A stretch of DNA of 64,000 nt from Parvivirga hydrogeniphila (lineage in GTDB: Bacteria > Actinomycetota > Coriobacteriia > Anaerosomatales > Anaerosomataceae). Under the pieces are notes generated by a model, which made no database searches, had not been told where the DNA came from, and worked only from the letters and a program-made list of their open reading frames with translations. A program made the translations under genes and the position numbers. The first letter of the stretch is position 1. Each line of letters begins with the position of its first letter. Positions 1 through 64,000 of the stretch are shown here, in pieces. Location of the stretch: assembly GCF_023371205.1 (NCBI RefSeq), contig NZ_JAMCCO010000002.1:249501-313500 (forward strand), in the 5' to 3' direction.

Positions 1-1161
<1,161 letters not shown>

Positions 1162-1313
1162 CTGCCACCTCCGAGAAGCGAACGGTGCATCTCTCGCGCT
1201 GTTGTGTCCGCGCGAACGATGATACCCCCCCGCACGAGCGTAGCGCAGGCGGCTTCCCAAGCTCTTCACTGAATCTTCGCGGCCTGGACAGAGCTGGCGT
1301 GGATCGGGAGGCC

Positions 1314-2681
1314 CTACCCGCCTACGCCCGGCAGCGAGAGCGCGCCGGCGGACGCGAGGACGACGGCGAGGAGCAGCGTGGCAGCGGTCGCGATGCCGAT
1401 CGTCAGACCGGACGTCCAGCCTGGCCGCACCCGCTCTTCGGACGCGATCAGCACCGCCTGTCCGAAGAACGCCTGCCGTATGAGCTTGAAGTAGTAGCCC
1501 GCGGACACCACGCTCATCACCACAGCGACGACGACGAGCGCCGTCCGCCCGGCATCGAGCGCCGCGCCGAAGACGGCCACCTTGCCGAAGAAGCCCGCCA
1601 TGGGCGGCACGCCCACGAGCGAGAGCAGGAGCACGACGAGCGCCCACGCCACCGCCGGCCGCCGCTGGACGAGGCCGCCCCAGTCGTCGATAGCCGTCCC
1701 CTCTTCGCTCGCGACCACCATCACCGCGAACGATGGGACGGCGTAGATGATCGCGTACGCAAGCGCGCTCGCGCTCCCCGCGCCGAGGGCGAGCAGCACG
1801 TAGCCGCTGTGCGCGATGCCCGAGTACGCCATCAGCCGCCTGACGTCGCGCTGCGGGTAGGCGCCGAAGTTGCCGAGCAGCATCGAGGCGAGCGCCGCCG
1901 CCCCGAAGTACAGCGGCAGAAGGTCGCCTGCAGAAAGCGCCGCCGACAGCCTCAGGAGCGCCGCGACCCCCGCGATCTTCGGGACGGTCGACACGAAGGC
2001 AACCGCCGAGGCAGGAGCCCCCGCGTACGCGTCAGGCGTCCAGAAGTGGAACGGCGCCGCCGAAAGCTTCGCGAACATCCCGCTGAGCGCGAAGACGATG
2101 GCGAACGAGCCCAAGAGCCCCTCCGGCGACAGCGCCCCTGCGTGATCGAAGCGCGTCGTCCCCGAAAGGCCGAAAAGCAAGGAGAAGCCGTACAGCATCA
2201 CGAGGCTCGTCGTCATCGAGAGCAGGTAGTACTTCAGCGAGCCCTCGAGCGCGCGGGCGTCCGAACGCTCGTAGCCCATCATGACGTATGCCGGCATTGT
2301 GCCGAGCTCGATGGCGATGAACAGCGTCGCGAGGTCCTGCGCCGAAGCCATCAGCATGCCGCCGAGCGCCGCGAACTGCGCGAACGCCGCCATCTCTCGC
2401 GTCCGCTCGATGCTCGAGCCCGACAACCACAGCAGGTACAGCGCCGTGAGCGCGCTCACCGCCACGCGCGCATCGCGCGCTATCGCGTCGTACGCGAGCG
2501 TGCCCCCAGCTATCGGCCGCGTCACGCCGATGGCCGCTGCCGACAACGCGGCCGCAAACGTGAGCGCCGCTCCCAGCCGAGCGCCCGTGCGGTCGCCGCC
2601 GGGCAAGCGCTCGGCGAAGAGCGCTGCGAGCGCTCCTACAAGGACGAGCGCTTCAGGCACGAGGACGGCGAGCTCGGTCAC
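1314..2681 (-). CDS. nuoN: NADH-quinone oxidoreductase subunit N
   Basis: Antiporter-like proton-pumping membrane subunit of complex I, 455 aa. The start is GTG 2681, whose GTGA overlaps the nuoM stop by 4 bp; longer in-frame versions would run deep into nuoM. It is almost entirely hydrophobic, with about 13-14 membrane segments. It carries the proton-antiporter family signatures, including the conserved Glu region (LFIAIELGTMPAYVMMGY), Lys in EGSLKYYLLS and the PFHFWTPDAYAGAP motif. It is the last gene of the nuo operon, as in most bacteria. Confidence 0.96.
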   Translation of the reverse strand: MTELAVLVPEALVLVGALAALFAERLPGGDRTGARLGAALTFAAALSAAAIGVTRPIAGGTLAYDAIARDARVAVSALTALYLLWLSGSSIERTREMAAFAQFAALGGMLMASAQDLATLFIAIELGTMPAYVMMGYERSDARALEGSLKYYLLSMTTSLVMLYGFSLLFGLSGTTRFDHAGALSPEGLLGSFAIVFALSGMFAKLSAAPFHFWTPDAYAGAPASAVAFVSTVPKIAGVAALLRLSAALSAGDLLPLYFGAAALASMLLGNFGAYPQRDVRRLMAYSGIAHSGYVLLALGAGSASALAYAIIYAVPSFAVMVVASEEGTAIDDWGGLVQRRPAVAWALVVLLLSLVGVPPMAGFFGKVAVFGAALDAGRTALVVVAVVMSVVSAGYYFKLIRQAFFGQAVLIASEERVRPGWTSGLTIGIATAATLLLAVVLASAGALSLPGVGG

Positions 2682-4144
2682 GATCCCATCACCTTCTGTG
2701 CGAGCTCGGCCGCCGCCGGCGCGACGTAGCGCAGAAGCGAGTCCCACCACACGCCGACGGTGAGCGTGAGCGCCGCGAGCGGCACGAGCACGCCGATCTC
2801 GCGGAGCGTCAGGTCTGCGATGCCTGCGACCGCTTCCGACGGCTCGCCCAGCACGACGCGCTGCACCATCGTCAGCATGTACGCCGCCGCAAGCAGCACG
2901 CCGACGGCCGAGACGATCACCCAGCCGCTCGGCACGAGCGCGGACTTCCATGCGCCGAGGAGGCTCAAGAACTCGCCGACGAACCCCGAGAGCCCTGGCA
3001 GCCCGAGCGATGCGAACGACGCGAATGCGAGCAGACCGCCGGCGACCGGCACCTGCACCGAAAGCCCGGAGACGTCCTCGATCATGCGGGTATGCGTGCG
3101 CTCGTACACCATGCCGACGAGCAAGAACAGCATGCCCGTGACCACGCCGTGCGAGAACATGACCGCGACGGCCCCCGAAATCCCTTCAGGCGTGCCCGCA
3201 GCGATGCCGAGCATCACGAAGCCCATGTGCGAGACGCTGGAGTACGCCACCAGCTTCTTGAGGTCCGTCTGCGCGAACGCGAGCGCCGCGCCGTACACGA
3301 TCGAGATCGCGGCGAGCGCTGCGACCACCGGGGCCCACGCGCGCGACGCTTCGGGGAGGATCGGAAGCGCTGCACGGATGAAGCCGTACGTGCCCATCTT
3401 GAGCAGGATGCCGGCGAGCAGGACAGATGCCGCCGTCGGCGCCTCGACGTGCGCGTCAGGCAGCCAGGTGTGCAGCGGGAAGACCGGCACCTTCACGGCA
3501 AAGCCCAAGAAGAACGCGGCGAACACCCACATCTGGAACCGCTCCGGGAAACCGCGGCCAGCAAGCGCCACCATGTCCAGCGTCCCTCCTGCGGGGTGCA
3601 GGTACAGCGCGATGATGCCGACGAGCATGAACACCGAGCCGAACAGCGTGTACAGGAAGAACTTCAGCGAGGCGTACTGGCGCCGCGGCCCGCCCCACCA
3701 CGCGATGAGGAAGTACATCGGCACGAGCACGAGCTCCCAGAACACGTAGAACAACACGAAGTCGAGGGCGACGAACACGCCGTTCATCCCGACTTCGAGG
3801 AGCATAAGAAGCGCGAAGTACGTCTTCGGACGCTCGGCGACGTTCCACGAAGCGACCACCGCGAGCACCGACAGCAGGGCCGAGAGGGCCAGCATCGGCA
3901 ACGACATGCCGTCGACGCCGAGGTGGTACTCGCTGCCGATCTGCGGGATCCAGCGGGCCCGCTCGACGAACTGCATCCCCGCATGCGGGTCGAATGCCGC
4001 CACCAGCCACACGGTGAGCGCGAGGACCATGCCCGAAGTGACGAGCGCGAGCGCACGCGACGCACGAGCGCTCGGCACGAGCGCGCACACCGCAGCACCC
4101 GCGAGCGGAAGGAAGACGATGGCAGACAGCAGATGGGAGGTCAC
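2678..4144 (-). CDS. nuoM: NADH-quinone oxidoreductase subunit M
   Basis: Second antiporter-like subunit of complex I, 488 aa, the usual length. Translation starts at GTG 4144, three bases after the nuoL stop. It has about 14 membrane segments, the conserved Glu in the FYVFWELVLVPMYFLI helix and the FPLHTWLPDAHVEAPT motif shared by NuoL, NuoM and Mrp antiporters. Translational coupling with nuoL upstream and nuoN downstream supports co-assembly in the membrane arm. Confidence 0.97.
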   Translation of the reverse strand: MTSHLLSAIVFLPLAGAAVCALVPSARASRALALVTSGMVLALTVWLVAAFDPHAGMQFVERARWIPQIGSEYHLGVDGMSLPMLALSALLSVLAVVASWNVAERPKTYFALLMLLEVGMNGVFVALDFVLFYVFWELVLVPMYFLIAWWGGPRRQYASLKFFLYTLFGSVFMLVGIIALYLHPAGGTLDMVALAGRGFPERFQMWVFAAFFLGFAVKVPVFPLHTWLPDAHVEAPTAASVLLAGILLKMGTYGFIRAALPILPEASRAWAPVVAALAAISIVYGAALAFAQTDLKKLVAYSSVSHMGFVMLGIAAGTPEGISGAVAVMFSHGVVTGMLFLLVGMVYERTHTRMIEDVSGLSVQVPVAGGLLAFASFASLGLPGLSGFVGEFLSLLGAWKSALVPSGWVIVSAVGVLLAAAYMLTMVQRVVLGEPSEAVAGIADLTLREIGVLVPLAALTLTVGVWWDSLLRYVAPAAAELAQKVMGS

Positions 4145-4147
4145 AGC

Positions 4148-6052
4148 TCAGACCCCTTTCACGACGAGCAGCACCATGACCAGCACGATCGCGCCGAACA
4201 TCAGCGCCTGATACGCCTGCACGCGTCCGACCTGCACAGCGCGCGCACGTTCGCCTCCCGCCACGACCGCCGCCGCAGCGCCGTTCACCGCGCCGTCCAC
4301 CACGGTGGCGTCGAACCAGGAACCGATGCTGGAAAGCACGCGCCAGAGCCGGCCGGCCCCGTTCACGACGGCGTCGATGACGCCGAGGTCGAAGCGGGCG
4401 AGCCGCTCAGCGAGCCTCGCGTACGGCTTGACGATGAAGTGGTCGTAGGTGAGGTCGAAGTACAGCTTGAGCGTGAGCGCGGTATACAGCGCACCGGCGC
4501 GCTCCTTGAGCGGGCGTGTGTTCAGGACCATCGTCCGACGGCCGTACACCCACCAACCCGCAGCGAGCCCTGCGACGGCGACGCCCACAGACAGCGCAGC
4601 CACGCCCGGCTGCGGCCACGGAATCTCGTGCCCGAGGAACTCGCCGATCGCCGGTCCGGCGAACCCGATGACGGCCGTGATCGCGGCGAGCACGACCATC
4701 GGCGCCAGCATCTCGACGTGCGCCTCGCGCAGCCCCTCAGTCTGCGGCGGACCTGTGAACACGCGGAAGAACAGCCGCGCGACATAGAACGCCGTCACGA
4801 AGGCCGCGACGAGCGCCACAGCAAGCGCGAGGTACTGGTGCTCGTGCACGAGCACGGTGAGGATCTCGTCTTTGCTGAAGAAGCCGGACAGCGGCGGCAC
4901 GCCGGCAAGCGCAAGCGCGCCGGCACCGAAGGCGGCTGTCGTCACGGGCATGTGCTTGGCCAGACCGCCCATCTCTCGCATGTCTTGCGTGTGCGCCGCG
5001 TGGATGATCACGCCTGCGCCCAAGAACAGCAGCGACTTGAAGAACGCGTGCGTCACGAGGTGGTACATCCCGGCGGCGAACCCGCCTGCCCCGAGCGCCA
5101 CGAACATGTAGCCGAGCTGGCTTATCGTCGAGTACGCGAGGACCTTCTTGATGTCGTGCTGCACGGCTGCGAGCAGGCCGCCTACAAGCGCCGTGAGCGC
5201 TCCCACCACGAGCGTGACGGTGAGCGCCACGCCGCTGGCCTCGAAAATCGGCAGCGCTCGGCCAACGAGGTACACGCCTGCCGCCACCATGGTCGCCGCG
5301 TGGATGAGGGCCGATGCGGGTGTGGGACCCGCCATCGCGTCAGGCAGCCAGACGTGCAGCGGCAGTTGCGCAGACTTCCCCATCGCGCCGAACAGGAGCA
5401 GGAGCGCCACCGCAGTCGCGGCCTTCGGCTCCCACGCGTGCCCGTGAAGCACCGTGGCGAAGTCGAACGAGCCGACGGTCGCGTACATGACGAGCAGACC
5501 CAGCAAGAAGCCGATGTCGCCGACGCGCGTGGTGAGGAACGCCTTGATGGACGCGGTCCTTGGCCCCTCTTGCTGGTGCCAGAAACCGATGAGCAGGTAC
5601 GAGCACAGGCCCATGACCTCCCAGGCCATGAACAGCTGTAAGAAGCTGTCGGCCAGCACGAGCGTGAGCATCGCCGCGGTGAACAAGGACAGCACTGCGA
5701 AGTACCACCCGATGCGGTCCTCGCGGTGCATGTATCCGATCGAGTACACCTGCACCGCCGTCCCGACGACGGTCACGACGAGCGCCATGAGCGCGCCTGT
5801 CGGATCGACGACGATGCGGAACGGCAGTGCTGCATCGCCTACGTGCGCGAAGGCCGTCGCGAACGCGACGACCGGCTCGACCTCGTGCCCGCCCGGCCAC
5901 ACCTGCGCGAACGCAGCGGCCGCAAGCGCGAGCGAGCCGAACACGGCTGCGACCGAGAGCGGCACGAGGCGGTTGCGCCACGCGCGCGGAAGCGGTGCGA
6001 GCACCGCGAACGCCAGCGCGGGAAGAAGCGGTATGAGCGCCACGTAGCCCAC
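4148..6052 (-). CDS. nuoL: NADH-quinone oxidoreductase subunit L
   Basis: Distal antiporter-like subunit of complex I, 634 aa including the C-terminal region that carries the lateral helix. The start is GTG 6052, three bases past the nuoK stop. Conserved motifs include FMAWEVMGLCSYLLIGFW (key Glu), LHVWLPDAMAGPTPASALIH and the Lys-rich DIKKVLAYSTISQLGYM. The length argues for a true NuoL rather than an Mrp or hydrogenase subunit. Confidence 0.97.
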   Translation of the reverse strand: MGYVALIPLLPALAFAVLAPLPRAWRNRLVPLSVAAVFGSLALAAAAFAQVWPGGHEVEPVVAFATAFAHVGDAALPFRIVVDPTGALMALVVTVVGTAVQVYSIGYMHREDRIGWYFAVLSLFTAAMLTLVLADSFLQLFMAWEVMGLCSYLLIGFWHQQEGPRTASIKAFLTTRVGDIGFLLGLLVMYATVGSFDFATVLHGHAWEPKAATAVALLLLFGAMGKSAQLPLHVWLPDAMAGPTPASALIHAATMVAAGVYLVGRALPIFEASGVALTVTLVVGALTALVGGLLAAVQHDIKKVLAYSTISQLGYMFVALGAGGFAAGMYHLVTHAFFKSLLFLGAGVIIHAAHTQDMREMGGLAKHMPVTTAAFGAGALALAGVPPLSGFFSKDEILTVLVHEHQYLALAVALVAAFVTAFYVARLFFRVFTGPPQTEGLREAHVEMLAPMVVLAAITAVIGFAGPAIGEFLGHEIPWPQPGVAALSVGVAVAGLAAGWWVYGRRTMVLNTRPLKERAGALYTALTLKLYFDLTYDHFIVKPYARLAERLARFDLGVIDAVVNGAGRLWRVLSSIGSWFDATVVDGAVNGAAAAVVAGGERARAVQVGRVQAYQALMFGAIVLVMVLLVVKGV

Positions 6053-6055
6053 GGC

Positions 6056-6379
6056 CTACCCCTTCAGCTCTTCCATCGCCTCGAGCTCGATCGTCTTCTT
6101 CTGCCGGTAGATCGCCAGCACGAGCGCAAGGCCCAGGCCGATCTCCGCGGCGGACACCACCATCGAGAACACCGCGAAGTACTGCCCCGTCATGGCCGCC
6201 GGGTCGGTGAAGCGCGAGAGCGAGACGAGATTGAGGTTGACCGCGTTGGCCATCAGTTCGAGCGACATCAGCACCATCACGGCGCTCTTGCGCGAGAGCG
6301 CGCCGTACAGGCCGAGCGAGAACAGCACGGCCGATAGCGCCATGAACTGCGCCGCGCCCGCCGGCGCACCGATCGTCAT
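6056..6379 (-). CDS. nuoK: NADH-quinone oxidoreductase subunit K
   Basis: Small three-helix membrane subunit of complex I, 107 aa, the usual size. It holds the two acidic residues typical of the family: Glu in VLMSLELMANAVNLN and Glu in VVSAAEIGLGLALVL. The first supports proton translocation between the antiporter subunits. The start ATG 6379 overlaps the nuoJ stop by 4 bp. Confidence 0.97.
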   Translation of the reverse strand: MTIGAPAGAAQFMALSAVLFSLGLYGALSRKSAVMVLMSLELMANAVNLNLVSLSRFTDPAAMTGQYFAVFSMVVSAAEIGLGLALVLAIYRQKKTIELEAMEELKG

Positions 6380-6876
6380 CGCCGGTCACCTCCCGACCAC
6401 CACACGGCTCCCACCAGCGCCACGAGCAGCACGAGCGACGCGATCTCGAAGGGGACGGCCCACTCGGTGAACAGCACGCGGCCGAAGTCGGCCATCGTCG
6501 GCACCGACTCGGGCATCACCCCGACCGGCAGGGGCGCTCGCGAGATGGCGAGCAGCATCGCGCCGCCGAAGAGGGCCGCAAGCGCAAGCGCGCCCCACCC
6601 TGGCTCGAACGGCCGTACGGCGTCCTCCCTGCGCCGCAAGGTCAGCATGATCGTGAACAGCACGAGCACCGACACCGCGCCGGCGTACACGAGCGCCTGC
6701 ACGAGCGCGAGGAACTCCGCGTCGAGCAGAAGGTACAGGCCGGCCGTGGCCAGCATCGTCTCGAGCAGCCAGAGCGCAGCGTGCACCACGTTGCGCGTCG
6801 AGAGCATCATCACCGCCCCGCCGATGCTCGCGAACGCCAGAAGGAAGAACGCGACGCCGTTGACGGTCTCAGCCAT
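6376..6876 (-). CDS. nuoJ: NADH-quinone oxidoreductase subunit J
   Basis: Five-helix membrane subunit of complex I, 166 aa. I chose ATG 6876 (MAETVNGVAFFLLAF), which overlaps nuoI by 8 bp. An upstream in-frame extension would add about 28 Arg/Lys-rich residues read through nuoI coding sequence and is not credible. Helix 3 contains the family motif ALVQALVYAGAVSVLVLF, the site of the pi-bulge in characterised complex I. Confidence 0.95.
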   Translation of the reverse strand: MAETVNGVAFFLLAFASIGGAVMMLSTRNVVHAALWLLETMLATAGLYLLLDAEFLALVQALVYAGAVSVLVLFTIMLTLRRREDAVRPFEPGWGALALAALFGGAMLLAISRAPLPVGVMPESVPTMADFGRVLFTEWAVPFEIASLVLLVALVGAVWWSGGDRR

Positions 6877-7351
6877 CAGCACGATCACCCGCCTCGTCCG
6901 AGACAGCGCCTTCAGACTTCGCCTTTTCTTCGCGGTGCTTGGCGGCGCTCGCCGCGTCAACGTCCTGAAGCAGCGTCCGGCGCAGGCCCGCAGGATCGGT
7001 CACCGCCAGCTCGTACTCGTGGCTCATCTCGATGGCGTCGAACGGGCACGCCTCGACGCACAGGCCGCACATCATGCACGCGCCGAGCTCGTAGTCGAAA
7101 CGCACGATGTGCTTGGACTTGTCCTCGCGCGTCTCGACGTCGAGCGAGAGGATGTGGTCGGGGCAGGTGCGGACGCAGGTCATGCACGCCGTGCAGCGCG
7201 GCGAACCGTCCTCGAACCACCGCGGTGCGACGGCCCAGCGCGCTCGCTCGGGAAGCTCGACCTTCTCGTGCGGGTACTTCACGGTGATCGGCCCGCGCAG
7301 CATGTTGCGCATCGTGATGCGGAGCCCGTTGATGAGTCCTGCGCCCCACAT
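6869..7351 (-). CDS. nuoI: NADH-quinone oxidoreductase subunit I (2 x [4Fe-4S])
   Basis: Peripheral-arm ferredoxin-like subunit, 160 aa. Two CxxCxxCxxxCP motifs (CTACMTCVRTCP and CMMCGLCVEACP) bind clusters N6a and N6b, which hand electrons to NuoB. The C-terminal 35 residues are a charged extension (AASAAKHREEKAKSEG). The start ATG 7351 is one base past the nuoH stop. Because NuoEFG are absent here, NuoI is a plausible docking point for whatever donor feeds the complex (inference). Confidence 0.97.
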   Translation of the reverse strand: MWGAGLINGLRITMRNMLRGPITVKYPHEKVELPERARWAVAPRWFEDGSPRCTACMTCVRTCPDHILSLDVETREDKSKHIVRFDYELGACMMCGLCVEACPFDAIEMSHEYELAVTDPAGLRRTLLQDVDAASAAKHREEKAKSEGAVSDEAGDRADG

Positions 7352-7352
7352 C

Positions 7353-8375
7353 TCAGCCCACCACCCTCGCGAGTGCAGGCAGCGCCTTGATCACGACGCC
7401 CATCACCACCACGAGCACGAGCGAGACCGGGATGAGCCGCTTCCACCCGAGCTCCATCAGCGTGTCGATGCGCACACGGGGGTAGGTGCCGCGGATCCAC
7501 ATCATCACGAAGATGCCGACGTACGTCTTGAGCAGGAACGTCACTGGCGCGAGCGCCGCACTCACGCTCTGGGGAACCCACGGCAGCGTCCACCCGCCGA
7601 AGAACAGCGTGACCGCAAGCGCCGAGATGATGAAGTGGTTGCTGAACTCGGAGAGGAACAGCAGCCCGAACTTCATCGCCGAGTACTCGGTCGCGAACCC
7701 GGAGACCAGCTCGGACTCCGCCTCCGACATGTCGAACGGCGTCTGGTTCGATTCGATGAGCGCAGCGATGAGAAAGACCGCGAACGTCGGGAGGAGCAGC
7801 GGGTCGAAGATGAACCATCGCGGCACGAAGCCCGCCCACACGCCGCTTTGCGCCTCCACGATGCGCCCGAGGTCGGCCGTGCCCGTGAGCATCACGATCG
7901 GAAGGACCGACAGCAGCAGCGGCACTTCGTACGCGATCTGCTGCCCCGCGGCGCGCATGCCGCCGAGAAGCGACCACTTGTTGCCGGACGCCCACCCCGC
8001 GATCAGGATGCCGAGCGGCACGAACGAGAGCGCCGTGAACGTGTACAGCAGCCCCGCATCCAGGCGGACCGCCCGGACAGACGACGAGAACGGCAGCGCT
8101 GCGTACGCCGCAAGCGAGGGCACGAAGACCACGAGCGGCGCGAGCCAGAACAGCGCCTTGTCGGCGGCGCGCGGCATCACGTCTTCTTTGGTGAGCAGCT
8201 TGAGCACGTCCATCGTCGTCTGGAAGATGCCGGAAGGCCCCATCTCCAACGGCCCGTAGCGCAGGTGCAGGTGGCCGAGCACCTTGCGGAGCATCCAGAT
8301 CATCACCACGCCGTTGGCGAGCATGAGCGCGAGGCACGCCAACACCTTGAGGACCGATGCGATGACCGGGCTCAT
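7353..8375 (-). CDS. nuoH: NADH-quinone oxidoreductase subunit H
   Basis: Membrane subunit that forms the quinone chamber with NuoB and NuoD, 340 aa with eight predicted membrane helices. It shows the characteristic sequences RYGPLEMGPSGIFQTTMDVLKLL and FDMSEAESELVSGFATEYS, whose acidic residues link quinone reduction to proton pumping. The start ATG 8375 overlaps the nuoD stop by 4 bp. Confidence 0.97.
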   Translation of the reverse strand: MSPVIASVLKVLACLALMLANGVVMIWMLRKVLGHLHLRYGPLEMGPSGIFQTTMDVLKLLTKEDVMPRAADKALFWLAPLVVFVPSLAAYAALPFSSSVRAVRLDAGLLYTFTALSFVPLGILIAGWASGNKWSLLGGMRAAGQQIAYEVPLLLSVLPIVMLTGTADLGRIVEAQSGVWAGFVPRWFIFDPLLLPTFAVFLIAALIESNQTPFDMSEAESELVSGFATEYSAMKFGLLFLSEFSNHFIISALAVTLFFGGWTLPWVPQSVSAALAPVTFLLKTYVGIFVMMWIRGTYPRVRIDTLMELGWKRLIPVSLVLVVVMGVVIKALPALARVVG

Positions 8376-9580
8376 CGGTCGATCTCTCCCATCATGACGT
8401 CGGTGGAGCCGATGATCATCACCACGTCCGCGATGAGATGCCCCGGCAGGATCTCTTCCAAGGCCTGGAGCGCGAACAGCGACGGTGCCCGATAGTGGAA
8501 GCGGTATGGGCGCTCGCTCCCGTCAGAGACGAGGTGGACCCCCGTCTCCCCGCGCGAGGACTCGACGGCGGCATAGACCTCCCCGGCCGGCGGTCGCAGC
8601 ACCTTCGGCACCTTCGCCATGTGCGGACCTTCGGGCATGCCGTCCACCAACTGCCGTATCATCCGCGCGGCCTGGCGCATCTCTTCCATGCGCACGACGT
8701 ACCGGTCCCACGCGTCGCCCGCCGTCCCCACTGGGACGTCGAACTCCAGCTCGGGGTATGCGGCGTACGGGCGGTCCACGCGCACATCGTAGCGGACACC
8801 GCTCGCTCGCAGGTTAGGACCGGTCAGGCCGAAGGCGAGCGCCTGCTCGCGCGTGATGACCCCGATGCCTTTCACCCGAGACTGGAAGATCTCGTTGCCG
8901 CCGAGCAGCGCGTGGTGCTCGGGCAGGTAGACGTTCTCGAAGGTGTCGACGAACGCCCGGATCTTCGCGTCGATGCCGGCCGGCAGGTCCCGCACGACGC
9001 CGCCAGGCCGGACGTAGTTGAACATCATGCGCTGACCGCTGATGGCCTCAAGGATGTCCAGGAGCGCTTCACGGTCGCGCATCGCGTACAGGAACTGCCC
9101 CATCGCCCCTGTGTCGAGCCCGAACGTGCCGTACCACACCAGGTGGCTCGCGATACGGTTGAGCTCGCTTGCAAGCGAGCGCAGCCAGTGCGCCTTTCGC
9201 GGGACCTCGACCTCGAGCAGCTGCTCGGTCGCGAGGGCCGCCGCAAGCTCGCCCATGATGCCGCTCACGTAGTCGCCGCGGTCCATGAGGGTACCGAGCG
9301 CGTCGTACCGTCGATGCTCGGCGACCTTCTCGATGCCGCGGTGCAGGTAGCCGATGGACGCTTCGGCGGTGACGACCTCCTCGCCGTCGGCCTCAACGAG
9401 CATGCGCAGGACGCCGTGGGTGGACGGGTGCTGGGGGCCCATGTTGATGACGAGGTGCTCCGTGCGCAGGCCGTCCACACCGGAAGGCGCACGCCGAAGA
9501 CCCGCCGGCAGCACCGGCGGTTCGTGCATGCCCTCGCCGATCAGACCGGCGTCGTAGACGTCGTAGCGAGGATCGCTCAT
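8372..9580 (-). CDS. nuoD: NADH-quinone oxidoreductase subunit D
   Basis: 49-kDa-type peripheral subunit lining the quinone site, 402 aa. It is homologous to NiFe hydrogenase large subunits but lacks their metal-binding cysteines. Conserved sequences include NMGPQHPSTHGVLR (quinone-site His) and IGYLHRGIEK, and the C-terminus reads IIGSTDVMMGEIDR as usual. The start is ATG 9580, overlapping the nuoC stop by 4 bp; further upstream the frame is nuoC antiphase sequence. Confidence 0.97.
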   Translation of the reverse strand: MSDPRYDVYDAGLIGEGMHEPPVLPAGLRRAPSGVDGLRTEHLVINMGPQHPSTHGVLRMLVEADGEEVVTAEASIGYLHRGIEKVAEHRRYDALGTLMDRGDYVSGIMGELAAALATEQLLEVEVPRKAHWLRSLASELNRIASHLVWYGTFGLDTGAMGQFLYAMRDREALLDILEAISGQRMMFNYVRPGGVVRDLPAGIDAKIRAFVDTFENVYLPEHHALLGGNEIFQSRVKGIGVITREQALAFGLTGPNLRASGVRYDVRVDRPYAAYPELEFDVPVGTAGDAWDRYVVRMEEMRQAARMIRQLVDGMPEGPHMAKVPKVLRPPAGEVYAAVESSRGETGVHLVSDGSERPYRFHYRAPSLFALQALEEILPGHLIADVVMIIGSTDVMMGEIDR

Positions 9581-10020
9581 CGCGTGAACTCCTCTGGCGA
9601 TCGCACCGGGACGTCCTTGCGCAGGAGGGGCGGAACGCCTTCGGTGGTCAGCAACCGCTTGGGGTTCGGATGGTTCGTGAGCCGAAGACCGAAGAGCTCG
9701 GCCGTCTCTCGCTCCGGCATGAGCGCAGCGGGGCAGGTCTGCCACACGCTCGCAAGCTCGCCGTCGTACGGCACGGCCGTCTTGACGAACACGTCCTGGC
9801 CGGCCTCGTAGGAGCGGAGGTGGTAGGTGATCTCGATGTGCTCGCCGGTATCGGTGCCCAGGAGGTCCACAAGCGAGTCGAGGCCTGCCTCCTTCAGCCG
9901 CCCGAGCGCTTCTTCCGCCTCGCCGCGGCCGACGCGCGCGACGACGCCGAGACGCTCCTCGGCGACCGTCGCGCCCTCGATTCCAGCGAGCAGCCGCTCG
10001 ACGTCAGCCACGTGCAGCAT
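9577..10020 (-). CDS. nuoC: NADH-quinone oxidoreductase subunit C
   Basis: 30-kDa-type peripheral subunit of complex I, 147 aa. It carries the family signature around [22 protein letters not shown], where most homologues have ERE-x-D-x-FG. The start is ATG 10020, which overlaps nuoB by 17 bp. The gene is separate from nuoD, not fused to it. Confidence 0.95.
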
Positions 10021-10501
10021 CGACGCGCTCCTTCGCACGCTCGGCGATCTTCTTCTGCAGCTGGATGAAGGCGTACTGCACGGACTCCGGACGCGGCGGG
10101 CAGCCCGGCACGTACACGTCGACGGGCACCACCGTGTCGACGCCGAGGACCACGTTTGGGTACTCGCGGAACGGGCCGCCGGTCGACGCGCACGCGCCCA
10201 TCGCAACCACCCACTTGGGCTCCGGCATCTGATCGTAGAGCCGTCTGACGGTCTCGGCCATCTTGCGGTTCACCGTGCCGGCGACGATCATCACGTCGGC
10301 CTGGCGTGGGCTTGCGCGAAAGAACACGCCCATGCGGTCGAAGTCGAACCGAGGGCCGCTCGCGTGCATGAGCCCCTCGATCGCGCAGCATGCGATGCCG
10401 AACGCGAGGTACCAGAGCGAATTGCGCCGCGCGTAGTCGAACAGCTGCTCGCTGCGGGCGAACAGGACGGAGTTCTCGCCAGTCAGTCTGTCTAGCGCCA
10501 C
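10004..10501 (-). CDS. nuoB: NADH-quinone oxidoreductase subunit B (N2 cluster)
   Basis: Holds the terminal [4Fe-4S] cluster N2 that reduces quinone, 165 aa. All four ligands are visible: the tandem Cys38-Cys39 in GIACCAIE, Cys104 in GACASTGG and Cys134 in VPGCPPRPE. The best start is GTG 10501, overlapping the nuoA stop by 10 bp. It gives the usual short N-terminus before [12 protein letters not shown]. Confidence 0.96.
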
Positions 10502-10857
10502 TTGAGCGCGCCCTCCTTCCAGGCGTACGCGAGCCCGAGCGCGAGGATGGCGATGAACAGGAGCATCTCCGCCAGCACGAAGACGCCCATCGCGTTGAAG
10601 GCGACCGCCCAGGGATACAGGAAGACCGTCTCGATGTCGAAGACGACGAACAGGAGCGCGTATACGTAGTACCCGATGCGGAACTGCACCCACGGAGGAC
10701 CCACCGGCTCGACGCCGCACTCGTAGGTGGACGTCTTGCGCGCGTCAGGCTTCGAAGGAGCGAGCAGGCTCGAGGCGAGCACCGCCACGGGCACGAACAG
10801 CGCCCCGACGACGATGAACGCCGCCAGCGTCAGATGATCAAGAGCGGACGTGTGCAC
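10492..10857 (-). CDS. nuoA: NADH-quinone oxidoreductase subunit A
   Basis: Three-helix membrane subunit of complex I, 121 aa, first gene of the operon. The family loop [13 protein letters not shown] and the motif [12 protein letters not shown] are intact. I chose GTG 10857. A GGGAGGAGGT sequence lies 11 bp upstream and a GGAG 4 bp upstream, so GTG 10869 cannot be fully excluded. A promoter at 10973-11002 leaves an untranslated leader of about 110 nt. Confidence 0.93.
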
Positions 10858-10972
10858 GGCACTCCGCACCTCCTCCCCGGAAAGACGCCTGCCGCCTCCC
10901 ACAGCATACCCGTGGCACGGCAACGCCCGCGGCGGGCACCGGGGGAGACCCGTCCGGGGGCGAGGTTGCCGC

Positions 10973-11002
10973 ACTGTAACACGGGTTACAATCCTCGCGC
11001 AA
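10973..11002 (-). promoter_or_regulatory. Candidate promoter of the nuo operon
   Basis: On the minus strand a -35-like TTGCGC (10997-11002) is followed after 18 bp by TACAGT (10973-10978), a common actinobacterial -10 form. It is the best promoter-like pair between nuoA and the terminator of the tRNA unit. Sequence resemblance only. Confidence 0.5.
10975..10990. promoter_or_regulatory. 16-bp palindrome overlapping the nuo promoter
   Basis: A perfect inverted repeat TGTAAC-N4-GTTACA covers the -10 box and part of the spacer. This is where a repressor would block RNA polymerase. Half-sites of the GTAAC/GTTAC kind also occur upstream of the Rex-like gene (39805-39839), which hints at a shared regulator. 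The binding protein is unknown. Confidence 0.5.
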
Positions 11003-11053
11003 GACTTCTTCGCGAGGCCAAGCCCGCGCCGCTCCGGCGTAGGGGGCACGCAA

Positions 11054-11080
11054 AGGGCCCGCTCATTACGAGCGGGCCCT
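11054..11080 (-). terminator. Intrinsic terminator after tRNA-Thr
   Basis: An 11-bp GC-rich stem (AGGGCCCGCTC and its complement) with a 5-nt loop, followed on the minus strand by a short T run (CCCTTTGCG). It ends the transcription unit that includes the tRNA and probably the upstream mdh-to-ricT genes, and it insulates the nuo promoter. Confidence 0.75.
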
Positions 11081-11090
11081 CTCGTTCCTG

Positions 11091-11166
11091 TGGAGCCGAC
11101 GAAGGGACTCGAACCCTTGGCCTGCGCATTACGAGTGCGCTGCTCTACCAACTGAGCTACGTCGGC
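11091..11166 (-). tRNA. tRNA-Thr (anticodon CGT)
   Basis: 76 nt including an encoded 3' CCA. The acceptor arm pairs GCCGACG with CGTCGGC. The D arm (GCTC-AGTTGGTAGA-GAGC type), anticodon arm GCGCA-CTCGTAA-TGCGC and T arm with GGTTCGAGTCC are all regular. Anticodon CGT reads ACG (threonine). The first ten bases of the tRNA also encode the end of ricT (Pro-Thr-stop), so the two genes overlap and RNase P cleavage would trim the ricT message. Confidence 0.97.
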
Positions 11167-12254
11167 GTATTCCCCGCATCCTTGTCCTGGCTCTTCGGTT
11201 TGCGCCGCCTCCGCTTGCGCGGTGCGGGGCGCTGTGCATCCGGCTGCTTCGGCGGCTCCGGAGCCGCGCTCTCCACCGGCCCTGCGGTCCGGCGCCGCCG
11301 CTTGCGCCTCGCTGGTGAGCGCTCGCCTTCCACAGCGGCTGCTTCGGCCTTCGCCACCGTCCCGGACGGCGCTGCGAGGCTCTCGAGCACCGCGGCGACG
11401 GCCGGCACGGGTGCTTGGATCGCCTCGGCACGGACCCTGCACGGACGTCCGCCCGCCGCGTCGCACTCCATCGCCGACAGCGGCACCTTGAGCTCGGAGC
11501 CGTCCTCGAGCTTGATGGCGACGATCTCCTTGGGCGTGTTGAGCGCCGCGACCTTGCCTGGCCCTTTCGGGGTTTCAACGATCGACCCGCACTTCGGGGC
11601 ACGCTGCTTGAAGTCCTTGTATGCATCGTACTCGTAGCGCAGACAGCACATCAGTCTGCCACACAGGCCGCTGATTTTCAACGGATTGAGCGGCAGGTCC
11701 TGCTCTTTGGCCATCCGGATCGAGACCGGCTCGAAGTCGCCGCGCATGCGCGCGCAGCACAGCTGCTGGCCGCAGTGGCCGACGCCGCCCACGATGCGCG
11801 CCTCGTCGCGGACACCGATCTGCCGCATGTCCACCCGCGTCTTGAAGGTCGAGGCGAGCTCGCGCACGAGCGCGCGGAAGTCCACGCGCTCTTCTGCCAC
11901 GAAGTAGAAGACCTTCTTCGAGCCGTCGAAGAGCGTCTCGACAGCCACCGGCTTCATGTCGAGTCCGTGTCGCTCCACCATCTGCCTGAAGGTCTCGAGC
12001 GCGCGCTCGTCTTCTGCAGCCAGCTCCGAAGCGCGTTTGACGTCGGACTCGTCTGCGAGGCGCACGACGGGCTTGAGCGGCGCGACGACCTCGTCATCTG
12101 CGACCTCCGTGCAGCCGAAGACGACCGTGCCGAACTCCTCCCCGCGCTCCGTCGAGACGATGACGGGATCGCCAGGCTGCGGCTCGGTTCCGGCGGGATC
12201 GAAGTACAACACCTTGCCAGCGTATGCGAGCTTCACTCCCACTACCGTGGGCAC
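11157..12254 (-). CDS. ricT: RicT/YaaT-family iron-sulfur regulatory protein (PSP1 domain)
   Basis: 365 aa. In Bacillus the RicA-RicF-RicT complex binds [4Fe-4S] clusters and stimulates RNase Y-dependent mRNA processing. The conserved cysteines are present: HCGQQLCCARMRGDF and LKISGLCGRLMCCLRYEYDAYKDF, near residues 155-200. The C-terminal 100 residues are a low-complexity Ala/Pro/Arg tail with two basic clusters (RRKRRRR and RKRRRRK) that could bind RNA or DNA. GTG 12254 is used and overlaps holB by 13 bp; the holB-ricT order is common. The stop codon lies inside the 5' end of the tRNA gene. Confidence 0.93.
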   Translation of the reverse strand: MPTVVGVKLAYAGKVLYFDPAGTEPQPGDPVIVSTERGEEFGTVVFGCTEVADDEVVAPLKPVVRLADESDVKRASELAAEDERALETFRQMVERHGLDMKPVAVETLFDGSKKVFYFVAEERVDFRALVRELASTFKTRVDMRQIGVRDEARIVGGVGHCGQQLCCARMRGDFEPVSIRMAKEQDLPLNPLKISGLCGRLMCCLRYEYDAYKDFKQRAPKCGSIVETPKGPGKVAALNTPKEIVAIKLEDGSELKVPLSAMECDAAGGRPCRVRAEAIQAPVPAVAAVLESLAAPSGTVAKAEAAAVEGERSPARRKRRRRTAGPVESAAPEPPKQPDAQRPAPRKRRRRKPKSQDKDAGNTPT

Positions 12255-13372
12255 TTGAGGACCTCCTGAAGATCGAACAGCATGGCCTCGATGGCCACCT
12301 GGGGGTTCACATTATACGAGACCCGCTCGCGCGCCGCTTCCACGGCCCGCACCGCGCGCACCGCGGCCGCCGGCGACATCACCCGAGCGACCTCCTCGAT
12401 CGCGTCGGCCTCGTCGGCGTTGGCGGCGAGGTCCTCGCGGCCCGCTCCCACAGCGAGCGCGTCGCGGACCCAGCTCGCCATCGATCCGAGCAGAAGCGCG
12501 ACGCTCTCGCGCTCCCTCGCCGTGAGCTCCCGCCTGTGCCGCTCCTCGAGCGGCTTGACCGACGCGTCCGTGCCGAAATACTCGCGTCGCTCCGCGATCT
12601 CGGCCGCCTGCGCCGCCTTCACGTCCTCGAGCGGCGCGCGCACCGCGGCCAGCAGATCACGGGCCGCGAGCAGCACGTCGTGCCCGTCCATGTATGGCAA
12701 CCGCTTGAGGATGTCGAATGCGAGAACACGTGTTGCAAGGAGCATCGGCGAGCGCAGCAGCGCCTCCGCCCGAGCGAGCACGCCTCCGGCGGCCGCGAGC
12801 GCAGCGCGCGCCTGATCGGGCGATGCGCCCGTCCGCTCGACGAGCAGCGCGACCGCGGTCGGCTCCGGAACCGGCGCGAACCGCACCACCTGGCAGCGCG
12901 ACGCCACCGTCGGGAGAACGGATTCGTAGGAGCGAGCAAGCAGCACGAGCAGGGCGCTTGGCGGTGGCTCTTCGATGGTCTTCAGAAGCGCGTTGGCTGC
13001 GCTCGCACCGAGCCGGTCAGCGTCCTCGATGACGTACACCTTCTTCGCGCCCGCAACCGGCCGCAGCCCGACGTCGTGCACGAGCTCCCTCGCTTGCTCG
13101 ACGGTGTAGCCCGCAGATCCCTGTGGCTCCAACCGGACGAGATCCGGGTGGCTCCAGTTCCACACGCGCGCGCAGGTGGGGCACGCTCCGCAGCCGCCGG
13201 ACTCGCACAGAACGGCGCACGCCAGGGCCTGCGCCATCAAGAGCGTGCCCGATCCCGGCTGTCCCACGAACAGGTACGCGTGCGACACCTTGCCCGACTC
13301 GACCGCGGCCTTCAGCCGCTTCGCGATCGGCCGCTGCAAGGCCACGCGGTCCCATGCACACCCGCTCGTCAT
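12242..13372 (-). CDS. holB: DNA polymerase III subunit delta'
   Basis: Clamp-loader subunit, 376 aa. It has an AAA+ fold with a Walker A variant GQPGSGTLLMA, a zinc module CESGGCGACPTCARV near residues 57-69, Walker-B-like VYVIEDADRLG and SRC motif VASRCQVVRF (sensor 1 and arginine finger region). The C-terminal half is divergent, as is normal for HolB. ATG 13372 overlaps tmk by 4 bp. The order tmk-holB-ricT matches many Gram-positive genomes. Confidence 0.94.
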   Translation of the reverse strand: MTSGCAWDRVALQRPIAKRLKAAVESGKVSHAYLFVGQPGSGTLLMAQALACAVLCESGGCGACPTCARVWNWSHPDLVRLEPQGSAGYTVEQARELVHDVGLRPVAGAKKVYVIEDADRLGASAANALLKTIEEPPPSALLVLLARSYESVLPTVASRCQVVRFAPVPEPTAVALLVERTGASPDQARAALAAAGGVLARAEALLRSPMLLATRVLAFDILKRLPYMDGHDVLLAARDLLAAVRAPLEDVKAAQAAEIAERREYFGTDASVKPLEERHRRELTARERESVALLLGSMASWVRDALAVGAGREDLAANADEADAIEEVARVMSPAAAVRAVRAVEAARERVSYNVNPQVAIEAMLFDLQEVLKCPR

Positions 13373-14016
13373 CGGCCGTCCTCGCCGATCCTGACACCGA
13401 TGCGCTCAAGCACCGGAGCCGCCAGGCGCGCGACCTCGCGCCACACGTCGTCCACCGACCCGCGGGCCACGAGCCGCACGCGCTCCGGCTCGGCCGCAGC
13501 GATAGCGGCATACCCGTCCCGTACCCGCTCATGGAAGGCGATCTCCTGCCGCTCCATCCGATCGGGCCCGCTGGCGCTCGCGGCCGCAACCCCTTCGCGA
13601 GGCTCGACGTCGAGCACAAACGTGAGGTCTGGGGCCAGTCCGCCTGTCGCCGCGTCGTTCACCGCGCGGACCAGGCCGAGATCCAACCCTCGGCCGTATC
13701 CCTGGTACGCGGTCGTGGAGTCGGCGTACCGGTCGCACAGCACGACTCTGCCGGCCTCGAGCGCCGGGCGGATGACCTGCGCTGTGAGCTGAGCACGGCT
13801 CGCCGCGAACAAGAACAGCTCCGCAACGGCGGTGAGCTCGTCGTGCGCGGGACCCAAGAGGATCTCGCGGATGCTCTCGCCGGTGAGCGTGCCGCCGGGC
13901 TCCCGGACGGTCACCGGCTCGACGCCGGCCCGCAGCAGCGCCTCGGCGAGCAGGCGCATCTGCGTCGTCTTGCCGGCGCCGTCGCCGCCTTCGAACGTGA
14001 TGAACACGCCGCTCAT
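13369..14016 (-). CDS. tmk: Thymidylate kinase
   Basis: Phosphorylates dTMP to dTDP for DNA synthesis, 215 aa. It has P-loop FEGGDGAGKTTQ, REPGGT (dTMP-binding) and the DRY motif in CDRYADSTTAYQGYGRG. These are the standard TMPK signatures in the right order and spacing. It overlaps the preceding fumarase beta gene by 4 bp and holB by 4 bp. Confidence 0.97.
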   Translation of the reverse strand: MSGVFITFEGGDGAGKTTQMRLLAEALLRAGVEPVTVREPGGTLTGESIREILLGPAHDELTAVAELFLFAASRAQLTAQVIRPALEAGRVVLCDRYADSTTAYQGYGRGLDLGLVRAVNDAATGGLAPDLTFVLDVEPREGVAAASASGPDRMERQEIAFHERVRDGYAAIAAAEPERVRLVARGSVDDVWREVARLAAPVLERIGVRIGEDGR

Positions 14017-14576
14017 GCGCGCTCCTCGTGAGTGCCTCTCGCACCGGAAGCATAGAGGTCCCGCCCGCGTGCGTCGATGCCGACGAACACCGGCAGGTCG
14101 CGGACCTCGAGGCGGATCAGCGCTTCGGGACCAAGCTCGCGGTACGCCACGGTCTCAGCGCTCACGACCCGCTCGCCGAGAAGCGCCGCGGCGCCGCCGA
14201 CGGCCACGAGGTACACGGCCCCCGTCTCCGCGCACGCGAGGCGCACCGCTTCGCTGCGCGGGCCCTTGCCGATCGTCGCGACGATCCCAGCGCGCAGGAG
14301 CTCGGACGTCCAGGCGTCCATGCGGCTCGCCGTCGTCGGGCCGACGGAACCGGCCGGCCTTCCGGGCCTGGGAGGCGTCGGACCCGCGTAGAACAACGCC
14401 TGGCCCGCGAGGCCGTACGGGAGCTCGCCGGTCCGCGCGAGCTCTGCTGCCAGCCTCTCATGCGTGGCGTCCCGCGCCGTGAACAGCACGCCCGAGAGCA
14501 CGACCTCGTCGCCCGCGACGAGACCGCGAAGCACGTCTCTTTCGTCAGGCAGCAGAATCCGGACGGGCTCACGCAT
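14013..14576 (-). CDS. Class I fumarate hydratase, beta (C-terminal) subunit
   Basis: 187 aa, matching the Fumerase_C domain of iron-sulfur-dependent hydro-lyases, which interconvert fumarate and malate. Visible signatures are GDEVVLSGVLFTARDATHERL, YAGPTPPRPGRPAGSVGPTTASRMD and GKGPRS. The partner alpha subunit is at 16002-16847; an MFS gene sits between them, overlapping both. L(+)-tartrate dehydratase has the same architecture, but adjacent malate dehydrogenase favours fumarase. Confidence 0.9.
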   Translation of the reverse strand: MREPVRILLPDERDVLRGLVAGDEVVLSGVLFTARDATHERLAAELARTGELPYGLAGQALFYAGPTPPRPGRPAGSVGPTTASRMDAWTSELLRAGIVATIGKGPRSEAVRLACAETGAVYLVAVGGAAALLGERVVSAETVAYRELGPEALIRLEVRDLPVFVGIDARGRDLYASGARGTHEERA

Positions 14577-16005
14577 CTGCCACCTCCGCCGACGCAGCCG
14601 GGCGCCGCCACTCCAGCCGGCGGTACCCGTTCCATGCAGCAGCGAGCACGAGCGCCGAAGCCAAGAGCAACGTGAGCCGCGGCCCTGAGAGCCAGACGTG
14701 TGCAGGATCGATGCCGCGAGACTTCACGAGCGCCGCTATCGCCGCGTTGACGAGGTCGCCCAGGGGCGCCACCACGGCCATCGACACCAGCAGCGACACG
14801 CGCACCACCGCATCGAGCGCGGTGAACACCCTGCCGCGCAGCTCGTCGGAGACGGTGAGCACGACGTAGGTGTTGCCCGTGACGCTCAAGGCGGCGATGC
14901 ACAGCCCGGCCACGAAGGCGAACACCGCCGCGATCCAGTACGCGCTCGACAGCGCGAAGACCACCATCCCTGCCCCGAACACGCTCACCGCGCCCAAGAA
15001 GAGCGCCTGCAGCGGGATCCGTCCGGTCAGCCGCGGCACGAGAAGCGCGCCGGCGACCATCCCGAACGCGATGAACACGAGCATGAACGTCTGCGGGGCC
15101 GCGACGAGCCGGCGGAACAGCTCGATGCGGTCGAGGAACGGAACGCCCCCGACGAGATTGCTCTGCACGTGCACCAGGCCCACCGAGATGAGCGACCCGC
15201 CGCCCATGAGCGCGAGGGCCACGGTCACGAGCAGGCCACGGAGCTCCACGCGCTCTTTCAAGAACCGGAACGACTCCACGACGTCGCGGCCGATGAGCGT
15301 GAGGTCGAAGCGCCGGGCCTCGCCTGCACGTGCGCGGACGCGGATGCTCAGCACGAAGGCCGCTGAGGTCACGAAACTGAGCGAGTTGAGCACGACACCT
15401 GCGCGCGGACCGAGAAGCGCAGGAGCAAGCGGGCCTGCGAGCGCGTCCACCACCGGCAGCTTCGCGCGCAGCACCGCGCGCACGATCGCCTCGAACGCCG
15501 CAAGGATGGCGCCGGAGGCCGTCAACCCGATGAGCATGCTCGCCTGCTGCGTCGTGTACGAGAGCCCGTTCGCGACGGCGATGTCCTCCTCGTCGACGAG
15601 GTACGGCACGAGCGCGTTCTTGGCGGGGTTGAAGAACAGCGAGGCCATCTCCATGAAGAACACGATCGCGTAGATGACGGCAAGCGAGTTCGTGAACAGC
15701 AAGCCGAGCGTGAGCACGGCCCGGACGGCGTCGCACACGATCATCAGCACGCGGCGGTCGAACCAGTCGACGAACACCCCGACGAACGAGCTCAACAGAA
15801 GCGACGGCAGGATCTTGACGATCATGATGCCCGCGACTGCAGACGCCGATCCGCCGGACAGCGTCGTGACGAGCGGGATGAGCAGACCGATGACGAGCCA
15901 GTCGCCGATACCGCTCACGAACTGGCTGATCCACAGCCGGCGGAACCGCTTGTTCTTCAACAGCGGGCCGTAGCGTGCGCTCGACAGGTCCACCAGGGCC
16001 GTCAC
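14569..16005 (-). CDS. MFS transporter (efflux type)
   Basis: 478 aa with about 12 membrane segments. The N-terminus KNKRFRRLWISQFVSGIGDWLVIGLLIPLV resembles the MFS_3/enterobactin-exporter-like permeases, as does the loop FVDWFDRRVLMIVCDAVR. The substrate cannot be inferred. I used GTG 16005, which overlaps the fumarase alpha stop (GTGA); the open frame extending further 5' is antiphase to the fumarase gene. Its place between two fumarase subunit genes is odd and might indicate a dicarboxylate-related role, but efflux proteins of this type rarely carry such substrates. Confidence 0.85.
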   Translation of the reverse strand: MTALVDLSSARYGPLLKNKRFRRLWISQFVSGIGDWLVIGLLIPLVTTLSGGSASAVAGIMIVKILPSLLLSSFVGVFVDWFDRRVLMIVCDAVRAVLTLGLLFTNSLAVIYAIVFFMEMASLFFNPAKNALVPYLVDEEDIAVANGLSYTTQQASMLIGLTASGAILAAFEAIVRAVLRAKLPVVDALAGPLAPALLGPRAGVVLNSLSFVTSAAFVLSIRVRARAGEARRFDLTLIGRDVVESFRFLKERVELRGLLVTVALALMGGGSLISVGLVHVQSNLVGGVPFLDRIELFRRLVAAPQTFMLVFIAFGMVAGALLVPRLTGRIPLQALFLGAVSVFGAGMVVFALSSAYWIAAVFAFVAGLCIAALSVTGNTYVVLTVSDELRGRVFTALDAVVRVSLLVSMAVVAPLGDLVNAAIAALVKSRGIDPAHVWLSGPRLTLLLASALVLAAAWNGYRRLEWRRPAASAEVADA

Positions 16006-16847
16006 GCGCCCCTCACCTCCACAGACGTCGCGCGCATCGCGCAGCAGCCGAGGTTGACGGCCACAGGCAGCGCAGCGATGTGCGACGGCGCCGAGACGAG
16101 CCGCACGCCGAGCGCGGTCGTGCTGCCGCCGAGGCCGGCCGGCCCGATGCCGGTGGCGTTGACGGCCACGAGGATGCGCGCCTCGAGATCGCGGACGCGA
16201 GGATCGGCAGCAGGCGCATCGAGCGGCCGCAGGAGCGCTCGCTTCGAGAGCTTGCCCACGGTGTCGAAGGTCCCGCCGACCCCGACGCCGATGACGAGCG
16301 GCGGGCATGCGGACGCCCCTTTCGCTTCCACGGCGCGCACCACTGCATCCACGACGCCGTCTTCGCCCGCGCTCGGCGGAAGCATCTGCACGACAGAGGC
16401 GTTGTCCGAGCCGCCGCCTTTCAGCATGACGTGGACGGTCGCCCCGCTTCCCGGACGCCACGACACGTCGAGGAGCGCCGGCGTGTTGTCGCCGGTGTTC
16501 GTGCGGTCGAGAAGCGCGTCTTTGACGACGCTCATGCGAAGCCCGCTCTCGCGGTAGGCGTCGCGCACCGCGGCGTCGATCGCCTCAGGCAGTCCGGCAG
16601 GCACGCACTCGTCCTCGCCTGCCTCGACCCACACCCAGACGGTCCCGGTGTCCTGGCACAACGGCGCGGCGTCGCGTTCGGCGACGGCCGCGTTCTCAAG
16701 CAGCATCTCGATGACGCGCCGGCCCCGCTCGGAGGTCTCCGAGCGCAGCGCCTGCTCCAGCGCTGAGCGGACGTCCGGGCGAAGCGAGCAGGCGAGGCGC
16801 GCAACGGCCTCTTTGACGGCGTCAGCGATGGCGCGCGTCGAGAGCAC
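16002..16847 (-). CDS. Class I fumarate hydratase, alpha (N-terminal) subunit
   Basis: 281 aa, Fumerase family. It supplies the cysteines of the catalytic [4Fe-4S] cluster: LCQDTGT, SACPPLVIGVGVGGTFD and NLGCCAMR. It also carries the family signatures TNTGDNTPA and MLKGGGSDNAS. The start is GTG 16847, one base after the mdh stop. With the beta subunit and Mdh it forms the malate-fumarate segment of the TCA cycle, usable in the reductive direction in an anaerobe (inference). Confidence 0.92.
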   Translation of the reverse strand: MLSTRAIADAVKEAVARLACSLRPDVRSALEQALRSETSERGRRVIEMLLENAAVAERDAAPLCQDTGTVWVWVEAGEDECVPAGLPEAIDAAVRDAYRESGLRMSVVKDALLDRTNTGDNTPALLDVSWRPGSGATVHVMLKGGGSDNASVVQMLPPSAGEDGVVDAVVRAVEAKGASACPPLVIGVGVGGTFDTVGKLSKRALLRPLDAPAADPRVRDLEARILVAVNATGIGPAGLGGSTTALGVRLVSAPSHIAALPVAVNLGCCAMRATSVEVRGA

Positions 16848-16848
16848 G

Positions 16849-17784
16849 TCACTCCCCGAGGCCGAGGGCGGCGATGCCCTGCGAGACGCCAGCGGCCGAG
16901 GCGCGCAGCGCAGCGAGCTCATCGTCGGCAAGATCGAGCTCGAGCACCTCGACGACGCCCTCGGCACCGATGACGGCAGGCACGCCGACGCTCACGCCGC
17001 GAAGCCCGTACTCGCCGTCGAGCACGGCGCACGTCGGCATGACGCGCCGGGCGTCTGTCAGCACCGCCTCCACCATCGCCGCTACCGACGCGCCTGGAGC
17101 GTAAAACGCGCTCCCGGACTTGAGCAGCGCGACGACGTCTGCCCCGCCGTTCACCGTGCGACGCACGACCTCCTCGATCGCGTCTGGCGCGAGCACCTCA
17201 CAAAGCGGCCTGCCAGCGACGGTCGCGCGGCCCACGAGCGGCAGCATCGTGTCGCCGTGGGCGCCGATCACCATCGCATCGACGTCCGCGACAGGCACTC
17301 CCGCCGCCTCGGCGATCGCATGCGCGAACCGCGACGAGTCGAGCACGCCGCCCATGCCAAGGACCCTGCCGCGCGGCATCCCGGAGATCCTCCACGCCAG
17401 GTAGGTCATGACGTCGAGCGGGTTCGTCACGCAGATCACGACGGCCGTCGGCGCCACCCGCACGACCTCGGTGATGACCGAGCGGACGATGTCGCCGTTG
17501 GTCTTCAGCAGGTCCTCCCGCGTCATGCCGGGCCTGCGCGGCAGTCCCGCCGTGATGACGACGACGTCCGAGCCTTCGCACTCGTCGTAGCCGTTCGTCC
17601 CGACCACGCGCACGTCGAAGCCGCCGACGCGCCGGGCGTGCATCATGTCGAGCGCTTTTCCCTGCGGGACGCCGTCCGCGACGTCCACGAGCACGACGTC
17701 TGCGGCTTCCTTGAGCGCGAGCAAGTACGCGGCGGTCGCGCCGACCTGGCCTGCTCCGACGATCGTGACCTTGCGACGCGACAC
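16849..17784 (-). CDS. mdh: Malate dehydrogenase (LDH-like family)
   Basis: 311 aa. It has Rossmann motif IVGAGQVGAT, substrate-binding loop AGLPRRPGMTRED (the PRRPGMTR form that marks malate rather than lactate dehydrogenases), NPLDVMTYLAW and catalytic His in GAHGDTMLP. I prefer GTG 17784 because GGGAG lies 6 bp upstream and homologues start at this point; an extension to 17841 is possible. It is the first gene of the mdh-fum-MFS-fum-tmk-holB-ricT chain. Confidence 0.94.
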   Translation of the reverse strand: MSRRKVTIVGAGQVGATAAYLLALKEAADVVLVDVADGVPQGKALDMMHARRVGGFDVRVVGTNGYDECEGSDVVVITAGLPRRPGMTREDLLKTNGDIVRSVITEVVRVAPTAVVICVTNPLDVMTYLAWRISGMPRGRVLGMGGVLDSSRFAHAIAEAAGVPVADVDAMVIGAHGDTMLPLVGRATVAGRPLCEVLAPDAIEEVVRRTVNGGADVVALLKSGSAFYAPGASVAAMVEAVLTDARRVMPTCAVLDGEYGLRGVSVGVPAVIGAEGVVEVLELDLADDELAALRASAAGVSQGIAALGLGE

Positions 17785-17882
17785 GGGCGCTCCCTTCGTC
17801 GTGACGGCGTGCGGGATCGAGCCGGCTGGCTCGGGGAGCATTCTAGCACTCGAACGGGTCGCTCGCGTCCGGACTGAGCGCG

Positions 17883-18467
17883 CTACGAGAGGTCGGCGAG
17901 GTAGTCGGTCTCGGGCTTCTCGCCGCGGTGCCGCGCCAGGCGCTGCTTCAAGATGAGAGGCGGCTCCAGGTCGGGCGCGCTGGCGTCGATCGGCGGCGCC
18001 GGGACCGGCACATCGGCCAGCACGAGGTCCTCGGTGCCGAACGCCTCAGCGACCACTTCCCCGGCCACGACGATCGCGCTCCCGCCGTGACCGGGCGCTC
18101 CGATATCGCCGCCGCCGTGCTCTGCGACGATGACGATGCTCGCCACTGAGACAGATGCCGCGATGGCGAGCTCAAGCACGCCTTCTGCCTGCAGCTCCGA
18201 TTCAGACCCCGCCATGAGCACGAGCGCTGCCGGCCGCTCGCGTCGCGCCTTCGCAAGCTCCACAGGATCGATCGCGGCGTCGCCTTCGAGCACGACGACC
18301 GTGCCGAGCAGGTCGATGCCGTCAAGCAACGGAGATTCGCCGCCCACAGGAGCGGCGATGAGGACCTCGGCGCCCTGGGCGACCGCGCGCGCCCTCAGTT
18401 CAGCGAGCGACCGCGCCTGCGAGTCCCGGTCGGCGCGGATCGCGGACTGCAAGACGGCGACCCTCAT
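17883..18467 (-). CDS. Truncated/degenerate nitrilase-superfamily-like protein
   Basis: 194 aa. The N-terminus MRVAVLQSAIRADRDSQ and the region GGSAIVVAGEVVAEAF...EDLVLADV resemble the first and last beta strands of carbon-nitrogen hydrolases. The middle is much shorter than in that family (usually 260-300 aa) and I see no Cys at all, so the catalytic Glu-Lys-Cys set is not present. It may be a non-catalytic relative. It lies between mdh and topA on the same strand. Confidence 0.55.
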   Translation of the reverse strand: MRVAVLQSAIRADRDSQARSLAELRARAVAQGAEVLIAAPVGGESPLLDGIDLLGTVVVLEGDAAIDPVELAKARRERPAALVLMAGSESELQAEGVLELAIAASVSVASIVIVAEHGGGDIGAPGHGGSAIVVAGEVVAEAFGTEDLVLADVPVPAPPIDASAPDLEPPLILKQRLARHRGEKPETDYLADLS

Positions 18468-18544
18468 GACGACCTCCTCGTGACTTCAGTGAAGCGTGCA
18501 TACAGTGGATGCCCGAAACCAGCGTTCCCCTCACGCGCCCGCCG

Positions 18545-21004
18545 CTACCCGCGCGTGCGCCGCCGGGAAGCGCCCGTGCGCTTGGGGCGCTCCTGCTTCG
18601 ACGGGCACGACGGGTCCGCGCATACCCGCCATGGCCCGCGCCTGGTCTGCACCACGACGATGGGCGCTCCGCACTCGCAGGTCTCGCCGGTGGGGGCGAT
18701 CTCCCCGCTCTGGGGCAGCGGGTAGCTCACGTGGCACTCGTCGTAGCGCGTGCACCGAGCGAAGCGCTTGAGCGTCCGCGCGGAGCGCTGCGCGATGATG
18801 CGGCCGTCCCGCCCCGCCGCCGCGCACACGGGGCACGCCCCGATGTCGAGCGGCTGCTCGGCGTTGGTCGGGCACGCCGGATCGATGCAGCGCACCTCTG
18901 GCTTGCGCCGCGCTTGGATGACCTTGATCTTCGGAGCGCCGCAGACCTCGCACGGCTCGTCCACCGGCTCGATCTTGCCGGCAGGCAGCGGGTAGGTGAC
19001 CGTGCACTCGGGATAGCCGGTGCACCCCGCGAACTGGCCCTTGGTCTTGGCAGACGACCGCACGACGAGGTCCTTGCCGCACGAAGGGCACGCGCCGACG
19101 CGGGCGTCTTCGAGCGAGGCCTCTTTCAGCATCTCGCCGACCTCGCTCGCGTGGTCCAAGAGGTCTTGGAGCGCATCTCCGAGCATCCGCCGCGAGTGCG
19201 TCACCACCGCATCCTTCTTGCCCTCGCCGTTGGCGATCGCGTCCATCTCCGCCTCGAGCTCTGCCGTCATGTCCGGAGTGGTTATGCGCTCCGCGAACGC
19301 GCTCAGCGCCTTCACGACCGCACGGCCGAGCGAGGTGGGCGCCACCGGGTCCCCGGTGATGTAGCCCCGGTCGTACAGGGTCTGGATGATCTCGTGGCGG
19401 GTGGCCTTCGTCCCGAGGCCGCGCTTCTCCATCTCCTGGATGAGCGCGCCTTGGGTGTAGCGCTTCGGTGGCTGCGTCTGCTTGCTCTCCGACGACGCTC
19501 CTTTGAACGCCACCTGCTCGCCCGTCTCGACCGCCGGCAAACGCTCGTCTCTCTTGGCGCCGTAGGGGTAGATCTCGCGGAACCCGGGCTCCACCACGAC
19601 GTCGCCGCGCGCGACGAATCGCTCGCCGCCGACTTCGACCACGAGCTTCGTGACCTCCACGACGGCCGGGTCGGAAAGCGTCGCCAAGAAGCGGCGGGCG
19701 ACGAGGTTGTAGAGCTTCCACTCCTCGGCGGAGAGCTTGTCTGGGTCCGCCACGCCGGTCGGGTGGATCGGCGGATGGTCGGTGGTCTCCTTGGCGCCGC
19801 GGGTCGCGCGAAGCGTCGGCCGTCCGAGCAGCCGCTTCGCGTAGTCGCGGTACGCGGGCACCTCGCGCAGCATCCTCAGCGCGCCGACAAGATCGAGGCT
19901 CGGCGGGTAGACGGTGTTGTCCACGCGCGGGTACGAGATGAGGCCGTTCATGTACAGCGTCTCAGCGATGCGCATCGTGCGCGCTGGCGAAAGCCCTTCG
20001 GCAGCAGCGGCCGCCTGAAGCGCGGTGGTGTTGAACGGCGCGGGCGGGTTCACCGTCCGCCGGGTCTTCTCCGCCTCGGCGACGGTGCCTGCGTCATGCC
20101 CGTCCACCGCCGTGAGCACGCGCGCCGCGTCCTTATCGGATGAGAACCGCTCGGTCTCGTGCGTTGCGGAGAACTCCTCGCCGCGCGCCTCGAACAGCGC
20201 CTTGACGACCCAGTACGTCTCCGGCACGAAGGCCTCGCGCTCCACCTCGCGCTCCACCACGAGGCGCAGCGTCGGGGTCTGCACGCGGCCCACGCTCCGG
20301 GGTCGCCCGACGCCGGAGAACTTCACCTTCGTCAGGTACCGCGTGAGCACAGCGCCCCAGATGAGGTCGATGTCCTGCCTCGTCTCGCCCGCAGCGGCGA
20401 GCTCCTCGAAGATGGCACCGACAGAGGAGAACGCTCGCTCGATCTCGTCTTTCGTGATTGCGGAGAACCGCGCACGGCCGATCGGCACGTTCGCGTTCAC
20501 GGACCGCACGATCGACCGGGCATCAGCGCCGATGAGCTCGCCCTCGCGGTCGTAGTCGGTGGCGATGACGACGGCGTCGGCCTGCTTCGCGAGCGACTTC
20601 AGCGCCTCGACGATGTCGCGCTCAGCGACGTGCTTGCCCACGGGCGCCCACACCAGGTACGGCAGCGACTGGAGCTTCCAGGTGGCGAGGTCGACGCCGT
20701 CCGGCAGGTACGGCTTCGAGCGCTTCTGCCACGGCGGCGCCGGGAGCTCGCGAGGCAGCTCCGCAGGGGTCGCTCTCCCGTCCGGCCACTCGGCCGTCCA
20801 CCGGCCGTCTCGGTGCCTGAGGGCAAGCGGGAAGTCGACGCCGAGGATGTGGCCCTTGAGCCCGATGCTCGCCCACTCCTCGCCGTTTCGCTTGAAGCGG
20901 TACACCGGAACGCCGTGGACCTGCTCGGTCTTCGGCTTACCGGTAGCAAGGATCTCTGCGATACGCCGGGCGGCTATGTTCTTCTCGGAGACGATCAGAC
21001 GCAT
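18545..21004 (-). CDS. topA: DNA topoisomerase I, type IA, archaeal-like form with C-terminal zinc ribbons
   Basis: 819 aa. The N-terminal Toprim domain begins MRLIVSEKNIAARRIAEIL and holds the metal-binding VIATDYDREGELIG. The active-site Tyr is in NGLISYPRVDNTVYP, a form closer to archaeal topoisomerases than to the bacterial YxRTDS. Residues about 610-819 hold four zinc-ribbon-like modules: CPSCGK...CTGYPEC, CEVCGA...CIDPACP, CPVCAAAG...CTRYDEC and CECGAP...CADPSCP. It ends in a basic tail (KRTGASRRRTRG). ATG 21004 is the only sensible start. It probably relaxes negative supercoils; the variant active site is noted as a finding. Confidence 0.93.
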   Translation of the reverse strand: MRLIVSEKNIAARRIAEILATGKPKTEQVHGVPVYRFKRNGEEWASIGLKGHILGVDFPLALRHRDGRWTAEWPDGRATPAELPRELPAPPWQKRSKPYLPDGVDLATWKLQSLPYLVWAPVGKHVAERDIVEALKSLAKQADAVVIATDYDREGELIGADARSIVRSVNANVPIGRARFSAITKDEIERAFSSVGAIFEELAAAGETRQDIDLIWGAVLTRYLTKVKFSGVGRPRSVGRVQTPTLRLVVEREVEREAFVPETYWVVKALFEARGEEFSATHETERFSSDKDAARVLTAVDGHDAGTVAEAEKTRRTVNPPAPFNTTALQAAAAAEGLSPARTMRIAETLYMNGLISYPRVDNTVYPPSLDLVGALRMLREVPAYRDYAKRLLGRPTLRATRGAKETTDHPPIHPTGVADPDKLSAEEWKLYNLVARRFLATLSDPAVVEVTKLVVEVGGERFVARGDVVVEPGFREIYPYGAKRDERLPAVETGEQVAFKGASSESKQTQPPKRYTQGALIQEMEKRGLGTKATRHEIIQTLYDRGYITGDPVAPTSLGRAVVKALSAFAERITTPDMTAELEAEMDAIANGEGKKDAVVTHSRRMLGDALQDLLDHASEVGEMLKEASLEDARVGACPSCGKDLVVRSSAKTKGQFAGCTGYPECTVTYPLPAGKIEPVDEPCEVCGAPKIKVIQARRKPEVRCIDPACPTNAEQPLDIGACPVCAAAGRDGRIIAQRSARTLKRFARCTRYDECHVSYPLPQSGEIAPTGETCECGAPIVVVQTRRGPWRVCADPSCPSKQERPKRTGASRRRTRG

Positions 21005-21073
21005 GAGCGCGGCTCCTGTCTCGGCGACGGCTCATGCGAGTATAAACGCCGCGTCAAGCCAGGCGCCCCGCTC

Positions 21074-21625
21074 CTACAGCCCGAGGGCCTCCGCGTGCGC
21101 CTGCATCGTGGCGAGCGAAAGGGCCAAGAACTCGTCGCGGTCGAGTCCGAACTCGGCGCACGACGCCATCTGCTCACGGCTCGCGCCCCGCGCGAACGCC
21201 TTTTCCTTCCAGCGCTTCTTCAGGCTGGAGACCTCGACTGCGGCAAGGGACTTGTCCGGACGCACGAGCGCCGCCGCGACGATGAACCCGGTCACGGGGT
21301 CGGCCGCATACAGCGCCTTGTCCATGAGGGACTCCCGCGGCGCTTTCCTCGCGTGGGCGAGGATCGCGTGCGCCATCTCCTCGTCGATGCTGCCTTCGAG
21401 CATCTCGACTGTCACGCGGCCGTGGCGCTCGAAGTCGTCGGCCGTCGTCGCGTAGTCGAGGTCATGCACGATGCCCGCGACCTCCCACCGGTCCGCGTCA
21501 GCGGGCGCGACGCTCAACCGCTCGGCAAGCGCACGCATGATCCAGCCGACCGCAAGGCAGTGGTTCTTGAGATTCGGGGCAGGCACGTGCTGCTCGAGCA
21601 GCGCGACGGCCTCATCGCGCGTCAT
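21074..21625 (-). CDS. HD-domain (HDIG-type) putative phosphohydrolase
   Basis: 183 aa, single HD domain: NHCLAVGWIMRALAERL, then WEVAGIVHDLDYATTADDF (HD pair), then HGRVTVEML and AILAHAR. Such proteins are metal-dependent phosphohydrolases acting on nucleotides or unknown substrates. The start overlaps the end of hypB by 14 bp, so the gene is co-transcribed with hypA-hypB; whether it has a role with them is unknown. Confidence 0.85.
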   Translation of the reverse strand: MTRDEAVALLEQHVPAPNLKNHCLAVGWIMRALAERLSVAPADADRWEVAGIVHDLDYATTADDFERHGRVTVEMLEGSIDEEMAHAILAHARKAPRESLMDKALYAADPVTGFIVAAALVRPDKSLAAVEVSSLKKRWKEKAFARGASREQMASCAEFGLDRDEFLALSLATMQAHAEALGL

Positions 21626-22292
21626 GGGACCCGCCTCCTTGTGCTGACTCGATGCGCTCGCTCAACCACGCGACCCAGGCTTCGACGCCCTCACCGGTCT
21701 TCGCGGACATCGGGAAGATCGGTGCACGCGGATTGAGCCGCCCCACCACGGAACGGAATTCGTCTTCGTCGAAATCGAAGACCGAGCGCGTGTCGTACTT
21801 GTTCAAGATGACGGCCTCGGAGATCTCGAAGATCCCGGGATACTTGTACGGCTTGTCGTGCCCCTCGGGGACCGAGAGGATCATCACCTTCGCGTGCTCG
21901 CCCAAGTCGAATTCCGTCGGGCACACCAGGTTGCCGACGTTCTCGACGATGATCAGGTCCAGGGCATCCAAGTCGAGCTGGTCGATGGCGCGCCGGATCA
22001 TCGCAGACTCGAGATGACATGCCCCGCCTGTGTTGATCTGCACGGCCGGGATGCCGTGCTCCGATATCTTCTCTGCATCCACGCGCGACGCGATGTCGCC
22101 TTCGATCACCGCGATGCGGTACCGATCTCGGAGCGCGGCGATCGTCGCGAGGATCGTCGTGGTCTTACCCGCGCCCGGGCTCGCCATCAGGTCCACGACG
22201 AACACGCCCGCATCTGCGAAGCGCCGCCGGTTCTCGTCTGCAAGCGCGTCGTTGCGCGCGAGCACGTCTTTGGCGATGTCGATGCGCACCAC
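21612..22292 (-). CDS. hypB: Hydrogenase nickel incorporation GTPase HypB
   Basis: 226 aa, G3E-family GTPase that helps load nickel into NiFe hydrogenases (and in some species urease). It has P-loop MASPGAGKTTTILATI, metal-binding region TGGACHLESAMI, VENVGNLVCPTEFDLGE and base-recognition NKYD. It lacks the His-rich N-terminal nickel store found in some HypB. GTG 22292 lies behind AGGAGG. HypA is directly upstream; no hydrogenase structural gene is in the window. Confidence 0.95.
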   Translation of the reverse strand: MVRIDIAKDVLARNDALADENRRRFADAGVFVVDLMASPGAGKTTTILATIAALRDRYRIAVIEGDIASRVDAEKISEHGIPAVQINTGGACHLESAMIRRAIDQLDLDALDLIIVENVGNLVCPTEFDLGEHAKVMILSVPEGHDKPYKYPGIFEISEAVILNKYDTRSVFDFDEDEFRSVVGRLNPRAPIFPMSAKTGEGVEAWVAWLSERIESAQGGGSHDAR

Positions 22293-22298
22293 GCCTCC

Positions 22299-22640
22299 TT
22301 ACTCGACGTCGATCGCGTCGATGCGAAGCTCGCGTCCCTGCACGAGCGTGATCACGTACGAGCCGCACTCGGGGCACTTCGGGTCGAACCGGTCGTGTCG
22401 GAAGACCGCGCCGCACTCCGTGCACTGCGATCGCGCCTCGACGTAGTGCACGACGAGCTCCGCGCCTTCGGCCATCGTGCCCTCTTTGAGCGCTTCGAAT
22501 GCGAAGCGCAAGGCGTCGTCCATCACCTCGGTGAGCTCGCCGATGCTGACCTCGATCCGCTCGATGCGCGAAGCGCCGCTCTCAGTGGCGGCCTGGACAG
22601 CCGACGTGAGGATGCCATCGCAGATGCCCATCTCGTGCAC
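22299..22640 (-). CDS. hypA: Hydrogenase maturation nickel metallochaperone HypA
   Basis: 113 aa. The N-terminus MHEMGICDGIL contains the nickel-binding His2 and the family Met-Glu/Met-Gly motif. A zinc site is formed by CTECGAVF and CPECGSY. It partners with HypB (6 bp downstream) in nickel delivery. Confidence 0.95.
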   Translation of the reverse strand: MHEMGICDGILTSAVQAATESGASRIERIEVSIGELTEVMDDALRFAFEALKEGTMAEGAELVVHYVEARSQCTECGAVFRHDRFDPKCPECGSYVITLVQGRELRIDAIDVE

Positions 22641-22646
22641 GGGCGG

Positions 22647-23432
22647 TCACTCCTCGTCCAGCGCGAACGCCTCGCGCTGGCTGCGGATCTTGCGCGCGAG
22701 CAGCGCCCTGAGAAGCAGCATCGTGCCCTCGAACAGCCCGATCATCGCGATGGCGAGAAGCCCCATCGTCACCGGCGACCAGTCCGGCGTGATCATCGCG
22801 GCAACGGTGGCGAGCACGACCCACACCACCCGCCAGTTCTTCCGCAACTTGTCGTACGGGATGACACCGAAGTACACGAGATAGAACACCAGCACCGGCA
22901 CTTCGAAGGCCACGCCGAATCCCAAGATGAAGTACATCGCGAGGGTGACGAGGTCGGCGCCTGTCGGCAGGTAGCTGAAGATGTCGCCATTCTGCTTCGC
23001 GAGCCACTGCGCGCTCGGATCGAGCACGACAAAGTAGCAGAACGCAGCGCCGGCCAAAAACAGCGCGACGGCCGCAATGAACGTCCAGATGAACCACACG
23101 CGCTCTTTCGGCTTGAGCGCCGGCAGGAAGAACGCGAGCGCTTCGTAGATGATGACCGGGCTCGAGACGACCAGGGCGCCCCATACGCCGAGCTTGAAGC
23201 GGATCCCCATCGCTTCGAGCAGCTTGAGCGTGACCGCCGGCTTGCCTTGCAGCACCGGTTGAAGCGGCGCGACGAGGAACTTGTAGATCGGCGTGGCAAA
23301 GAAGTAGCCGGCAAGGGCCGTGACGCCCAGAACCACGACGACCACCGTCAGCCGGTTGCGCAGCTCGGCGAGGTGGCTCATGAACGGCATCCGCTTGGGC
23401 GAGATCGGCATGGCGTGCGCAGGCGTCGCCAT
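22647..23432 (-). CDS. tatC: Sec-independent protein translocase TatC
   Basis: 261 aa, six membrane segments. It recognises twin-arginine signal peptides. The family motif FMSHLAELRNRL and conserved region FGVAFEVPVLVFYL are present. I chose ATG 23432, which overlaps the tatA stop by 1 nt (TGATG). It forms a minimal Tat system with the neighbouring TatA-type gene. Confidence 0.95.
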   Translation of the reverse strand: MATPAHAMPISPKRMPFMSHLAELRNRLTVVVVVLGVTALAGYFFATPIYKFLVAPLQPVLQGKPAVTLKLLEAMGIRFKLGVWGALVVSSPVIIYEALAFFLPALKPKERVWFIWTFIAAVALFLAGAAFCYFVVLDPSAQWLAKQNGDIFSYLPTGADLVTLAMYFILGFGVAFEVPVLVFYLVYFGVIPYDKLRKNWRVVWVVLATVAAMITPDWSPVTMGLLAIAMIGLFEGTMLLLRALLARKIRSQREAFALDEE

Positions 23433-23893
23433 CAGGCGTCCGCCTCGACCTCCTCCCCACTCTGCTCGGTCTCGTCCGGCAGCTCGATGCCCGGAGCGCC
23501 CGCTGCTCCCGGCGTCCACACGGTATCGGCAAGATCCGGCGCAGCAAGCTCCGGATCGTACTCCTCGTCCTCGAGGACGGCCTCGGCGGCGCTCTCGCCT
23601 TCGGTGTCGGCTCCGGACGCCTGCGGCTCCTGGCCGGGAATCGTCGTTCCGGCCTTCTCGCGGTACTCTCGCGCAGCTTTGAACGGATCCTCTTTCGCCG
23701 ACTTCGTCGCCGCTTCGGACTGTGCTGCGTAGACCTCCGCGCGTATGACGGACTCCATCATCGCCTGGTAACGCTTGAACTCCGCGGTGAAGCGGCCGAT
23801 CGTGCGGGCGATCTCAGGCAGCTTGTCAGGCCCGAACAGCAGCAGCGCGACGGCCGCGATGAGAACGAACTCTGTACCGCTGATGCCGAACAA
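23432..23893 (-). CDS. tatA: Sec-independent protein translocase TatA/TatB family
   Basis: 153 aa. One N-terminal membrane helix (GTEFVLIAAVALLLFGPDKLPEI), the FGPDKLPE hinge, an amphipathic helix (ARTIGRFTAEFKRYQAMM) and a long acidic, Pro-rich tail. The length and tail are more TatB-like, but a single gene may do both jobs. The start is TTG 23893, because the homologous N-terminus begins exactly at MFGISGTE. Confidence 0.9.
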   Translation of the reverse strand: MFGISGTEFVLIAAVALLLFGPDKLPEIARTIGRFTAEFKRYQAMMESVIRAEVYAAQSEAATKSAKEDPFKAAREYREKAGTTIPGQEPQASGADTEGESAAEAVLEDEEYDPELAAPDLADTVWTPGAAGAPGIELPDETEQSGEEVEADA

Positions 23894-23966
23894 CGTTGCG
23901 TCGCTCCCTGGACGGAAGGCCGTGTGCTCGCACGAGTCTACGGGTGCGGCACTCGCCGCACAAGCG

Positions 23967-24302
23967 CTAGAACTCCGCGGCCTCCTCGACGCTCGACATG
24001 ATCGGAAAGACCTTGTCGAGCCCCGTGATGCGGAAGACCTTGAGGATGCTGTCCTTGGTGCAGACGAGGCGCAGGCTGCCGGAGCGCTCCTTCACGCGCC
24101 GCAGGCCGCTCACGAGAGCGCCGAGCCCTGAACTGTCGATGAAGCCCACACCGTCGAGATCGACGACGATGTCGAGGCACCCTTCATCGATGGCCTCGGC
24201 CAGGTGCGATTTCAGCAACGGCGACGTGTACACGTCCACCTCGCCACGCACCGTCAACACGCAGGCGGAGCCGTCCTTCTTCACGTCGATCGTCAGCTGC
24301 AT
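23967..24302 (-). CDS. STAS-domain anti-sigma factor antagonist
   Basis: 110 aa, SpoIIAA/RsbV-like. The phosphorylatable Ser is in the usual context (VGFIDSSGLGALVSGL) near residue 57. It would bind and titrate an anti-sigma kinase in a partner-switching circuit, but no kinase or sigma factor gene is near. ATG 24302 (MQLTIDV) is the likely start; an extension to GTG 24335 exists. It is divergent from a second STAS gene at 24421, and they share 118 bp of promoter sequence. Confidence 0.88.
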   Translation of the reverse strand: MQLTIDVKKDGSACVLTVRGEVDVYTSPLLKSHLAEAIDEGCLDIVVDLDGVGFIDSSGLGALVSGLRRVKERSGSLRLVCTKDSILKVFRITGLDKVFPIMSSVEEAAEF

Positions 24303-24420
24303 GGCCGCCCCTTGCTTCGCTCGTGCCCGTGTCACGATTGTAGCCGTCCTCTGGTCCCGTGAGAAGCCGCACAGGTTCGGGTATCAACTGGCCAGTGTCC
24401 GGGACGTAGGAGGTGTGGCC

Positions 24421-24774
24421 GTGTCGCTTTCAATCAACGTCGACCCGCATGACGACCACTGGGTCCTCACGCTTTCCGGCGACCTCGACTACAGCGAGTG
24501 CGCCAGTTTCCGCATGACGGTGGACCGCGTGCTCAGAGACGCGCCCCCGAGCGCCATCATCGACTTGTCCGGCATAGAGTACCTCGACAGCTCCGGGCTC
24601 GGGCTTCTGTTGTCGCTCTCGAAGGAGTACGGTGCAACGGGCGGCCGGCTGGTGCTCGTGACGAACGAGGTCGTCGACAACATCTTGGAACTCACCCGGC
24701 TCTCCAGCATCTTCTCCACCGCGCCTGGCGTCGAAGAGGCACGCCAAATGCTCGCGGACACCGCTCGCATGTGA
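24421..24774 (+). CDS. Second STAS-domain anti-sigma factor antagonist
   Basis: 117 aa, plus strand. GTG 24421 lies 7 bp behind AGGAGG. It has STAS core GIEYLDSSGLGLLLSLSKEYG with the phosphoacceptor Ser in DSSGLG. It is more divergent from RsbV than its neighbour and has two paired Asp/His residues near the N-terminus. The back-to-back arrangement of two STAS genes suggests related or competing partner-switch inputs (inference). Confidence 0.88.
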   Translation: MSLSINVDPHDDHWVLTLSGDLDYSECASFRMTVDRVLRDAPPSAIIDLSGIEYLDSSGLGLLLSLSKEYGATGGRLVLVTNEVVDNILELTRLSSIFSTAPGVEEARQMLADTARM

Positions 24775-24789
24775 GCCGTGGCGTGGTCT

Positions 24790-25356
24790 CTACGGCGTGC
24801 TCGTCGTCCCTGACGACTGCGTCGCAGGAACGCTGGCGCCGATCTGCGACAGGTACTGCTTTGCAGCGTCGATCTGCTGGGCGAGGTTCGGGTCGTTCGT
24901 CGCGATGAAGCGCTTGAGCGATTCCGCTGCGTCCGGAGCACCCGAGTAGTACGCCGCGAACGCGCGGTCTCCGAGCACCTGCGCGTCGTCAGGGCGCTTC
25001 GCGAGCACCTGGTCGTAGTAGCTGATGGCGACCGCCCAGAGCGGCTGCGCCGCGTCTGCCAGCCCGGCGTTGGTGAGCTCAGCGGCGTAATCGTAGTACG
25101 CGTGCCCGAGCTGCGTGATGATGTCGATGTCCTCTGGCTTCGCCTTCTGCGCCGCAAGCAGCGCGTCGATCGCAGGCTGATGCTTGGCTGCGATGGACGA
25201 CTGCGTCGCAGCGGCATCATTGGAGCTGCTCGACGATCGGCTCGCGCCGCCCGAGCCGATTGCGGCAAGCCCCGCAACGGATGCCACGAACGACAGCGCC
25301 ACGGCGATGATGACGACCTTCACCCACGTGGGCGACGAAGTCTTATCGATGGCCAT
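24790..25356 (-). CDS. Membrane-anchored TPR-like protein
   Basis: 188 aa. Residues 12-35 form a single N-terminal membrane segment, followed by a Ser/Ala linker and two to three TPR-like helical repeats (HQPAIDALLAAQKAKPEDI, LGHAYYDYAAELTNAG, AISYYDQVLAKRPDDAQVLGDRAFAAYYSG). The C-terminal tail is Ser/Thr rich. Probably a scaffold outside the membrane; function unknown. It converges with the plus-strand STAS gene, 15 bp apart, with no clear terminator. Confidence 0.75.
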   Translation of the reverse strand: MAIDKTSSPTWVKVVIIAVALSFVASVAGLAAIGSGGASRSSSSSNDAAATQSSIAAKHQPAIDALLAAQKAKPEDIDIITQLGHAYYDYAAELTNAGLADAAQPLWAVAISYYDQVLAKRPDDAQVLGDRAFAAYYSGAPDAAESLKRFIATNDPNLAQQIDAAKQYLSQIGASVPATQSSGTTSTP

Positions 25357-25419
25357 GAGCCACCCTCGCTTCCTGCTGTGACGGCGACCGGCCGCTCAGG
25401 CCGGTCGCAGAGACGATCA

Positions 25420-25809
25420 TCAGTTGCCGGTTCCACTTGTCCCGGTACCGGTGGCGGGCTGGCTCGTGCCCGTCGCGGCCTGGCCGCCGGTCATGCCGCT
25501 GATGTCCGGATGCCCTGGCGGGAGCTGGCCCGACTGCAGCTGCTCCGGCGTGAGCTGCGGCGCGACGGCACCGGTGTCGGTCGTCGTGCCCGAACCGCCG
25601 GTCGGGATGAGGATACCGATGATGACGCCGAGCAGAAGCGCGATGACGGCCACCAGCGCCGCGACCGTCATGCTGACGCTCTGCTGGAAGACCTGCTGCT
25701 TGGCAGGAGCCACCGTCTTCTGCGCCGGCCGCGCGCTTGCGGCCTTCTTCTCTGCCTTCTTGGGTGTCTCGCTCTCTTCTTCGTCGAAGAAGAAGTCCTG
25801 GTCGCTCAC
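25420..25809 (-). CDS. Small single-pass membrane protein, function unknown
   Basis: 129 aa. An acidic N-terminus (DFFFDEEESE), a Lys/Ala-rich stretch, one membrane helix (MTVAALVAVIALLLGVIIGILI, about residues 47-68) and a low-complexity Gly/Thr/Gln tail outside. No family recognised. GTG 25809 overlaps the rseC-like gene by 4 bp, so the two are translated together. It could be a scaffold for its neighbour (inference). Confidence 0.65.
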   Translation of the reverse strand: MSDQDFFFDEEESETPKKAEKKAASARPAQKTVAPAKQQVFQQSVSMTVAALVAVIALLLGVIIGILIPTGGSGTTTDTGAVAPQLTPEQLQSGQLPPGHPDISGMTGGQAATGTSQPATGTGTSGTGN

Positions 25810-26291
25810 TCGTACCTCCTGTCAGTGGCGTCGCCGTCGTGACGGTCGCCTGAACCTGTGTGAACGGGCGCGATTATAGCACGCACGAACGGAGCGAACT
25901 CCTCCTTGCGAGCCAGCTCACGCTCACGGAAGAACACGGCCGCGAGCACGAGTGTGGCGCTGCCGATGCCGGTGAACGCTCCGACGGTATCAGGATCGCC
26001 GTCACCACCAGATGCAAGCAAGAATCCGGCCAAGTAGCCCGCAAACAGCGCAAGGAGGGGCGCTACGTAGATGGCGAGCGCCGCCTGCACCCGCAGGCGC
26101 TCGGGAATCTCGATCTCGACTTCGTCGCCGACGCTCGCGCCCACCCGGTCGAGCACGTCAGCCAGCAGCATCTCGCCGCTCGCCGAGCTCAGAGAAGAGC
26201 ACGCCTTGCAGCCAGCACACGCTGCCGTCTGGCCGAGCGCCACGTCTGCCCGGCCGCCGCGGACAGCGACCACCGTCCCACGTTCCCTCAC
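25806..26291 (-). CDS. RseC/MucC-family membrane protein (SoxR-reducing type)
   Basis: 161 aa. The N-terminal beta domain has a Cys cluster AACAGCKACSS near residues 24-31, followed by GDEVEIEIPERLRVQAALAIYVAPLLALFAGYLAG and a second membrane helix. This is the layout of RseC, which works with Rnf-type complexes or as an envelope-stress modulator. No rnf genes are present here. It overlaps the amidohydrolase by 4 bp. Confidence 0.8.
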   Translation of the reverse strand: MRERGTVVAVRGGRADVALGQTAACAGCKACSSLSSASGEMLLADVLDRVGASVGDEVEIEIPERLRVQAALAIYVAPLLALFAGYLAGFLLASGGDGDPDTVGAFTGIGSATLVLAAVFFRERELARKEEFAPFVRAIIAPVHTGSGDRHDGDATDRRYE

Positions 26292-27646
26292 GCGCCGCTC
26301 CAGTTTCGCAGCTTGGCCTGCACGCGGTCAGCGCGCCCGACAAGACCGGCGAACGCCTCCGCGTCTGCCGCCGAACGATCGAACACGACGGCGCCGTCGA
26401 TCATGGTGAGCAGGACGTCGTCTTGGTTCGCGGTGTGCACGACAGCGCCGTACGGGTCTTGCGTCGGCACCTGGTGGCTGCGGGAAAGATCCACCGCCAC
26501 GATGTCAGCTCGCTTGCCGGCCTCGAGGCTTCCTACAAGGTGGTCGAGCCCGAGCGCGCGGGCCCCCTCCAGAGTCGCCATCCTGACGAACCGCTCGGCC
26601 GGATAGAACCGCGCTTCGCCCGCGAGCCCTCGCTGCACGAGCAGGCCGATCCGCATCTCGTCGAAGAAGTCCATCGTGCTGTTCGACGCGGGCGAGTCGG
26701 TGCCGATGCCGACGAGCACGCCGGCGTCCATGAGCTCCTGAAGCGGCGCGATGCCCATCCCGAGCTTCAGGTTGCACCGCGGGCAGTACGCGACGGCCGT
26801 GCGCGTCTTCGCGAGAATCCCGACGTCGCCTTCATCGAGGTGCACGCAGTGCACCGCGAGCATCCTGGGTACCTCGAGGATGCCCCACTGGTATACGTAG
26901 CGCACCGGGCTCACCCCCGTGGGGAGCCAGCCGATGCCCGACCAGCCCGACGCCTCGCGGTAGTCCTGACCGAGGAGCGAAGAGCCGTACTTCACGAAGT
27001 CGTGCTCGTCTTTCGAACCGGCGAGGTGCATCGCCACCGGCAGGCCGCGCTCGGTCGCCGTCTGCGCGACCGCCTCGAACAGCTTCGGGTGGCACGAGTA
27101 CGGCGAGTGCGGCGCGAGACCGACCTCGATGCGATCGGACACCGCCTGCTGCCAGCGCTCGACATCGTCGAGCGCGTCCGCGAGCGCGCGCTCGACCTGC
27201 GAGCGGTCCATCGTGGCGACCTCGCGGTAGATGACGCCGCGAAGCCCCGCGGCCGACGCCGCGCCGACTGAGGCGCCGGAGTCCGTGATGTCCGCGATGG
27301 TGGTGATGCCGGAACGGACCGCCTCGGTGGCTCCGAGCTCGGCGGAGACCGCCCAGTCCTCTGCGTCGAGCGCCGACTCCTTGCGCATGACCTGCAGCTT
27401 CCACTGCGAGTACGGCGCGTCGTCGACCATCCCGCGGAACACGGCGTACTCCAGGTGCGTGTGCAGGTCGACGAAGCCCGGCATGAGCGCCGCTTGCCCG
27501 AAGTCGCGCTCCTCCTCGTCCGGGTAGCGGGCCTTGAGCTCGTCGCGCAAACCGACCTCGACGATGAGGCCGTCGCGCACGAGCACGGCGCCGTTCTCGA
27601 TGAACGGTGCGCTCACAGGTAGGACGTAGCGGGCCGAAAGCAGCAT
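26288..27646 (-). CDS. Metal-dependent amidohydrolase, possible aminodeoxyfutalosine deaminase
   Basis: 452 aa, TRZ/ATZ-type cytosine-deaminase-like amidohydrolase. Metal ligands are visible: HTHLEY, HLAGS, HCVHLDEGD and IGTDSPASNST. The HTHLEY form and the neighbouring menG gene suggest MqnX-type deamination of 6-amino-6-deoxyfutalosine in menaquinone synthesis. The sequence alone would also fit other deaminases (S-adenosylhomocysteine or guanine type). The other mqn genes are not in the window. The start ATG 27646 follows a 72-bp gap after menG. Confidence 0.85.
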   Translation of the reverse strand: MLLSARYVLPVSAPFIENGAVLVRDGLIVEVGLRDELKARYPDEEERDFGQAALMPGFVDLHTHLEYAVFRGMVDDAPYSQWKLQVMRKESALDAEDWAVSAELGATEAVRSGITTIADITDSGASVGAASAAGLRGVIYREVATMDRSQVERALADALDDVERWQQAVSDRIEVGLAPHSPYSCHPKLFEAVAQTATERGLPVAMHLAGSKDEHDFVKYGSSLLGQDYREASGWSGIGWLPTGVSPVRYVYQWGILEVPRMLAVHCVHLDEGDVGILAKTRTAVAYCPRCNLKLGMGIAPLQELMDAGVLVGIGTDSPASNSTMDFFDEMRIGLLVQRGLAGEARFYPAERFVRMATLEGARALGLDHLVGSLEAGKRADIVAVDLSRSHQVPTQDPYGAVVHTANQDDVLLTMIDGAVVFDRSAADAEAFAGLVGRADRVQAKLRNWSGA

Positions 27647-27718
27647 GGGCGACCTCCGTGACGACCAGGTGCTCAGGACATCCTAGCACGCGCGCGGGAC
27701 GGCCGTGGGCGCAGGGCC

Positions 27719-28444
27719 TCACACCTCCGCGACGTGCACCGCCACGATGCCGCCAGTGAGGTTGCGCCACCGCACGCGGGAGAAGCCCGCCGCCTCGAGC
27801 TCGCGCGCGAGCTCCTGCTGGCTCGGGAACCGGCGGATCGACGCGTTCAGGTACTCGAACGACGCCCTATCGCCGGCGATGAGCGCACCGAGCGCGGGGA
27901 TGACCCGCTCCAGGTACGCGTGGTACACCGCGCGGAACGGCGCGAACGGCGGCCTGCTGAATTCGAGGATGACGTACCGCCCCCCCGAGCGGAGCACACG
28001 CCGCACCTCGCGGAAGTTCGCTTGCCGGTCGGGCAGGTTCCGCACGCCGAAGGCGATCGTCACCACGTCGAACGACGCGTCAGAAAACGGAAGCGCCTGT
28101 GCGTCCGCATGCGCGAATGAGATGCGCGTAGGGCCGTGGTAGCGCGCCGCTTTCTGCTTGCCGACCCTGAGCATCTCTTCCACGAAGTCGGTGGACAGGA
28201 CAGACGCTGGGCGCCCGTACCGCGCGATTGCAAGCGTCAGGTCGCCCGTGCCCGCCGCGAGGTCGAGGACCTCGGTAGACGGCGTGATTCCCGCCATCCG
28301 CACCGTCGCGCGGCGCCAGAGGCGGTCAAGCCCGAAGCTCGACACGAGGTTGAAGGCGTCGTATCGCGGCGCGATCCGCGAGAAGATGCCACGGACGCGC
28401 TCGGTCGTCGGAGTCCCGCGCGAAGGGTCGAGCGCCTCGCTCAC
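27719..28444 (-). CDS. menG: Demethylmenaquinone methyltransferase
   Basis: 241 aa, UbiE/MenG family, last step of menaquinone synthesis using S-adenosylmethionine. It has the N-terminal signature FSRIAPRYDAFNLVSSFGLDRLWRR, SAM motif VLDLAAGTGDLT and the C-terminal signature FPSQQELARELEAAGF. GTG 28444 overlaps the radical SAM gene by GTGA and is behind GGGAGG. It implies a menaquinone pool, in keeping with complex I and the cytochromes. Confidence 0.95.
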   Translation of the reverse strand: MSEALDPSRGTPTTERVRGIFSRIAPRYDAFNLVSSFGLDRLWRRATVRMAGITPSTEVLDLAAGTGDLTLAIARYGRPASVLSTDFVEEMLRVGKQKAARYHGPTRISFAHADAQALPFSDASFDVVTIAFGVRNLPDRQANFREVRRVLRSGGRYVILEFSRPPFAPFRAVYHAYLERVIPALGALIAGDRASFEYLNASIRRFPSQQELARELEAAGFSRVRWRNLTGGIVAVHVAEV

Positions 28445-30216
28445 GCCACGCCTCCCTCGCGGGCGAGCCTCCGCCTGCGGATCGCCGGGAAGAGGATCTC
28501 GGCGTTGACCTTGAGCCACAGGTGCGCATTGGCGATGACGTGCGTCGGCCGAACGCTCCGAGGCCACTGCAGCTCGGACTTCACGCACACCGTGTTCTCG
28601 TTGAGCTGGTCGATCTCGCGCTTGAGCGCAGCGAGCCGCCGTTCGCGCTCCTCGCCCTCGCTCGACTCGACGATCGCATCGATCCGCCGCATCGTCTGGC
28701 GCGCTTCGCGGATGCGCATGTCGGTTGCAGCGGCCGTCGCAGCGTCCAAAATGCCGATCTCGCCTTTGATGCGGTTGAAGCCGAGCGCCGCTTCGTAGGT
28801 GCTCTCGACGAGCTCGTCGCGCGTCATGCCGTCGGGCTCGTAGTTCAAGATGTGCTTCCACGACGGTTGGAGCAGGAGCTGCCGATGCTCTTCCAGCGTC
28901 CGCCCGCGCAGGCGGTACCCGTACGCGTCGGGGTTGTCGAACACCATCGAGCCAGGGTCAAGGAACGGCGCCATCGGCGAGATGAACGCGAGCAGACGCG
29001 TATCGTTGCCCACGCTCTCATAGAGATCCCGCACGGCAGGGACGGTGTCTCGCACCGACTGCGCGGTCTGCGTCGGGATGCCGGTCATGAAGTAGAGGTC
29101 GAAGCGTGAGCAGCCGTGCTTGAACGCGTGGCGGACGGACGTGGCGACCTCCTCGAACGCGTAGTGCTTGCCGAACGCCGCGCGCACCGCATCGTCGTGG
29201 CTCTCGCACGAGACCTCCACCGACCAGTCGTTGAGGTTCTCGCCCAGAAACGCGCAGAACTCCTCAGTGGGCGGCGTGAAGAACTCGAAACCGATGGGGT
29301 TCTTGAAGTCGATGCGCCTCAGGCCCTTGATGAACGCCTCGACGTAGTCCGGTCCGGCCTGCTGGAAGTCGTTCAGCACGAACACCGGCCCCGGGATGTG
29401 CTTCGCCACGTGCTTGATGTCAGCCACCAGGCGCTCGGGGTCGCGGAACGCCGGGCGCGTGCGCCCGAAGTGCTGCGCGAAGGCGTACGCCGATCCGCCG
29501 CACGTGGGGCACTGCTTCGTGCACCCGCGGCAGACGAGCGAGGCGGTCACCGGATAGCCGAGCCATCCCCGGAACGGCAGCGAGCTCGTGAAGTCGCGGT
29601 CGCGGATGACGGAGCGCATGTTGAAGCTGTAGTCGAGCTTGACGTGGTCGAAGGTGTCCGGAGCCCACGAGAGCTCGTTGATGACCACGTCCCCGGCGGC
29701 GGTCTTGTAGGTGAGGTTCGGGATGCCTGCGACGCTCCCGCCCCGTCTGAGCGCGTACACGAGCTGCGTGAAGGGCTCTTCGGTCGAATCGCCGCGGAGC
29801 ACGTAGTCGACGCAGTCGTAACGGATGAGCTCCTCGTGGAAGTAGGAGGCGGACAGACCTCCCATCACCACGGGAATGTCGGGGTGCAGCCGCTTGCAGA
29901 TCCGCGCGACCTCGATGGCGCCGTGCGCGTGCGGCAGCCAGTGCAGGTCGATGCCGAACGCCACGGGCCGCATGGACCGTATCGCCGCCTCGACGTCAAA
30001 GCGGGGCCTGGCGAGCATGTGCATTGCGAGGTTCACGATGCGCACGGAAAGCCCGCGCCGCTCCATGTACTCGGCGAGCGTCGTGAAGCCGATGGGGTAC
30101 ATCTCGAAGATCGGCGTGGAAGGCACAAGGTCCGAGACCGGTCCGAACATGATGGACCGCTCGCGGAAGTCGTACACGCTCGGGGCGTGGAGAAGCACAA
30201 GATCGGTGTGAGGCAC
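28441..30216 (-). CDS. B12-binding-domain radical SAM protein
   Basis: 591 aa. The N-terminal half resembles a cobalamin-binding domain (FTTLAEYMERRGLSVRIVNLAMHML, IPVVMGGLSASYFHEELIR). A radical SAM core follows, with cluster motif CTKQCPTC inside CRGCTKQCPTCGG. The layout fits the family known as TIGR04190 (Ta0216-like). The reaction is unknown; an unusual methylation or ring closure is possible. GTG 30216 lies behind AGAAGGAG. It overlaps menG, so it may modify quinones or a co-regulated product (inference). A -10-like TATCAT sits at 30269-30274 (minus). Confidence 0.85.
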   Translation of the reverse strand: MPHTDLVLLHAPSVYDFRERSIMFGPVSDLVPSTPIFEMYPIGFTTLAEYMERRGLSVRIVNLAMHMLARPRFDVEAAIRSMRPVAFGIDLHWLPHAHGAIEVARICKRLHPDIPVVMGGLSASYFHEELIRYDCVDYVLRGDSTEEPFTQLVYALRRGGSVAGIPNLTYKTAAGDVVINELSWAPDTFDHVKLDYSFNMRSVIRDRDFTSSLPFRGWLGYPVTASLVCRGCTKQCPTCGGSAYAFAQHFGRTRPAFRDPERLVADIKHVAKHIPGPVFVLNDFQQAGPDYVEAFIKGLRRIDFKNPIGFEFFTPPTEEFCAFLGENLNDWSVEVSCESHDDAVRAAFGKHYAFEEVATSVRHAFKHGCSRFDLYFMTGIPTQTAQSVRDTVPAVRDLYESVGNDTRLLAFISPMAPFLDPGSMVFDNPDAYGYRLRGRTLEEHRQLLLQPSWKHILNYEPDGMTRDELVESTYEAALGFNRIKGEIGILDAATAAATDMRIREARQTMRRIDAIVESSEGEERERRLAALKREIDQLNENTVCVKSELQWPRSVRPTHVIANAHLWLKVNAEILFPAIRRRRLAREGGVA

Positions 30217-30323
30217 GACGCTCCTTCTCGCACAGGCCGCCTGCGCGGAGCGGCCCCAGACCGTGCGGATGATACCACAGCAGAGGATTACGGCACGGGC
30301 AGCGCGGCTTCCTGCAAAGACAA

Positions 30324-30351
30324 GCGGGGGCCCGCTTTCGCGGACCCCCGC
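30324..30351 (-). terminator. Intrinsic terminator downstream of the 7-haem cytochrome gene
   Basis: A 12-bp GC-rich stem with one G-T pair and a TTTC/GAAA loop. On the minus strand it is followed by CTTGTCTTTG, a loose T tract. It separates the cytochrome gene from the radical SAM transcription unit. Confidence 0.65.
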
Positions 30352-30396
30352 CGGAGGGGGGACGTATGTCACGCCCTCGAGGCCACGCCGATCAGC

Positions 30397-31956
30397 TTAC
30401 GGCAGACCGCGGAGCAGGAGCTCCGAATCCATGGCCGACGAACGATCGGTGGTGCCGTTCCAGTAGGTTGCGTCGCCGTGGCAGTCGATGCACACGCTGT
30501 CGAGGTTCTCGGCAGCCGCATTAAGCAGCGCACCGTCGTCGCTCTGGACAGCTGGGATGCCCGACGAAGCGTTGGCCGACGTGTCGTCGTATGACAAGAC
30601 GACCGTACCGATCGCCGAAGCGCCGCGTACCACACCGACCGCGATAGGGGTGCCATCGAAGTCAACGCCCCACAGCTCGTCCTTCAGCATGTTGTAGCCA
30701 AGCGTGCGGTGCGGCCAGCTGAAGCCGCCGTCGAGGCACTTGCTGCCGACTGTGGTGGCAGAGGTCTTGATGAACGACTGCGCGGTGTAGTTCGTCTTCC
30801 CTGACACCGGCGCGGTGAAGGTCGCGGTGTAGGCGCCACCGGAGGTGCCGTGGCACTGGTTGCACGAGCTCGCACCGGTGTGGCAGTTACGGCAGTGAGG
30901 ACCATAGTTGTTTGAATCACCCGGATTCAAGATCATCTGGCGCGCTCAATGCCTCGGCTGCGCATCGTGCGAGTAGGCGACCGTGTAGGTGCCGGTCGTG
31001 GTGTCGCTTGCGTTCGGCTGCCAGACCTCGGCGGCCTGGGTGGACATACCGGCGGTGCCGTCGTGGCAGTCGGTGCAGAACTCAGACACGGACAGGAAGC
31101 CGTCAGTCGCCCACGGGAAGTCGGCATCCGGGTCGTTGTCCTGGACCCCGCCATACGCGGCATCCGCTGGACCGAGCGGCTCGTCCCAGTCGATCGCGAT
31201 CTTGTTCTTGCCGTCAGTCGCGTACGGATCCGAGCCGTATGTGGTCGTGTCGCTGCCGTCGGAGTGCGGGTCCTTCAGCAGCAGGAAACGGCCCGTCGGC
31301 CAGATCGGCTTCGCGGCAACAGCACCGCTGCTGAAGATCTTGAAGTTGCCCTGGTTCGGGTCGATGCCCCACTCGCCTGCGGTGTCGAGTGTGCCGTCTG
31401 AGCTGTTGCCGGAGCCAGGAATGACGCTCGCTCCCGTGCCCATCAGACGACCCGGGTTCGCAAAGGTCGTCAGCACGCGCGCGGAGTTGCCGTGCGGCGT
31501 GTGGCAGTCGAAGCAGCTGAAGCCCTGTGTGTCCGAGTACGCCGGCTTGATGTCGGCCGGGGCATTGCCCTTGTAGCCCAGCGTGTGGCCAGTGCCGTAA
31601 CCCATGGTCTCGGTCGGGATGGCCGACGCCTGCGACGGGTCATACGAGCCGCTGCGGTAGTCGTTGTCCATCATGATGTTGATGGTCGAACCGCCGCCGC
31701 CGCCGTGGCAGTAGTCGCACGCAGCCTCCCGGCTGTTCGCGCGCAGCAGCATGAAGCTACCAGAAGCGTAGTGCGTCGAGTGGCAGTCCTGGCACTTGTT
31801 CGTGGTAGTCGTGTAGCCGCCGTGCGGGCCGGAGAAGTAGCCGTTGGCGCGGGTGTACTGGATGGGGTTGTTGTACCCCTCGGCGAAGGCCGGCGCCGCC
31901 ACCAGAAGCACGAGCACGGCCGCGGCCGCAAGGACGATCATCGTGCGTCGTGACAT
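30397..31956 (-). CDS. Seven-haem c-type cytochrome with one in-frame TGA (possible selenoprotein or nonsense mutation)
   Basis: Read through the TGA, this is one 519-codon frame. ATG 31956 follows AAGGAGGG. A signal peptide ends near AFA-EGY (residue 25). Four CXXCH motifs precede the TGA (CQDCH, CDYCH, CFDCH, CTDCH) and three follow (CRNCH, CNQCH, CIDCH). The TGA is codon 337 (30946-30948). The next ATG (30936) is in the same frame, three codons later, has no ribosome-binding site and would make a fragment with no signal peptide, useless for haem attachment. So either TGA is recoded, or the gene carries a single nonsense change, or there is a base error. A hairpin 15 nt after the TGA (30912-30930) fits bacterial SECIS geometry. 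Confidence 0.8.
30912..30930 (-). promoter_or_regulatory. SECIS-like hairpin downstream of the in-frame TGA
   Basis: On the minus strand, 15 nt after the TGA, a perfect 7-bp stem (TTGAATC/GATTCAA) closes a 5-nt loop CGGGT. The loop starts 23 nt after the stop codon and has G at its second position plus a GT. This is within the known limits for bacterial SECIS elements (short stem, small loop with G near its start, roughly 16-37 nt from UGA). A 7-bp inverted repeat can also arise by chance. Confidence 0.4.
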
Positions 31957-32083
31957 TGCACCCTCCTTGTGTGTTCGCTTGCTTACGAAGCTCGTCATAT
32001 CTCGTTCCACCTCCTCTCTCCCGACGAGCGCGAAACCGCGTCTGCGGTGATCGCCTTGTTCACAGTCGAACCTGAAGTTCGTT

Positions 32084-32103
32084 ATCGTGCTCGCAATCAC
32101 GAT
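32084..32103. promoter_or_regulatory. Operator-like inverted repeat A at the 7-haem cytochrome start site
   Basis: ATCGTG-N8-CACGAT, perfect 6-bp arms. Its 18-bp core TCGTGCTCGCAATCACGA matches 9 of 12 defined bases of the Rex operator TTGTGA-N6-TCACAA. It begins just downstream of the predicted -10 (32106-32111) and would cover +1, a repressor position. Confidence 0.5.
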
Positions 32104-32105
32104 TC

Positions 32106-32134
32106 ATGGTACTCAAGCATGCACCCGTTGCCAA
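32106..32134 (-). promoter_or_regulatory. Predicted promoter of the 7-haem cytochrome gene
   Basis: On the minus strand, -35 TTGGCA (32129-32134) and -10 TACCAT (32106-32111) are separated by 17 bp. Transcription would start near 32099, giving a leader of about 140 nt before ATG 31956. Between 31957 and 32201 I see no gene. Confidence 0.55.
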
Positions 32135-32139
32135 TGGGT
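32123..32139. promoter_or_regulatory. Second operator-like palindrome over the -35 box
   Basis: ACCCGTTG-C-CAATGGGT, 8-bp arms with one mismatch around a single central base. It overlaps the -35 box of the 7-haem promoter. It is unrelated to repeat A, so a second regulator could act here. A direct repeat TTCGTTATC (32079-32087 and 32143-32151) brackets the region. Confidence 0.4.
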
Positions 32140-32171
32140 TTTCGTTATCATTTTCACTAATAGCTGCATAA

Positions 32172-32193
32172 GCGGGGCTCATGGGAGCCCCGC
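32172..32193 (-). terminator. Intrinsic terminator after the NHL-repeat gene
   Basis: A 9-bp stem GCGGGGCTC/GAGCCCCGC with a 4-nt loop, then TTATG on the minus strand. It lies 8 bp after the stop codon of the NHL protein at 32202. Confidence 0.75.
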
Positions 32194-32201
32194 CTGCCAG
32201 G

Positions 32202-33641
32202 TTATTCCTCGATGCGGTATCGCTCTGCGAGCTCAGCAAGCGTCAGCGTGCGCTTGACGCCTTTCTCCTGCAGAGCGGCCGCCTGCTCGTCGTCGGCGAC
32301 CAACACGACGCGACGGCCGACGCTCGACAGAGAGCGGACGCGCGGCTTGGAGGCGTCCGCGAGCACCGCATGCGTGTCCTCGTCGGTGGAATCCGTGTCC
32401 AGACGCACGAGGAAGTCGCCCATCCTCACCTCGCGCTCCGTCACTTCGGCGAACCGTTCGTACACCTGAGGCAGCACGCGGACACGTTTGAGAGCGCCCG
32501 CGACGAGCCGAAGCTCCTCGCGCTCGGCAGCAGCCTCCAGCGCCTCGCCGGTCGCATATGCGCGCCGCCGCAGCAGGAGCCACAGGAGCGGCAGCAGGAG
32601 CAGCGGAACGAGCAGCCACTTCAGCCACGGCGAGCGCGCGATGACCGTGTTCTCCTCCGGCAGAAGGAGCCGTACGATCTGCACACGGTCGTTGTAGGTG
32701 TCAGCGATCGCGAAGGTGCGGTCCCCGAGGTACGCGATCTGCGTCGGGAGCCGGAACAGGCCGTCCGCTTGGCCTTCGAGGTCCTTGAACTGGTAGATGG
32801 TCTTGCCGGTCTCAGTGTCGATGACCGTGATGGTGTGGCGGAACCCGTCCAGCACGAATGCTCGACCGCGCTCGTCGACGGCCACGCCCGACGGCACGCC
32901 GAACAGCGTCTCGGGGTCGTCTTGGAACCGCGGTGGCGTCCCGAGCACCCACAGCGCGGTCGCGGTCGCCTCGCCTTCCAGCCGCAGCCGCTGGACGCGG
33001 CAGTTATTGGAGTCGGCGACCACGAGCGAGCCGTCCGGCAGCGCCGCTGCAGCACGCGGGTAGTCGACCATGCCTTTCTCGTAGCCACGGCTGCCGACCT
33101 CTTTGATGAGCTGGCCCTCGCTGTCGAACAGCGCTATCGGCCCGAAGCTCAGCACCGCCACGCCGTCTTTCGTGAGGACGGGTGCCAGCGCGTTCAGGAC
33201 GGGCACCTCCCAGAGGTACCGCCCCTGCGTGTCGTAGGCGATGAGGCGCAGGCGCATGCGGTCGGTCACGTACACGTGCCCGGACAGCCGGTCCACCGCC
33301 ACACCGAGCGGTGCCATCAGCTGGCCGGCCTGGAGCCCCCGCTCGCCCCACGAACGCACGTAATCGCCGTTGCGGTCGAATTCGAAGACTTTCGCGCCGT
33401 CTTTGAGCGTCACGAAGAAGTTCCCCTGCTCGTCAGCGCCGACCCCCACCGGGCGGTAGAGGTTCTCACCGTTGGCCATGTAGATGCTCTTCACGGGGAC
33501 GAGCCCCGTCTGAGCAGGAGGCTTGGCCTTCTCGGCCGAGGCCGCGTCCGGCCTGCCTCCTGCGAGGTAGACGTAAAGCCCTCCCAGCCCGAGCAGCACG
33601 AGCAGGAGGACGACGATGACGATGACTAGGCGTCGGTTCAT
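32202..33641 (-). CDS. Membrane-anchored NHL-repeat beta-propeller protein (copy 1)
   Basis: 479 aa. It has an N-terminal membrane helix (residues 5-27), a six-bladed NHL-type propeller (about 50-325; recurrent patterns such as RPVGVGADEQGNFFVT, APLGVAVDRLSGHVYVTD, VPSGVAVDERGRAFVLD), then a second membrane helix (PWLKWLLVPLLLLPLLWLLLRR) and a C-terminal domain of about 120 residues on the cytoplasmic side. NHL propellers bind proteins or glycans. It follows the TPR gene by 24 bp; the same TPR-NHL pair recurs at 48617-50460. Inferred role: scaffold or sensor for the exported cytochromes. Confidence 0.88.
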   Translation of the reverse strand: MNRRLVIVIVVLLLVLLGLGGLYVYLAGGRPDAASAEKAKPPAQTGLVPVKSIYMANGENLYRPVGVGADEQGNFFVTLKDGAKVFEFDRNGDYVRSWGERGLQAGQLMAPLGVAVDRLSGHVYVTDRMRLRLIAYDTQGRYLWEVPVLNALAPVLTKDGVAVLSFGPIALFDSEGQLIKEVGSRGYEKGMVDYPRAAAALPDGSLVVADSNNCRVQRLRLEGEATATALWVLGTPPRFQDDPETLFGVPSGVAVDERGRAFVLDGFRHTITVIDTETGKTIYQFKDLEGQADGLFRLPTQIAYLGDRTFAIADTYNDRVQIVRLLLPEENTVIARSPWLKWLLVPLLLLPLLWLLLRRRAYATGEALEAAAEREELRLVAGALKRVRVLPQVYERFAEVTEREVRMGDFLVRLDTDSTDEDTHAVLADASKPRVRSLSSVGRRVVLVADDEQAAALQEKGVKRTLTLAELAERYRIEE

Positions 33642-33665
33642 GCAATCCAGCCTCTCTTCTTCGGC

Positions 33666-34373
33666 TTACTGACCGGGCGTGCCGGTGGCATGCGGGCTCG
33701 AGGTGGTCTCCTCGGGCTTCACACCGAGACGCTTCAGTCCTGCGAGCGCGCGCTCGTCGCCGGGCAAGAACTTGAGGGCCGCCTGGAACTGGGTCGCTGC
33801 CTCATCTCTCTTGCCCGCCTTCTCGAGCACCTCGGCATACACGAGGCGGACGTCTGCGTTGACCGGCATGATCTCGACCGCTTTCTCGAGCGCTTTGAGC
33901 GCCGCATCGAGGTCGCCGAGATCGCGCTCCACCTGGCCGAGGAGGAAGTACGCTTCTCCGTCGTTGGTGCCGTCTCCGCCCTTGAGTTCCGTCTCAAGTG
34001 CGGTCTTCGCTTTCTTGATCTGGCCGTCGCGCACGTAGAGCGCCGCAAGCCGCACGCTCCACCCTTCGGGATCCTTCGCGACCTTCACGGCCCGCTCGGC
34101 ATGCGCGATCGCGTCCGCCTTCTTACCGAGGTCGTACTCCACTTCCGCAAGCGTCATGAGGATCGCTGGATCGTCCGGGTTCTTCTGCAGACCATCGACG
34201 AGGAGCTGGTAGTCGCGCTCTGCATCGGACTTCGGCCCCGCGTCGAACACGCCTTCGCTCGCAAGCAGCGCGACAATGACGCCGACGAGCAGGACAGCCA
34301 CGCCCGTGAGGATCCACGGCATCGCCTGCTGCGGCGACATGACCCGCTTGACTTTCGGTTTCCGGGCAGCCAC
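33666..34373 (-). CDS. Membrane-anchored TPR protein (copy 1)
   Basis: 235 aa: a short basic N-terminus, one membrane helix (PWILTGVAVLLVGVIVALLAS), then four to five TPR units (for example DDPAILMTLAEVEYDLGKKADAIAHAERAV and GEAYFLLGQVERDLGDLDAALKALEKAV), mostly outside. It is similar in build to the protein at 49714-50460. Pairing with the NHL gene downstream suggests an assembly scaffold. GTG start at 34373. Confidence 0.85.
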   Translation of the reverse strand: MAARKPKVKRVMSPQQAMPWILTGVAVLLVGVIVALLASEGVFDAGPKSDAERDYQLLVDGLQKNPDDPAILMTLAEVEYDLGKKADAIAHAERAVKVAKDPEGWSVRLAALYVRDGQIKKAKTALETELKGGDGTNDGEAYFLLGQVERDLGDLDAALKALEKAVEIMPVNADVRLVYAEVLEKAGKRDEAATQFQAALKFLPGDERALAGLKRLGVKPEETTSSPHATGTPGQ

Positions 34374-34434
34374 GCGATCGACCTCCGCACTATGTTGGAA
34401 ACAGAACCTAAACTTCGTTCATGCGCGAGCAAAC

Positions 34435-34463
34435 ATCGTACCAGCGGCGCAGACCGAGGGCAA
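34435..34463 (-). promoter_or_regulatory. Predicted promoter of the TPR-NHL pair
   Basis: On the minus strand, -35 TTGCCC (34458-34463) is followed by a 17-bp spacer and -10 TACGAT (34435-34440). It implies that TPR-NHL can be transcribed apart from the cytochrome genes upstream. The 142-bp gap has no gene. Confidence 0.5.
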
Positions 34464-34515
34464 CCACGACCCCGGCGTATTTCCCGACGGCCTATGCAGT
34501 ATTCGTCGTGCCGCC

Positions 34516-35616
34516 TCAGAACACCGGCTTGTCGTGGCAGAACCCGCAGAACGATGCATCATGGCAGCGGCAGCCGCCCGGGCCGTTCGATCGCGCCATC
34601 GGACCGTGCAGCGGGAACCACTCGCTGTACGTGCCGTGCACGTTCACGTCCTGGTGGCATCCGCACGCGATCCTCGGTGACGCCTGCTCGTGGCACTTGG
34701 CGCACAGCGACGGCGAGCGGTATGAGAGCCCTGCGTGCTCCGACATGAATCCCGCGGGGTGCGGCAGCTCGAGCCCGTGGCAGGCCACACAGCGCCGAGC
34801 GCTTTGCTGCGTGTGGCAGCCGGTGCACCGGGTCGTCAGCCGAACGACGGAGGTCCCCGTGGTCTCGGCCGTATCGAGCGGACCGCCCGACGCATGGCAG
34901 GTGCCACAGCCGGCGGGTGCCGCTTGCCCGTCGTGGCACGAGAGACACGCGTTCATCGCAGACTGCTGGATGCCGCCCGGGCTCTTCGGCGTCTCATGCC
35001 CCGCGTGCGGATGGCAGGAAACGCACGTGTAGCCGGCATCGAGAACATCAGAGTGGCGCATGCGCACGCGCTTCCCGACCACACCGCTGCGTATGTTCCG
35101 GTGGCACGACAGGCATCGCTGCGTCGACACCTGCACGGGCGCTACCGTGGACTCTCCGCTTCCGCGAAGGTACCGCACACGCGCGAGCGAGGACGCCGCC
35201 GCCCCCAGAGGCCCCGGCTGCGCGTGGCACCCGTAACACGAGACGCTGGCGTGAGCCCCCTGCTTCCACGCGGCCACCTCCGGCGCGATGGCGTGGCAGG
35301 TCGTGCAGCGCTTCGAGACGACGGTGAGCGTAGGGGCCGCCGAGATCAGCACCACCACGCCGGCTGCCACCAGAGCGACGGCGGCGAGCCGCCTCGCCGC
35401 GGCCCCCTTGCGCCGCACCCGCAGCCGCTGCGCCTTGGCCGCATCGGCGACCACGAACCCGGTGAGCATCACGAACACGATCGCAAGCGCCACGAGAGCC
35501 GCAAGAATCATCGTCTCGCGCGGATACGCGCGCGGGTCCTGCAGAACGCGTGGGAACAGCCGAACCGCAGCTGACCATCCGTTCACGATGCGATCGATGA
35601 GCGCGTCGGGCTGCAT
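34516..35616 (-). CDS. Membrane-anchored decahaem c-type cytochrome with two extra CXCH motifs
   Basis: 366 aa. It has two N-terminal membrane helices (about residues 36-58 and 76-97), then ten CXXCH motifs (CTTCH, CYGCH, CLSCH, CVSCH, CLSCH, CGTCH, CTGCH, CVACH, CAKCH, CGFCH). Near the C-terminus are two short motifs CGCH and CRCH with one residue between the cysteines. Likely role: quinol-linked or transmembrane electron transfer to other cytochromes (inference). The start ATG 35616 is 3 bp after the 12-haem gene. Confidence 0.92.
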   Translation of the reverse strand: MQPDALIDRIVNGWSAAVRLFPRVLQDPRAYPRETMILAALVALAIVFVMLTGFVVADAAKAQRLRVRRKGAAARRLAAVALVAAGVVVLISAAPTLTVVSKRCTTCHAIAPEVAAWKQGAHASVSCYGCHAQPGPLGAAASSLARVRYLRGSGESTVAPVQVSTQRCLSCHRNIRSGVVGKRVRMRHSDVLDAGYTCVSCHPHAGHETPKSPGGIQQSAMNACLSCHDGQAAPAGCGTCHASGGPLDTAETTGTSVVRLTTRCTGCHTQQSARRCVACHGLELPHPAGFMSEHAGLSYRSPSLCAKCHEQASPRIACGCHQDVNVHGTYSEWFPLHGPMARSNGPGGCRCHDASFCGFCHDKPVF

Positions 35617-35619
35617 TGC

Positions 35620-36606
35620 TCACCGCGTCCTTCCGTGGGGCGAGATTCCCGGGCGCTTCAGGTGCGCACCAGCAACGTGGCACGCCTCGCAGTCCGTGAG
35701 GAGATGGCACTTCATGCAGGTCTCGTAGCCGTGCCGATCGACGTCTTCATAGTGGGTCTTGATGAACCCCGTGGGATGCGGCATCGGGACGCCGCCGTGG
35801 CACGCTTCGCACCACGATGCGGCATGGCACTTGTAGCACTTCGAGCGCTGCGGTTCGCCAAGACCGCTGCCGTGCGTGGCCTTCCACCCGTCGGGGTGCG
35901 GGACCTGCACGCCGTGGCACTTGGCGCACTTGTCGCGCGTGTGGCACGCCGCACAGGTGTCGAGGTCGCCGAGCCCGTGCGTCTTCTCCCATCCCGGACC
36001 GTGCGTCACACGCCACGCCGTCCGTGCGGCGCGCACCGCGGTGTCCGAGTCATCGACGTGGCAGAGGTCGCACGACGCCACGTTCGTGGGGCTCGCTTTG
36101 TGACAGGTCAAACAGTCGTCCATCTCCGGGTGCTTGTACGCGCGGTCGTCCACGCGATGCCCCGTGCCGCCGTGGCAGTACGAACACCGCGTGGCCGCGA
36201 AATCCGAGTGTCTGACGGCGATGCCGCGCGACCGCACCACCGAGCCCAGCGCGTCCGCGTGGCACGACACGCACCCGCGTTCGTCGATGGTCGCGGGCGA
36301 GGGCCGGTGGAAGGTCGCAGCTCCGCCGAGCATCCTTGCCATCCGCGCGCCATCGGCGAGAGCAGCCAAAGGCCCGGCGCTCGAATGGCACGCTCCGCAC
36401 CGCTGCGATGCGTGCTGCGTCTGCAGATGGCTGGCCGAGTACGGTCTCATCGCATGGCAAACGCCGCAGCGCGTGCTCTGCTCGAAGTACACGCCACCGA
36501 GCGCCGCAAGAACGAAGGCGACCGCAGCGGCGAGGCCCACGATGATGAGCGCTTTCGCTCGTGCTTCGCGCCGCAAAGCACGTGTTCTGAGCGGGACGGG
36601 CGTCAT
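35620..36606 (-). CDS. Membrane-anchored dodecahaem c-type cytochrome
   Basis: 328 aa. A basic cytoplasmic N-terminus, one membrane helix (KALIIVGLAAAVAFVLAALGGVYF) and twelve CXXCH motifs: CGVCH, CGACH, CVSCH, CSYCH, CLTCH, CDLCH, CAACH, CAKCH, CYKCH, CEACH, CMKCH and CEACH. The single anchor just before the first haem recalls NapC/NirT-type quinol dehydrogenases, although it is much larger. ATG 36606 overlaps the ligase gene by 4 bp. It shares several H-rich spacers (VPHPDGWKATHG, MPHPTGFIKTHY) with its neighbour at 34516. Confidence 0.93.
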   Translation of the reverse strand: MTPVPLRTRALRREARAKALIIVGLAAAVAFVLAALGGVYFEQSTRCGVCHAMRPYSASHLQTQHASQRCGACHSSAGPLAALADGARMARMLGGAATFHRPSPATIDERGCVSCHADALGSVVRSRGIAVRHSDFAATRCSYCHGGTGHRVDDRAYKHPEMDDCLTCHKASPTNVASCDLCHVDDSDTAVRAARTAWRVTHGPGWEKTHGLGDLDTCAACHTRDKCAKCHGVQVPHPDGWKATHGSGLGEPQRSKCYKCHAASWCEACHGGVPMPHPTGFIKTHYEDVDRHGYETCMKCHLLTDCEACHVAGAHLKRPGISPHGRTR

Positions 36607-38342
36607 CGCGCCGCCGCCCCGACGACTGAAGCCGCCTGCGGATCGTCGGGTATGACCCTCAGGATCTCCGAAGCGAGACGCTGTGCGTCCTCGGTGCGCC
36701 CGGCCTTCAGGCACACGTCGATAGCCTCACGACGAACGGCGATGCCCATCGGGTAGAGAGACGCAGCCGCCACGTGCGCATCCACAGCCTCCGGCGATCC
36801 GTCGATCCGCGCGAGGCGCGCCCGCGCCAACGCAAGATCGTACGATGCTGGCTCGAGTTCGAGGCCCTTCTCGATGATAGCACGCGACGCCGCCCGCTCA
36901 TACGCCCCAAGGTATGCGGCCGCGTCCGAGCAGGCGACGCGGTAGACGTCCGTGAGCGGGTCTTTGCGCACGGCACGCTCTGCGAGGGAAAGCGCGGTCC
37001 GCATGTCACCACGCTCGAACGCTTCCACGCTGTGCTGGTACGCCACGTCCGCTTGCAGGTGCCACGCACACAGCACGACTGCAGCGAGGCCGAGCGCGAC
37101 ACCGGCCCAGCGCGCTCCGTTCACGGTGCGTCTGCCCGGCGCCTGCCATGTCGCTCCCGCGAAACCACCCCCTGCGAGCATCCCGGCAAGAAGCCAGCCG
37201 AGCCCGTCGACCTCGATGGCGTGGACGCTGAACGCGGCCTGTCCGAGGTAGGCCGCAAGCCCTGACAGGAGCACCAGCGCGTGCGGCGAGCGCTTCTTCG
37301 CCCCAGCAGCGCCAGCAAACGCAGCCGTCGCGAACACGGCGATCCAGGCCAGCGCCGCCGGGACTCCCGCCTCGGCAGCCAGGTGCAGCGGCCGGCTGTG
37401 CGCCTGGTCCGCCCGCACGTCGAGACCCTCAACGCGCGCGTGCTCGACCGGCTCGTACTGCGGGAACGCATACAGGAACCGCCCTGGCCCAGCACCGAGA
37501 AGCGGCGCGTCTGCCACGAGCGCGACAGACCCGCGCCAGATCTCGAGGCGCGCTGACGCGGATCCCGCGCTGAGGCTCGCCGGCGATACCTTTGCGGCAG
37601 GCTCCCCTCCTGCGACGACTGCGCCCAACACGACTGCAGCGACAAGGACGCCAGCGAAAAGCACCTCGCGCGGCTTGCGTCGCACGGCGACCGCTGCGAC
37701 GAGCGCCGCCGCAAGACCTGCCCACGCGCCCCGAGACCCGGCGAATCCCAGCCCGGCGGCCCCGAGGACCGCAGCGCCCCACAAGAACGTCCGCCATGCG
37801 CCGCGCTCTGCGATGCCGCCAGCGAACGCGAGCGCAACGCACACCGCAAGCCACCCGCCAGCGATCGCTTGGTTGCCGAACGAGCCGCCCGGCTGTGCGT
37901 GCGCTGCAGTCTGCGCAGCCAGCGCGAACGTCTGCGCGACGACGCCCACTGCCGCAAACCGAGCCACGTCGCGGGCCCTGGCCGCACCCATGCGCCAGCC
38001 AGCGATCCCGGCGACGGCCGCGACCGCCCACGCGACGAGACCGTCGAACCGCCCCTCGACGCCCCACACAGCAGACGGTAAGCCGTTGACTCCCGCAGAG
38101 ACCCCGAGAAGCGCGAGGAAGACCCCCACGGCGACGACCCAACGCCGGTCTCCGCCTGCCGAGGGAGCAGCGAACAGCAGCGCGACCGCCGACGCCGCCA
38201 CAACGAGGGTTCGGATCGGCTGATACGGGTCGCCGGCTGCTCTGAGCGACACGAACGCTGCAACCAGCACGAGGGCGAGCGCGACACGCTCCGCCACGAC
38301 GCGCACACCTGTCGACGTCTGATCACGCACAGAGCCGGACAC
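36603..38342 (-). CDS. O-antigen-ligase-like (Wzy_C) membrane protein with C-terminal TPRs (copy 1)
   Basis: 579 aa. About 11-12 membrane helices with the Wzy_C signature region (GSRGAWAGL, LGAGPGRFLYAFPQYEP, HSRPLHLAAEAGVPAALAW), followed by a TPR tail (about 440-579). The family transfers undecaprenyl-linked glycans onto lipid A, other glycans or proteins (PglL/PilO relatives). It is translationally coupled to the 12-haem cytochrome, and a related gene sits in the second cytochrome cluster (51101). Protein O-glycosylation of cytochromes is therefore an attractive inference, not shown by sequence. Confidence 0.87.
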   Translation of the reverse strand: MSGSVRDQTSTGVRVVAERVALALVLVAAFVSLRAAGDPYQPIRTLVVAASAVALLFAAPSAGGDRRWVVAVGVFLALLGVSAGVNGLPSAVWGVEGRFDGLVAWAVAAVAGIAGWRMGAARARDVARFAAVGVVAQTFALAAQTAAHAQPGGSFGNQAIAGGWLAVCVALAFAGGIAERGAWRTFLWGAAVLGAAGLGFAGSRGAWAGLAAALVAAVAVRRKPREVLFAGVLVAAVVLGAVVAGGEPAAKVSPASLSAGSASARLEIWRGSVALVADAPLLGAGPGRFLYAFPQYEPVEHARVEGLDVRADQAHSRPLHLAAEAGVPAALAWIAVFATAAFAGAAGAKKRSPHALVLLSGLAAYLGQAAFSVHAIEVDGLGWLLAGMLAGGGFAGATWQAPGRRTVNGARWAGVALGLAAVVLCAWHLQADVAYQHSVEAFERGDMRTALSLAERAVRKDPLTDVYRVACSDAAAYLGAYERAASRAIIEKGLELEPASYDLALARARLARIDGSPEAVDAHVAAASLYPMGIAVRREAIDVCLKAGRTEDAQRLASEILRVIPDDPQAASVVGAAAR

Positions 38343-38382
38343 GCTGCCCGCCCTTCGTTCGGCCGCCTCGCAGAAACATCAG

Positions 38383-38404
38383 GTTCGTGCTCGCGTGCAC
38401 GAAC
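38383..38404. promoter_or_regulatory. Operator-like inverted repeat B between divergent genes
   Basis: GTTCGTG-N8-CACGAAC, perfect 7-bp arms. The core TCGTGCTCGC is identical to repeat A at 32085. It overlaps the -35 region of the plus-strand lipoprotein promoter and lies 41 bp upstream of the ligase/cytochrome operon start, so it could control both. Confidence 0.55.
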
Positions 38405-38414
38405 TCTGTGCTAG

Positions 38415-38420
38415 TATAAT
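38415..38420 (+). promoter_or_regulatory. -10 element TATAAT of the lipoprotein gene
   Basis: A perfect TATAAT, 34 bp before the start codon at 38454. There is no good -35; the position is occupied by inverted repeat B. Confidence 0.6.
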
Positions 38421-38453
38421 CGCGTTTCCCGCTGTTTCCGTGATGGAGGTCGA

Positions 38454-39056
38454 TTGCGCGTGCAAACCACCAGCCGTGCTAGACGTGCCCTTCTTGCACT
38501 CGCGATTCTCGCATTCGCCACACTGCTCGCAGCCACGACCGGATGCGCCAAGAAGGTGACCCTGGTCGACGTCTCTGACCCGAACGCCCTGTTCCACTTC
38601 AAGATCCGCTCGGATTGGCAGAGCACCACGGTCCAGGGGCTGACGCTCGTCTACGCCTCGCCCGAGCTCCCGAAGAGCGACAAGCTCGCCGATACGCTCA
38701 CGCTCGCGGTGTATCCTTCGTACGACGCCACCGACGTCCCGCTCCCCGAGCAGCTCAAGGGCGTTATCGAGCGCAGGTCGAAGAACAGGCACTGGAAGTC
38801 GTACGAAGCGAGCGAGCCGACGAGCATCACCGTCGGCGGCAGACCAGGCGTGTCAGCCGATGTGAGCGGCACAGATGCGAACGGCACCGCATTCGACGCG
38901 CGCTTCTACCTCGTGAGGACCGGCGACCAGCAGGTGGGGTTCTTCGCCGTGGCGCCGAAGGGCACGCTGAAGAGGTACGAGGCCGAGCTCGCCGCCATCA
39001 TGAAGGACCGCTGGTACTGGCACCGGCCTGAGAGCGAGACGACCGCAACTCCCTGA
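38454..39056 (+). CDS. Predicted lipoprotein, function unknown
   Basis: 200 aa, plus strand. The start is TTG 38454, 5 bp after GGAGG (GTG 38460 is an alternative). The signal peptide ends in a lipobox, ATTG-Cys31. The mature part has mixed alpha/beta character with FHFKIRSDWQ near the front, resembling PsbP/DUF1795-type folds found in lipoproteins. It diverges from the ligase-cytochrome operon and shares operator B, so it may be co-regulated. Confidence 0.75.
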   Translation: MRVQTTSRARRALLALAILAFATLLAATTGCAKKVTLVDVSDPNALFHFKIRSDWQSTTVQGLTLVYASPELPKSDKLADTLTLAVYPSYDATDVPLPEQLKGVIERRSKNRHWKSYEASEPTSITVGGRPGVSADVSGTDANGTAFDARFYLVRTGDQQVGFFAVAPKGTLKRYEAELAAIMKDRWYWHRPESETTATP

Positions 39057-39071
39057 GGCCCGCGCGGTGCA

Positions 39072-39731
39072 CTAGTCCGTGGGGCGCCCCGCTCCGACCG
39101 GCACCTGGCACTTGCACGCCAGCGACTTGATGTCGCACGGCATCCGCACCTGGTGGATCTGCATCCCTTCAGGCTTGCGGACGTGTATGACGGGCGTGAT
39201 CAGCAGCACGCCTGTGACTCCTGCGTTCGCGAGCAGGTCGAGCGTCACCTGCACCCATCCTGGAGAGCACGCGACCAGCGCCACGCTCACACCGAGATCG
39301 GCATCGAGCCTCGCGAGGTCGGTAAGGTGCTGCACCGTCAGGTCGCCGATCCTCGTCCCGGCGTCTTCGGGAATCTCCGAGAACAGCGCCACCGGCTTGA
39401 CGCCGTAGCGCTCGGACGGGAAGACGACTTGCAAGGACTCCAGCATGCGCGCCGTGCCGACGAGGACGATCGGATACTCCTCGGACAGGCCGAGATACCG
39501 CGTGATCTCGCGGTAGAGGTCTTCCGGCCGGTACCCGGCGCCGGGCCGACCGATCTCGCCGACGAACGAGATGTCTCGGCGCACGCTCTCCTCTTTGATG
39601 CCGAGCTCTCGTGCGAGCTCGGACGAGGTGATGCGCTCCGGAGCGCCCACGCGCAAGAGCTCGCCGAGGTAGCAGTGGTAGAGCGAGAGCCGGTAGAGCG
39701 TCGCGTCAGGCGCGTTGCGGCCGTCTGGCAT
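39072..39731 (-). CDS. Rex-family transcriptional regulator paralogue lacking the NAD-binding motif
   Basis: 219 aa. The N-terminal winged helix aligns with Rex (ITSSELARELGIKEESVRRDISFVGEIGRPGAGY, as in [32 protein letters not shown] of the Rex at 50457). The Rossmann region has VLVGTARMLESL where Rex has IVGYGKLGSAL, so the GxGxxG motif is gone. The C-terminus carries Cys199, Cys206 and Cys208 (PCDIKSLACKCQVP), which true Rex lacks. It may sense a ligand other than NAD(H), perhaps through an Fe-S or thiol switch (inference). It lies immediately downstream of ccsA. Confidence 0.8.
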   Translation of the reverse strand: MPDGRNAPDATLYRLSLYHCYLGELLRVGAPERITSSELARELGIKEESVRRDISFVGEIGRPGAGYRPEDLYREITRYLGLSEEYPIVLVGTARMLESLQVVFPSERYGVKPVALFSEIPEDAGTRIGDLTVQHLTDLARLDADLGVSVALVACSPGWVQVTLDLLANAGVTGVLLITPVIHVRKPEGMQIHQVRMPCDIKSLACKCQVPVGAGRPTD

Positions 39732-39778
39732 CGGACGAGAGACCTCCTCGCGTGGATACGCCGGAATCGTCTTCGGTT

Positions 39779-39839
39779 AGCATACCATAATCGCTGATGC
39801 GATTGGTAACGAATTCACGACGCGATACCATGCGTTACC
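39779..39839. promoter_or_regulatory. Inverted-repeat-rich promoter of the Rex-like gene
   Basis: A minus-strand -10-like TATGCT lies at 39779-39784. Upstream are a near-palindrome TACCATAATCGC-TGAT-GCGATTGGTA (39783-39808) in two parts and a 7-bp repeat pair GGTAACG (39805-39811) and CGTTACC (39833-39839). The 18-mer at 39803-39820 read on the minus strand, TCGTGAATTCGTTACCAA, matches 9 of 12 defined Rex operator bases. Probably autoregulated or cross-regulated. Confidence 0.45.
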
Positions 39840-39901
39840 TGCGATGACAGGCGCCAGGACGGTTCACGCACTCGCGTCTTCAACGCCGCCGATAACGAAC
39901 C

Positions 39902-40729
39902 TCAGTAGCCGATGAGGTAGGCGCCGTGTATGGACTTGTAGACGAGCGCCACGCCGACGAGCGCGAACAGCATGACCGGGAGCGCCCCGATCGCCGCCCA
40001 TGCGAACCGTCGCCCTCGCCATCCGAGCGTGAGACGCGCGTGCAGGACCAGGGCATACACGAGCCACGAGATGAGCGACCACGTCTCGATCGGGTCCCAT
40101 CCCCAGTACCGGCCCCACGCCTCGTTCGCCCAGATGGCTCCGGCCACGATCATGATCCCGAGGAAAAGGAACCCGGCGGCCACGAACTTGTATGCGAGGT
40201 CGTCGAGCGCTTCGGGCGCGAGCTTGCCGAGAAGCGGGTCGCCTTCGGTCCGACGCTTGTCCCGCACCAAGAAGAGAACAGCAAGGCAAGACGCGGTGAT
40301 GAACGATCCGTACGACAGCTTCGCGAACGCGACGTGGATCGCGAGCCACCAGCTCGCGAGGGTCCCGGTGATCGCAAGGTCGCTCTTCGGCGCGAGCATC
40401 GCCCCTCCGAGCGCGAGGAACGCGATCGGCATCACGGCCGCAGCCAGCGGCTGAAGCGCGCGCTTGCGCGCGACGAGAAGCAGGAACGCCGCCACGCCGA
40501 CGAATGCGTACGACGAGACGACTTCGTAGAAGCCGAGGAACGGCCCGTGCCCGACACGCACCCACCGGTAGCCGATCCCTGCGGCGTGCACGAGAAGACC
40601 CGCGAGCGCGATGAAGGTCGCGGCTCGCTCGAAGGCCGGCTTGCGGAATACGAAGCCGACGATGGCCGAGACCGCCGAGACTGCATACGCCGTCACCGCT
40701 ACCCACATGATGATGATCTCAGTCGTCAT
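39902..40729 (-). CDS. ccsA: Cytochrome c biogenesis protein CcsA/CcsB (System II)
   Basis: 275 aa, eight membrane helices. The haem-handling WWD motif is present as WGRYWGWDPIETWSLISW, and conserved His residues occur in LLVHAAGIG, AIHVAFAKL and KSIHGAYLIGY. With ResB it forms the haem lyase that attaches haem to CXXCH motifs outside the membrane. ATG 40729 overlaps resB by 11 bp and follows AGGAGG. This provides the maturation machinery for the five cytochromes in the window. Confidence 0.95.
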   Translation of the reverse strand: MTTEIIIMWVAVTAYAVSAVSAIVGFVFRKPAFERAATFIALAGLLVHAAGIGYRWVRVGHGPFLGFYEVVSSYAFVGVAAFLLLVARKRALQPLAAAVMPIAFLALGGAMLAPKSDLAITGTLASWWLAIHVAFAKLSYGSFITASCLAVLFLVRDKRRTEGDPLLGKLAPEALDDLAYKFVAAGFLFLGIMIVAGAIWANEAWGRYWGWDPIETWSLISWLVYALVLHARLTLGWRGRRFAWAAIGALPVMLFALVGVALVYKSIHGAYLIGY

Positions 40730-42101
40730 CACGAGACCTCCTCTCGCACGACTCGCACGAAGCGCTGAAGGCGCGCTCGACCGACGCTCGGACCCGCTGC
40801 TGGAAGCTGGGGTCCCGCCGGGCGTGACGCGCCCCGATGCGCACGGTCGCGCCTTCAGGCCCTTTCTGAACCAGCGCAGCCGCTTCCCGGTACGGCGCGA
40901 ACAGCGCCACCGCCAGCGCCAACACAGCCAGAACGAACACCGCGTACATCGGATAGACGCTCCAGTCGTCCGCCACCGAGAGCCGTGCGTAGTATCCCAC
41001 GCGTGCGACCGCGATGGCGAATCCAGGAACCGGCTCGAACCGCTCGCCAGGCCGCACCGAACCGCTCCGGCGGCCGGCTGGACCGGTCGCGGTCCACTCG
41101 ATGCGCGGCTCGCGCGGAAGCGCACGCACGCACCTGCCACCCACCGTCTCCAGCGGTATGGAGAGGTGGAGAGCAGTGACGCCTCCCGGACCGGCCGCTT
41201 CGAGAGTGGATGTGGCGACGCACCGTGCCTCGTCGAAGTCGAGAAGCGCGTCTGTCTCAGTGCCATCAGGGGAGATAAGCTTCACGGCAAGCCCGATGTC
41301 GTTCGAGTGGACGATGAGCGACTTGTATCGGAGCGGATGGTTCGGGTAGACGAAGCCGCTCTCGAGCCGCTCGGGGCCGTCGTACAGCTCCACGTACGGC
41401 GTCGGCCCCCGATCGATGCCGTCCACCACGTGCGTGAGCTCGAGCGAGGGCACCGCGACCGTCAGCATCGTGAAGCCGCGGTGCAGGGGGCCTTCGCTCA
41501 CGATGCCGTACGACGCGCGCGTGTCGAGACGCGCGCCGCCCACGGGCACGCCCATGAGCCCCTCGGCCCTCGTGAGCTGACCGGCAGCGATCACGACGAT
41601 GAGCACCGCGAGCAGCCAGTGGAATGCCGGGCTTCCCCACACGCCGAGGCGCGACGATGTCGCGAGCACCACCTCGCTCGAAGCAGTACGCACGCGAAGC
41701 CCGGCCTCGCGCAAGGCCGCGCTTGCCGTCTGCACGGCCTCGGCGGGATCGGCGGCCTCGACCACGAAGTCGCAGCGCGCGCCGAGCCGCCGTGCGTGCG
41801 CTTCCGGCCGGTCGGCCCGCCGCCACAACCGCACGGCGGCCGCGGTTCGCTCCAGCGAACATGCGACCGTGGACACGAAGAGCGCGGCCGCAAGACCGAT
41901 GAACACCGGCGAGCTGAACGCGTGGTCGAGGCCGAGCGCCCGGACGAGCCAGTCTCCGGCGCCCTGCAGAGTGCGCCCTCCTGTCGAGCCCTTCTGAGGG
42001 ACGAGGGTCGCCAGGCCCGACCACGCAGCGAGCGCAGCCAGCAGCACCGCCGCAAGGCGACGGGAGCGCACGAGGTCATAGACGCGAGACACGATACGCA
42101 T
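40719..42101 (-). CDS. resB: Cytochrome c biogenesis protein ResB (System II)
   Basis: 460 aa. It has membrane helices near residues 15-35, 65-85 and 165-185 and one near 375-395, with a large external domain between the last two, as in ResB/Ccs1. Conserved N-terminal pattern: RRLAAVLLAALAAWSGLATLVPQ. The C-terminus ends with an unusual CESCERRSRDDD, a CXXC pair on the cytoplasmic side that could be redox active. Partner of CcsA, translationally coupled. Confidence 0.93.
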   Translation of the reverse strand: MRIVSRVYDLVRSRRLAAVLLAALAAWSGLATLVPQKGSTGGRTLQGAGDWLVRALGLDHAFSSPVFIGLAAALFVSTVACSLERTAAAVRLWRRADRPEAHARRLGARCDFVVEAADPAEAVQTASAALREAGLRVRTASSEVVLATSSRLGVWGSPAFHWLLAVLIVVIAAGQLTRAEGLMGVPVGGARLDTRASYGIVSEGPLHRGFTMLTVAVPSLELTHVVDGIDRGPTPYVELYDGPERLESGFVYPNHPLRYKSLIVHSNDIGLAVKLISPDGTETDALLDFDEARCVATSTLEAAGPGGVTALHLSIPLETVGGRCVRALPREPRIEWTATGPAGRRSGSVRPGERFEPVPGFAIAVARVGYYARLSVADDWSVYPMYAVFVLAVLALAVALFAPYREAAALVQKGPEGATVRIGARHARRDPSFQQRVRASVERAFSASCESCERRSRDDD

Positions 42102-42110
42102 GACGGCGCC

Positions 42111-42686
42111 TTAGGGAAGCGGGGCCGGAGTCGTGTCGCCTGACTGCGACAGAACCTTCGTCCGCGCCACAAGCCACCCGGTGCCGCTTCGCGCCAGCCC
42201 GTACTCGACCTGGTAGACCGTGTTCGCCCACTGCGTCGACGGCGCCCGCTTCGCAAGGCTCCAGTACCGCCAGCGCCAGGTCTCGTTCGTGCGCACGACC
42301 GCAGACGTCGCAGCTTCGGACGGCTCGTCAGCGGCCAGCACGGCAAAGGCCGTCATCCGCATCTCCAGTGCCCGGCCCTCCTGGCGGTTGAGTTCGATGT
42401 ACGCGTCTTCGCGCACTTCCTGCTCGTCGGTGACGTACGGAGCAACGATGCTCGTCTCAAGGCTGAAGTACGCTTCAGGCACAGCTGCAAGGTACGCGGT
42501 GACGGCCTGCTTCGGCGTGCTCGAGGGTAGGCGCTCCACCGGCTTCTCGTCGATCGGCATCGCAGTGGAGGACGGCTCCTGAGCGGGAACGTTCCTCGCG
42601 CGTGCGCACCCCGCTGTGAGCAAGAGCGCAGCGCAGCACGCGACGCACACGAGCGTTCGTATCTGGCGGGATCCCATGCCCTGCAT
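42111..42686 (-). CDS. Predicted lipoprotein, function unknown
   Basis: 191 aa from ATG 42686 (ATG 42677 is possible). The signal peptide ends in lipobox LTAG-Cys. A Ser/Pro linker follows, then a compact alpha/beta domain (TPKQAVTAYLAAVPEAYFSLET...WRWRYWSLAKR...VYQVEYGLARSGTGWLV) of the kind seen in NTF2/SnoaL- or mce-associated folds. It lies 9 bp before resB and after the terminator of the 37-haem gene, so it probably belongs to the cytochrome maturation operon. Confidence 0.7.
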   Translation of the reverse strand: MQGMGSRQIRTLVCVACCAALLLTAGCARARNVPAQEPSSTAMPIDEKPVERLPSSTPKQAVTAYLAAVPEAYFSLETSIVAPYVTDEQEVREDAYIELNRQEGRALEMRMTAFAVLAADEPSEAATSAVVRTNETWRWRYWSLAKRAPSTQWANTVYQVEYGLARSGTGWLVARTKVLSQSGDTTPAPLP

Positions 42687-42705
42687 TCTACGACACTCCA
42701 ATGAG

Positions 42706-42729
42706 CGCGGGCCGGGGCAAAGGCCCGCG
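42706..42729 (-). terminator. Hairpin terminator after the 37-haem cytochrome gene
   Basis: A perfect 8-bp stem CGCGGGCC/GGCCCGCG with an 8-nt loop, 31 bp after the stop codon. The T tract is weak on the minus strand, so termination may be partial and allow read-through into lipoprotein-resB-ccsA. Confidence 0.55.
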
Positions 42730-42760
42730 GCCCGTGCTCGCACGATGGATCGAACGGCCC

Positions 42761-45700
42761 CTACTGGAACACCCTGAGCTCGGCGATCCCGTAGCCGTTG
42801 TTGCGGCCGGTTCCGGTCCTCCGGCACTCGACCTTCAGGTAGCGCGCGTTCCTGGCGCTGAAGGTGACCGTCGAGGTCCCCTTGGGCGCCGAGGTGGTGG
42901 AGTAGACCTGCGTCCAGTTGCGATTGTCGGTGGACACGTAGATGCGGAACTCCTTGGCCCAGTAATCTCCGTACCACGCGACCTCTGCCTTGCTCACGCT
43001 GTACTGCGCACCGAGGTCCACGGTCAGCCACTCGGTGTCAGACGCTCCGCCGTCTTTCTTCGACCACCAGTAGGTGCTCTCGCTGCCGTCACCGGCCTTG
43101 GCCGGCGCGTACGAGCTGCTCTCGTACCTGGAGGCGGTGAAGGTCTTGTTCAGAGCGAGATTCGTGCCGCCAGAGGCCGACGGCGTCAACGCCACGTTCA
43201 CGGTGGTGGTGATGCCGTTCGTGACGGTCACCGTGGACGACCACGTCTGATAGCCTGCCGCGCTGACCGTCATGGTGTACGCACCACCAGCGATCCCAGA
43301 GATCGCGTACGAGCCATCAGAGGCCGTGGTCGCGGTCTTGCCAGCCACGCTCACGGTCGCGCCAGCGACAGGCGCTCCGCTCGAAGCGTTCGTGACCGTC
43401 CCGGTCAAGCCGCCGGTCGTCGGCGCAGTCGGATCCAAGACGAGCGGCCACTTCGGAGAGACCGAGCTCCCGTGCTCGCCGCAGGAGGTCGAGCAATCGC
43501 CCTCGCTCCACGAGCCGGGCACATAGCTCTTGAGCTTCAGGCCGGTCAGGCCAGTGCTCGCATACGGGGCTCCGTCCGTGGTGTACGCCAACATGCGTGG
43601 CCGCTTCCACCCGTGCGGCACTTGCGCGTGGCAGAGGATGCACTTCCCGCGGCTCGAGCCCTGGTGATCGCCCTTGGAATGCACCCCGTTGCTCCAGGAG
43701 CCCGAGGTTCCATTCAGGTCGTGGCACTTCGCACAGATCACCGTCGTCGAGCTCATGCCGTTGGACGTGTTGCTGAGGTATACGGTCTTCCAGCTCGTCG
43801 GGTACGACGGATCGATGTTGACCTTCATCGCGGACCCGTGCGGACCAGTCGCCCCGCTGTACGTGTGGCACGCATCGCAGCCCATGACCGAATCCGTCGC
43901 CCAGCCGCTCTTGAGGAAGGACGATGCGGCCGGCAGCGTCCACGTGTACGTCGTGCCGTTCACGTTGAACGACGACTGCATGCCGGGCAGATCGCTCGAG
44001 ACTCGGTGGCCTGAGGACGTCTTGGACGTGAACTCCCATGCCTGTCGCGCGTTGTGCGGCGAGTCCGGATGGCAGGTCAGACACCGGCGATCGCCTGCAG
44101 CGATGGCGGCCTGCACGGTGGTGTCCGTCGAGCCGTGGCAGGTCTGGCAGGTGTACCCGAGCGCAGAGTGCTCGTCATCGAGGTACATGAAGTGGCAGCC
44201 CTTGCACCCGCTCGGATTGGAGCCGGAGGCGTTATGGGCCTCGTGGTGGTTGGGCCCGACACCAGCGTGGCAGACGGTGCAGTCGGTCGTGGTGGCCGGC
44301 TGATCCGGGCCTTTGTGGCACACAGAGCAGCCTCCGCCTGGCAGACCGGCGTGGATGTTATCGACGTTCGATATGTCGTGACAGCCGGTCCCCGCGCACG
44401 CAGTGTTCGTCGCCTGGTGCTTGGTCTGCCTCTCCGCATGCTTCACGGGATGGCAAGCGCCGCACGTCTTGTCCCAGGGAGCGGTGAACGCGTCGACTTT
44501 CTGCTCGTGGCACTGCACGCACGTCACACCGACTGTCGGCTTGAAGTGCTCGGCCTTCATGTCTTTGTAGTGGCACTGGCCGCAGCCCGACTCCGCTGAC
44601 GCGTCGTGCGCGGCAGGTGGATAGTGGCTCGGATCCACCGGACTGAGCGCGCCGTGGCAGTTGGTGCACTTCGTCGATGACGGCAGCGCGACCTGCTCAT
44701 TGTGGCAGTAGTCGCATGACGCGTCCTGGGTCGCGCCGTGGATGCTTCGCACGTCAGCAGTCTCGTGGCAGTCGACGCACTCCTGGCTGTCCGGAGCCGT
44801 GTGGATGGTCGCTATGTCGCCGTGCACCTCGTGGCAGGTCGAGCAATCGGCGCTCGCACGGCTCCAGTCGATGCGGCCAGGATCGGCGTTCTGGTGGCAC
44901 AGAGCGCACGTCGTCGCGTACTGCGGGTAGCGCGAGAGGTACGGCTCGTGCACCTCGGGCAGCGTGTTGGCTGCGTGGCAACGCGAGCCGATACAGCTCG
45001 AGGGCATCGCGTTGAAGGTGTGCGCGCCAGGCAAAGCGCGGTGGTAGTCGGTGCCAGCAGTCGTATGGCAGCTTGCGCACGCGGCCGTCTTCGCGCTGAT
45101 GTCTGGCACCCGCGTCGGATTCGCGTGACAGACCGCGCATCCGCCGAGGGCGGCGTTCTTGTGCACGACCGTCACGTCGAGCGGCTGCCCCGCGACACCG
45201 TGGCACGACGAGCACCCATCGATGCTCGCGTCGTCGCGAGCGGTGTGCTTGCTCGTGGCGCCGGCGTGGTACTCGGCGTGGCACGCGGTGCACCGCGTGT
45301 CGTTCGCCACCTCGATCGCGAACTGCACCTGCTGCCCGCGCTCGCCTTCGTAGTAGCCATGGCAGACATCGCACCCGCTGAGCGGCTTCCCGCTTGGCGT
45401 CGTCGCAGTGACGCCATCGTGCACGTCCACGAGCGACGCTGCGTGGCACCCGCTGCACCCCTGGTCGCCAGATGGCGTGTAGGCGCTCCGATGAGCGCCT
45501 GATATCGGGGCGTGCACGGGGTGGCACGCCTCGCAGTTGGTCTTGCCGGTGGCGATCGCGTCAAGCACCTCGAGCTTCGAGGACTTGTGGCACGAATCGC
45601 AGTCGAGCGGCGTCCCGTCCGACGTGTAGCGCGGCAACCTCGTCACCACGCCGTTCGAGGTCCCCATGTGTTCGTCGAGGAGGTTCGACGTGTGGCACAT

Positions 45701-46717
45701 GATGCAGTCGTTCGTGGGCGCCGTCGACGCCGAGCCCGTGTAGTACCCGTAATGCGGACCTGCGGCGTCGACGAGCGGCGGCTGCGCCCAGTGGATCGAG
45801 CGGTGCGCATCGCCGGCGGTCGCGTCGTGACACGCCCCGCACGCCGTGTCGCCCGCCGCGATCGCCGCAGCGTACCGCGGGTCGGAGGTGTTGCCGTGGC
45901 AGAGCGTGCAGCCCTCGCCCGGCCTGCGGGCCTCGTGCTCGGCCACCAGATCGCGCGAGTCGTGGCACCCTGACGCGATGCAGCCGTCCATGGACCACGT
46001 GCTCAGGTGCGTGTCAGGCGTGTAGTGCTGGTCGAGCGGCTCATGGCAGTTCGTGCAGGCAGGAAGGTCGGCGCCCGACTCGATCGCGGTCTTCGGGTGA
46101 CACGCAGACGCGTAGCACGTCACGGGGCGCGTTCCGTAGTTGAACGTGCTCTCGATAAAGACCGCGCCTGCGGCTCCCGTGCACACCTGGCTCGCGACCG
46201 GCGCGTACGAAGCGACCGTAGACTGAGCGACTACGTGGCCGCCGTGCGTCGCAGGCGCCTCGTGACACGCGTCGCACGACGCGGCGAGGTGGCAGTTCTT
46301 GCACCATTGGCTGGTGAACACGCCGCTCGTGACCCAGTCAGCATCACCGTGGATCCGGTGAAGCTCTTCTGGCGACGTCATGAGGGACGCTGACGACGCG
46401 AATCTCCCAGCGACGGGATCGTAGTACTGCCCGAGCCACGCGGTGTTCGCGTCTGTCCGTCCGTGACACTGGCTGCACCACGGAGAGTCGACCGCTTTCT
46501 CGTGTATCCCAGCGTCAGGACTCATCGCGTGACAGGCGTTGCACTTGGCGAACGAGACCGGCGCGCGGAAGTCGACCGCTTTCGAAGAACTGCCTCCGGA
46601 CACGGAATGGCACCCGAGACACACCGAGTTCTCTGCTGGAGCGGCCGCGTACGCGACACCGGTCACGGCGGCGCACACGACGAGCACCGCTACGGCGAAC
46701 AGCACTGTCCTTCTCAT
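42761..46717 (-). CDS. Giant 37-haem exported c-type cytochrome with C-terminal CarboxypepD_reg-like and F5/8 type C domains
   Basis: 1318 aa. A signal peptide (about 1-25) is followed by 33 CXXCH and 4 CX4CH motifs (CYASACH, CIASGCH, CIGSRCH, CAGTGCH) spread over residues 33-1030. No membrane anchor is visible. Residues about 1102-1182 look like a carboxypeptidase-regulatory-like beta sandwich (GLTGTVTNASSGAPVAGATV, AGGAYTMTVSAAGYQ). Residues about 1183-1318 look like an F5/8 type C (discoidin) domain (NLALNKTFTAS, EWLTVDLGAQYSVSKAEV), which binds carbohydrate. Likely a cell-surface or extracellular electron conduit anchored to polysaccharide. The CX4CH form is known from cytochromes c3. ATG 46717 follows GAGAGGGGAG. 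Confidence 0.93.
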   Translation of the reverse strand: MRRTVLFAVAVLVVCAAVTGVAYAAAPAENSVCLGCHSVSGGSSSKAVDFRAPVSFAKCNACHAMSPDAGIHEKAVDSPWCSQCHGRTDANTAWLGQYYDPVAGRFASSASLMTSPEELHRIHGDADWVTSGVFTSQWCKNCHLAASCDACHEAPATHGGHVVAQSTVASYAPVASQVCTGAAGAVFIESTFNYGTRPVTCYASACHPKTAIESGADLPACTNCHEPLDQHYTPDTHLSTWSMDGCIASGCHDSRDLVAEHEARRPGEGCTLCHGNTSDPRYAAAIAAGDTACGACHDATAGDAHRSIHWAQPPLVDAAGPHYGYYTGSASTAPTNDCIMCHTSNLLDEHMGTSNGVVTRLPRYTSDGTPLDCDSCHKSSKLEVLDAIATGKTNCEACHPVHAPISGAHRSAYTPSGDQGCSGCHAASLVDVHDGVTATTPSGKPLSGCDVCHGYYEGERGQQVQFAIEVANDTRCTACHAEYHAGATSKHTARDDASIDGCSSCHGVAGQPLDVTVVHKNAALGGCAVCHANPTRVPDISAKTAACASCHTTAGTDYHRALPGAHTFNAMPSSCIGSRCHAANTLPEVHEPYLSRYPQYATTCALCHQNADPGRIDWSRASADCSTCHEVHGDIATIHTAPDSQECVDCHETADVRSIHGATQDASCDYCHNEQVALPSSTKCTNCHGALSPVDPSHYPPAAHDASAESGCGQCHYKDMKAEHFKPTVGVTCVQCHEQKVDAFTAPWDKTCGACHPVKHAERQTKHQATNTACAGTGCHDISNVDNIHAGLPGGGCSVCHKGPDQPATTTDCTVCHAGVGPNHHEAHNASGSNPSGCKGCHFMYLDDEHSALGYTCQTCHGSTDTTVQAAIAAGDRRCLTCHPDSPHNARQAWEFTSKTSSGHRVSSDLPGMQSSFNVNGTTYTWTLPAASSFLKSGWATDSVMGCDACHTYSGATGPHGSAMKVNIDPSYPTSWKTVYLSNTSNGMSSTTVICAKCHDLNGTSGSWSNGVHSKGDHQGSSRGKCILCHAQVPHGWKRPRMLAYTTDGAPYASTGLTGLKLKSYVPGSWSEGDCSTSCGEHGSSVSPKWPLVLDPTAPTTGGLTGTVTNASSGAPVAGATVSVAGKTATTASDGSYAISGIAGGAYTMTVSAAGYQTWSSTVTVTNGITTTVNVALTPSASGGTNLALNKTFTASRYESSSYAPAKAGDGSESTYWWSKKDGGASDTEWLTVDLGAQYSVSKAEVAWYGDYWAKEFRIYVSTDNRNWTQVYSTTSAPKGTSTVTFSARNARYLKVECRRTGTGRNNGYGIAELRVFQ

Positions 46718-46721
46718 GACT

Positions 46722-46815
46722 CCCCTCTCGCCTCACGCCGACCACGTTCGGTGCTGTCAGCGCGGCAGAGGGGCTCTTGGCTGGTCACGGCACCCATGCG
46801 CTGCCCTGCTGACAG
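46722..46815 (-). promoter_or_regulatory. Structured leader of the 37-haem gene with sequestered ribosome-binding site
   Basis: In the minus-strand leader AGAGGGG (46722-46728, the ribosome-binding site) is complementary to CCCCTCT (46767-46773). In the loop of that helix lies GCTGACAG (46754-46761), perfectly complementary to CTGTCAGC (46808-46815) further upstream, which can also fold locally. The two arrangements could compete, as in riboswitches or attenuators. No known aptamer recognised with confidence. Confidence 0.45.
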
Positions 46816-46938
46816 GCATCGGCCGGTTGCGCCACCAGCTCATCGCCGCCCAAGGCGCCCAAATCACGGGCAGCGAGTCATCGCTTCCGAACCGCGCACC
46901 ATCGGTGCGCCCCTCACTCCCGGAGACGCGGTACGTGA

Positions 46939-46968
46939 ATTATGAGCGGACTCCCTCCGGCATGTCAA
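46939..46968 (-). promoter_or_regulatory. Promoter of the 37-haem cytochrome gene
   Basis: On the minus strand, a perfect -35 TTGACA (46963-46968), an 18-bp spacer and -10 CATAAT (46939-46944). The predicted start is near 46932, leaving a leader of about 215 nt. It is one of the strongest sigma-70-type matches in the window. Confidence 0.7.
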
Positions 46969-46970
46969 TA

Positions 46971-46984
46971 GTGACGTACGTCAC
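46971..46984. promoter_or_regulatory. Operator C: perfect 14-bp palindrome at about -45
   Basis: GTGACGTACGTCAC, two bases upstream of the -35 box. The 18-mer TAGTGACGTACGTCACGA (46969-46986) matches 10 of 12 defined bases of TTGTGA-N6-TCACAA (Rex) and the GTGA-N6-TCAC core of CRP/FNR sites. The position, centred near -45, would suit an activator of the CRP/FNR type. Confidence 0.6.
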
Positions 46985-47064
46985 GAGTGACTGCGCTCGG
47001 ACGGCAGCCGCCTTTCCGCTTGAACAGCGCACGAGCCGACACGCGTGCAGCACACGGTGGCTCG

Positions 47065-48531
47065 CTAGAAGTCGATTCCGACCCGCTTGCCCGGCACCAC
47101 GCGATGGCAGATCAGGCAGTTCCCGTCCTTGGGGAAGTCGTAGTTGCGCAACATGTAGTTGTGCTGCGTCCCATGCGGATTGTGGCAGGTCGACGTGCAC
47201 GTGAGCGGTCTGCGCGCCTTCACGTCGTAGTGCGTCGGCCGGACGGGATGGTTGTTCCGGTACTCGGTGGCAGACGACTCGTCGAAGTACGTCGGCGCAT
47301 GGCACTGGAAACAGACCTCGGGGTTCGGCTTGATCAGCAGCGGCGCCCAGTTCGAACCGTGCGGGGTGTGGCAGCGCACGCACAGCGTCTGGAAGTGCGC
47401 GCTGCGATCGTACGTCGCCTGGATGGCCGCCTTGTGGCACTGGTAGCACATCGCGTTGTTTCTCGCGGAGAGCAGCGCTGGGTAGTCCGCTGCGTGCGGG
47501 TTGTGGCAGTCCGCACAGTTCAGTTCGACCGTTCCGACCGGGTGATGGCTTGGCTTCAAGAAGTCGTACTTGATGCCTGGATGGCACCGGTAGCACAGCC
47601 CGGGCTGGTATTCGATGAGAAGCGGCGTGTAGTCGGAGCCGTGCGGCTCGTGGCAGCCCGTGCAGTTGTCGTATAAGAACGGGTGGTGCTGCACCGGCTT
47701 GAGAGAGAGCGGAGCGACCGATGGGTGGCAGGTGAAGCACAGGTCGCGCTGGTTGTCCACCAGAATGCCCCGATATCCCGACGCGTGAGGATCGTGGCAG
47801 TTGAGGCACCAGCGGCCTCCTGCTGGCGGATGGACCTGCTCGCGGTTCAGCTCTCGGCCGATCGGATGGCAGGTGACGCACAGGTCGCGCTCGTCTTGCG
47901 TCAGCAGCGCGCGGAACTTCGACGCATGCGGCTCGTGGCATTCTGTGCAGCGGCCTTCCTCGAACGGCACGTGAGGGTAGTCCTCTGACAGCAGCGGCCC
48001 CATGTCGCCGTGGCACATCCAGCACAGCTCGTTCTTCGGGAGGGTCGGCTCGGAGTCCTTGCCCTTCACCTTCTTCTCGGTCTTCGAGACGACCTGCCCG
48101 CCCTGGTCCTCCCCGACCTTGCTCTCGCCGGTCGAGAAGACGTCGAGCACCACTTTGAGCGGCAGCCACTCGACGAGCGTCTTCACCCGTTGCCACACCT
48201 GCTTCGCGCCAGCGATGACCGATGTGACCTCGACGTGGCCGTGAGGCGTATGGCAGGTGGTGCAGTCCTTGCGCATGAAGGGATCGTGCACCGTCGGATA
48301 CGAGAACTGCGGGATGAGCTCGGAATGGCACTGCAGACATTCGAGGTTGCGCGTGATGCGCTGTATCTGCTCGGGAGTCTTCGTCGTGTACGTCTGGACG
48401 ATGGTGGTCACGCCGCAAGCCAAGAGCAGCACGAGCAGCGCAACGCCGAACGCGAGCCGGCCGCGTCGCTCGGCTGTTCGATCGCGCTGGTCCTCAGACG
48501 CAGGACCAGATGTGACCTCGGCGTCGCTCAC
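47065..48531 (-). CDS. Membrane-anchored 15-haem c-type cytochrome (paired CXXCH repeats)
   Basis: 488 aa. One N-terminal membrane helix (about 26-47) and no cleavable signal. Fourteen CXXCH motifs and one CX3CH (CTSTCH) are present. From residue 165 on, the pattern is a repeat of a haem followed by CxxCHxPHA/G (CTECHEPHA, CLNCHDPHA, CTGCHEPHG, CADCHNPHA, CVRCHTPHG), the doubled-CXXCH family. A charged, haem-free insert lies at about 105-160 (KKVKGKDSEP). Likely a periplasmic or envelope-spanning relay to the 37-haem protein. GTG 48531 follows GAGGAGGG. Confidence 0.93.
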   Translation of the reverse strand: MSDAEVTSGPASEDQRDRTAERRGRLAFGVALLVLLLACGVTTIVQTYTTKTPEQIQRITRNLECLQCHSELIPQFSYPTVHDPFMRKDCTTCHTPHGHVEVTSVIAGAKQVWQRVKTLVEWLPLKVVLDVFSTGESKVGEDQGGQVVSKTEKKVKGKDSEPTLPKNELCWMCHGDMGPLLSEDYPHVPFEEGRCTECHEPHASKFRALLTQDERDLCVTCHPIGRELNREQVHPPAGGRWCLNCHDPHASGYRGILVDNQRDLCFTCHPSVAPLSLKPVQHHPFLYDNCTGCHEPHGSDYTPLLIEYQPGLCYRCHPGIKYDFLKPSHHPVGTVELNCADCHNPHAADYPALLSARNNAMCYQCHKAAIQATYDRSAHFQTLCVRCHTPHGSNWAPLLIKPNPEVCFQCHAPTYFDESSATEYRNNHPVRPTHYDVKARRPLTCTSTCHNPHGTQHNYMLRNYDFPKDGNCLICHRVVPGKRVGIDF

Positions 48532-48563
48532 CCACCCTCCTCAGGCGCACCGGAACCGCTCAT

Positions 48564-48577
48564 GTGAAGTCTATCAC
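48564..48577. promoter_or_regulatory. Operator D: GTGA-N6-TCAC repeat over the -10 of the 15-haem gene
   Basis: GTGAAGTCTATCAC. The central six bases on the minus strand are TAGACT, the best -10 candidate for the gene at 48531, so a bound protein would block transcription. It matches 9 of 12 defined Rex operator bases when flanks are included (48562-48579). Confidence 0.5.
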
Positions 48578-48616
48578 GCGATGCCGCCTCGGCACAGCAC
48601 CGCCTGACAAGGATTC

Positions 48617-49717
48617 CTAACGTCCCGTCAGTCTCACGCACTGCACGCGACCGTTCTCCTTATCGGCGATCACCAGGAATCCCCTGAGACGCTCGACATC
48701 GTTAGGGAAGTTGAGCTGCCCGGGCTCGGTGCCCCGTTCTCCATAGCGTGCAGTCACCGTGTGCTCTTCAGAAGAGATGCGCACGAGCTGGAAGGCGAAC
48801 GAGTCGGCAACGAGCACGTCGCCGTCGGAGAGCACCGTCAGACCACGCGGAAGCTGGAGCGGTCGTGAAGAGCGGTCGTTCAGCCCCTTCGGCGGAGTCC
48901 CGACCGTCCACAGCGGTGTGCCGTCTGGGCTGAACGCGGTCACGCGCGCGTGGTTGGAGTCTGACACGTAGACCGTCCCATCTGCGCCGACCGCAAGCCC
49001 GTTCGGATGGTCGAGGTCGCCTATCTCCATCCCCGGCTTGCCCCACTGGCGGACGAACGTGCCGTCCCGCTTGAACACGAAGACCTGCCACTGGTCCGTA
49101 GCGAACACGTAGTCGCCGCTCACTGCGACGTCCGTGACGGCGATGCCGCCGCCCTCTTGGCCGGACGACCCGCGACCGACCGGCTTCGTCGGGTCAGGGA
49201 ACCGCCGAAGCGGCTTTCCGTCCGGGTCGTACACCTCGATGGAGTCGTTGTAGAAGCTGGCGACGTAGACGTTGCCGTCCTCGTCCACGTCGATCCCCGC
49301 CGGGTAGTTGAGGCGTCCTGGCTTGTACGAGTACGTACCGCCCGGAACGGGCTTGGCCACACCGAAGCCGCCGAACTCGAACAGGAACCTGCCGTTCGCA
49401 TCGAACACGCACACCCGGTTGTTGCCCGAGTCCGTCACGTACACGCGGCCGCTTCGCCCCACGGCCACACCCATCGGACGGTCGAAGAGCGGCTTGTCGC
49501 CTACGCCCGGCCCGTACACCTGCCACACGGGCCTGATTCCCTCCTTCGGCGGAAGCGATCCGAGCGATTCGGGCCGGCCCAGGAAGTACAGGAGATAGAC
49601 GAGAAGGGCGATGAGCAGCAGGAAGAGAACCACGGCCAGCACCATGAACCACTGACGCGGCGTGAGCCGGATGCCGCGCCTGAGGGATCCCAGCGGGTTG
49701 ACGCGGCGTACGCTCAC
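48617..49717 (-). CDS. Membrane-anchored NHL-repeat beta-propeller protein (copy 2)
   Basis: 366 aa. An N-terminal membrane helix (FMVLAVVLFLLLIALLVYLLYFL) and an external six-bladed NHL propeller (RPMGVAVGRSGRVYVTDSGNNRV, YPAGIDVDEDGNVYVASFYNDSI, HPNGLAVGADGTVYVSDSNHARV, LPRGLTVLSDGDVLVADSFAFQL, FPNDVERLRGFLVIADKENGRV). Unlike copy 1 (32202) it lacks the second helix and cytoplasmic domain. GTG 49717 overlaps the TPR gene by GTGA. Confidence 0.9.
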   Translation of the reverse strand: MSVRRVNPLGSLRRGIRLTPRQWFMVLAVVLFLLLIALLVYLLYFLGRPESLGSLPPKEGIRPVWQVYGPGVGDKPLFDRPMGVAVGRSGRVYVTDSGNNRVCVFDANGRFLFEFGGFGVAKPVPGGTYSYKPGRLNYPAGIDVDEDGNVYVASFYNDSIEVYDPDGKPLRRFPDPTKPVGRGSSGQEGGGIAVTDVAVSGDYVFATDQWQVFVFKRDGTFVRQWGKPGMEIGDLDHPNGLAVGADGTVYVSDSNHARVTAFSPDGTPLWTVGTPPKGLNDRSSRPLQLPRGLTVLSDGDVLVADSFAFQLVRISSEEHTVTARYGERGTEPGQLNFPNDVERLRGFLVIADKENGRVQCVRLTGR

Positions 49718-50460
49718 TGGCTGGCCTCCAGTCTCTTCAGCCCCTCTTTCGCCTCGGTCATGTCCGGGGCGTACTTCAGCGCCGCGCGGTAGTATGCGAT
49801 CGCTGCTTCGCGCTTCCCCAGCTGCTCGCTCGCATAGCCGGCGATGTACTGCAAGTCGGCGTACTGCGGCTGGCTCTTCAACACCGGCTCCACGGTGAAC
49901 AGCGCCGACTTGTAGTGCTTCTGGCTCAGGTACAGCTCTCCGAGCGTCTTGGCGGCAAGCACGTGGTCGGGCGCTTCCTTCAGCACGTCCCACAGCGCTG
50001 CCTCGGCCTCTTTGGGCTTCCCTTCCGCAAGCAGGGTCACGCCGCGGTTGTACATCGCCGCCAGGTTCTTCGGGTCACGCTTCAGGACTTCTTCGTACTG
50101 CTTGAGCGCCTCGTCCCAGCGCTGTTGCTGCTGATACGCGTAGGCGAGGTTGAGACGCGCCTCGATGTCTTCGGGATCGCGCTTGACCGCGGCCTTCCAC
50201 GTCTCTTCGGAGACGGTCGCGGGCGTCGCCTGCTTGCCGCGCGTGAGCACGCCACGAAGCACGAAACCGCCTGCCGCCGTGACCGCAAGCAGAAGGACGA
50301 GGACCAGCAGCGCAAGCCACCCCGGAACGAGGTCCTCCTCATGCGGGCCGTCCTCGACGCCCTCGCCCGAAGCGGCATCGGGTGCGACGTTGTCTGCGAT
50401 GCTCGGCACAGCCTGGGCAACGTCCTTCGCGATGCCCTCCGTCTTGCGCGACCGCGTCAC
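49714..50460 (-). CDS. Membrane-anchored TPR protein (copy 2)
   Basis: 248 aa: an acidic cytoplasmic N-terminus, one membrane helix (WLALLVLVLLLAVTAAGGFVL, about 46-68) and four TPR units outside (LNLAYAYQQQQRWDEALKQYEEVLKRDP, MYNRGVTLLAEGKPKEAEAALWDVLKEAP and others). Coupled by GTGA overlaps to rex upstream and the NHL gene downstream. Counterpart of the protein at 33666. Confidence 0.88.
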   Translation of the reverse strand: MTRSRKTEGIAKDVAQAVPSIADNVAPDAASGEGVEDGPHEEDLVPGWLALLVLVLLLAVTAAGGFVLRGVLTRGKQATPATVSEETWKAAVKRDPEDIEARLNLAYAYQQQQRWDEALKQYEEVLKRDPKNLAAMYNRGVTLLAEGKPKEAEAALWDVLKEAPDHVLAAKTLGELYLSQKHYKSALFTVEPVLKSQPQYADLQYIAGYASEQLGKREAAIAYYRAALKYAPDMTEAKEGLKRLEASQ

Positions 50461-51104
50461 CGGGCCCCCTCCTGCTGGGAAAGCCAGAAGGACAGTATCT
50501 GCAGGTCCGTGGACAGACACACTGAACGGACGTTCACGTCGTCCGGTACGATCAGCCGCGTGGGAGCCATGTTGAGGATCGCCTTCACGCCGCCTTCGAC
50601 GATGGCGTCGGCGGCGATCTGGGCGCCTTGCACCGGCGTCGTCAGGATCGCGATCTCCACCCCGAGCTTGCGCACGACCTCGGGCGCCGAATCGACGTGA
50701 TAGACCTGCACGCCATGGAAGTCCTTGCCGACCTTGGCGGGGTCGATGTCGAAAAGCGCGACGATCTCGAACCCGCGCTCAGCGAATCCCGGGTAGCCGT
50801 GCAAGGCGGAGCCGAGCTTGCCATACCCGACGATGGCCACCTTGCGGCGCTCCTTCACACCCAGCAACGTCGAAAGATGCTCGATGAGCGCGGACACTTC
50901 GTACCCGATGCCGCGCGTGCCGAGCTCGCCCAGGTACGAGAAGTCCTTGCGGACCTGCGCGGGGTTCGTGCCGCACAACGCCGCAAGCCGCTCGGACTTC
51001 ACGAGCGGAACGCCCAGCGCCTGCAGCTCGACAAGGCACCGCAAGTACTGCGGCAACCGCTCGACCGTGCTGGCAGGGATCTCGTCGATACGCCGTTCGC
51101 TCAT
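50457..51104 (-). CDS. rex: Redox-sensing transcriptional repressor Rex
   Basis: 215 aa, full length for the family. A winged helix (PQYLRCLVELQALGVPLVKSERLAALCG...RKDFSYLGELGTRGIGY), a Rossmann domain with IVGYGKLGSAL and VALFDIDPAKVG, and the C-terminal swapped helix. Rex releases DNA when the NADH/NAD ratio rises and controls anaerobic respiration genes. Here it is co-translated with the ligase and TPR-NHL genes, so it is likely to control this cluster; candidate operators are at 32084, 38383, 46971 and 48564. Confidence 0.95.
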   Translation of the reverse strand: MSERRIDEIPASTVERLPQYLRCLVELQALGVPLVKSERLAALCGTNPAQVRKDFSYLGELGTRGIGYEVSALIEHLSTLLGVKERRKVAIVGYGKLGSALHGYPGFAERGFEIVALFDIDPAKVGKDFHGVQVYHVDSAPEVVRKLGVEIAILTTPVQGAQIAADAIVEGGVKAILNMAPTRLIVPDDVNVRSVCLSTDLQILSFWLSQQEGAR

Positions 51105-53311
51105 CGTGTCGTCTCCTTCGCCGTGAGGCTCGCCACGACCGACTGCAGCGCCTCCTGCGCGTCCGCCCTTCCTCCAGAGAGCTGGACGGCCCGCTCGAAC
51201 GCGGCCTTCGCGCCGGTAAGGTCACCGAGCAGCCGTTTCGCGTCGCCGAGCGCCATCCACGCCTCGACGTAGTTCGGGTCCTGGTCCGCGGCTTCAGCGG
51301 CCTGCATGGCCGCCTCCTCCACGTCGCCTCGCGTCATGAGCGCGAGCGCGAGCTGCACGCGGATCGCGGGTCCGAACGGCTCCACCTCGACACCCTTGCG
51401 GGCGATCTCAACAGCCTTGTCCGCGTACGTTCCGCCGAGGTAGTACGACGCTTGATTGTACAGGTTCGCGAGGAAGACGTAGTTGTCGTACTCGGTGGGC
51501 ACGAAGTCGATCACCGAGAGGAACTCCCGCTCCGCCTGAGACAGGTAGTACAAGGCGCGCTCGCGCGACTGCGCGTCGCCGACGCCCTGCATCAGCTGCG
51601 AGATGAACAGGTCCTGCCACGCGAGCCCGACCTCGGTGCGGTACATGTCGTTGTAAGGGTTGAGCTTCACGGCTTTCTCGGCGTACTCCACGCGGGTCAT
51701 GCCTTGAGAACCGATGCGGGCCATGAGGTACATGTTGTCGGCTCGCAAGTACACGACGTTACCGATGAACAGCGCAGCGCACACGCCGCAGACGGCCGCC
51801 GCCATCGGCACCCCGAGCGAGGGCGCCTCCACCTCACGCACGCTCGCGTGCGGCGAGAGCAGCAGCCCGAGGCTCAGCCACAGAAGCACGGTGGAGCCGG
51901 TGATGGAAAGCCCGAACGTGAGGTGCACGATGTAGCCGAGCGCCGCCGCCCAGAAGCCCGCGAGCACGAGCCGCTCCGTGCCGCTTCCCTTCACGAACAC
52001 GGTCTTGAACGAGCGGGCGAGCGTCCAGAAGAAGAAGCCGTACAGCATGAGCAGCCCGGGGATCCCGATGGCCGAGGCGAGCTGAAGCGGGTAGTTGTGG
52101 ACGTTGTCAGCGACCGAGAGGTAGCCAGCAGTCCCGGTGTAGGCACGCGGCTTGAACCGCGGGAAGATGAGGCGGAACGTGTCTGCGCCCCACCCGAGGA
52201 CCGGCCGCTCCTTGATGGCGGCCCACGCGGCCTGCCAGATCTGGAAGCGCGTAAGCGCGCTGCCCTGCCCGAACTCGAAGATCGACTTGATGCGCGCCAC
52301 CACGTTCGTTACGCCGTCGGTGGACGACAGGCTCCGGACGGTCTCGACGACCGCAAGCACCGCGCTTACGCCCACCGCGCCCCAGTCCTCGGCCGTCCAC
52401 GGCACGCGAGCGACTGTGGCGGCGAGGGCGATGGCGGCGATCGCTACCGTCCCACCGATCCATGCGCCACGCACGTACGACACGAGCAGGCAGAACCCGA
52501 TGAGCGCGAATGCGGCCCACCACCCTATCCTCGCCTCGCGCCGCTTCTCCGACAGCGCCAGCGAAAGCGCCACCGCCAGCGGGAAGATGAGGTAGCCGCC
52601 GAGCAGGTCTGGGTTCCCGAAGGTGGAGAACGCGCGGCGCTGCTCGAAGGGGAGGTTGCCCCACGTGGCCGGGTCGATGCCCAAGCGCTGCGCCACGCCG
52701 TAGCCGGCCACAAGGACGCCACCGATCACGAGCGAGCGCGCGAGCGAGCGGATGCGCGACGGCCGGTCGGCGAGCTGCAGCGCCAAGAAGAACCAGCCGC
52801 CGTAGGTGATGAAGGAGAGCAGGCCCTCGAACCTGCGGTACTTGCCGAAGATGGCGGTCGGCGGGTGGACGGAGGTGATCGACGTCAGCAACACCCAGCC
52901 AAGGAACACCAGCACGAGCCACTCGACGCGCGTGAAGCGCACGCGCCCGCCACGCGTGAGCACGCCCGTGAGCCACGCGGCAAGCGCGACGAGCAGGAGC
53001 GCTCGCATGGCGAAGACCTTGACGATGTCGAACTGGTCGTAGGAAAGCGGCATCGCTTTGATGCCGATGACGCTCGGATTGGCGACTGCGAGCGGCACGA
53101 GGACCACCATGAGGTGCATGCACGCCCAGGCGATCCGATCGAACGCGTCCATCGGCGCCGCGGACGCGTGCGGTGTGCCGCGCTGCGCGCTTGTGGCAGC
53201 GCCAGGCTTCGCACCTGCGGACGTCTTGTTCGCGGCACCGCGCTTCACGTCGCCAGGCGCCTTCTTGGCAGCCATGAGCTTCGCATCGGCAGGTGCCTTC
53301 TTCTTCGCCAC
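51101..53311 (-). CDS. O-antigen-ligase-like (Wzy_C) membrane protein with C-terminal TPRs (copy 2)
   Basis: 736 aa. The first 50 residues are Lys/Ala/Gly-rich with repeated KKAP-like units. Then come 12-14 membrane helices with the Wzy_C pattern (YVRGAWIGG, LGWGADTFRLIFPRF, VHNYPLQLASAIGIPGLLMLYG) and a TPR tail (about 560-736). The start GTG 53311 follows AAGGAGG. It sits between polysaccharide genes upstream and rex-TPR-NHL-cytochromes downstream, so it may join glycan to protein or lipid carrier. It shares architecture with 36603-38342. Confidence 0.88.
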   Translation of the reverse strand: MAKKKAPADAKLMAAKKAPGDVKRGAANKTSAGAKPGAATSAQRGTPHASAAPMDAFDRIAWACMHLMVVLVPLAVANPSVIGIKAMPLSYDQFDIVKVFAMRALLLVALAAWLTGVLTRGGRVRFTRVEWLVLVFLGWVLLTSITSVHPPTAIFGKYRRFEGLLSFITYGGWFFLALQLADRPSRIRSLARSLVIGGVLVAGYGVAQRLGIDPATWGNLPFEQRRAFSTFGNPDLLGGYLIFPLAVALSLALSEKRREARIGWWAAFALIGFCLLVSYVRGAWIGGTVAIAAIALAATVARVPWTAEDWGAVGVSAVLAVVETVRSLSSTDGVTNVVARIKSIFEFGQGSALTRFQIWQAAWAAIKERPVLGWGADTFRLIFPRFKPRAYTGTAGYLSVADNVHNYPLQLASAIGIPGLLMLYGFFFWTLARSFKTVFVKGSGTERLVLAGFWAAALGYIVHLTFGLSITGSTVLLWLSLGLLLSPHASVREVEAPSLGVPMAAAVCGVCAALFIGNVVYLRADNMYLMARIGSQGMTRVEYAEKAVKLNPYNDMYRTEVGLAWQDLFISQLMQGVGDAQSRERALYYLSQAEREFLSVIDFVPTEYDNYVFLANLYNQASYYLGGTYADKAVEIARKGVEVEPFGPAIRVQLALALMTRGDVEEAAMQAAEAADQDPNYVEAWMALGDAKRLLGDLTGAKAAFERAVQLSGGRADAQEALQSVVASLTAKETTR

Positions 53312-53320
53312 GCGTCCTCC

Positions 53321-54682
53321 TTAGCGGGCCCCACGGCCGGTGAGCACGACCCGGAGCGTCTCGACGAGGATCTGCAGATCCATGAGCAGGCTTTGATGAT
53401 ACATGTAGATGAGGTCGAACTTCAGCTTCCGTTCAGCAGTCGTCGCATAGCTGCCGCTCACCTGCGCAAGCCCCGTCACGCCAGGCTTCACCCGGAAACG
53501 CTCGCGATAGCCGGGTATCTCCTTGAGATGCTGCTCGACGAAGAACGGCCGCTCCGGCCTGGGACCGATGAAGCTCATGTCGCCTCTGAGGATGTTGACG
53601 AGCTGCGGGAGCTCGTCGATCCGGTACCGGCGCAAGAAGCGGCCGAACGGCGTGATGCGCGGGTCGTCGTCTTCTGCGAGCACCGGGCCGGTCTGCCGCT
53701 CGGCGTCGCGGACCATCGTCCGGAACTTCACGATGCGGAAGGTGCGCAGATCCTTCCCGACGCGCTCTTGGGTGTAGAAGACCGGGCGCCCCATCGTGAG
53801 CAGGACGCCGAGCGCCGCGAACGCGAGCACGGGCGAGAGCAGCACGAGCAGCGCGAGCGCTCCGATCAGGTCGATCGCGCGCTTCGCCGCCTCGAACCAT
53901 CCCGGAACGGGGCGGCCGGTGAGCTGCATGAGGGGGATGTCGCTCACCGCGCTGTCGACCGTGCCGATGAAGATCTCGTACAGATCGGGGATCACCTCGA
54001 CCCGGACGTCCACCTCATCGGAAAGCGCCAACTGCTCGATGAGCTCGCGCACCGCAGGCGGGGAGGAGACGATGATGCGGTCGGCTTCGAGCTCGTGCGC
54101 CAGCCGCGCGGCGTCGCCGACCGTGCCGACCACCGGGAAGCCGGCGACCTTGGCCGGGCCGTCGGGCGTCCGGGCGAGCAGGCCGAGCACGCGCGGTCCC
54201 CAGCCCGCACGCCGCTCGAGTTCGCGCGCGAGCTCGACGGCGGCGTCGTCGGTGCCGAGGATGAGGATGCGGCTCACGGGCCAGCGGACCGGCGTGAAGC
54301 GCAGCGCCGCCAGCCGCCACGTCACGAGCACGACGAACTGCAGCACAGGCGCGATGAGGATGACGAGGCGGTTGAAGGAGAAGAACCGCGGCCCCAAGAA
54401 GAACGCCGTCGCGGCCGTCAGCAGGATGCCGAGGACCGTGGCGCGCGCGACGGCGCTGACGACCGCCCAGGTGCTTTCGGTGCGCTCGGGCTCATACAGC
54501 CCGTACACGTACCCGGCAAGCAGGTAGAACGCGGTGATCAGCGGCCACAGCGCCACGTACGGCGTGTAGTTGAAGGCGGGCGGCTGGCCGCCGTAGCGCA
54601 GGAAGAACGCGGCAACGAAGCACGCGTTCACGACCAGCGCGTCCAGAAGGACAGACAGCGCGACGAAGGCCTTTCTCGACAT
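53321..54682 (-). CDS. Polyprenyl-phosphate sugar-1-phosphate transferase (WcaJ/WbaP type)
   Basis: 453 aa. Four N-terminal membrane helices, a CoA-binding-like Rossmann region (ILILGTDDAAVELAREL) and the bacterial sugar transferase domain (KRAIDLIGALALLVLLSP, YTQERVGKDLRTFRIVKFRTM, YRIDELPQLVNILRGDMSFIGPRPERP). It starts the repeat unit by moving a hexose-1-phosphate onto undecaprenyl phosphate. ATG 54682 overlaps the upstream stop by 1 nt; GTG 54685 is equally possible. Confidence 0.94.
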   Translation of the reverse strand: MSRKAFVALSVLLDALVVNACFVAAFFLRYGGQPPAFNYTPYVALWPLITAFYLLAGYVYGLYEPERTESTWAVVSAVARATVLGILLTAATAFFLGPRFFSFNRLVILIAPVLQFVVLVTWRLAALRFTPVRWPVSRILILGTDDAAVELARELERRAGWGPRVLGLLARTPDGPAKVAGFPVVGTVGDAARLAHELEADRIIVSSPPAVRELIEQLALSDEVDVRVEVIPDLYEIFIGTVDSAVSDIPLMQLTGRPVPGWFEAAKRAIDLIGALALLVLLSPVLAFAALGVLLTMGRPVFYTQERVGKDLRTFRIVKFRTMVRDAERQTGPVLAEDDDPRITPFGRFLRRYRIDELPQLVNILRGDMSFIGPRPERPFFVEQHLKEIPGYRERFRVKPGVTGLAQVSGSYATTAERKLKFDLIYMYHQSLLMDLQILVETLRVVLTGRGAR

Positions 54683-55800
54683 CACACCGCCTCCGAGACT
54701 TCGTGGTAGACCGCGAGCGTGCGCTCCACCATCATCTCGCGCGTGAACTCTGCGCGCACGCGCTCTTGCGCCTGGACGCCGAGGCGCGCACGGAGCCCGT
54801 CGTCTGCGACGAGCGTGCGCAGCGCCTCGGCGAGCGCATCTGCGTCGCCTGGCGGGACCACGAGCCCGCTCACGCCGTGCTCGTTCACGAACGGCACGCC
54901 TGTCGGCAGCGCGGTCGACACGACCGGTGTGCCGGCCGCCATCGCTTCGAGCTGCACGAGCCCGAACGCCTCAGAGCGCGCGACGCTCGGAAGGCAGAAC
55001 ACGTCCGCGGCCAGGTACTGCGCAACGAGCTCCTTGCGCGGAAGCGGCGGGAGGATCGTCAGGCGCGGCCCGACGCCGGTCGCGCTCGCGAGCGACCGCA
55101 CCTTCGCCTCGAGAGGGCCTGAGCCGACGATCACCAGGTCTGCATCCACGCGCGCCATGGCGCGCACGAGCACGTCGACGCCCTTGTAGTAGATGAGGCG
55201 GCCGACGAACAGCACGACCGGCCGTTCGTGCCGCGCGCGGATCGCCTCGGCTTCGGACTGAAGCGACGGGTCGGCGAACTCGCCGGGGTCGATGCCGAAC
55301 GGAACCACCCGGCACTTCTCCGCGACCGGCGACAGGAACGCGCTGTGCTCGACCATCTGGGGGCTCGACACGATGATGCGCCCCACGCGCGCGAGCACGC
55401 GACGCAGGAACGGCGCGTAGCCTGCGAGCAGCACGCGCTGCCTCACGATGTCGCTGTGGTAGGTGAGCACGGACGGCAGCGCAGGCGCCGCCCGCAGCCA
55501 CTCCAGCTCGCCCCAGGGGTACGGCGAGTGCAGGTGCAGCAGGTCCGCGCGGCGCTCCTCCTCGCGAAGCGCACGCGCTAACCCGAACGCCACCGGAGCG
55601 GACGAGACGTTGAACGCGCGCCCGAGGCGCACCACCTCCACCCCGCCATGCGTCTCGGTCACCGTGTCGGGGGCCTCGTTCGCGACAATCGCGCGCACCG
55701 CGTGACCGCGCTCGACGAGCGCTTCTGCCAGGTCGCGCACGTGGTGCTCGATGCCTCCGAGGTGCGGCGGGTAGTGCTTGTTCAGCATCGTGATGCGCAT
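54682..55800 (-). CDS. GT4-family glycosyltransferase
   Basis: 372 aa, GT-B fold. N-terminal LNKHYPPHLGGIEHHVRDLAEAL, donor-binding VLFVGRLIYYKGVDVLVRAMARV and ARSEAFGLVQLEAMAAGTPVVS (the EX7E motif). ATG 55800 directly follows the hexomutase gene. It uses a nucleotide sugar, perhaps GDP-mannose given ManC nearby (inference). The long 5' open frame upstream of this ATG is antiphase to the mutase gene. Confidence 0.92.
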   Translation of the reverse strand: MRITMLNKHYPPHLGGIEHHVRDLAEALVERGHAVRAIVANEAPDTVTETHGGVEVVRLGRAFNVSSAPVAFGLARALREEERRADLLHLHSPYPWGELEWLRAAPALPSVLTYHSDIVRQRVLLAGYAPFLRRVLARVGRIIVSSPQMVEHSAFLSPVAEKCRVVPFGIDPGEFADPSLQSEAEAIRARHERPVVLFVGRLIYYKGVDVLVRAMARVDADLVIVGSGPLEAKVRSLASATGVGPRLTILPPLPRKELVAQYLAADVFCLPSVARSEAFGLVQLEAMAAGTPVVSTALPTGVPFVNEHGVSGLVVPPGDADALAEALRTLVADDGLRARLGVQAQERVRAEFTREMMVERTLAVYHEVSEAV

Positions 55801-55820
55801 CGGCGGGCCGCGCGTCTCCT

Positions 55821-57221
55821 TCAGTCGTCTTCGCCGAGCACGAGGCGCTCGCCCGCTGCGAGAAGCTCGTCCACCGCGCCGGCGTTCGGCGCCTCTGCGT
55901 AGATGCGCACGAGCGGCTCGGTGCCCGAGGTGCGGAGCAGAAGCCATGCGTCGTCCGGGAGCAGGAACTTCACGCCGTCATCGCGCACGACGGCCTTCAC
56001 GGGCAGCCCCGCGATGGCGTGCGGCGCAAGCGACGGCATGCGCGCGACGAACGCGTCTTTCACCTCCTGCGCAAGCGCCAGGTCGCGCCTGAGGTACTCC
56101 ATCGGACCGGTGACGGCGAGCAGGTCTTCGACGAGCTCGCCCAGACCCATGCGCCGCTGCCCCATCATCTCAGCGAGCAGGAGCGCCATGAGCAGCCCGT
56201 CACGCTCGCGCACGTGCTCGGGGATGCCGATGCCGCCGCTCTCCTCGCCGCCGATCAGCACGCCTCCTGCCACCATCTGCTCGTAGATCCACTTGAAGCC
56301 GACGGGGGTCGTGGCGACCTCCAGGCCGAGGTGCTGCGCGATCCGGTCGACGAGCACGGAGGTCGAGAGCGTCTTGACGACGCGGCCGCGCATGCCGCGG
56401 CCCTCGACGAGGTGCCGCGTGACGAGCGCGAGGATGCGGTGCGGGTTGACGAACGCGCCCGTACGGTCGCAGGCGCCGATGCGGTCGGCGTCGCCGTCGG
56501 TGGCGAAGCCCGCGTCGAACCCGCCGTCGGCCACCGCCCGGCGCATCGCGTCGACGTGCGGCGGGATGGGCTCGGGATGCAGGCCGCCGAAACCGGGGTT
56601 GCGCTCGCCGTGGATCTCCGTCACCTCGACGCCGAGCGCCGTAAGCGTCTCGGCAAGATAGCCCTGGCCCGCGCCGTACAACGGGTCGACCACGACGCGG
56701 AGCCCTGCCGCACGGACCGCTTCCCCGTCGACGAACGAGCGCAGCGCCTCCAGGTACGGTCCGACGAGATCGACCGTCTCGAAGGCGCCACGCGCATCGG
56801 GTGCCTCATCACGGAGCGCCGCCTCGACCCGGTCGGTGAATGACACGGGGCTCGCGCCGCCGTCTTCCATGCGCAGTTTGAAGCCGAGGTACTTCGCGGG
56901 GTTGTGGCTCGCGGTCAGCATGACGCCGCCCGCAGCGTCCGAGTGGGCGACCGACCAGCACAGCGCTGGCGTCGGCAGCGGACGGTCGGAGACGCGGACC
57001 TTCAGGCCGTGGGCCGCGAGCACCTCCGCGGCGGCCTGCGCGAACGCCCCGGCCTCGAACCGCGTGTCGTAGCCGACGATGATCACGCCCCCGGGGCGGT
57101 CTTCGGCGAACACGCGACCTGCCGCGTCGGCGACGCGGCGCAGGTTCTCGTACGTGAAGCCGTCAGCGATGACGGCCCGCCACCCGTCCGTCCCGAATCT
57201 GATGTCGCGCGCAGAGGGCAT
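55821..57221 (-). CDS. Phosphoglucomutase/phosphomannomutase
   Basis: 466 aa, alpha-D-phosphohexomutase. Catalytic Ser in TASHNP, metal loop DGDADRIG, sugar-binding GEESGG and phosphate-binding RTSGTEP are all intact. It interconverts hexose-6- and hexose-1-phosphate; mannose-1-phosphate for ManC is the likely use here. ATG 57221 follows GAGGAGG. It is divergent from manC (114 bp between starts). Confidence 0.95.
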   Translation of the reverse strand: MPSARDIRFGTDGWRAVIADGFTYENLRRVADAAGRVFAEDRPGGVIIVGYDTRFEAGAFAQAAAEVLAAHGLKVRVSDRPLPTPALCWSVAHSDAAGGVMLTASHNPAKYLGFKLRMEDGGASPVSFTDRVEAALRDEAPDARGAFETVDLVGPYLEALRSFVDGEAVRAAGLRVVVDPLYGAGQGYLAETLTALGVEVTEIHGERNPGFGGLHPEPIPPHVDAMRRAVADGGFDAGFATDGDADRIGACDRTGAFVNPHRILALVTRHLVEGRGMRGRVVKTLSTSVLVDRIAQHLGLEVATTPVGFKWIYEQMVAGGVLIGGEESGGIGIPEHVRERDGLLMALLLAEMMGQRRMGLGELVEDLLAVTGPMEYLRRDLALAQEVKDAFVARMPSLAPHAIAGLPVKAVVRDDGVKFLLPDDAWLLLRTSGTEPLVRIYAEAPNAGAVDELLAAGERLVLGEDD

Positions 57222-57322
57222 GACGACCTCCTCGAAGACTCGCTGGGCAACCACCGGTCCGCGCCTATTGTGCCGCATCCGGGCATCGAGCGATACCGCG
57301 AGCGCACGTCGGCGGCGACCGC

Positions 57323-57328
57323 TATACT
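57323..57328 (+). promoter_or_regulatory. -10 element for a leaderless manC transcript
   Basis: TATACT ends 7 bp before ATG 57336, so transcription would start at or next to the A of the start codon. No ribosome-binding site precedes the gene. Leaderless messages are common in actinobacteria. Confidence 0.5.
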
Positions 57329-57335
57329 TGGCCGC

Positions 57336-58793
57336 ATGCTGACTGAAGACCGCATCCCTCACCTGCACGCTGTCGTCCTCGCGGGCGGCAGCGGCACGCG
57401 CTTCTGGCCGCTCTCGCGCGAGCTCGCTCCCAAGCAGTTCGTGTCGATCTTCGGCGGCGTGTCGCTCATCACCCGTGCAGTGGCGCGCATCGCGCCTGTC
57501 GTCGACGCGGGCGGCGTGCACGTGCTCACCAACGAGCGGCTGCTCGACGAGCTCCGCAACCACCTCTCGGCGCAACAGGCGCTCGAGGGCGTCGCGATCG
57601 ACTACCTGGCGGAGCCCGTGCCGCGCAACACCGCGCCGGCGATCGCGCTCGCGGCGGCGTACCTGTCGCGGCTCGACCCCGACGCGGTGATGGTCGTGCT
57701 CCCCTCCGACCACCTGCTCGAGGACGGCGAGGTGTGGCACCGCGTGCTTCGCGTGGCCGCCCAGGTCGCCGAAGACGGACGGCTCGTCACCATCGGGCTT
57801 GAGCCTGACCGCCCGGAGACCGGCTACGGCTACATCCGCCTCGGCGCACCGCTTCCCGGTCGCGCGGAGGGCGACGTGGCGGCACACGAGGTGGCGGCGT
57901 TCGTCGAGAAGCCGGACCGCGCGACGGCCGAGCGCTACCTCGCCGACGGCGGCTACCTGTGGAACTCCGGCATGCTCGTTGCGCGCGCAGACGCGGTGTT
58001 GCGCGAGCTGGAGGCGGTCGGGGCCGGACACATCGCGAAGACCGCCCGTACGCTCGCGGCCCGCCCGCCGGCTGAGTGGGTCTCGCACGAGGCGCGCGCC
58101 CTCTTCGAGCAGCTGGAGGCAGAGCCGTTCGACACCGCGGTCCTGGAGAAGTCGAGCGCCGTGGCCGTCGTCCCTGCACGGCTCGCGTGGTCCGACGTCG
58201 GGTCGCTCGTCGCGCTCAGCATGGTCGCGCCGCCCGATGAGCGCGGCAACGTGCTCGTCGGCAACGTCGTGGACGTCGGCTCCGAGGGGCTCATCGCGTA
58301 CTCTGCGGACCGCTTGGTCGCGACGCTCGGGCTGAAAGACCTCCTCGTCGTCGACACCGCAGACGCGACGCTCGTCGCGCCGAAGGACCGTGCGCAAGAC
58401 GTGCGCCTCGTGGTGGACGCGCTTAAAGCGCGCGGCGCCAAAGAGGTCGTCGAGCCGCGCTCGTCGCTCCGCCCGTGGGGGTCCTGGACGCTGCTCGTGA
58501 AAGGCGCGGGCTTCCAGGTGAAGACGATCGAGGTGCTCCCCCACCGCCGGCTCTCGCTGCAGAGCCACGCGCACCGGAGCGAGCACTGGGTGGTCGTCGC
58601 AGGCGAGGCGCTCGTGGAGCGTGACGGCGAGACCGTCTCGCTTCGCCCCGGCGAAAGCGCGTTCATCCCCGTCGGCATGCGGCACCGGCTCACGAACGCC
58701 GGGGACGCGCCGCTCAAGATCGTGGAGATCGCCGTCGGCGACTACCTCGGCGAGGACGACATCGTCCGCTACGAGGACGACTGGGCGCGCTAG
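57336..58793 (+). CDS. manC: Mannose-1-phosphate guanylyltransferase, probably bifunctional with mannose-6-phosphate isomerase
   Basis: 485 aa, plus strand. The nucleotidyltransferase domain has LAGGSGTRFWPLSRELAPKQF, LPSDHLL, FVEKPDRATAERYL and WNSGML. The C-terminal cupin (about 370-475) carries the isomerase-like signature PWGSWTLLVKGAGFQVKTIEV, SLQSHAHRSEHWVVVAGEA and PVGMRHRLTNAGD. It makes GDP-mannose for glycan synthesis. Its 3' end overlaps that of the minus-strand gene at 58790 by 4 bp. Confidence 0.94.
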   Translation: MLTEDRIPHLHAVVLAGGSGTRFWPLSRELAPKQFVSIFGGVSLITRAVARIAPVVDAGGVHVLTNERLLDELRNHLSAQQALEGVAIDYLAEPVPRNTAPAIALAAAYLSRLDPDAVMVVLPSDHLLEDGEVWHRVLRVAAQVAEDGRLVTIGLEPDRPETGYGYIRLGAPLPGRAEGDVAAHEVAAFVEKPDRATAERYLADGGYLWNSGMLVARADAVLRELEAVGAGHIAKTARTLAARPPAEWVSHEARALFEQLEAEPFDTAVLEKSSAVAVVPARLAWSDVGSLVALSMVAPPDERGNVLVGNVVDVGSEGLIAYSADRLVATLGLKDLLVVDTADATLVAPKDRAQDVRLVVDALKARGAKEVVEPRSSLRPWGSWTLLVKGAGFQVKTIEVLPHRRLSLQSHAHRSEHWVVVAGEALVERDGETVSLRPGESAFIPVGMRHRLTNAGDAPLKIVEIAVGDYLGEDDIVRYEDDWAR

Positions 58794-59908
58794 GCCCGGC
58801 CGGCCGCCAGCCGGCGGTACAGCGCAAGGTGCCGCTCCACCGAGTCCGCCGCCTGGAAGCGGTCGATCGCCGCGAGCCGCCCGCGCTCGCCTGCCGCTGA
58901 CGCGAACGCCGGGTCGGCAAGCAGCCGCAGCACCGCGTCGGCGAGCGCGTCGGTGTCGCGCGTCGGGACGACCAGCGCCTCGACGCCGTCATCGAGCAGG
59001 CCGGCGACGCCCGGAACCGCCGTCACGACCGTCGGGCGGCCGAGTGCGAGCGCTTCGAGCAGCGGCGTCGGCACCCCCGGCTCCGCGAGCGGGAACACGC
59101 ACACGTCCAGCCGCGCGAGCACGGCAGGAACGCTCGGTACGGGCGCCACGAGGTCGATCCTGCCGTCGCGCACGGCCGCGTGCAAGGTATGGCGTGCCAG
59201 CCCTTCCCCTGCGACCACCACGCATGCGCCCGGGTGCTGCGCCTTGATGCGCGGCGCGATCGCTGCCAACGCCATGAGGCCGCGGCTGCGCGAGAGCGCA
59301 CCCGCGTACCCCACGAGCGGACAGCCGTCGGGGAGCTCCACGTCGACGTCGGCCTCTTCGAGCACACGCGCGATGCGGACGCTCGGCGGATCCAGCACCA
59401 CGCGATCGCGCGGAACGCCTGCGGCGACCGCCCGCTCCGCCATCTCAGGCGCGTCCACCACGAACGCATCCAGACGCGGCAGCGTGTCGCGGTCAAGCCG
59501 CTGGCGGATCCAGGTGTCGAACACGCCCGTCCCGCGCGGCGGCCACGACGAGCAGGTTGCTGACGACACGATCGCCACCGGCAGGTCGGACGCCGCCCAC
59601 CGCGTGACGACGTCGGCCTCGTAGCCGGTGGTGTGCACGATCGCCGGGCGGTAGCGCAGCAGGTACTTCCGCAGGCGAGAGCGCGTGCGGACGAGGTTGA
59701 AGCGGTCGAGCCGGTACGGCGCGACAGTGACGCCCCGGGCCCGCGCTTCGCCTTCGACCGGCGCCCGAAGCGCGCACACCAGGTGCACGTGCGCGCCGTG
59801 CGCGAGAAGCGTCTCCATCACGCGCAGCCAGCGCCGCTCGATCCGGCCGAGGGTGCGACCGGCGTGCGAGGTCACGAACACGAGCGTGATGCCGGAAAGA
59901 GAGGTCAT
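58790..59908 (-). CDS. GT4-family glycosyltransferase
   Basis: 372 aa, GT-B fold. N-terminus VFVTSHAGRTLGRIERRWLRVME, donor domain VGYAGALSRSRGLMALAAI and FPLAEPGVPTPLLEALALGRPTVVT. It is a divergent member in which the first Glu of EX7E is replaced by the PGVPTPLLEAL form. ATG 59908 overlaps the next gene by 4 bp. Part of the surface polysaccharide cluster. Confidence 0.88.
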   Translation of the reverse strand: MTSLSGITLVFVTSHAGRTLGRIERRWLRVMETLLAHGAHVHLVCALRAPVEGEARARGVTVAPYRLDRFNLVRTRSRLRKYLLRYRPAIVHTTGYEADVVTRWAASDLPVAIVSSATCSSWPPRGTGVFDTWIRQRLDRDTLPRLDAFVVDAPEMAERAVAAGVPRDRVVLDPPSVRIARVLEEADVDVELPDGCPLVGYAGALSRSRGLMALAAIAPRIKAQHPGACVVVAGEGLARHTLHAAVRDGRIDLVAPVPSVPAVLARLDVCVFPLAEPGVPTPLLEALALGRPTVVTAVPGVAGLLDDGVEALVVPTRDTDALADAVLRLLADPAFASAAGERGRLAAIDRFQAADSVERHLALYRRLAAGRA

Positions 59909-61038
59909 GGCGCTTCTCCTGAGAGGAGCGACCTGTACAGCTCGCTGTACCTGTCCACCAAGCGATCCACCGCGAACTGCTGCGCGAACGGCGGTCCTGC
60001 CTGCGCCAGTCGAGCTGCGAGCATGCGATCATCCAACACGCGCTCAACGGCATCTGCGAGCGCATCGGCGTCCTCCGGAGACACAAGCACGCCTGCGCCG
60101 CTCTCTCGGATCAGGTCTCTGAGACCGCCGACCTCGGTCGCGACGACCGGTGTCCCTACGGCCATCGCCTCGAGCGCCACCAGCGAAAAGGCTTCCGAGC
60201 GCGACGGTATCACGAGCACGTCCAGGGCACGCACGAACGCTGGGGGATTCGCAACCGTCTGCAGCGCAACCGCTCGACCGGCGCAGGTGTCTCGAAGCCG
60301 CCGGGACACCTCGCCTCCCATCGTGCCTGACCCCGCCATCGCGAATCGCAGATCAGCCCGTCGCCGCGCAAGTCGCTCGCACGCGGCGACGAACAGGTCC
60401 GGGCCCTTCACCCGCTCCAGCCGCCCGAGGAACCCCACGAGCGGTCCCTCGCCACCAGGCAGGCCATCGACCGACTCCGTGGAACGGGATACGACGTCGT
60501 CGATGTCGATGGCGTTGTGGATGACGCGCACGCCCGAAGCCGGCACCAGCCGCGCTTGCTCAAGCGCTCTGGCGACGGCACCCGAGACAGCGACGAGAGC
60601 ATCCACCCGTCCGAGCGTGGCGCGGTCGACGAAACGGCGCGCTGCGAGCTCCACGCGCGACCCGGACTCGTGCAACGAAGCGTCCGGCATCACGTGGACC
60701 GTGTTGACCACGACCGGCGCTGCCGCGCGCTTCGCACGCCGAGCGACGATGTTCGTCAAGAAACCGGTACCGTGCACCACCTGGCATCCGGTGCGCGCGA
60801 GGACCCCCCTGATCGCGCGATGGCCCACCACGAGGTCTCGCGCCGCGAATGCGCGCTCGTGCACGGCAGCGCCGGCGGCGCGTGCCTCGTCGGCGAGCAG
60901 CGACGGCGGGCACGCGACGTGGACCTCGAACCCGCGCGCGCTCAGGCCGCGGACCAAGTACAGGGTCTGAACCTCGCCACCGCCCATCCCCTCGCCGGAG
61001 AACGCGTTGAGCAGCAGAATGCGGGTGCTTCCGTGCAC
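59905..61038 (-). CDS. GT4-family glycosyltransferase
   Basis: 377 aa, GT-B fold. Acceptor-side LLNAFSGEGMGGGEVQTLYLVRGL, donor-side LVGFLGRLERVKGPDLFVAACERL and SRSEAFSLVALEAMAVGTPVVATEVGG with a complete EX7E motif. GTG 61038 starts it. The specific sugar is not predictable. Confidence 0.92.
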   Translation of the reverse strand: MHGSTRILLLNAFSGEGMGGGEVQTLYLVRGLSARGFEVHVACPPSLLADEARAAGAAVHERAFAARDLVVGHRAIRGVLARTGCQVVHGTGFLTNIVARRAKRAAAPVVVNTVHVMPDASLHESGSRVELAARRFVDRATLGRVDALVAVSGAVARALEQARLVPASGVRVIHNAIDIDDVVSRSTESVDGLPGGEGPLVGFLGRLERVKGPDLFVAACERLARRRADLRFAMAGSGTMGGEVSRRLRDTCAGRAVALQTVANPPAFVRALDVLVIPSRSEAFSLVALEAMAVGTPVVATEVGGLRDLIRESGAGVLVSPEDADALADAVERVLDDRMLAARLAQAGPPFAQQFAVDRLVDRYSELYRSLLSGEAP

Positions 61039-61060
61039 GGCAGCGCCACCCTCTCAACAT

Positions 61061-62215
61061 TCACGCACGCGCGGTTCCGATCACCGCTTCCACGGCCTCT
61101 TTCACCGCCGCGAACCGCTCGTCCCACGAGTTCGCAGCGGCGTAGGCGATGCGAGCATCCCGCGGACAGCTCGGCGATGCAAGCTCTTCAAAGACCGCCT
61201 GGCAAAAGCCGCTTCTGTCGACGAGCCGGACGGGGGCGTTCATGCGCTCGAGCTCGGTCCACCTCGTCGCTACCACCGGCAGCCCTGCCGCGAGGTACTC
61301 GTAGACCTTGATGGGGTGCACGGCGTCGATCATCTCGTCCCGCACGAACGGCACGATGCCGAGGTCTGCGTGCGCGAGGTAGCGCGGCAGGTACGCGTAC
61401 CGGCGCGGCCCCAGCAGACGCACGTTCGGGACGCTGCCGAGCACGGCCGCGACGCGCGACGATGCCGGGCCGATGATGAAGAACGCGGCGTGCGGCATCG
61501 CGCGAGCGCACGCAGCGACGAGGTCGGCGTCGAACCAGTACTCTGTGGCGCCCACGTACACCACGCGCGGCCGCGGCGCTTGGGCGTACTCCGGCGGCTC
61601 GTCGCCTCCCCGCGCGAAGTGCTCGAACTCCACCCCGTTCGGCAAGCCCACGGCGTCAGGGCGAAGCGCTCGCACGCGTTCGAGCGTGGGCGCCGACACC
61701 GCGAAGGCGACATCGGCGTCGCGGATCGCGTCGGCCTCCGCCTGCGCCACGACAGGCGAGACGCCCTTGAAGGCCGACGACTCGTCCGCCACGCGCACCA
61801 CCCTGCACCGCGCGTGCACGGCGCGAGCGAATGCGGCGTAGTACGGGTTCGTCAGCCACACGACGTCGCACGACGCGAAGCCCGCCTTCGCGAGCACGCT
61901 TGAGAGCGGCGGGACGCTCAGCCGGGCGACGCCTTCGTAGACGCAGCGGCTCTTGAGGAGCGGCGCGTCCGCAGGCGGCAGCGCCACGAGCGGCGCGTAC
62001 CAGGCAAGCCCGTCGACCTGAAGCGGCCCTTCGCGCCATGCCCGGACGCGAACGGCGAGGTCGCGCTTCACGCGGCGCACGAAGTGCAGCGGCGAGATGG
62101 GGTGCGAGAGCCACAGCACGTCGTGCCCTTCGCGCGCGAAGCGGGCCGCGTAGTGGTGGCTTCCCACGCGCACGTCGGACTCGTACGGCAGGTTCTCCAG
62201 GAACAGTACCTTCAC
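61061..62215 (-). CDS. GT4-like glycosyltransferase (GT1-superfamily)
   Basis: 384 aa. N-terminus VLFLENLPYESDVRVGSHHYAARFAREGHDVLWLSHPISPLHF, central VVYVGATEYWFDADLVAACARAMP and C-terminal GIVPFVRDEMIDAVHPIKVYEYLAAGLPVVATRW. These fit glycosyltransferases related to those using UDP-galactofuranose or glucuronic acid donors. GTG 62215 overlaps the heparinase-like gene by GTGA. Confidence 0.86.
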   Translation of the reverse strand: MKVLFLENLPYESDVRVGSHHYAARFAREGHDVLWLSHPISPLHFVRRVKRDLAVRVRAWREGPLQVDGLAWYAPLVALPPADAPLLKSRCVYEGVARLSVPPLSSVLAKAGFASCDVVWLTNPYYAAFARAVHARCRVVRVADESSAFKGVSPVVAQAEADAIRDADVAFAVSAPTLERVRALRPDAVGLPNGVEFEHFARGGDEPPEYAQAPRPRVVYVGATEYWFDADLVAACARAMPHAAFFIIGPASSRVAAVLGSVPNVRLLGPRRYAYLPRYLAHADLGIVPFVRDEMIDAVHPIKVYEYLAAGLPVVATRWTELERMNAPVRLVDRSGFCQAVFEELASPSCPRDARIAYAAANSWDERFAAVKEAVEAVIGTARA

Positions 62216-64000
62216 GACTCCTCCAGCGTCCCGTAGGCCGGCGAGTACGGCGGCGGACGATGCTCGCGCAGGTCTTCGAGATCGAGCCTGCTCGCGTCGG
62301 TGACGACGACCGCGTCGTCGCGCACCTCGATCATGCGCCACACGGGCTCGCCGTAGCCGTCGTGGCGGCCGACGAAGACGTCCGCGCCAGCGCACTCGCA
62401 CACGCCCGGCTTCGCGCCAGGCAACACGAACAACCCGAAGTCGAGCCGGGCCGGCTCGCGGCCAGGCACGCGCGGCACGAAGTGCGCCGCGGCCGAACGG
62501 TACTCGTTGCGCCGCTCCGGCAGCGGCGTGTACAGGTACGTCCCTGGGTCGCGCACCACGGGCGCGCCATCGATCCACAGCTCGATGCCGAGCTGGTCGC
62601 AGTGGTCGTGCCCGCCCGCGCCGTTCTGGCCGATAGCGCCGCAGCGGATCGCCAGGTACAGCCGCTTCGAGCGGTACACGTACACCCCGCTGTCCGGAAA
62701 GCACGCCACTGACAGGCCCTCGGCCAGCCGCTCGCCAGGAAACTCATACTCCCGAGCGCGAAGCTCGCCCTGGCTGATGCGCTGACGCAGCCGGTCCCGC
62801 GCGCTGGGGTCGCCCACCGACCTCGCAAGCGGCGGGAGCCCTTCGCGCGCAGCGTCGAGCGCGGCAGAAGCGCTCGGCGGTTCGAGGCGTGCGAACGTCC
62901 CCGAGTCGTTGTCGCCGAACTGCGGCAGCGCTCCGTCAGGACGCCGCAGTTCGTGGGCGAACCGCTCCCCGGCCGCCACGCGACACGCGATCGCTTCTCG
63001 GACGGACGCGAGATCGAGCGGCGGGGTCTCGAGGCCAGGCGCGACGCGCAGCGCCGTCGGGTCGTACGTTTCAAGCGCCGCCAGGCGCTCCGCAGGCAGC
63101 AGGTCGAGAAGCGCCATCGACCACGCCATCATGCTGAGCGACAGCAGGTGGTACGACGTCGAGCCCTCGAAGTTGCCGCCGTCCGGATAGAACTGCTCGC
63201 GCGCCGCCTTCGCGAGCTCCTGCGCGGCGAACGCGAGCCACGCGTCGGTCTCCCGCGTCCTCTCGAGGTGCGCGGCGATGAACAGCAGCCCTGCGACGTC
63301 GGCGAGGTAGTGGTTGCTCCGCAGATCGGGCGACCACTCGAGGTTCGCGACGATGTGCCGGCCGTGCTCGAGCAAGCTGCGCGCGAACAGCCGCTCGAAG
63401 TCTGCACCGAGGACGACGCCGCCTTCGCGCAGCAGGTCCATGGCGAGCGTCCAGTTCGCGGCCCGGATGCCGACGTCCATCGGGCACGCCCAGTCGACGC
63501 CGAAACCGGGCGGGTTCTGCGCGATGAAGTCGAGAATCTCGTCGAACACCTCACGCGCGTACCGCTCGCGCGCGGCCGCATCGGCGGCCTGGCCAGCGAG
63601 CGCAGCCAGCACCGGCAGGTGTTCGCAGCGCGCGAGCTCCCACGGCACCTTCACGTCCACGCCCGGCAGGTGCCCGTACCGCACGTCGCGGTGCCATGTC
63701 TGCGCGCTCCAGCGGAAGCCGCTCTTGAAGTCGAGCTGCCAGTCGATAGGAAGGTACTCCGCCGAGACGAGCGACCACACGCGGCGCGACTCGGCCAGAT
63801 TCGGCGGTGTGACCACGTGCGCGAGCCACGCGCCGTCCCGGTCGGGCAGCACCGGCTCGCCTGGAGGATAGCGGTGGCCTTCCACGCCCCGGCAGGCAGT
63901 GCCATACGCGACTGCCACCGGCCCGGAGCCCAGGAGCGAGAAGGTGTGGGCGAGCCACTCCTCGGCGTGCTCTTCCGCAGCGGGCGGCACGCGGACCGCT
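62212..64000 (-). CDS. Heparinase II/III-family protein (5' end outside window)
   Basis: At least 592 codons, and the frame is still open at the right edge; a GTG at 63990 is available but homologues usually have more N-terminal sequence. An alpha/alpha toroid domain (SNHYLADVAGLLFIAAHLE, NFEGSTSYHLLSLSMMAW) is followed by a beta-sandwich domain with GGHDHCDQLGIELWIDGAPVVRDPGTYLY, the heparinase II/III signature. In polysaccharide clusters these proteins trim or epimerise uronic-acid-containing chains. No signal peptide can be judged. Confidence 0.88.
   Translation of the reverse strand, partial: AVRVPPAAEEHAEEWLAHTFSLLGSGPVAVAYGTACRGVEGHRYPPGEPVLPDRDGAWLAHVVTPPNLAESRRVWSLVSAEYLPIDWQLDFKSGFRWSAQTWHRDVRYGHLPGVDVKVPWELARCEHLPVLAALAGQAADAAARERYAREVFDEILDFIAQNPPGFGVDWACPMDVGIRAANWTLAMDLLREGGVVLGADFERLFARSLLEHGRHIVANLEWSPDLRSNHYLADVAGLLFIAAHLERTRETDAWLAFAAQELAKAAREQFYPDGGNFEGSTSYHLLSLSMMAWSMALLDLLPAERLAALETYDPTALRVAPGLETPPLDLASVREAIACRVAAGERFAHELRRPDGALPQFGDNDSGTFARLEPPSASAALDAAREGLPPLARSVGDPSARDRLRQRISQGELRAREYEFPGERLAEGLSVACFPDSGVYVYRSKRLYLAIRCGAIGQNGAGGHDHCDQLGIELWIDGAPVVRDPGTYLYTPLPERRNEYRSAAAHFVPRVPGREPARLDFGLFVLPGAKPGVCECAGADVFVGRHDGYGEPVWRMIEVRDDAVVVTDASRLDLEDLREHRPPPYSPAYGTLEES

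Follow-up and report, generated by a model that had tools for sequence, protein, structure and literature searches.

Predicted selenocysteine in a secreted seven-haem cytochrome family of Actinomycetota

Introduction

Three of the 119 families in a 2026 census of prokaryotic selenoproteins are of haem type, namely ExtKL (NF040886), GSU2204 (NF041027) and the octahaem family (TIGR04315) (PMC13188914). ExtKL from Geobacter, encoded in the extHIJKLMNOPQS cluster, is more abundant during growth on Fe(III) (PMC5877670). It resembles the protein described here in being a multihaem c-type cytochrome with one predicted selenocysteine (Sec) and in lying within an electron-transfer gene cluster (PMC5877670). 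The octahaem tetrathionate reductase family likewise consists of multihaem cytochromes, with Sec members annotated in GenBank, and GSU2204 stands for CXXCH-containing outer-membrane proteins listed as selenoproteins (PMC13188914).

The present locus lies in a 64,000-nt stretch of the Parvivirga hydrogeniphila genome, hereafter the window, and differs from each of these systems. ExtKL has five haems instead of seven, is found in Geobacteraceae and has unlike neighbours; GSU2204 is a β-barrel protein. Profiles NF040886, NF041027 and TIGR04315 gave no match to the present family at E ≤ 1. The families of Haft and Tolstoy 2025 were compared through the table of PMC13188914, and other selenoprotein surveys and literature searches, covering open-licence papers, name no such cytochrome. 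The preliminary description of this DNA had regarded a role for Sec in a multihaem cytochrome as new. As to the kind of protein this does not stand, since ExtKL precedes it (PMC5877670, PMC13188914), but this particular family is not listed there. The seven-haem family appears to be undescribed, as do its lineage and the invariant pair of Sec and Cys.

P. hydrogeniphila strain Es71-Z0120 is an obligate Fe(III) reducer from the subsurface, with a draft genome of 1,840,996 bp in 9 contigs; where its description mentions selenium, this is in connection with growth tests only (PMC9686372). The Rex-like, CcsB-like and two NapC/NrfH-like genes of the window fit the cluster described for this strain (PMC9686372).

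A cytochrome frame interrupted by TGA

From 31956 to 30397 on the minus strand, the frame comprises 336 codons, a TGA, 182 sense codons and a TAA (Table 1). This agrees with the preliminary description, which had located the TGA at codon 337 and three further CXXCH motifs behind it. The ATG at 30936 opens an ORF of 179 aa, and what had been said of it also holds: it has no ribosome-binding site and its product would lack a signal peptide. With seven CXXCH motifs and an export signal, the full-length product is a multihaem c-type cytochrome, in which residue 337 is situated between haem motifs 4 and 5. Pfam models PF09699 (Paired_CXXCH_1) and PF14522 (Cytochrome_C7) score over cut-off at the first haem pair; they are generic haem-motif models, are silent on Sec, and even their best stretch covers <10% of the protein. 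A profile search among solved structures returned no relative of the cytochrome, and AlphaFold2 gave pLDDT values of 34.2 for the mature protein and 38.0 for the C-terminal 234 residues.

Table 1. Features of the cytochrome gene and its surroundings (positions in the window)
Feature	Position	Strand	Basis
Terminator-like stem-loop, 13 bp, directly after the full-frame TAA	30323..30352	-	Sequence
Gene for a predicted selenoprotein, a secreted c-type cytochrome with seven haems; 519 aa, Sec at 337	30397..31956	-	Frame open across TGA; full-length homologues 53-70% identical
Haem motif 7, CIDCH (C489IDCH)	30478..30492	-	Sequence, after TGA
Cys407, only other non-haem Cys; invariant candidate partner of Sec337	30736..30738	-	Alignment of 41 full-length members
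Haem motif 6, CNQCH (C365NQCH)	30850..30864	-	Sequence, after TGA
Haem motif 5, CRNCH (C355RNCH)	30880..30894	-	Sequence, after TGA
SECIS-like hairpin, 7 bp, TTGAATC[CGGGT]GATTCAA	30912..30930	-	Synonymous-recoding test; compensatory changes in relatives
TGA codon 337, very probably read as Sec	30946..30948	-	Homologues: TGA, TGC or TGT only
Haem motif 4, CTDCH	31063..31077	-	Sequence, before TGA
Haem motif 3, CFDCH	31501..31515	-	Sequence, before TGA
Haem motif 2, CDYCH	31705..31719	-	Sequence, before TGA
Haem motif 1, CQDCH	31780..31794	-	Sequence, before TGA
Putative Sec-type signal peptide MSRRTMIVLAAAAVLVLLVAAPAFA	31882..31956	-	Sequence; inferred by eye
Ribosome-binding site AAGGAGGG before ATG 31956	31961..31968	-	Sequence
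NHL-repeat protein, conserved upstream neighbour	32202..33641	-	
TPR protein (CcmH/CycH-like TPR), conserved neighbour	33666..34373	-	
NapC/NirT-like multihaem cytochrome, conserved neighbour	34516..35616	-	
NrfH/cytochrome c7-like multihaem cytochrome, conserved neighbour	35620..36612	-	
Rex-like redox regulator, same cluster	39072..39731	-	
CcsB-like cytochrome c assembly protein	39902..41266	-	

Codon 337 across the family

Homologues were sought in one genome per species and found at 29 loci; all loci with a named taxon belong to Actinomycetota. Class-wide and phylum-wide searches added more, and the viral contigs searched contained no homologue. The resulting family of ∼40 members, from Coriobacteriia and Aquicultor-type lineages of Actinomycetota, has exclusively TGA, TGC or TGT at codon 337, with 23, 11 and 5 occurrences, respectively, among 39 distinct sites. 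In the class-wide and phylum-wide searches nearly all close-group orthologues were scored as ‘1 TGA’. The second TGA of a ‘2 TGA’ case (L087) was considered as a second Sec codon and rejected; it sits past a break in similarity and therefore looks like a frameshift or an assembly fault.

Sec and Cys paralogues occur within one genome in the Aquicultor-type family. A tree of 41 full-length proteins requires at least 8 switches between Sec and Cys, and well-supported branches force 6 of these. In this view the Cys members are the same protein with sulphur in place of selenium. At L008:5878-10328 a Sec copy and a Cys copy of the cytochrome stand in tandem in a single genome, and L081 carries one of each.

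The preliminary description had left three options for the TGA: Sec, a recent nonsense mutation or a base error. Sequencing or assembly error has a negligible probability, because the same codon is TGA in many independently assembled genomes. A recent nonsense mutation, or a decaying gene, would fit a stop codon within an otherwise open frame, but many species from distant lineages share this TGA, and the hairpin behind it is kept (see below). In addition, dN/dS in seven orthologue pairs amounts to 0.12–0.46 downstream of the TGA versus 0.15–0.43 upstream; judged by these ratios, the region past the TGA is part of a maintained protein, under purifying selection like the upstream part. Conservation and downstream selection thus make mutational decay highly improbable. 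Trp or Arg, which had been named in advance as signs of mutation, never occur at the aligned position, where only TGA or Cys codons are found.

Selenocysteine machinery

The window had been noted to lack selA, selB, selC and selD. This holds, and all four are present on another contig of the same genome, where selD, selA, selB and the tRNA-Sec gene (selC) lie together in one stretch (contig C1). Outside the window, two further genes of this genome display an in-frame TGA at a known Sec position followed by a comparable SECIS-like hairpin, i.e. selD itself (L043:2790-3783; 9-bp stem) and a gene for a formate-dehydrogenase-like molybdoenzyme (C2; L107 minus strand, ∼1978; 8-bp stem).

In 30 related genomes selB scores over cut-off in all but three (G045, G049 and G111), and it does so in 13 of the 14 other genomes where the cytochrome is present as a TGA copy or a TGA fragment. 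G045 and G049 are nearly complete and have neither the TGA cytochrome nor selB nor tRNA-Sec. G111 (82% complete) possesses the TGA cytochrome, with selB, selA and tRNA-Sec not found, and G725 (77% complete) has a TGA copy, with sel genes not found; incompleteness, with contigs missing from the assemblies, perhaps explains both cases. Besides its normal tRNA-Sec gene on C47, the Aquicultor-type genome G443 has another tRNA-Sec-like gene (C21:40225-40313), which scores 57.4 bits and passes the Rfam cut-off.

Some lineages do reassign TGA, and codon 337 might accordingly be read as Trp or Gly throughout the genome, or be passed by plain read-through with a standard amino acid. Against this, genes in this genome end in TGA (selB does), the homologues have Cys at the site and never Trp, Gly or Arg, and the genome has both the Sec machinery and a hairpin behind the codon. 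Such decoding is very improbable. Homologue codons, sel genes and the repeated TGA all agree with the Sec option, and the UGA at codon 337 very probably directs Sec insertion, as far as sequence comparison can tell.

The hairpin downstream of the TGA

The perfect 7-bp stem with a CGGGT loop, reported 15 nt past the TGA, is borne out by the sequence. Nine in-frame TGAs of the window lie between coding-like frames. Several of the nine are plainly antisense frames or neighbouring-gene junctions, and the codon-337 site has the best stem score. No Rfam model reaches its gathering score here. The hairpin is short; folding of the whole region gives an unremarkable energy (z -0.83), and restricted folding favours another weak structure.

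Since whole-region MFE is too weak as a test for such a hairpin, a stem-at-fixed-distance test was used instead, in which the best stem with a loop start 20–30 nt past the first base of the codon was compared with 2000 synonymous recodings. For this site alone, p is ∼0.01. Over the 23 distinct TGA sites the hairpin is kept (Fisher p 8e-19, median p 0.011), whereas at 16 Cys sites it is at chance level (Fisher p 0.42, median 0.46); the sites being related, the p-value for the TGA set is nominal, and the point is the contrast with Cys sites of the same family. The hairpin persists despite differing encoded peptides (MILNPGDS, MVSGQDTDG and MPIGTDGDG). Pair counts in three distinct close sequences reveal three compensatory changes, and covariation in the Aquicultor-type TGA set exceeds that of all 500 shuffles; pair counts in the Cys set have no covariation excess over shuffles. 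Row L053 was left out of the repeated alignment (A8). In Aquicultor-type TGA copies, Asn-Pro-Glu-Asp is encoded by the identical codon string AAT CCG GAG GAT, which varies in the Cys copies.

SelB and tRNA-Sec very probably decode UGA 337 as Sec under the direction of this hairpin. Sec decoding generally competes with termination, and the frame truncated at the UGA keeps the signal peptide and four haem motifs. Two products could hence exist by design, a four-haem protein when low selenium lets the UGA act as a stop and a seven-haem protein upon read-through. The Cys paralogues yield the long form alone, however, and a designed pair of products is unlikely.

Gene neighbourhood

Two NapC/NrfH-like cytochromes, the TPR protein and the NHL-repeat protein are kept as neighbours from Coriobacteriia to Aquicultor-type genomes; in Coriobacteriia, a radical SAM protein and UbiE are further conserved neighbours. 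This conservation suggests quinol-linked export of electrons. The radical SAM neighbour downstream, at 28441-30195 on the minus strand, is a B12-binding protein of the TIGR04190 family (634 bits), conserved in this position in Coriobacteriia. Further away, 42761-46717 on the minus strand encodes a protein of 1318 aa that contains a DmsE-like decahaem stretch and resembles an S-layer glycoprotein of anammox bacteria; it is possibly an S-layer-spanning multihaem conduit.

Possible role of Sec337

Apart from the haem Cys, the protein contains just two Cys/Sec residues, Sec337 (in the motif HDxxxRHU) and Cys407, and both positions are kept in 41 of 41 full-length members. On these grounds they are proposed to form a redox-active selenenylsulfide beside the haems. 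Electrons from quinol, delivered by the neighbouring NapC-like cytochromes, would enter the haem chain one at a time and drive a two-electron selenenylsulfide/selenolate cycle, which in turn would reduce a substrate outside the membrane. Extracellular or periplasmic electron transfer in this Fe(III)-respiring organism would be the likely setting. Provided that Sec is inserted, this pairing, with its electron path and substrate, is the first choice suggested by the alignments, with about an even chance of being correct.

The second choice takes Sec337 as inserted, but as the distal axial ligand of one haem, or beside it, like Cys in His/Cys-ligated haems. Seven CXXCH motifs stand against six conserved non-motif His residues (45, 62, 124, 155, 330 and 416), so that one haem is left over, and the location of Sec337 between motifs 4 and 5 is compatible with such a function. 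Conserved Met96 or Met423 could also serve as the ligand, and the invariance of Cys407 is left unexplained; ligation by Sec337 is therefore rather doubtful, and the selenenylsulfide with Cys407 is preferred.

A broader reading covers both roles. The family would consist of secreted selenoproteins with seven haems whose Sec works directly with haem, as selenolate ligand or as haem-reduced selenenylsulfide, and which form the catalytic head of an extracellular respiration in subsurface Actinomycetota. This is put forward tentatively, as a possibility with somewhat less than an even chance.

Significance

Standard gene calling would take codon 336 as the last of this protein and separate the remainder from it, so that in many subsurface genomes a conserved respiratory protein may be hidden behind the entries for a shortened cytochrome and a fragment. 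With Sec at this position, multihaem electron transfer in Actinomycetota would be linked to the supply of selenium; the organisms concerned include a type strain in culture that reduces Fe(III). The repeated natural exchange of Sec and Cys, sometimes between paralogues of the same genome, would offer a system to test why Sec is used over Cys beside haem.
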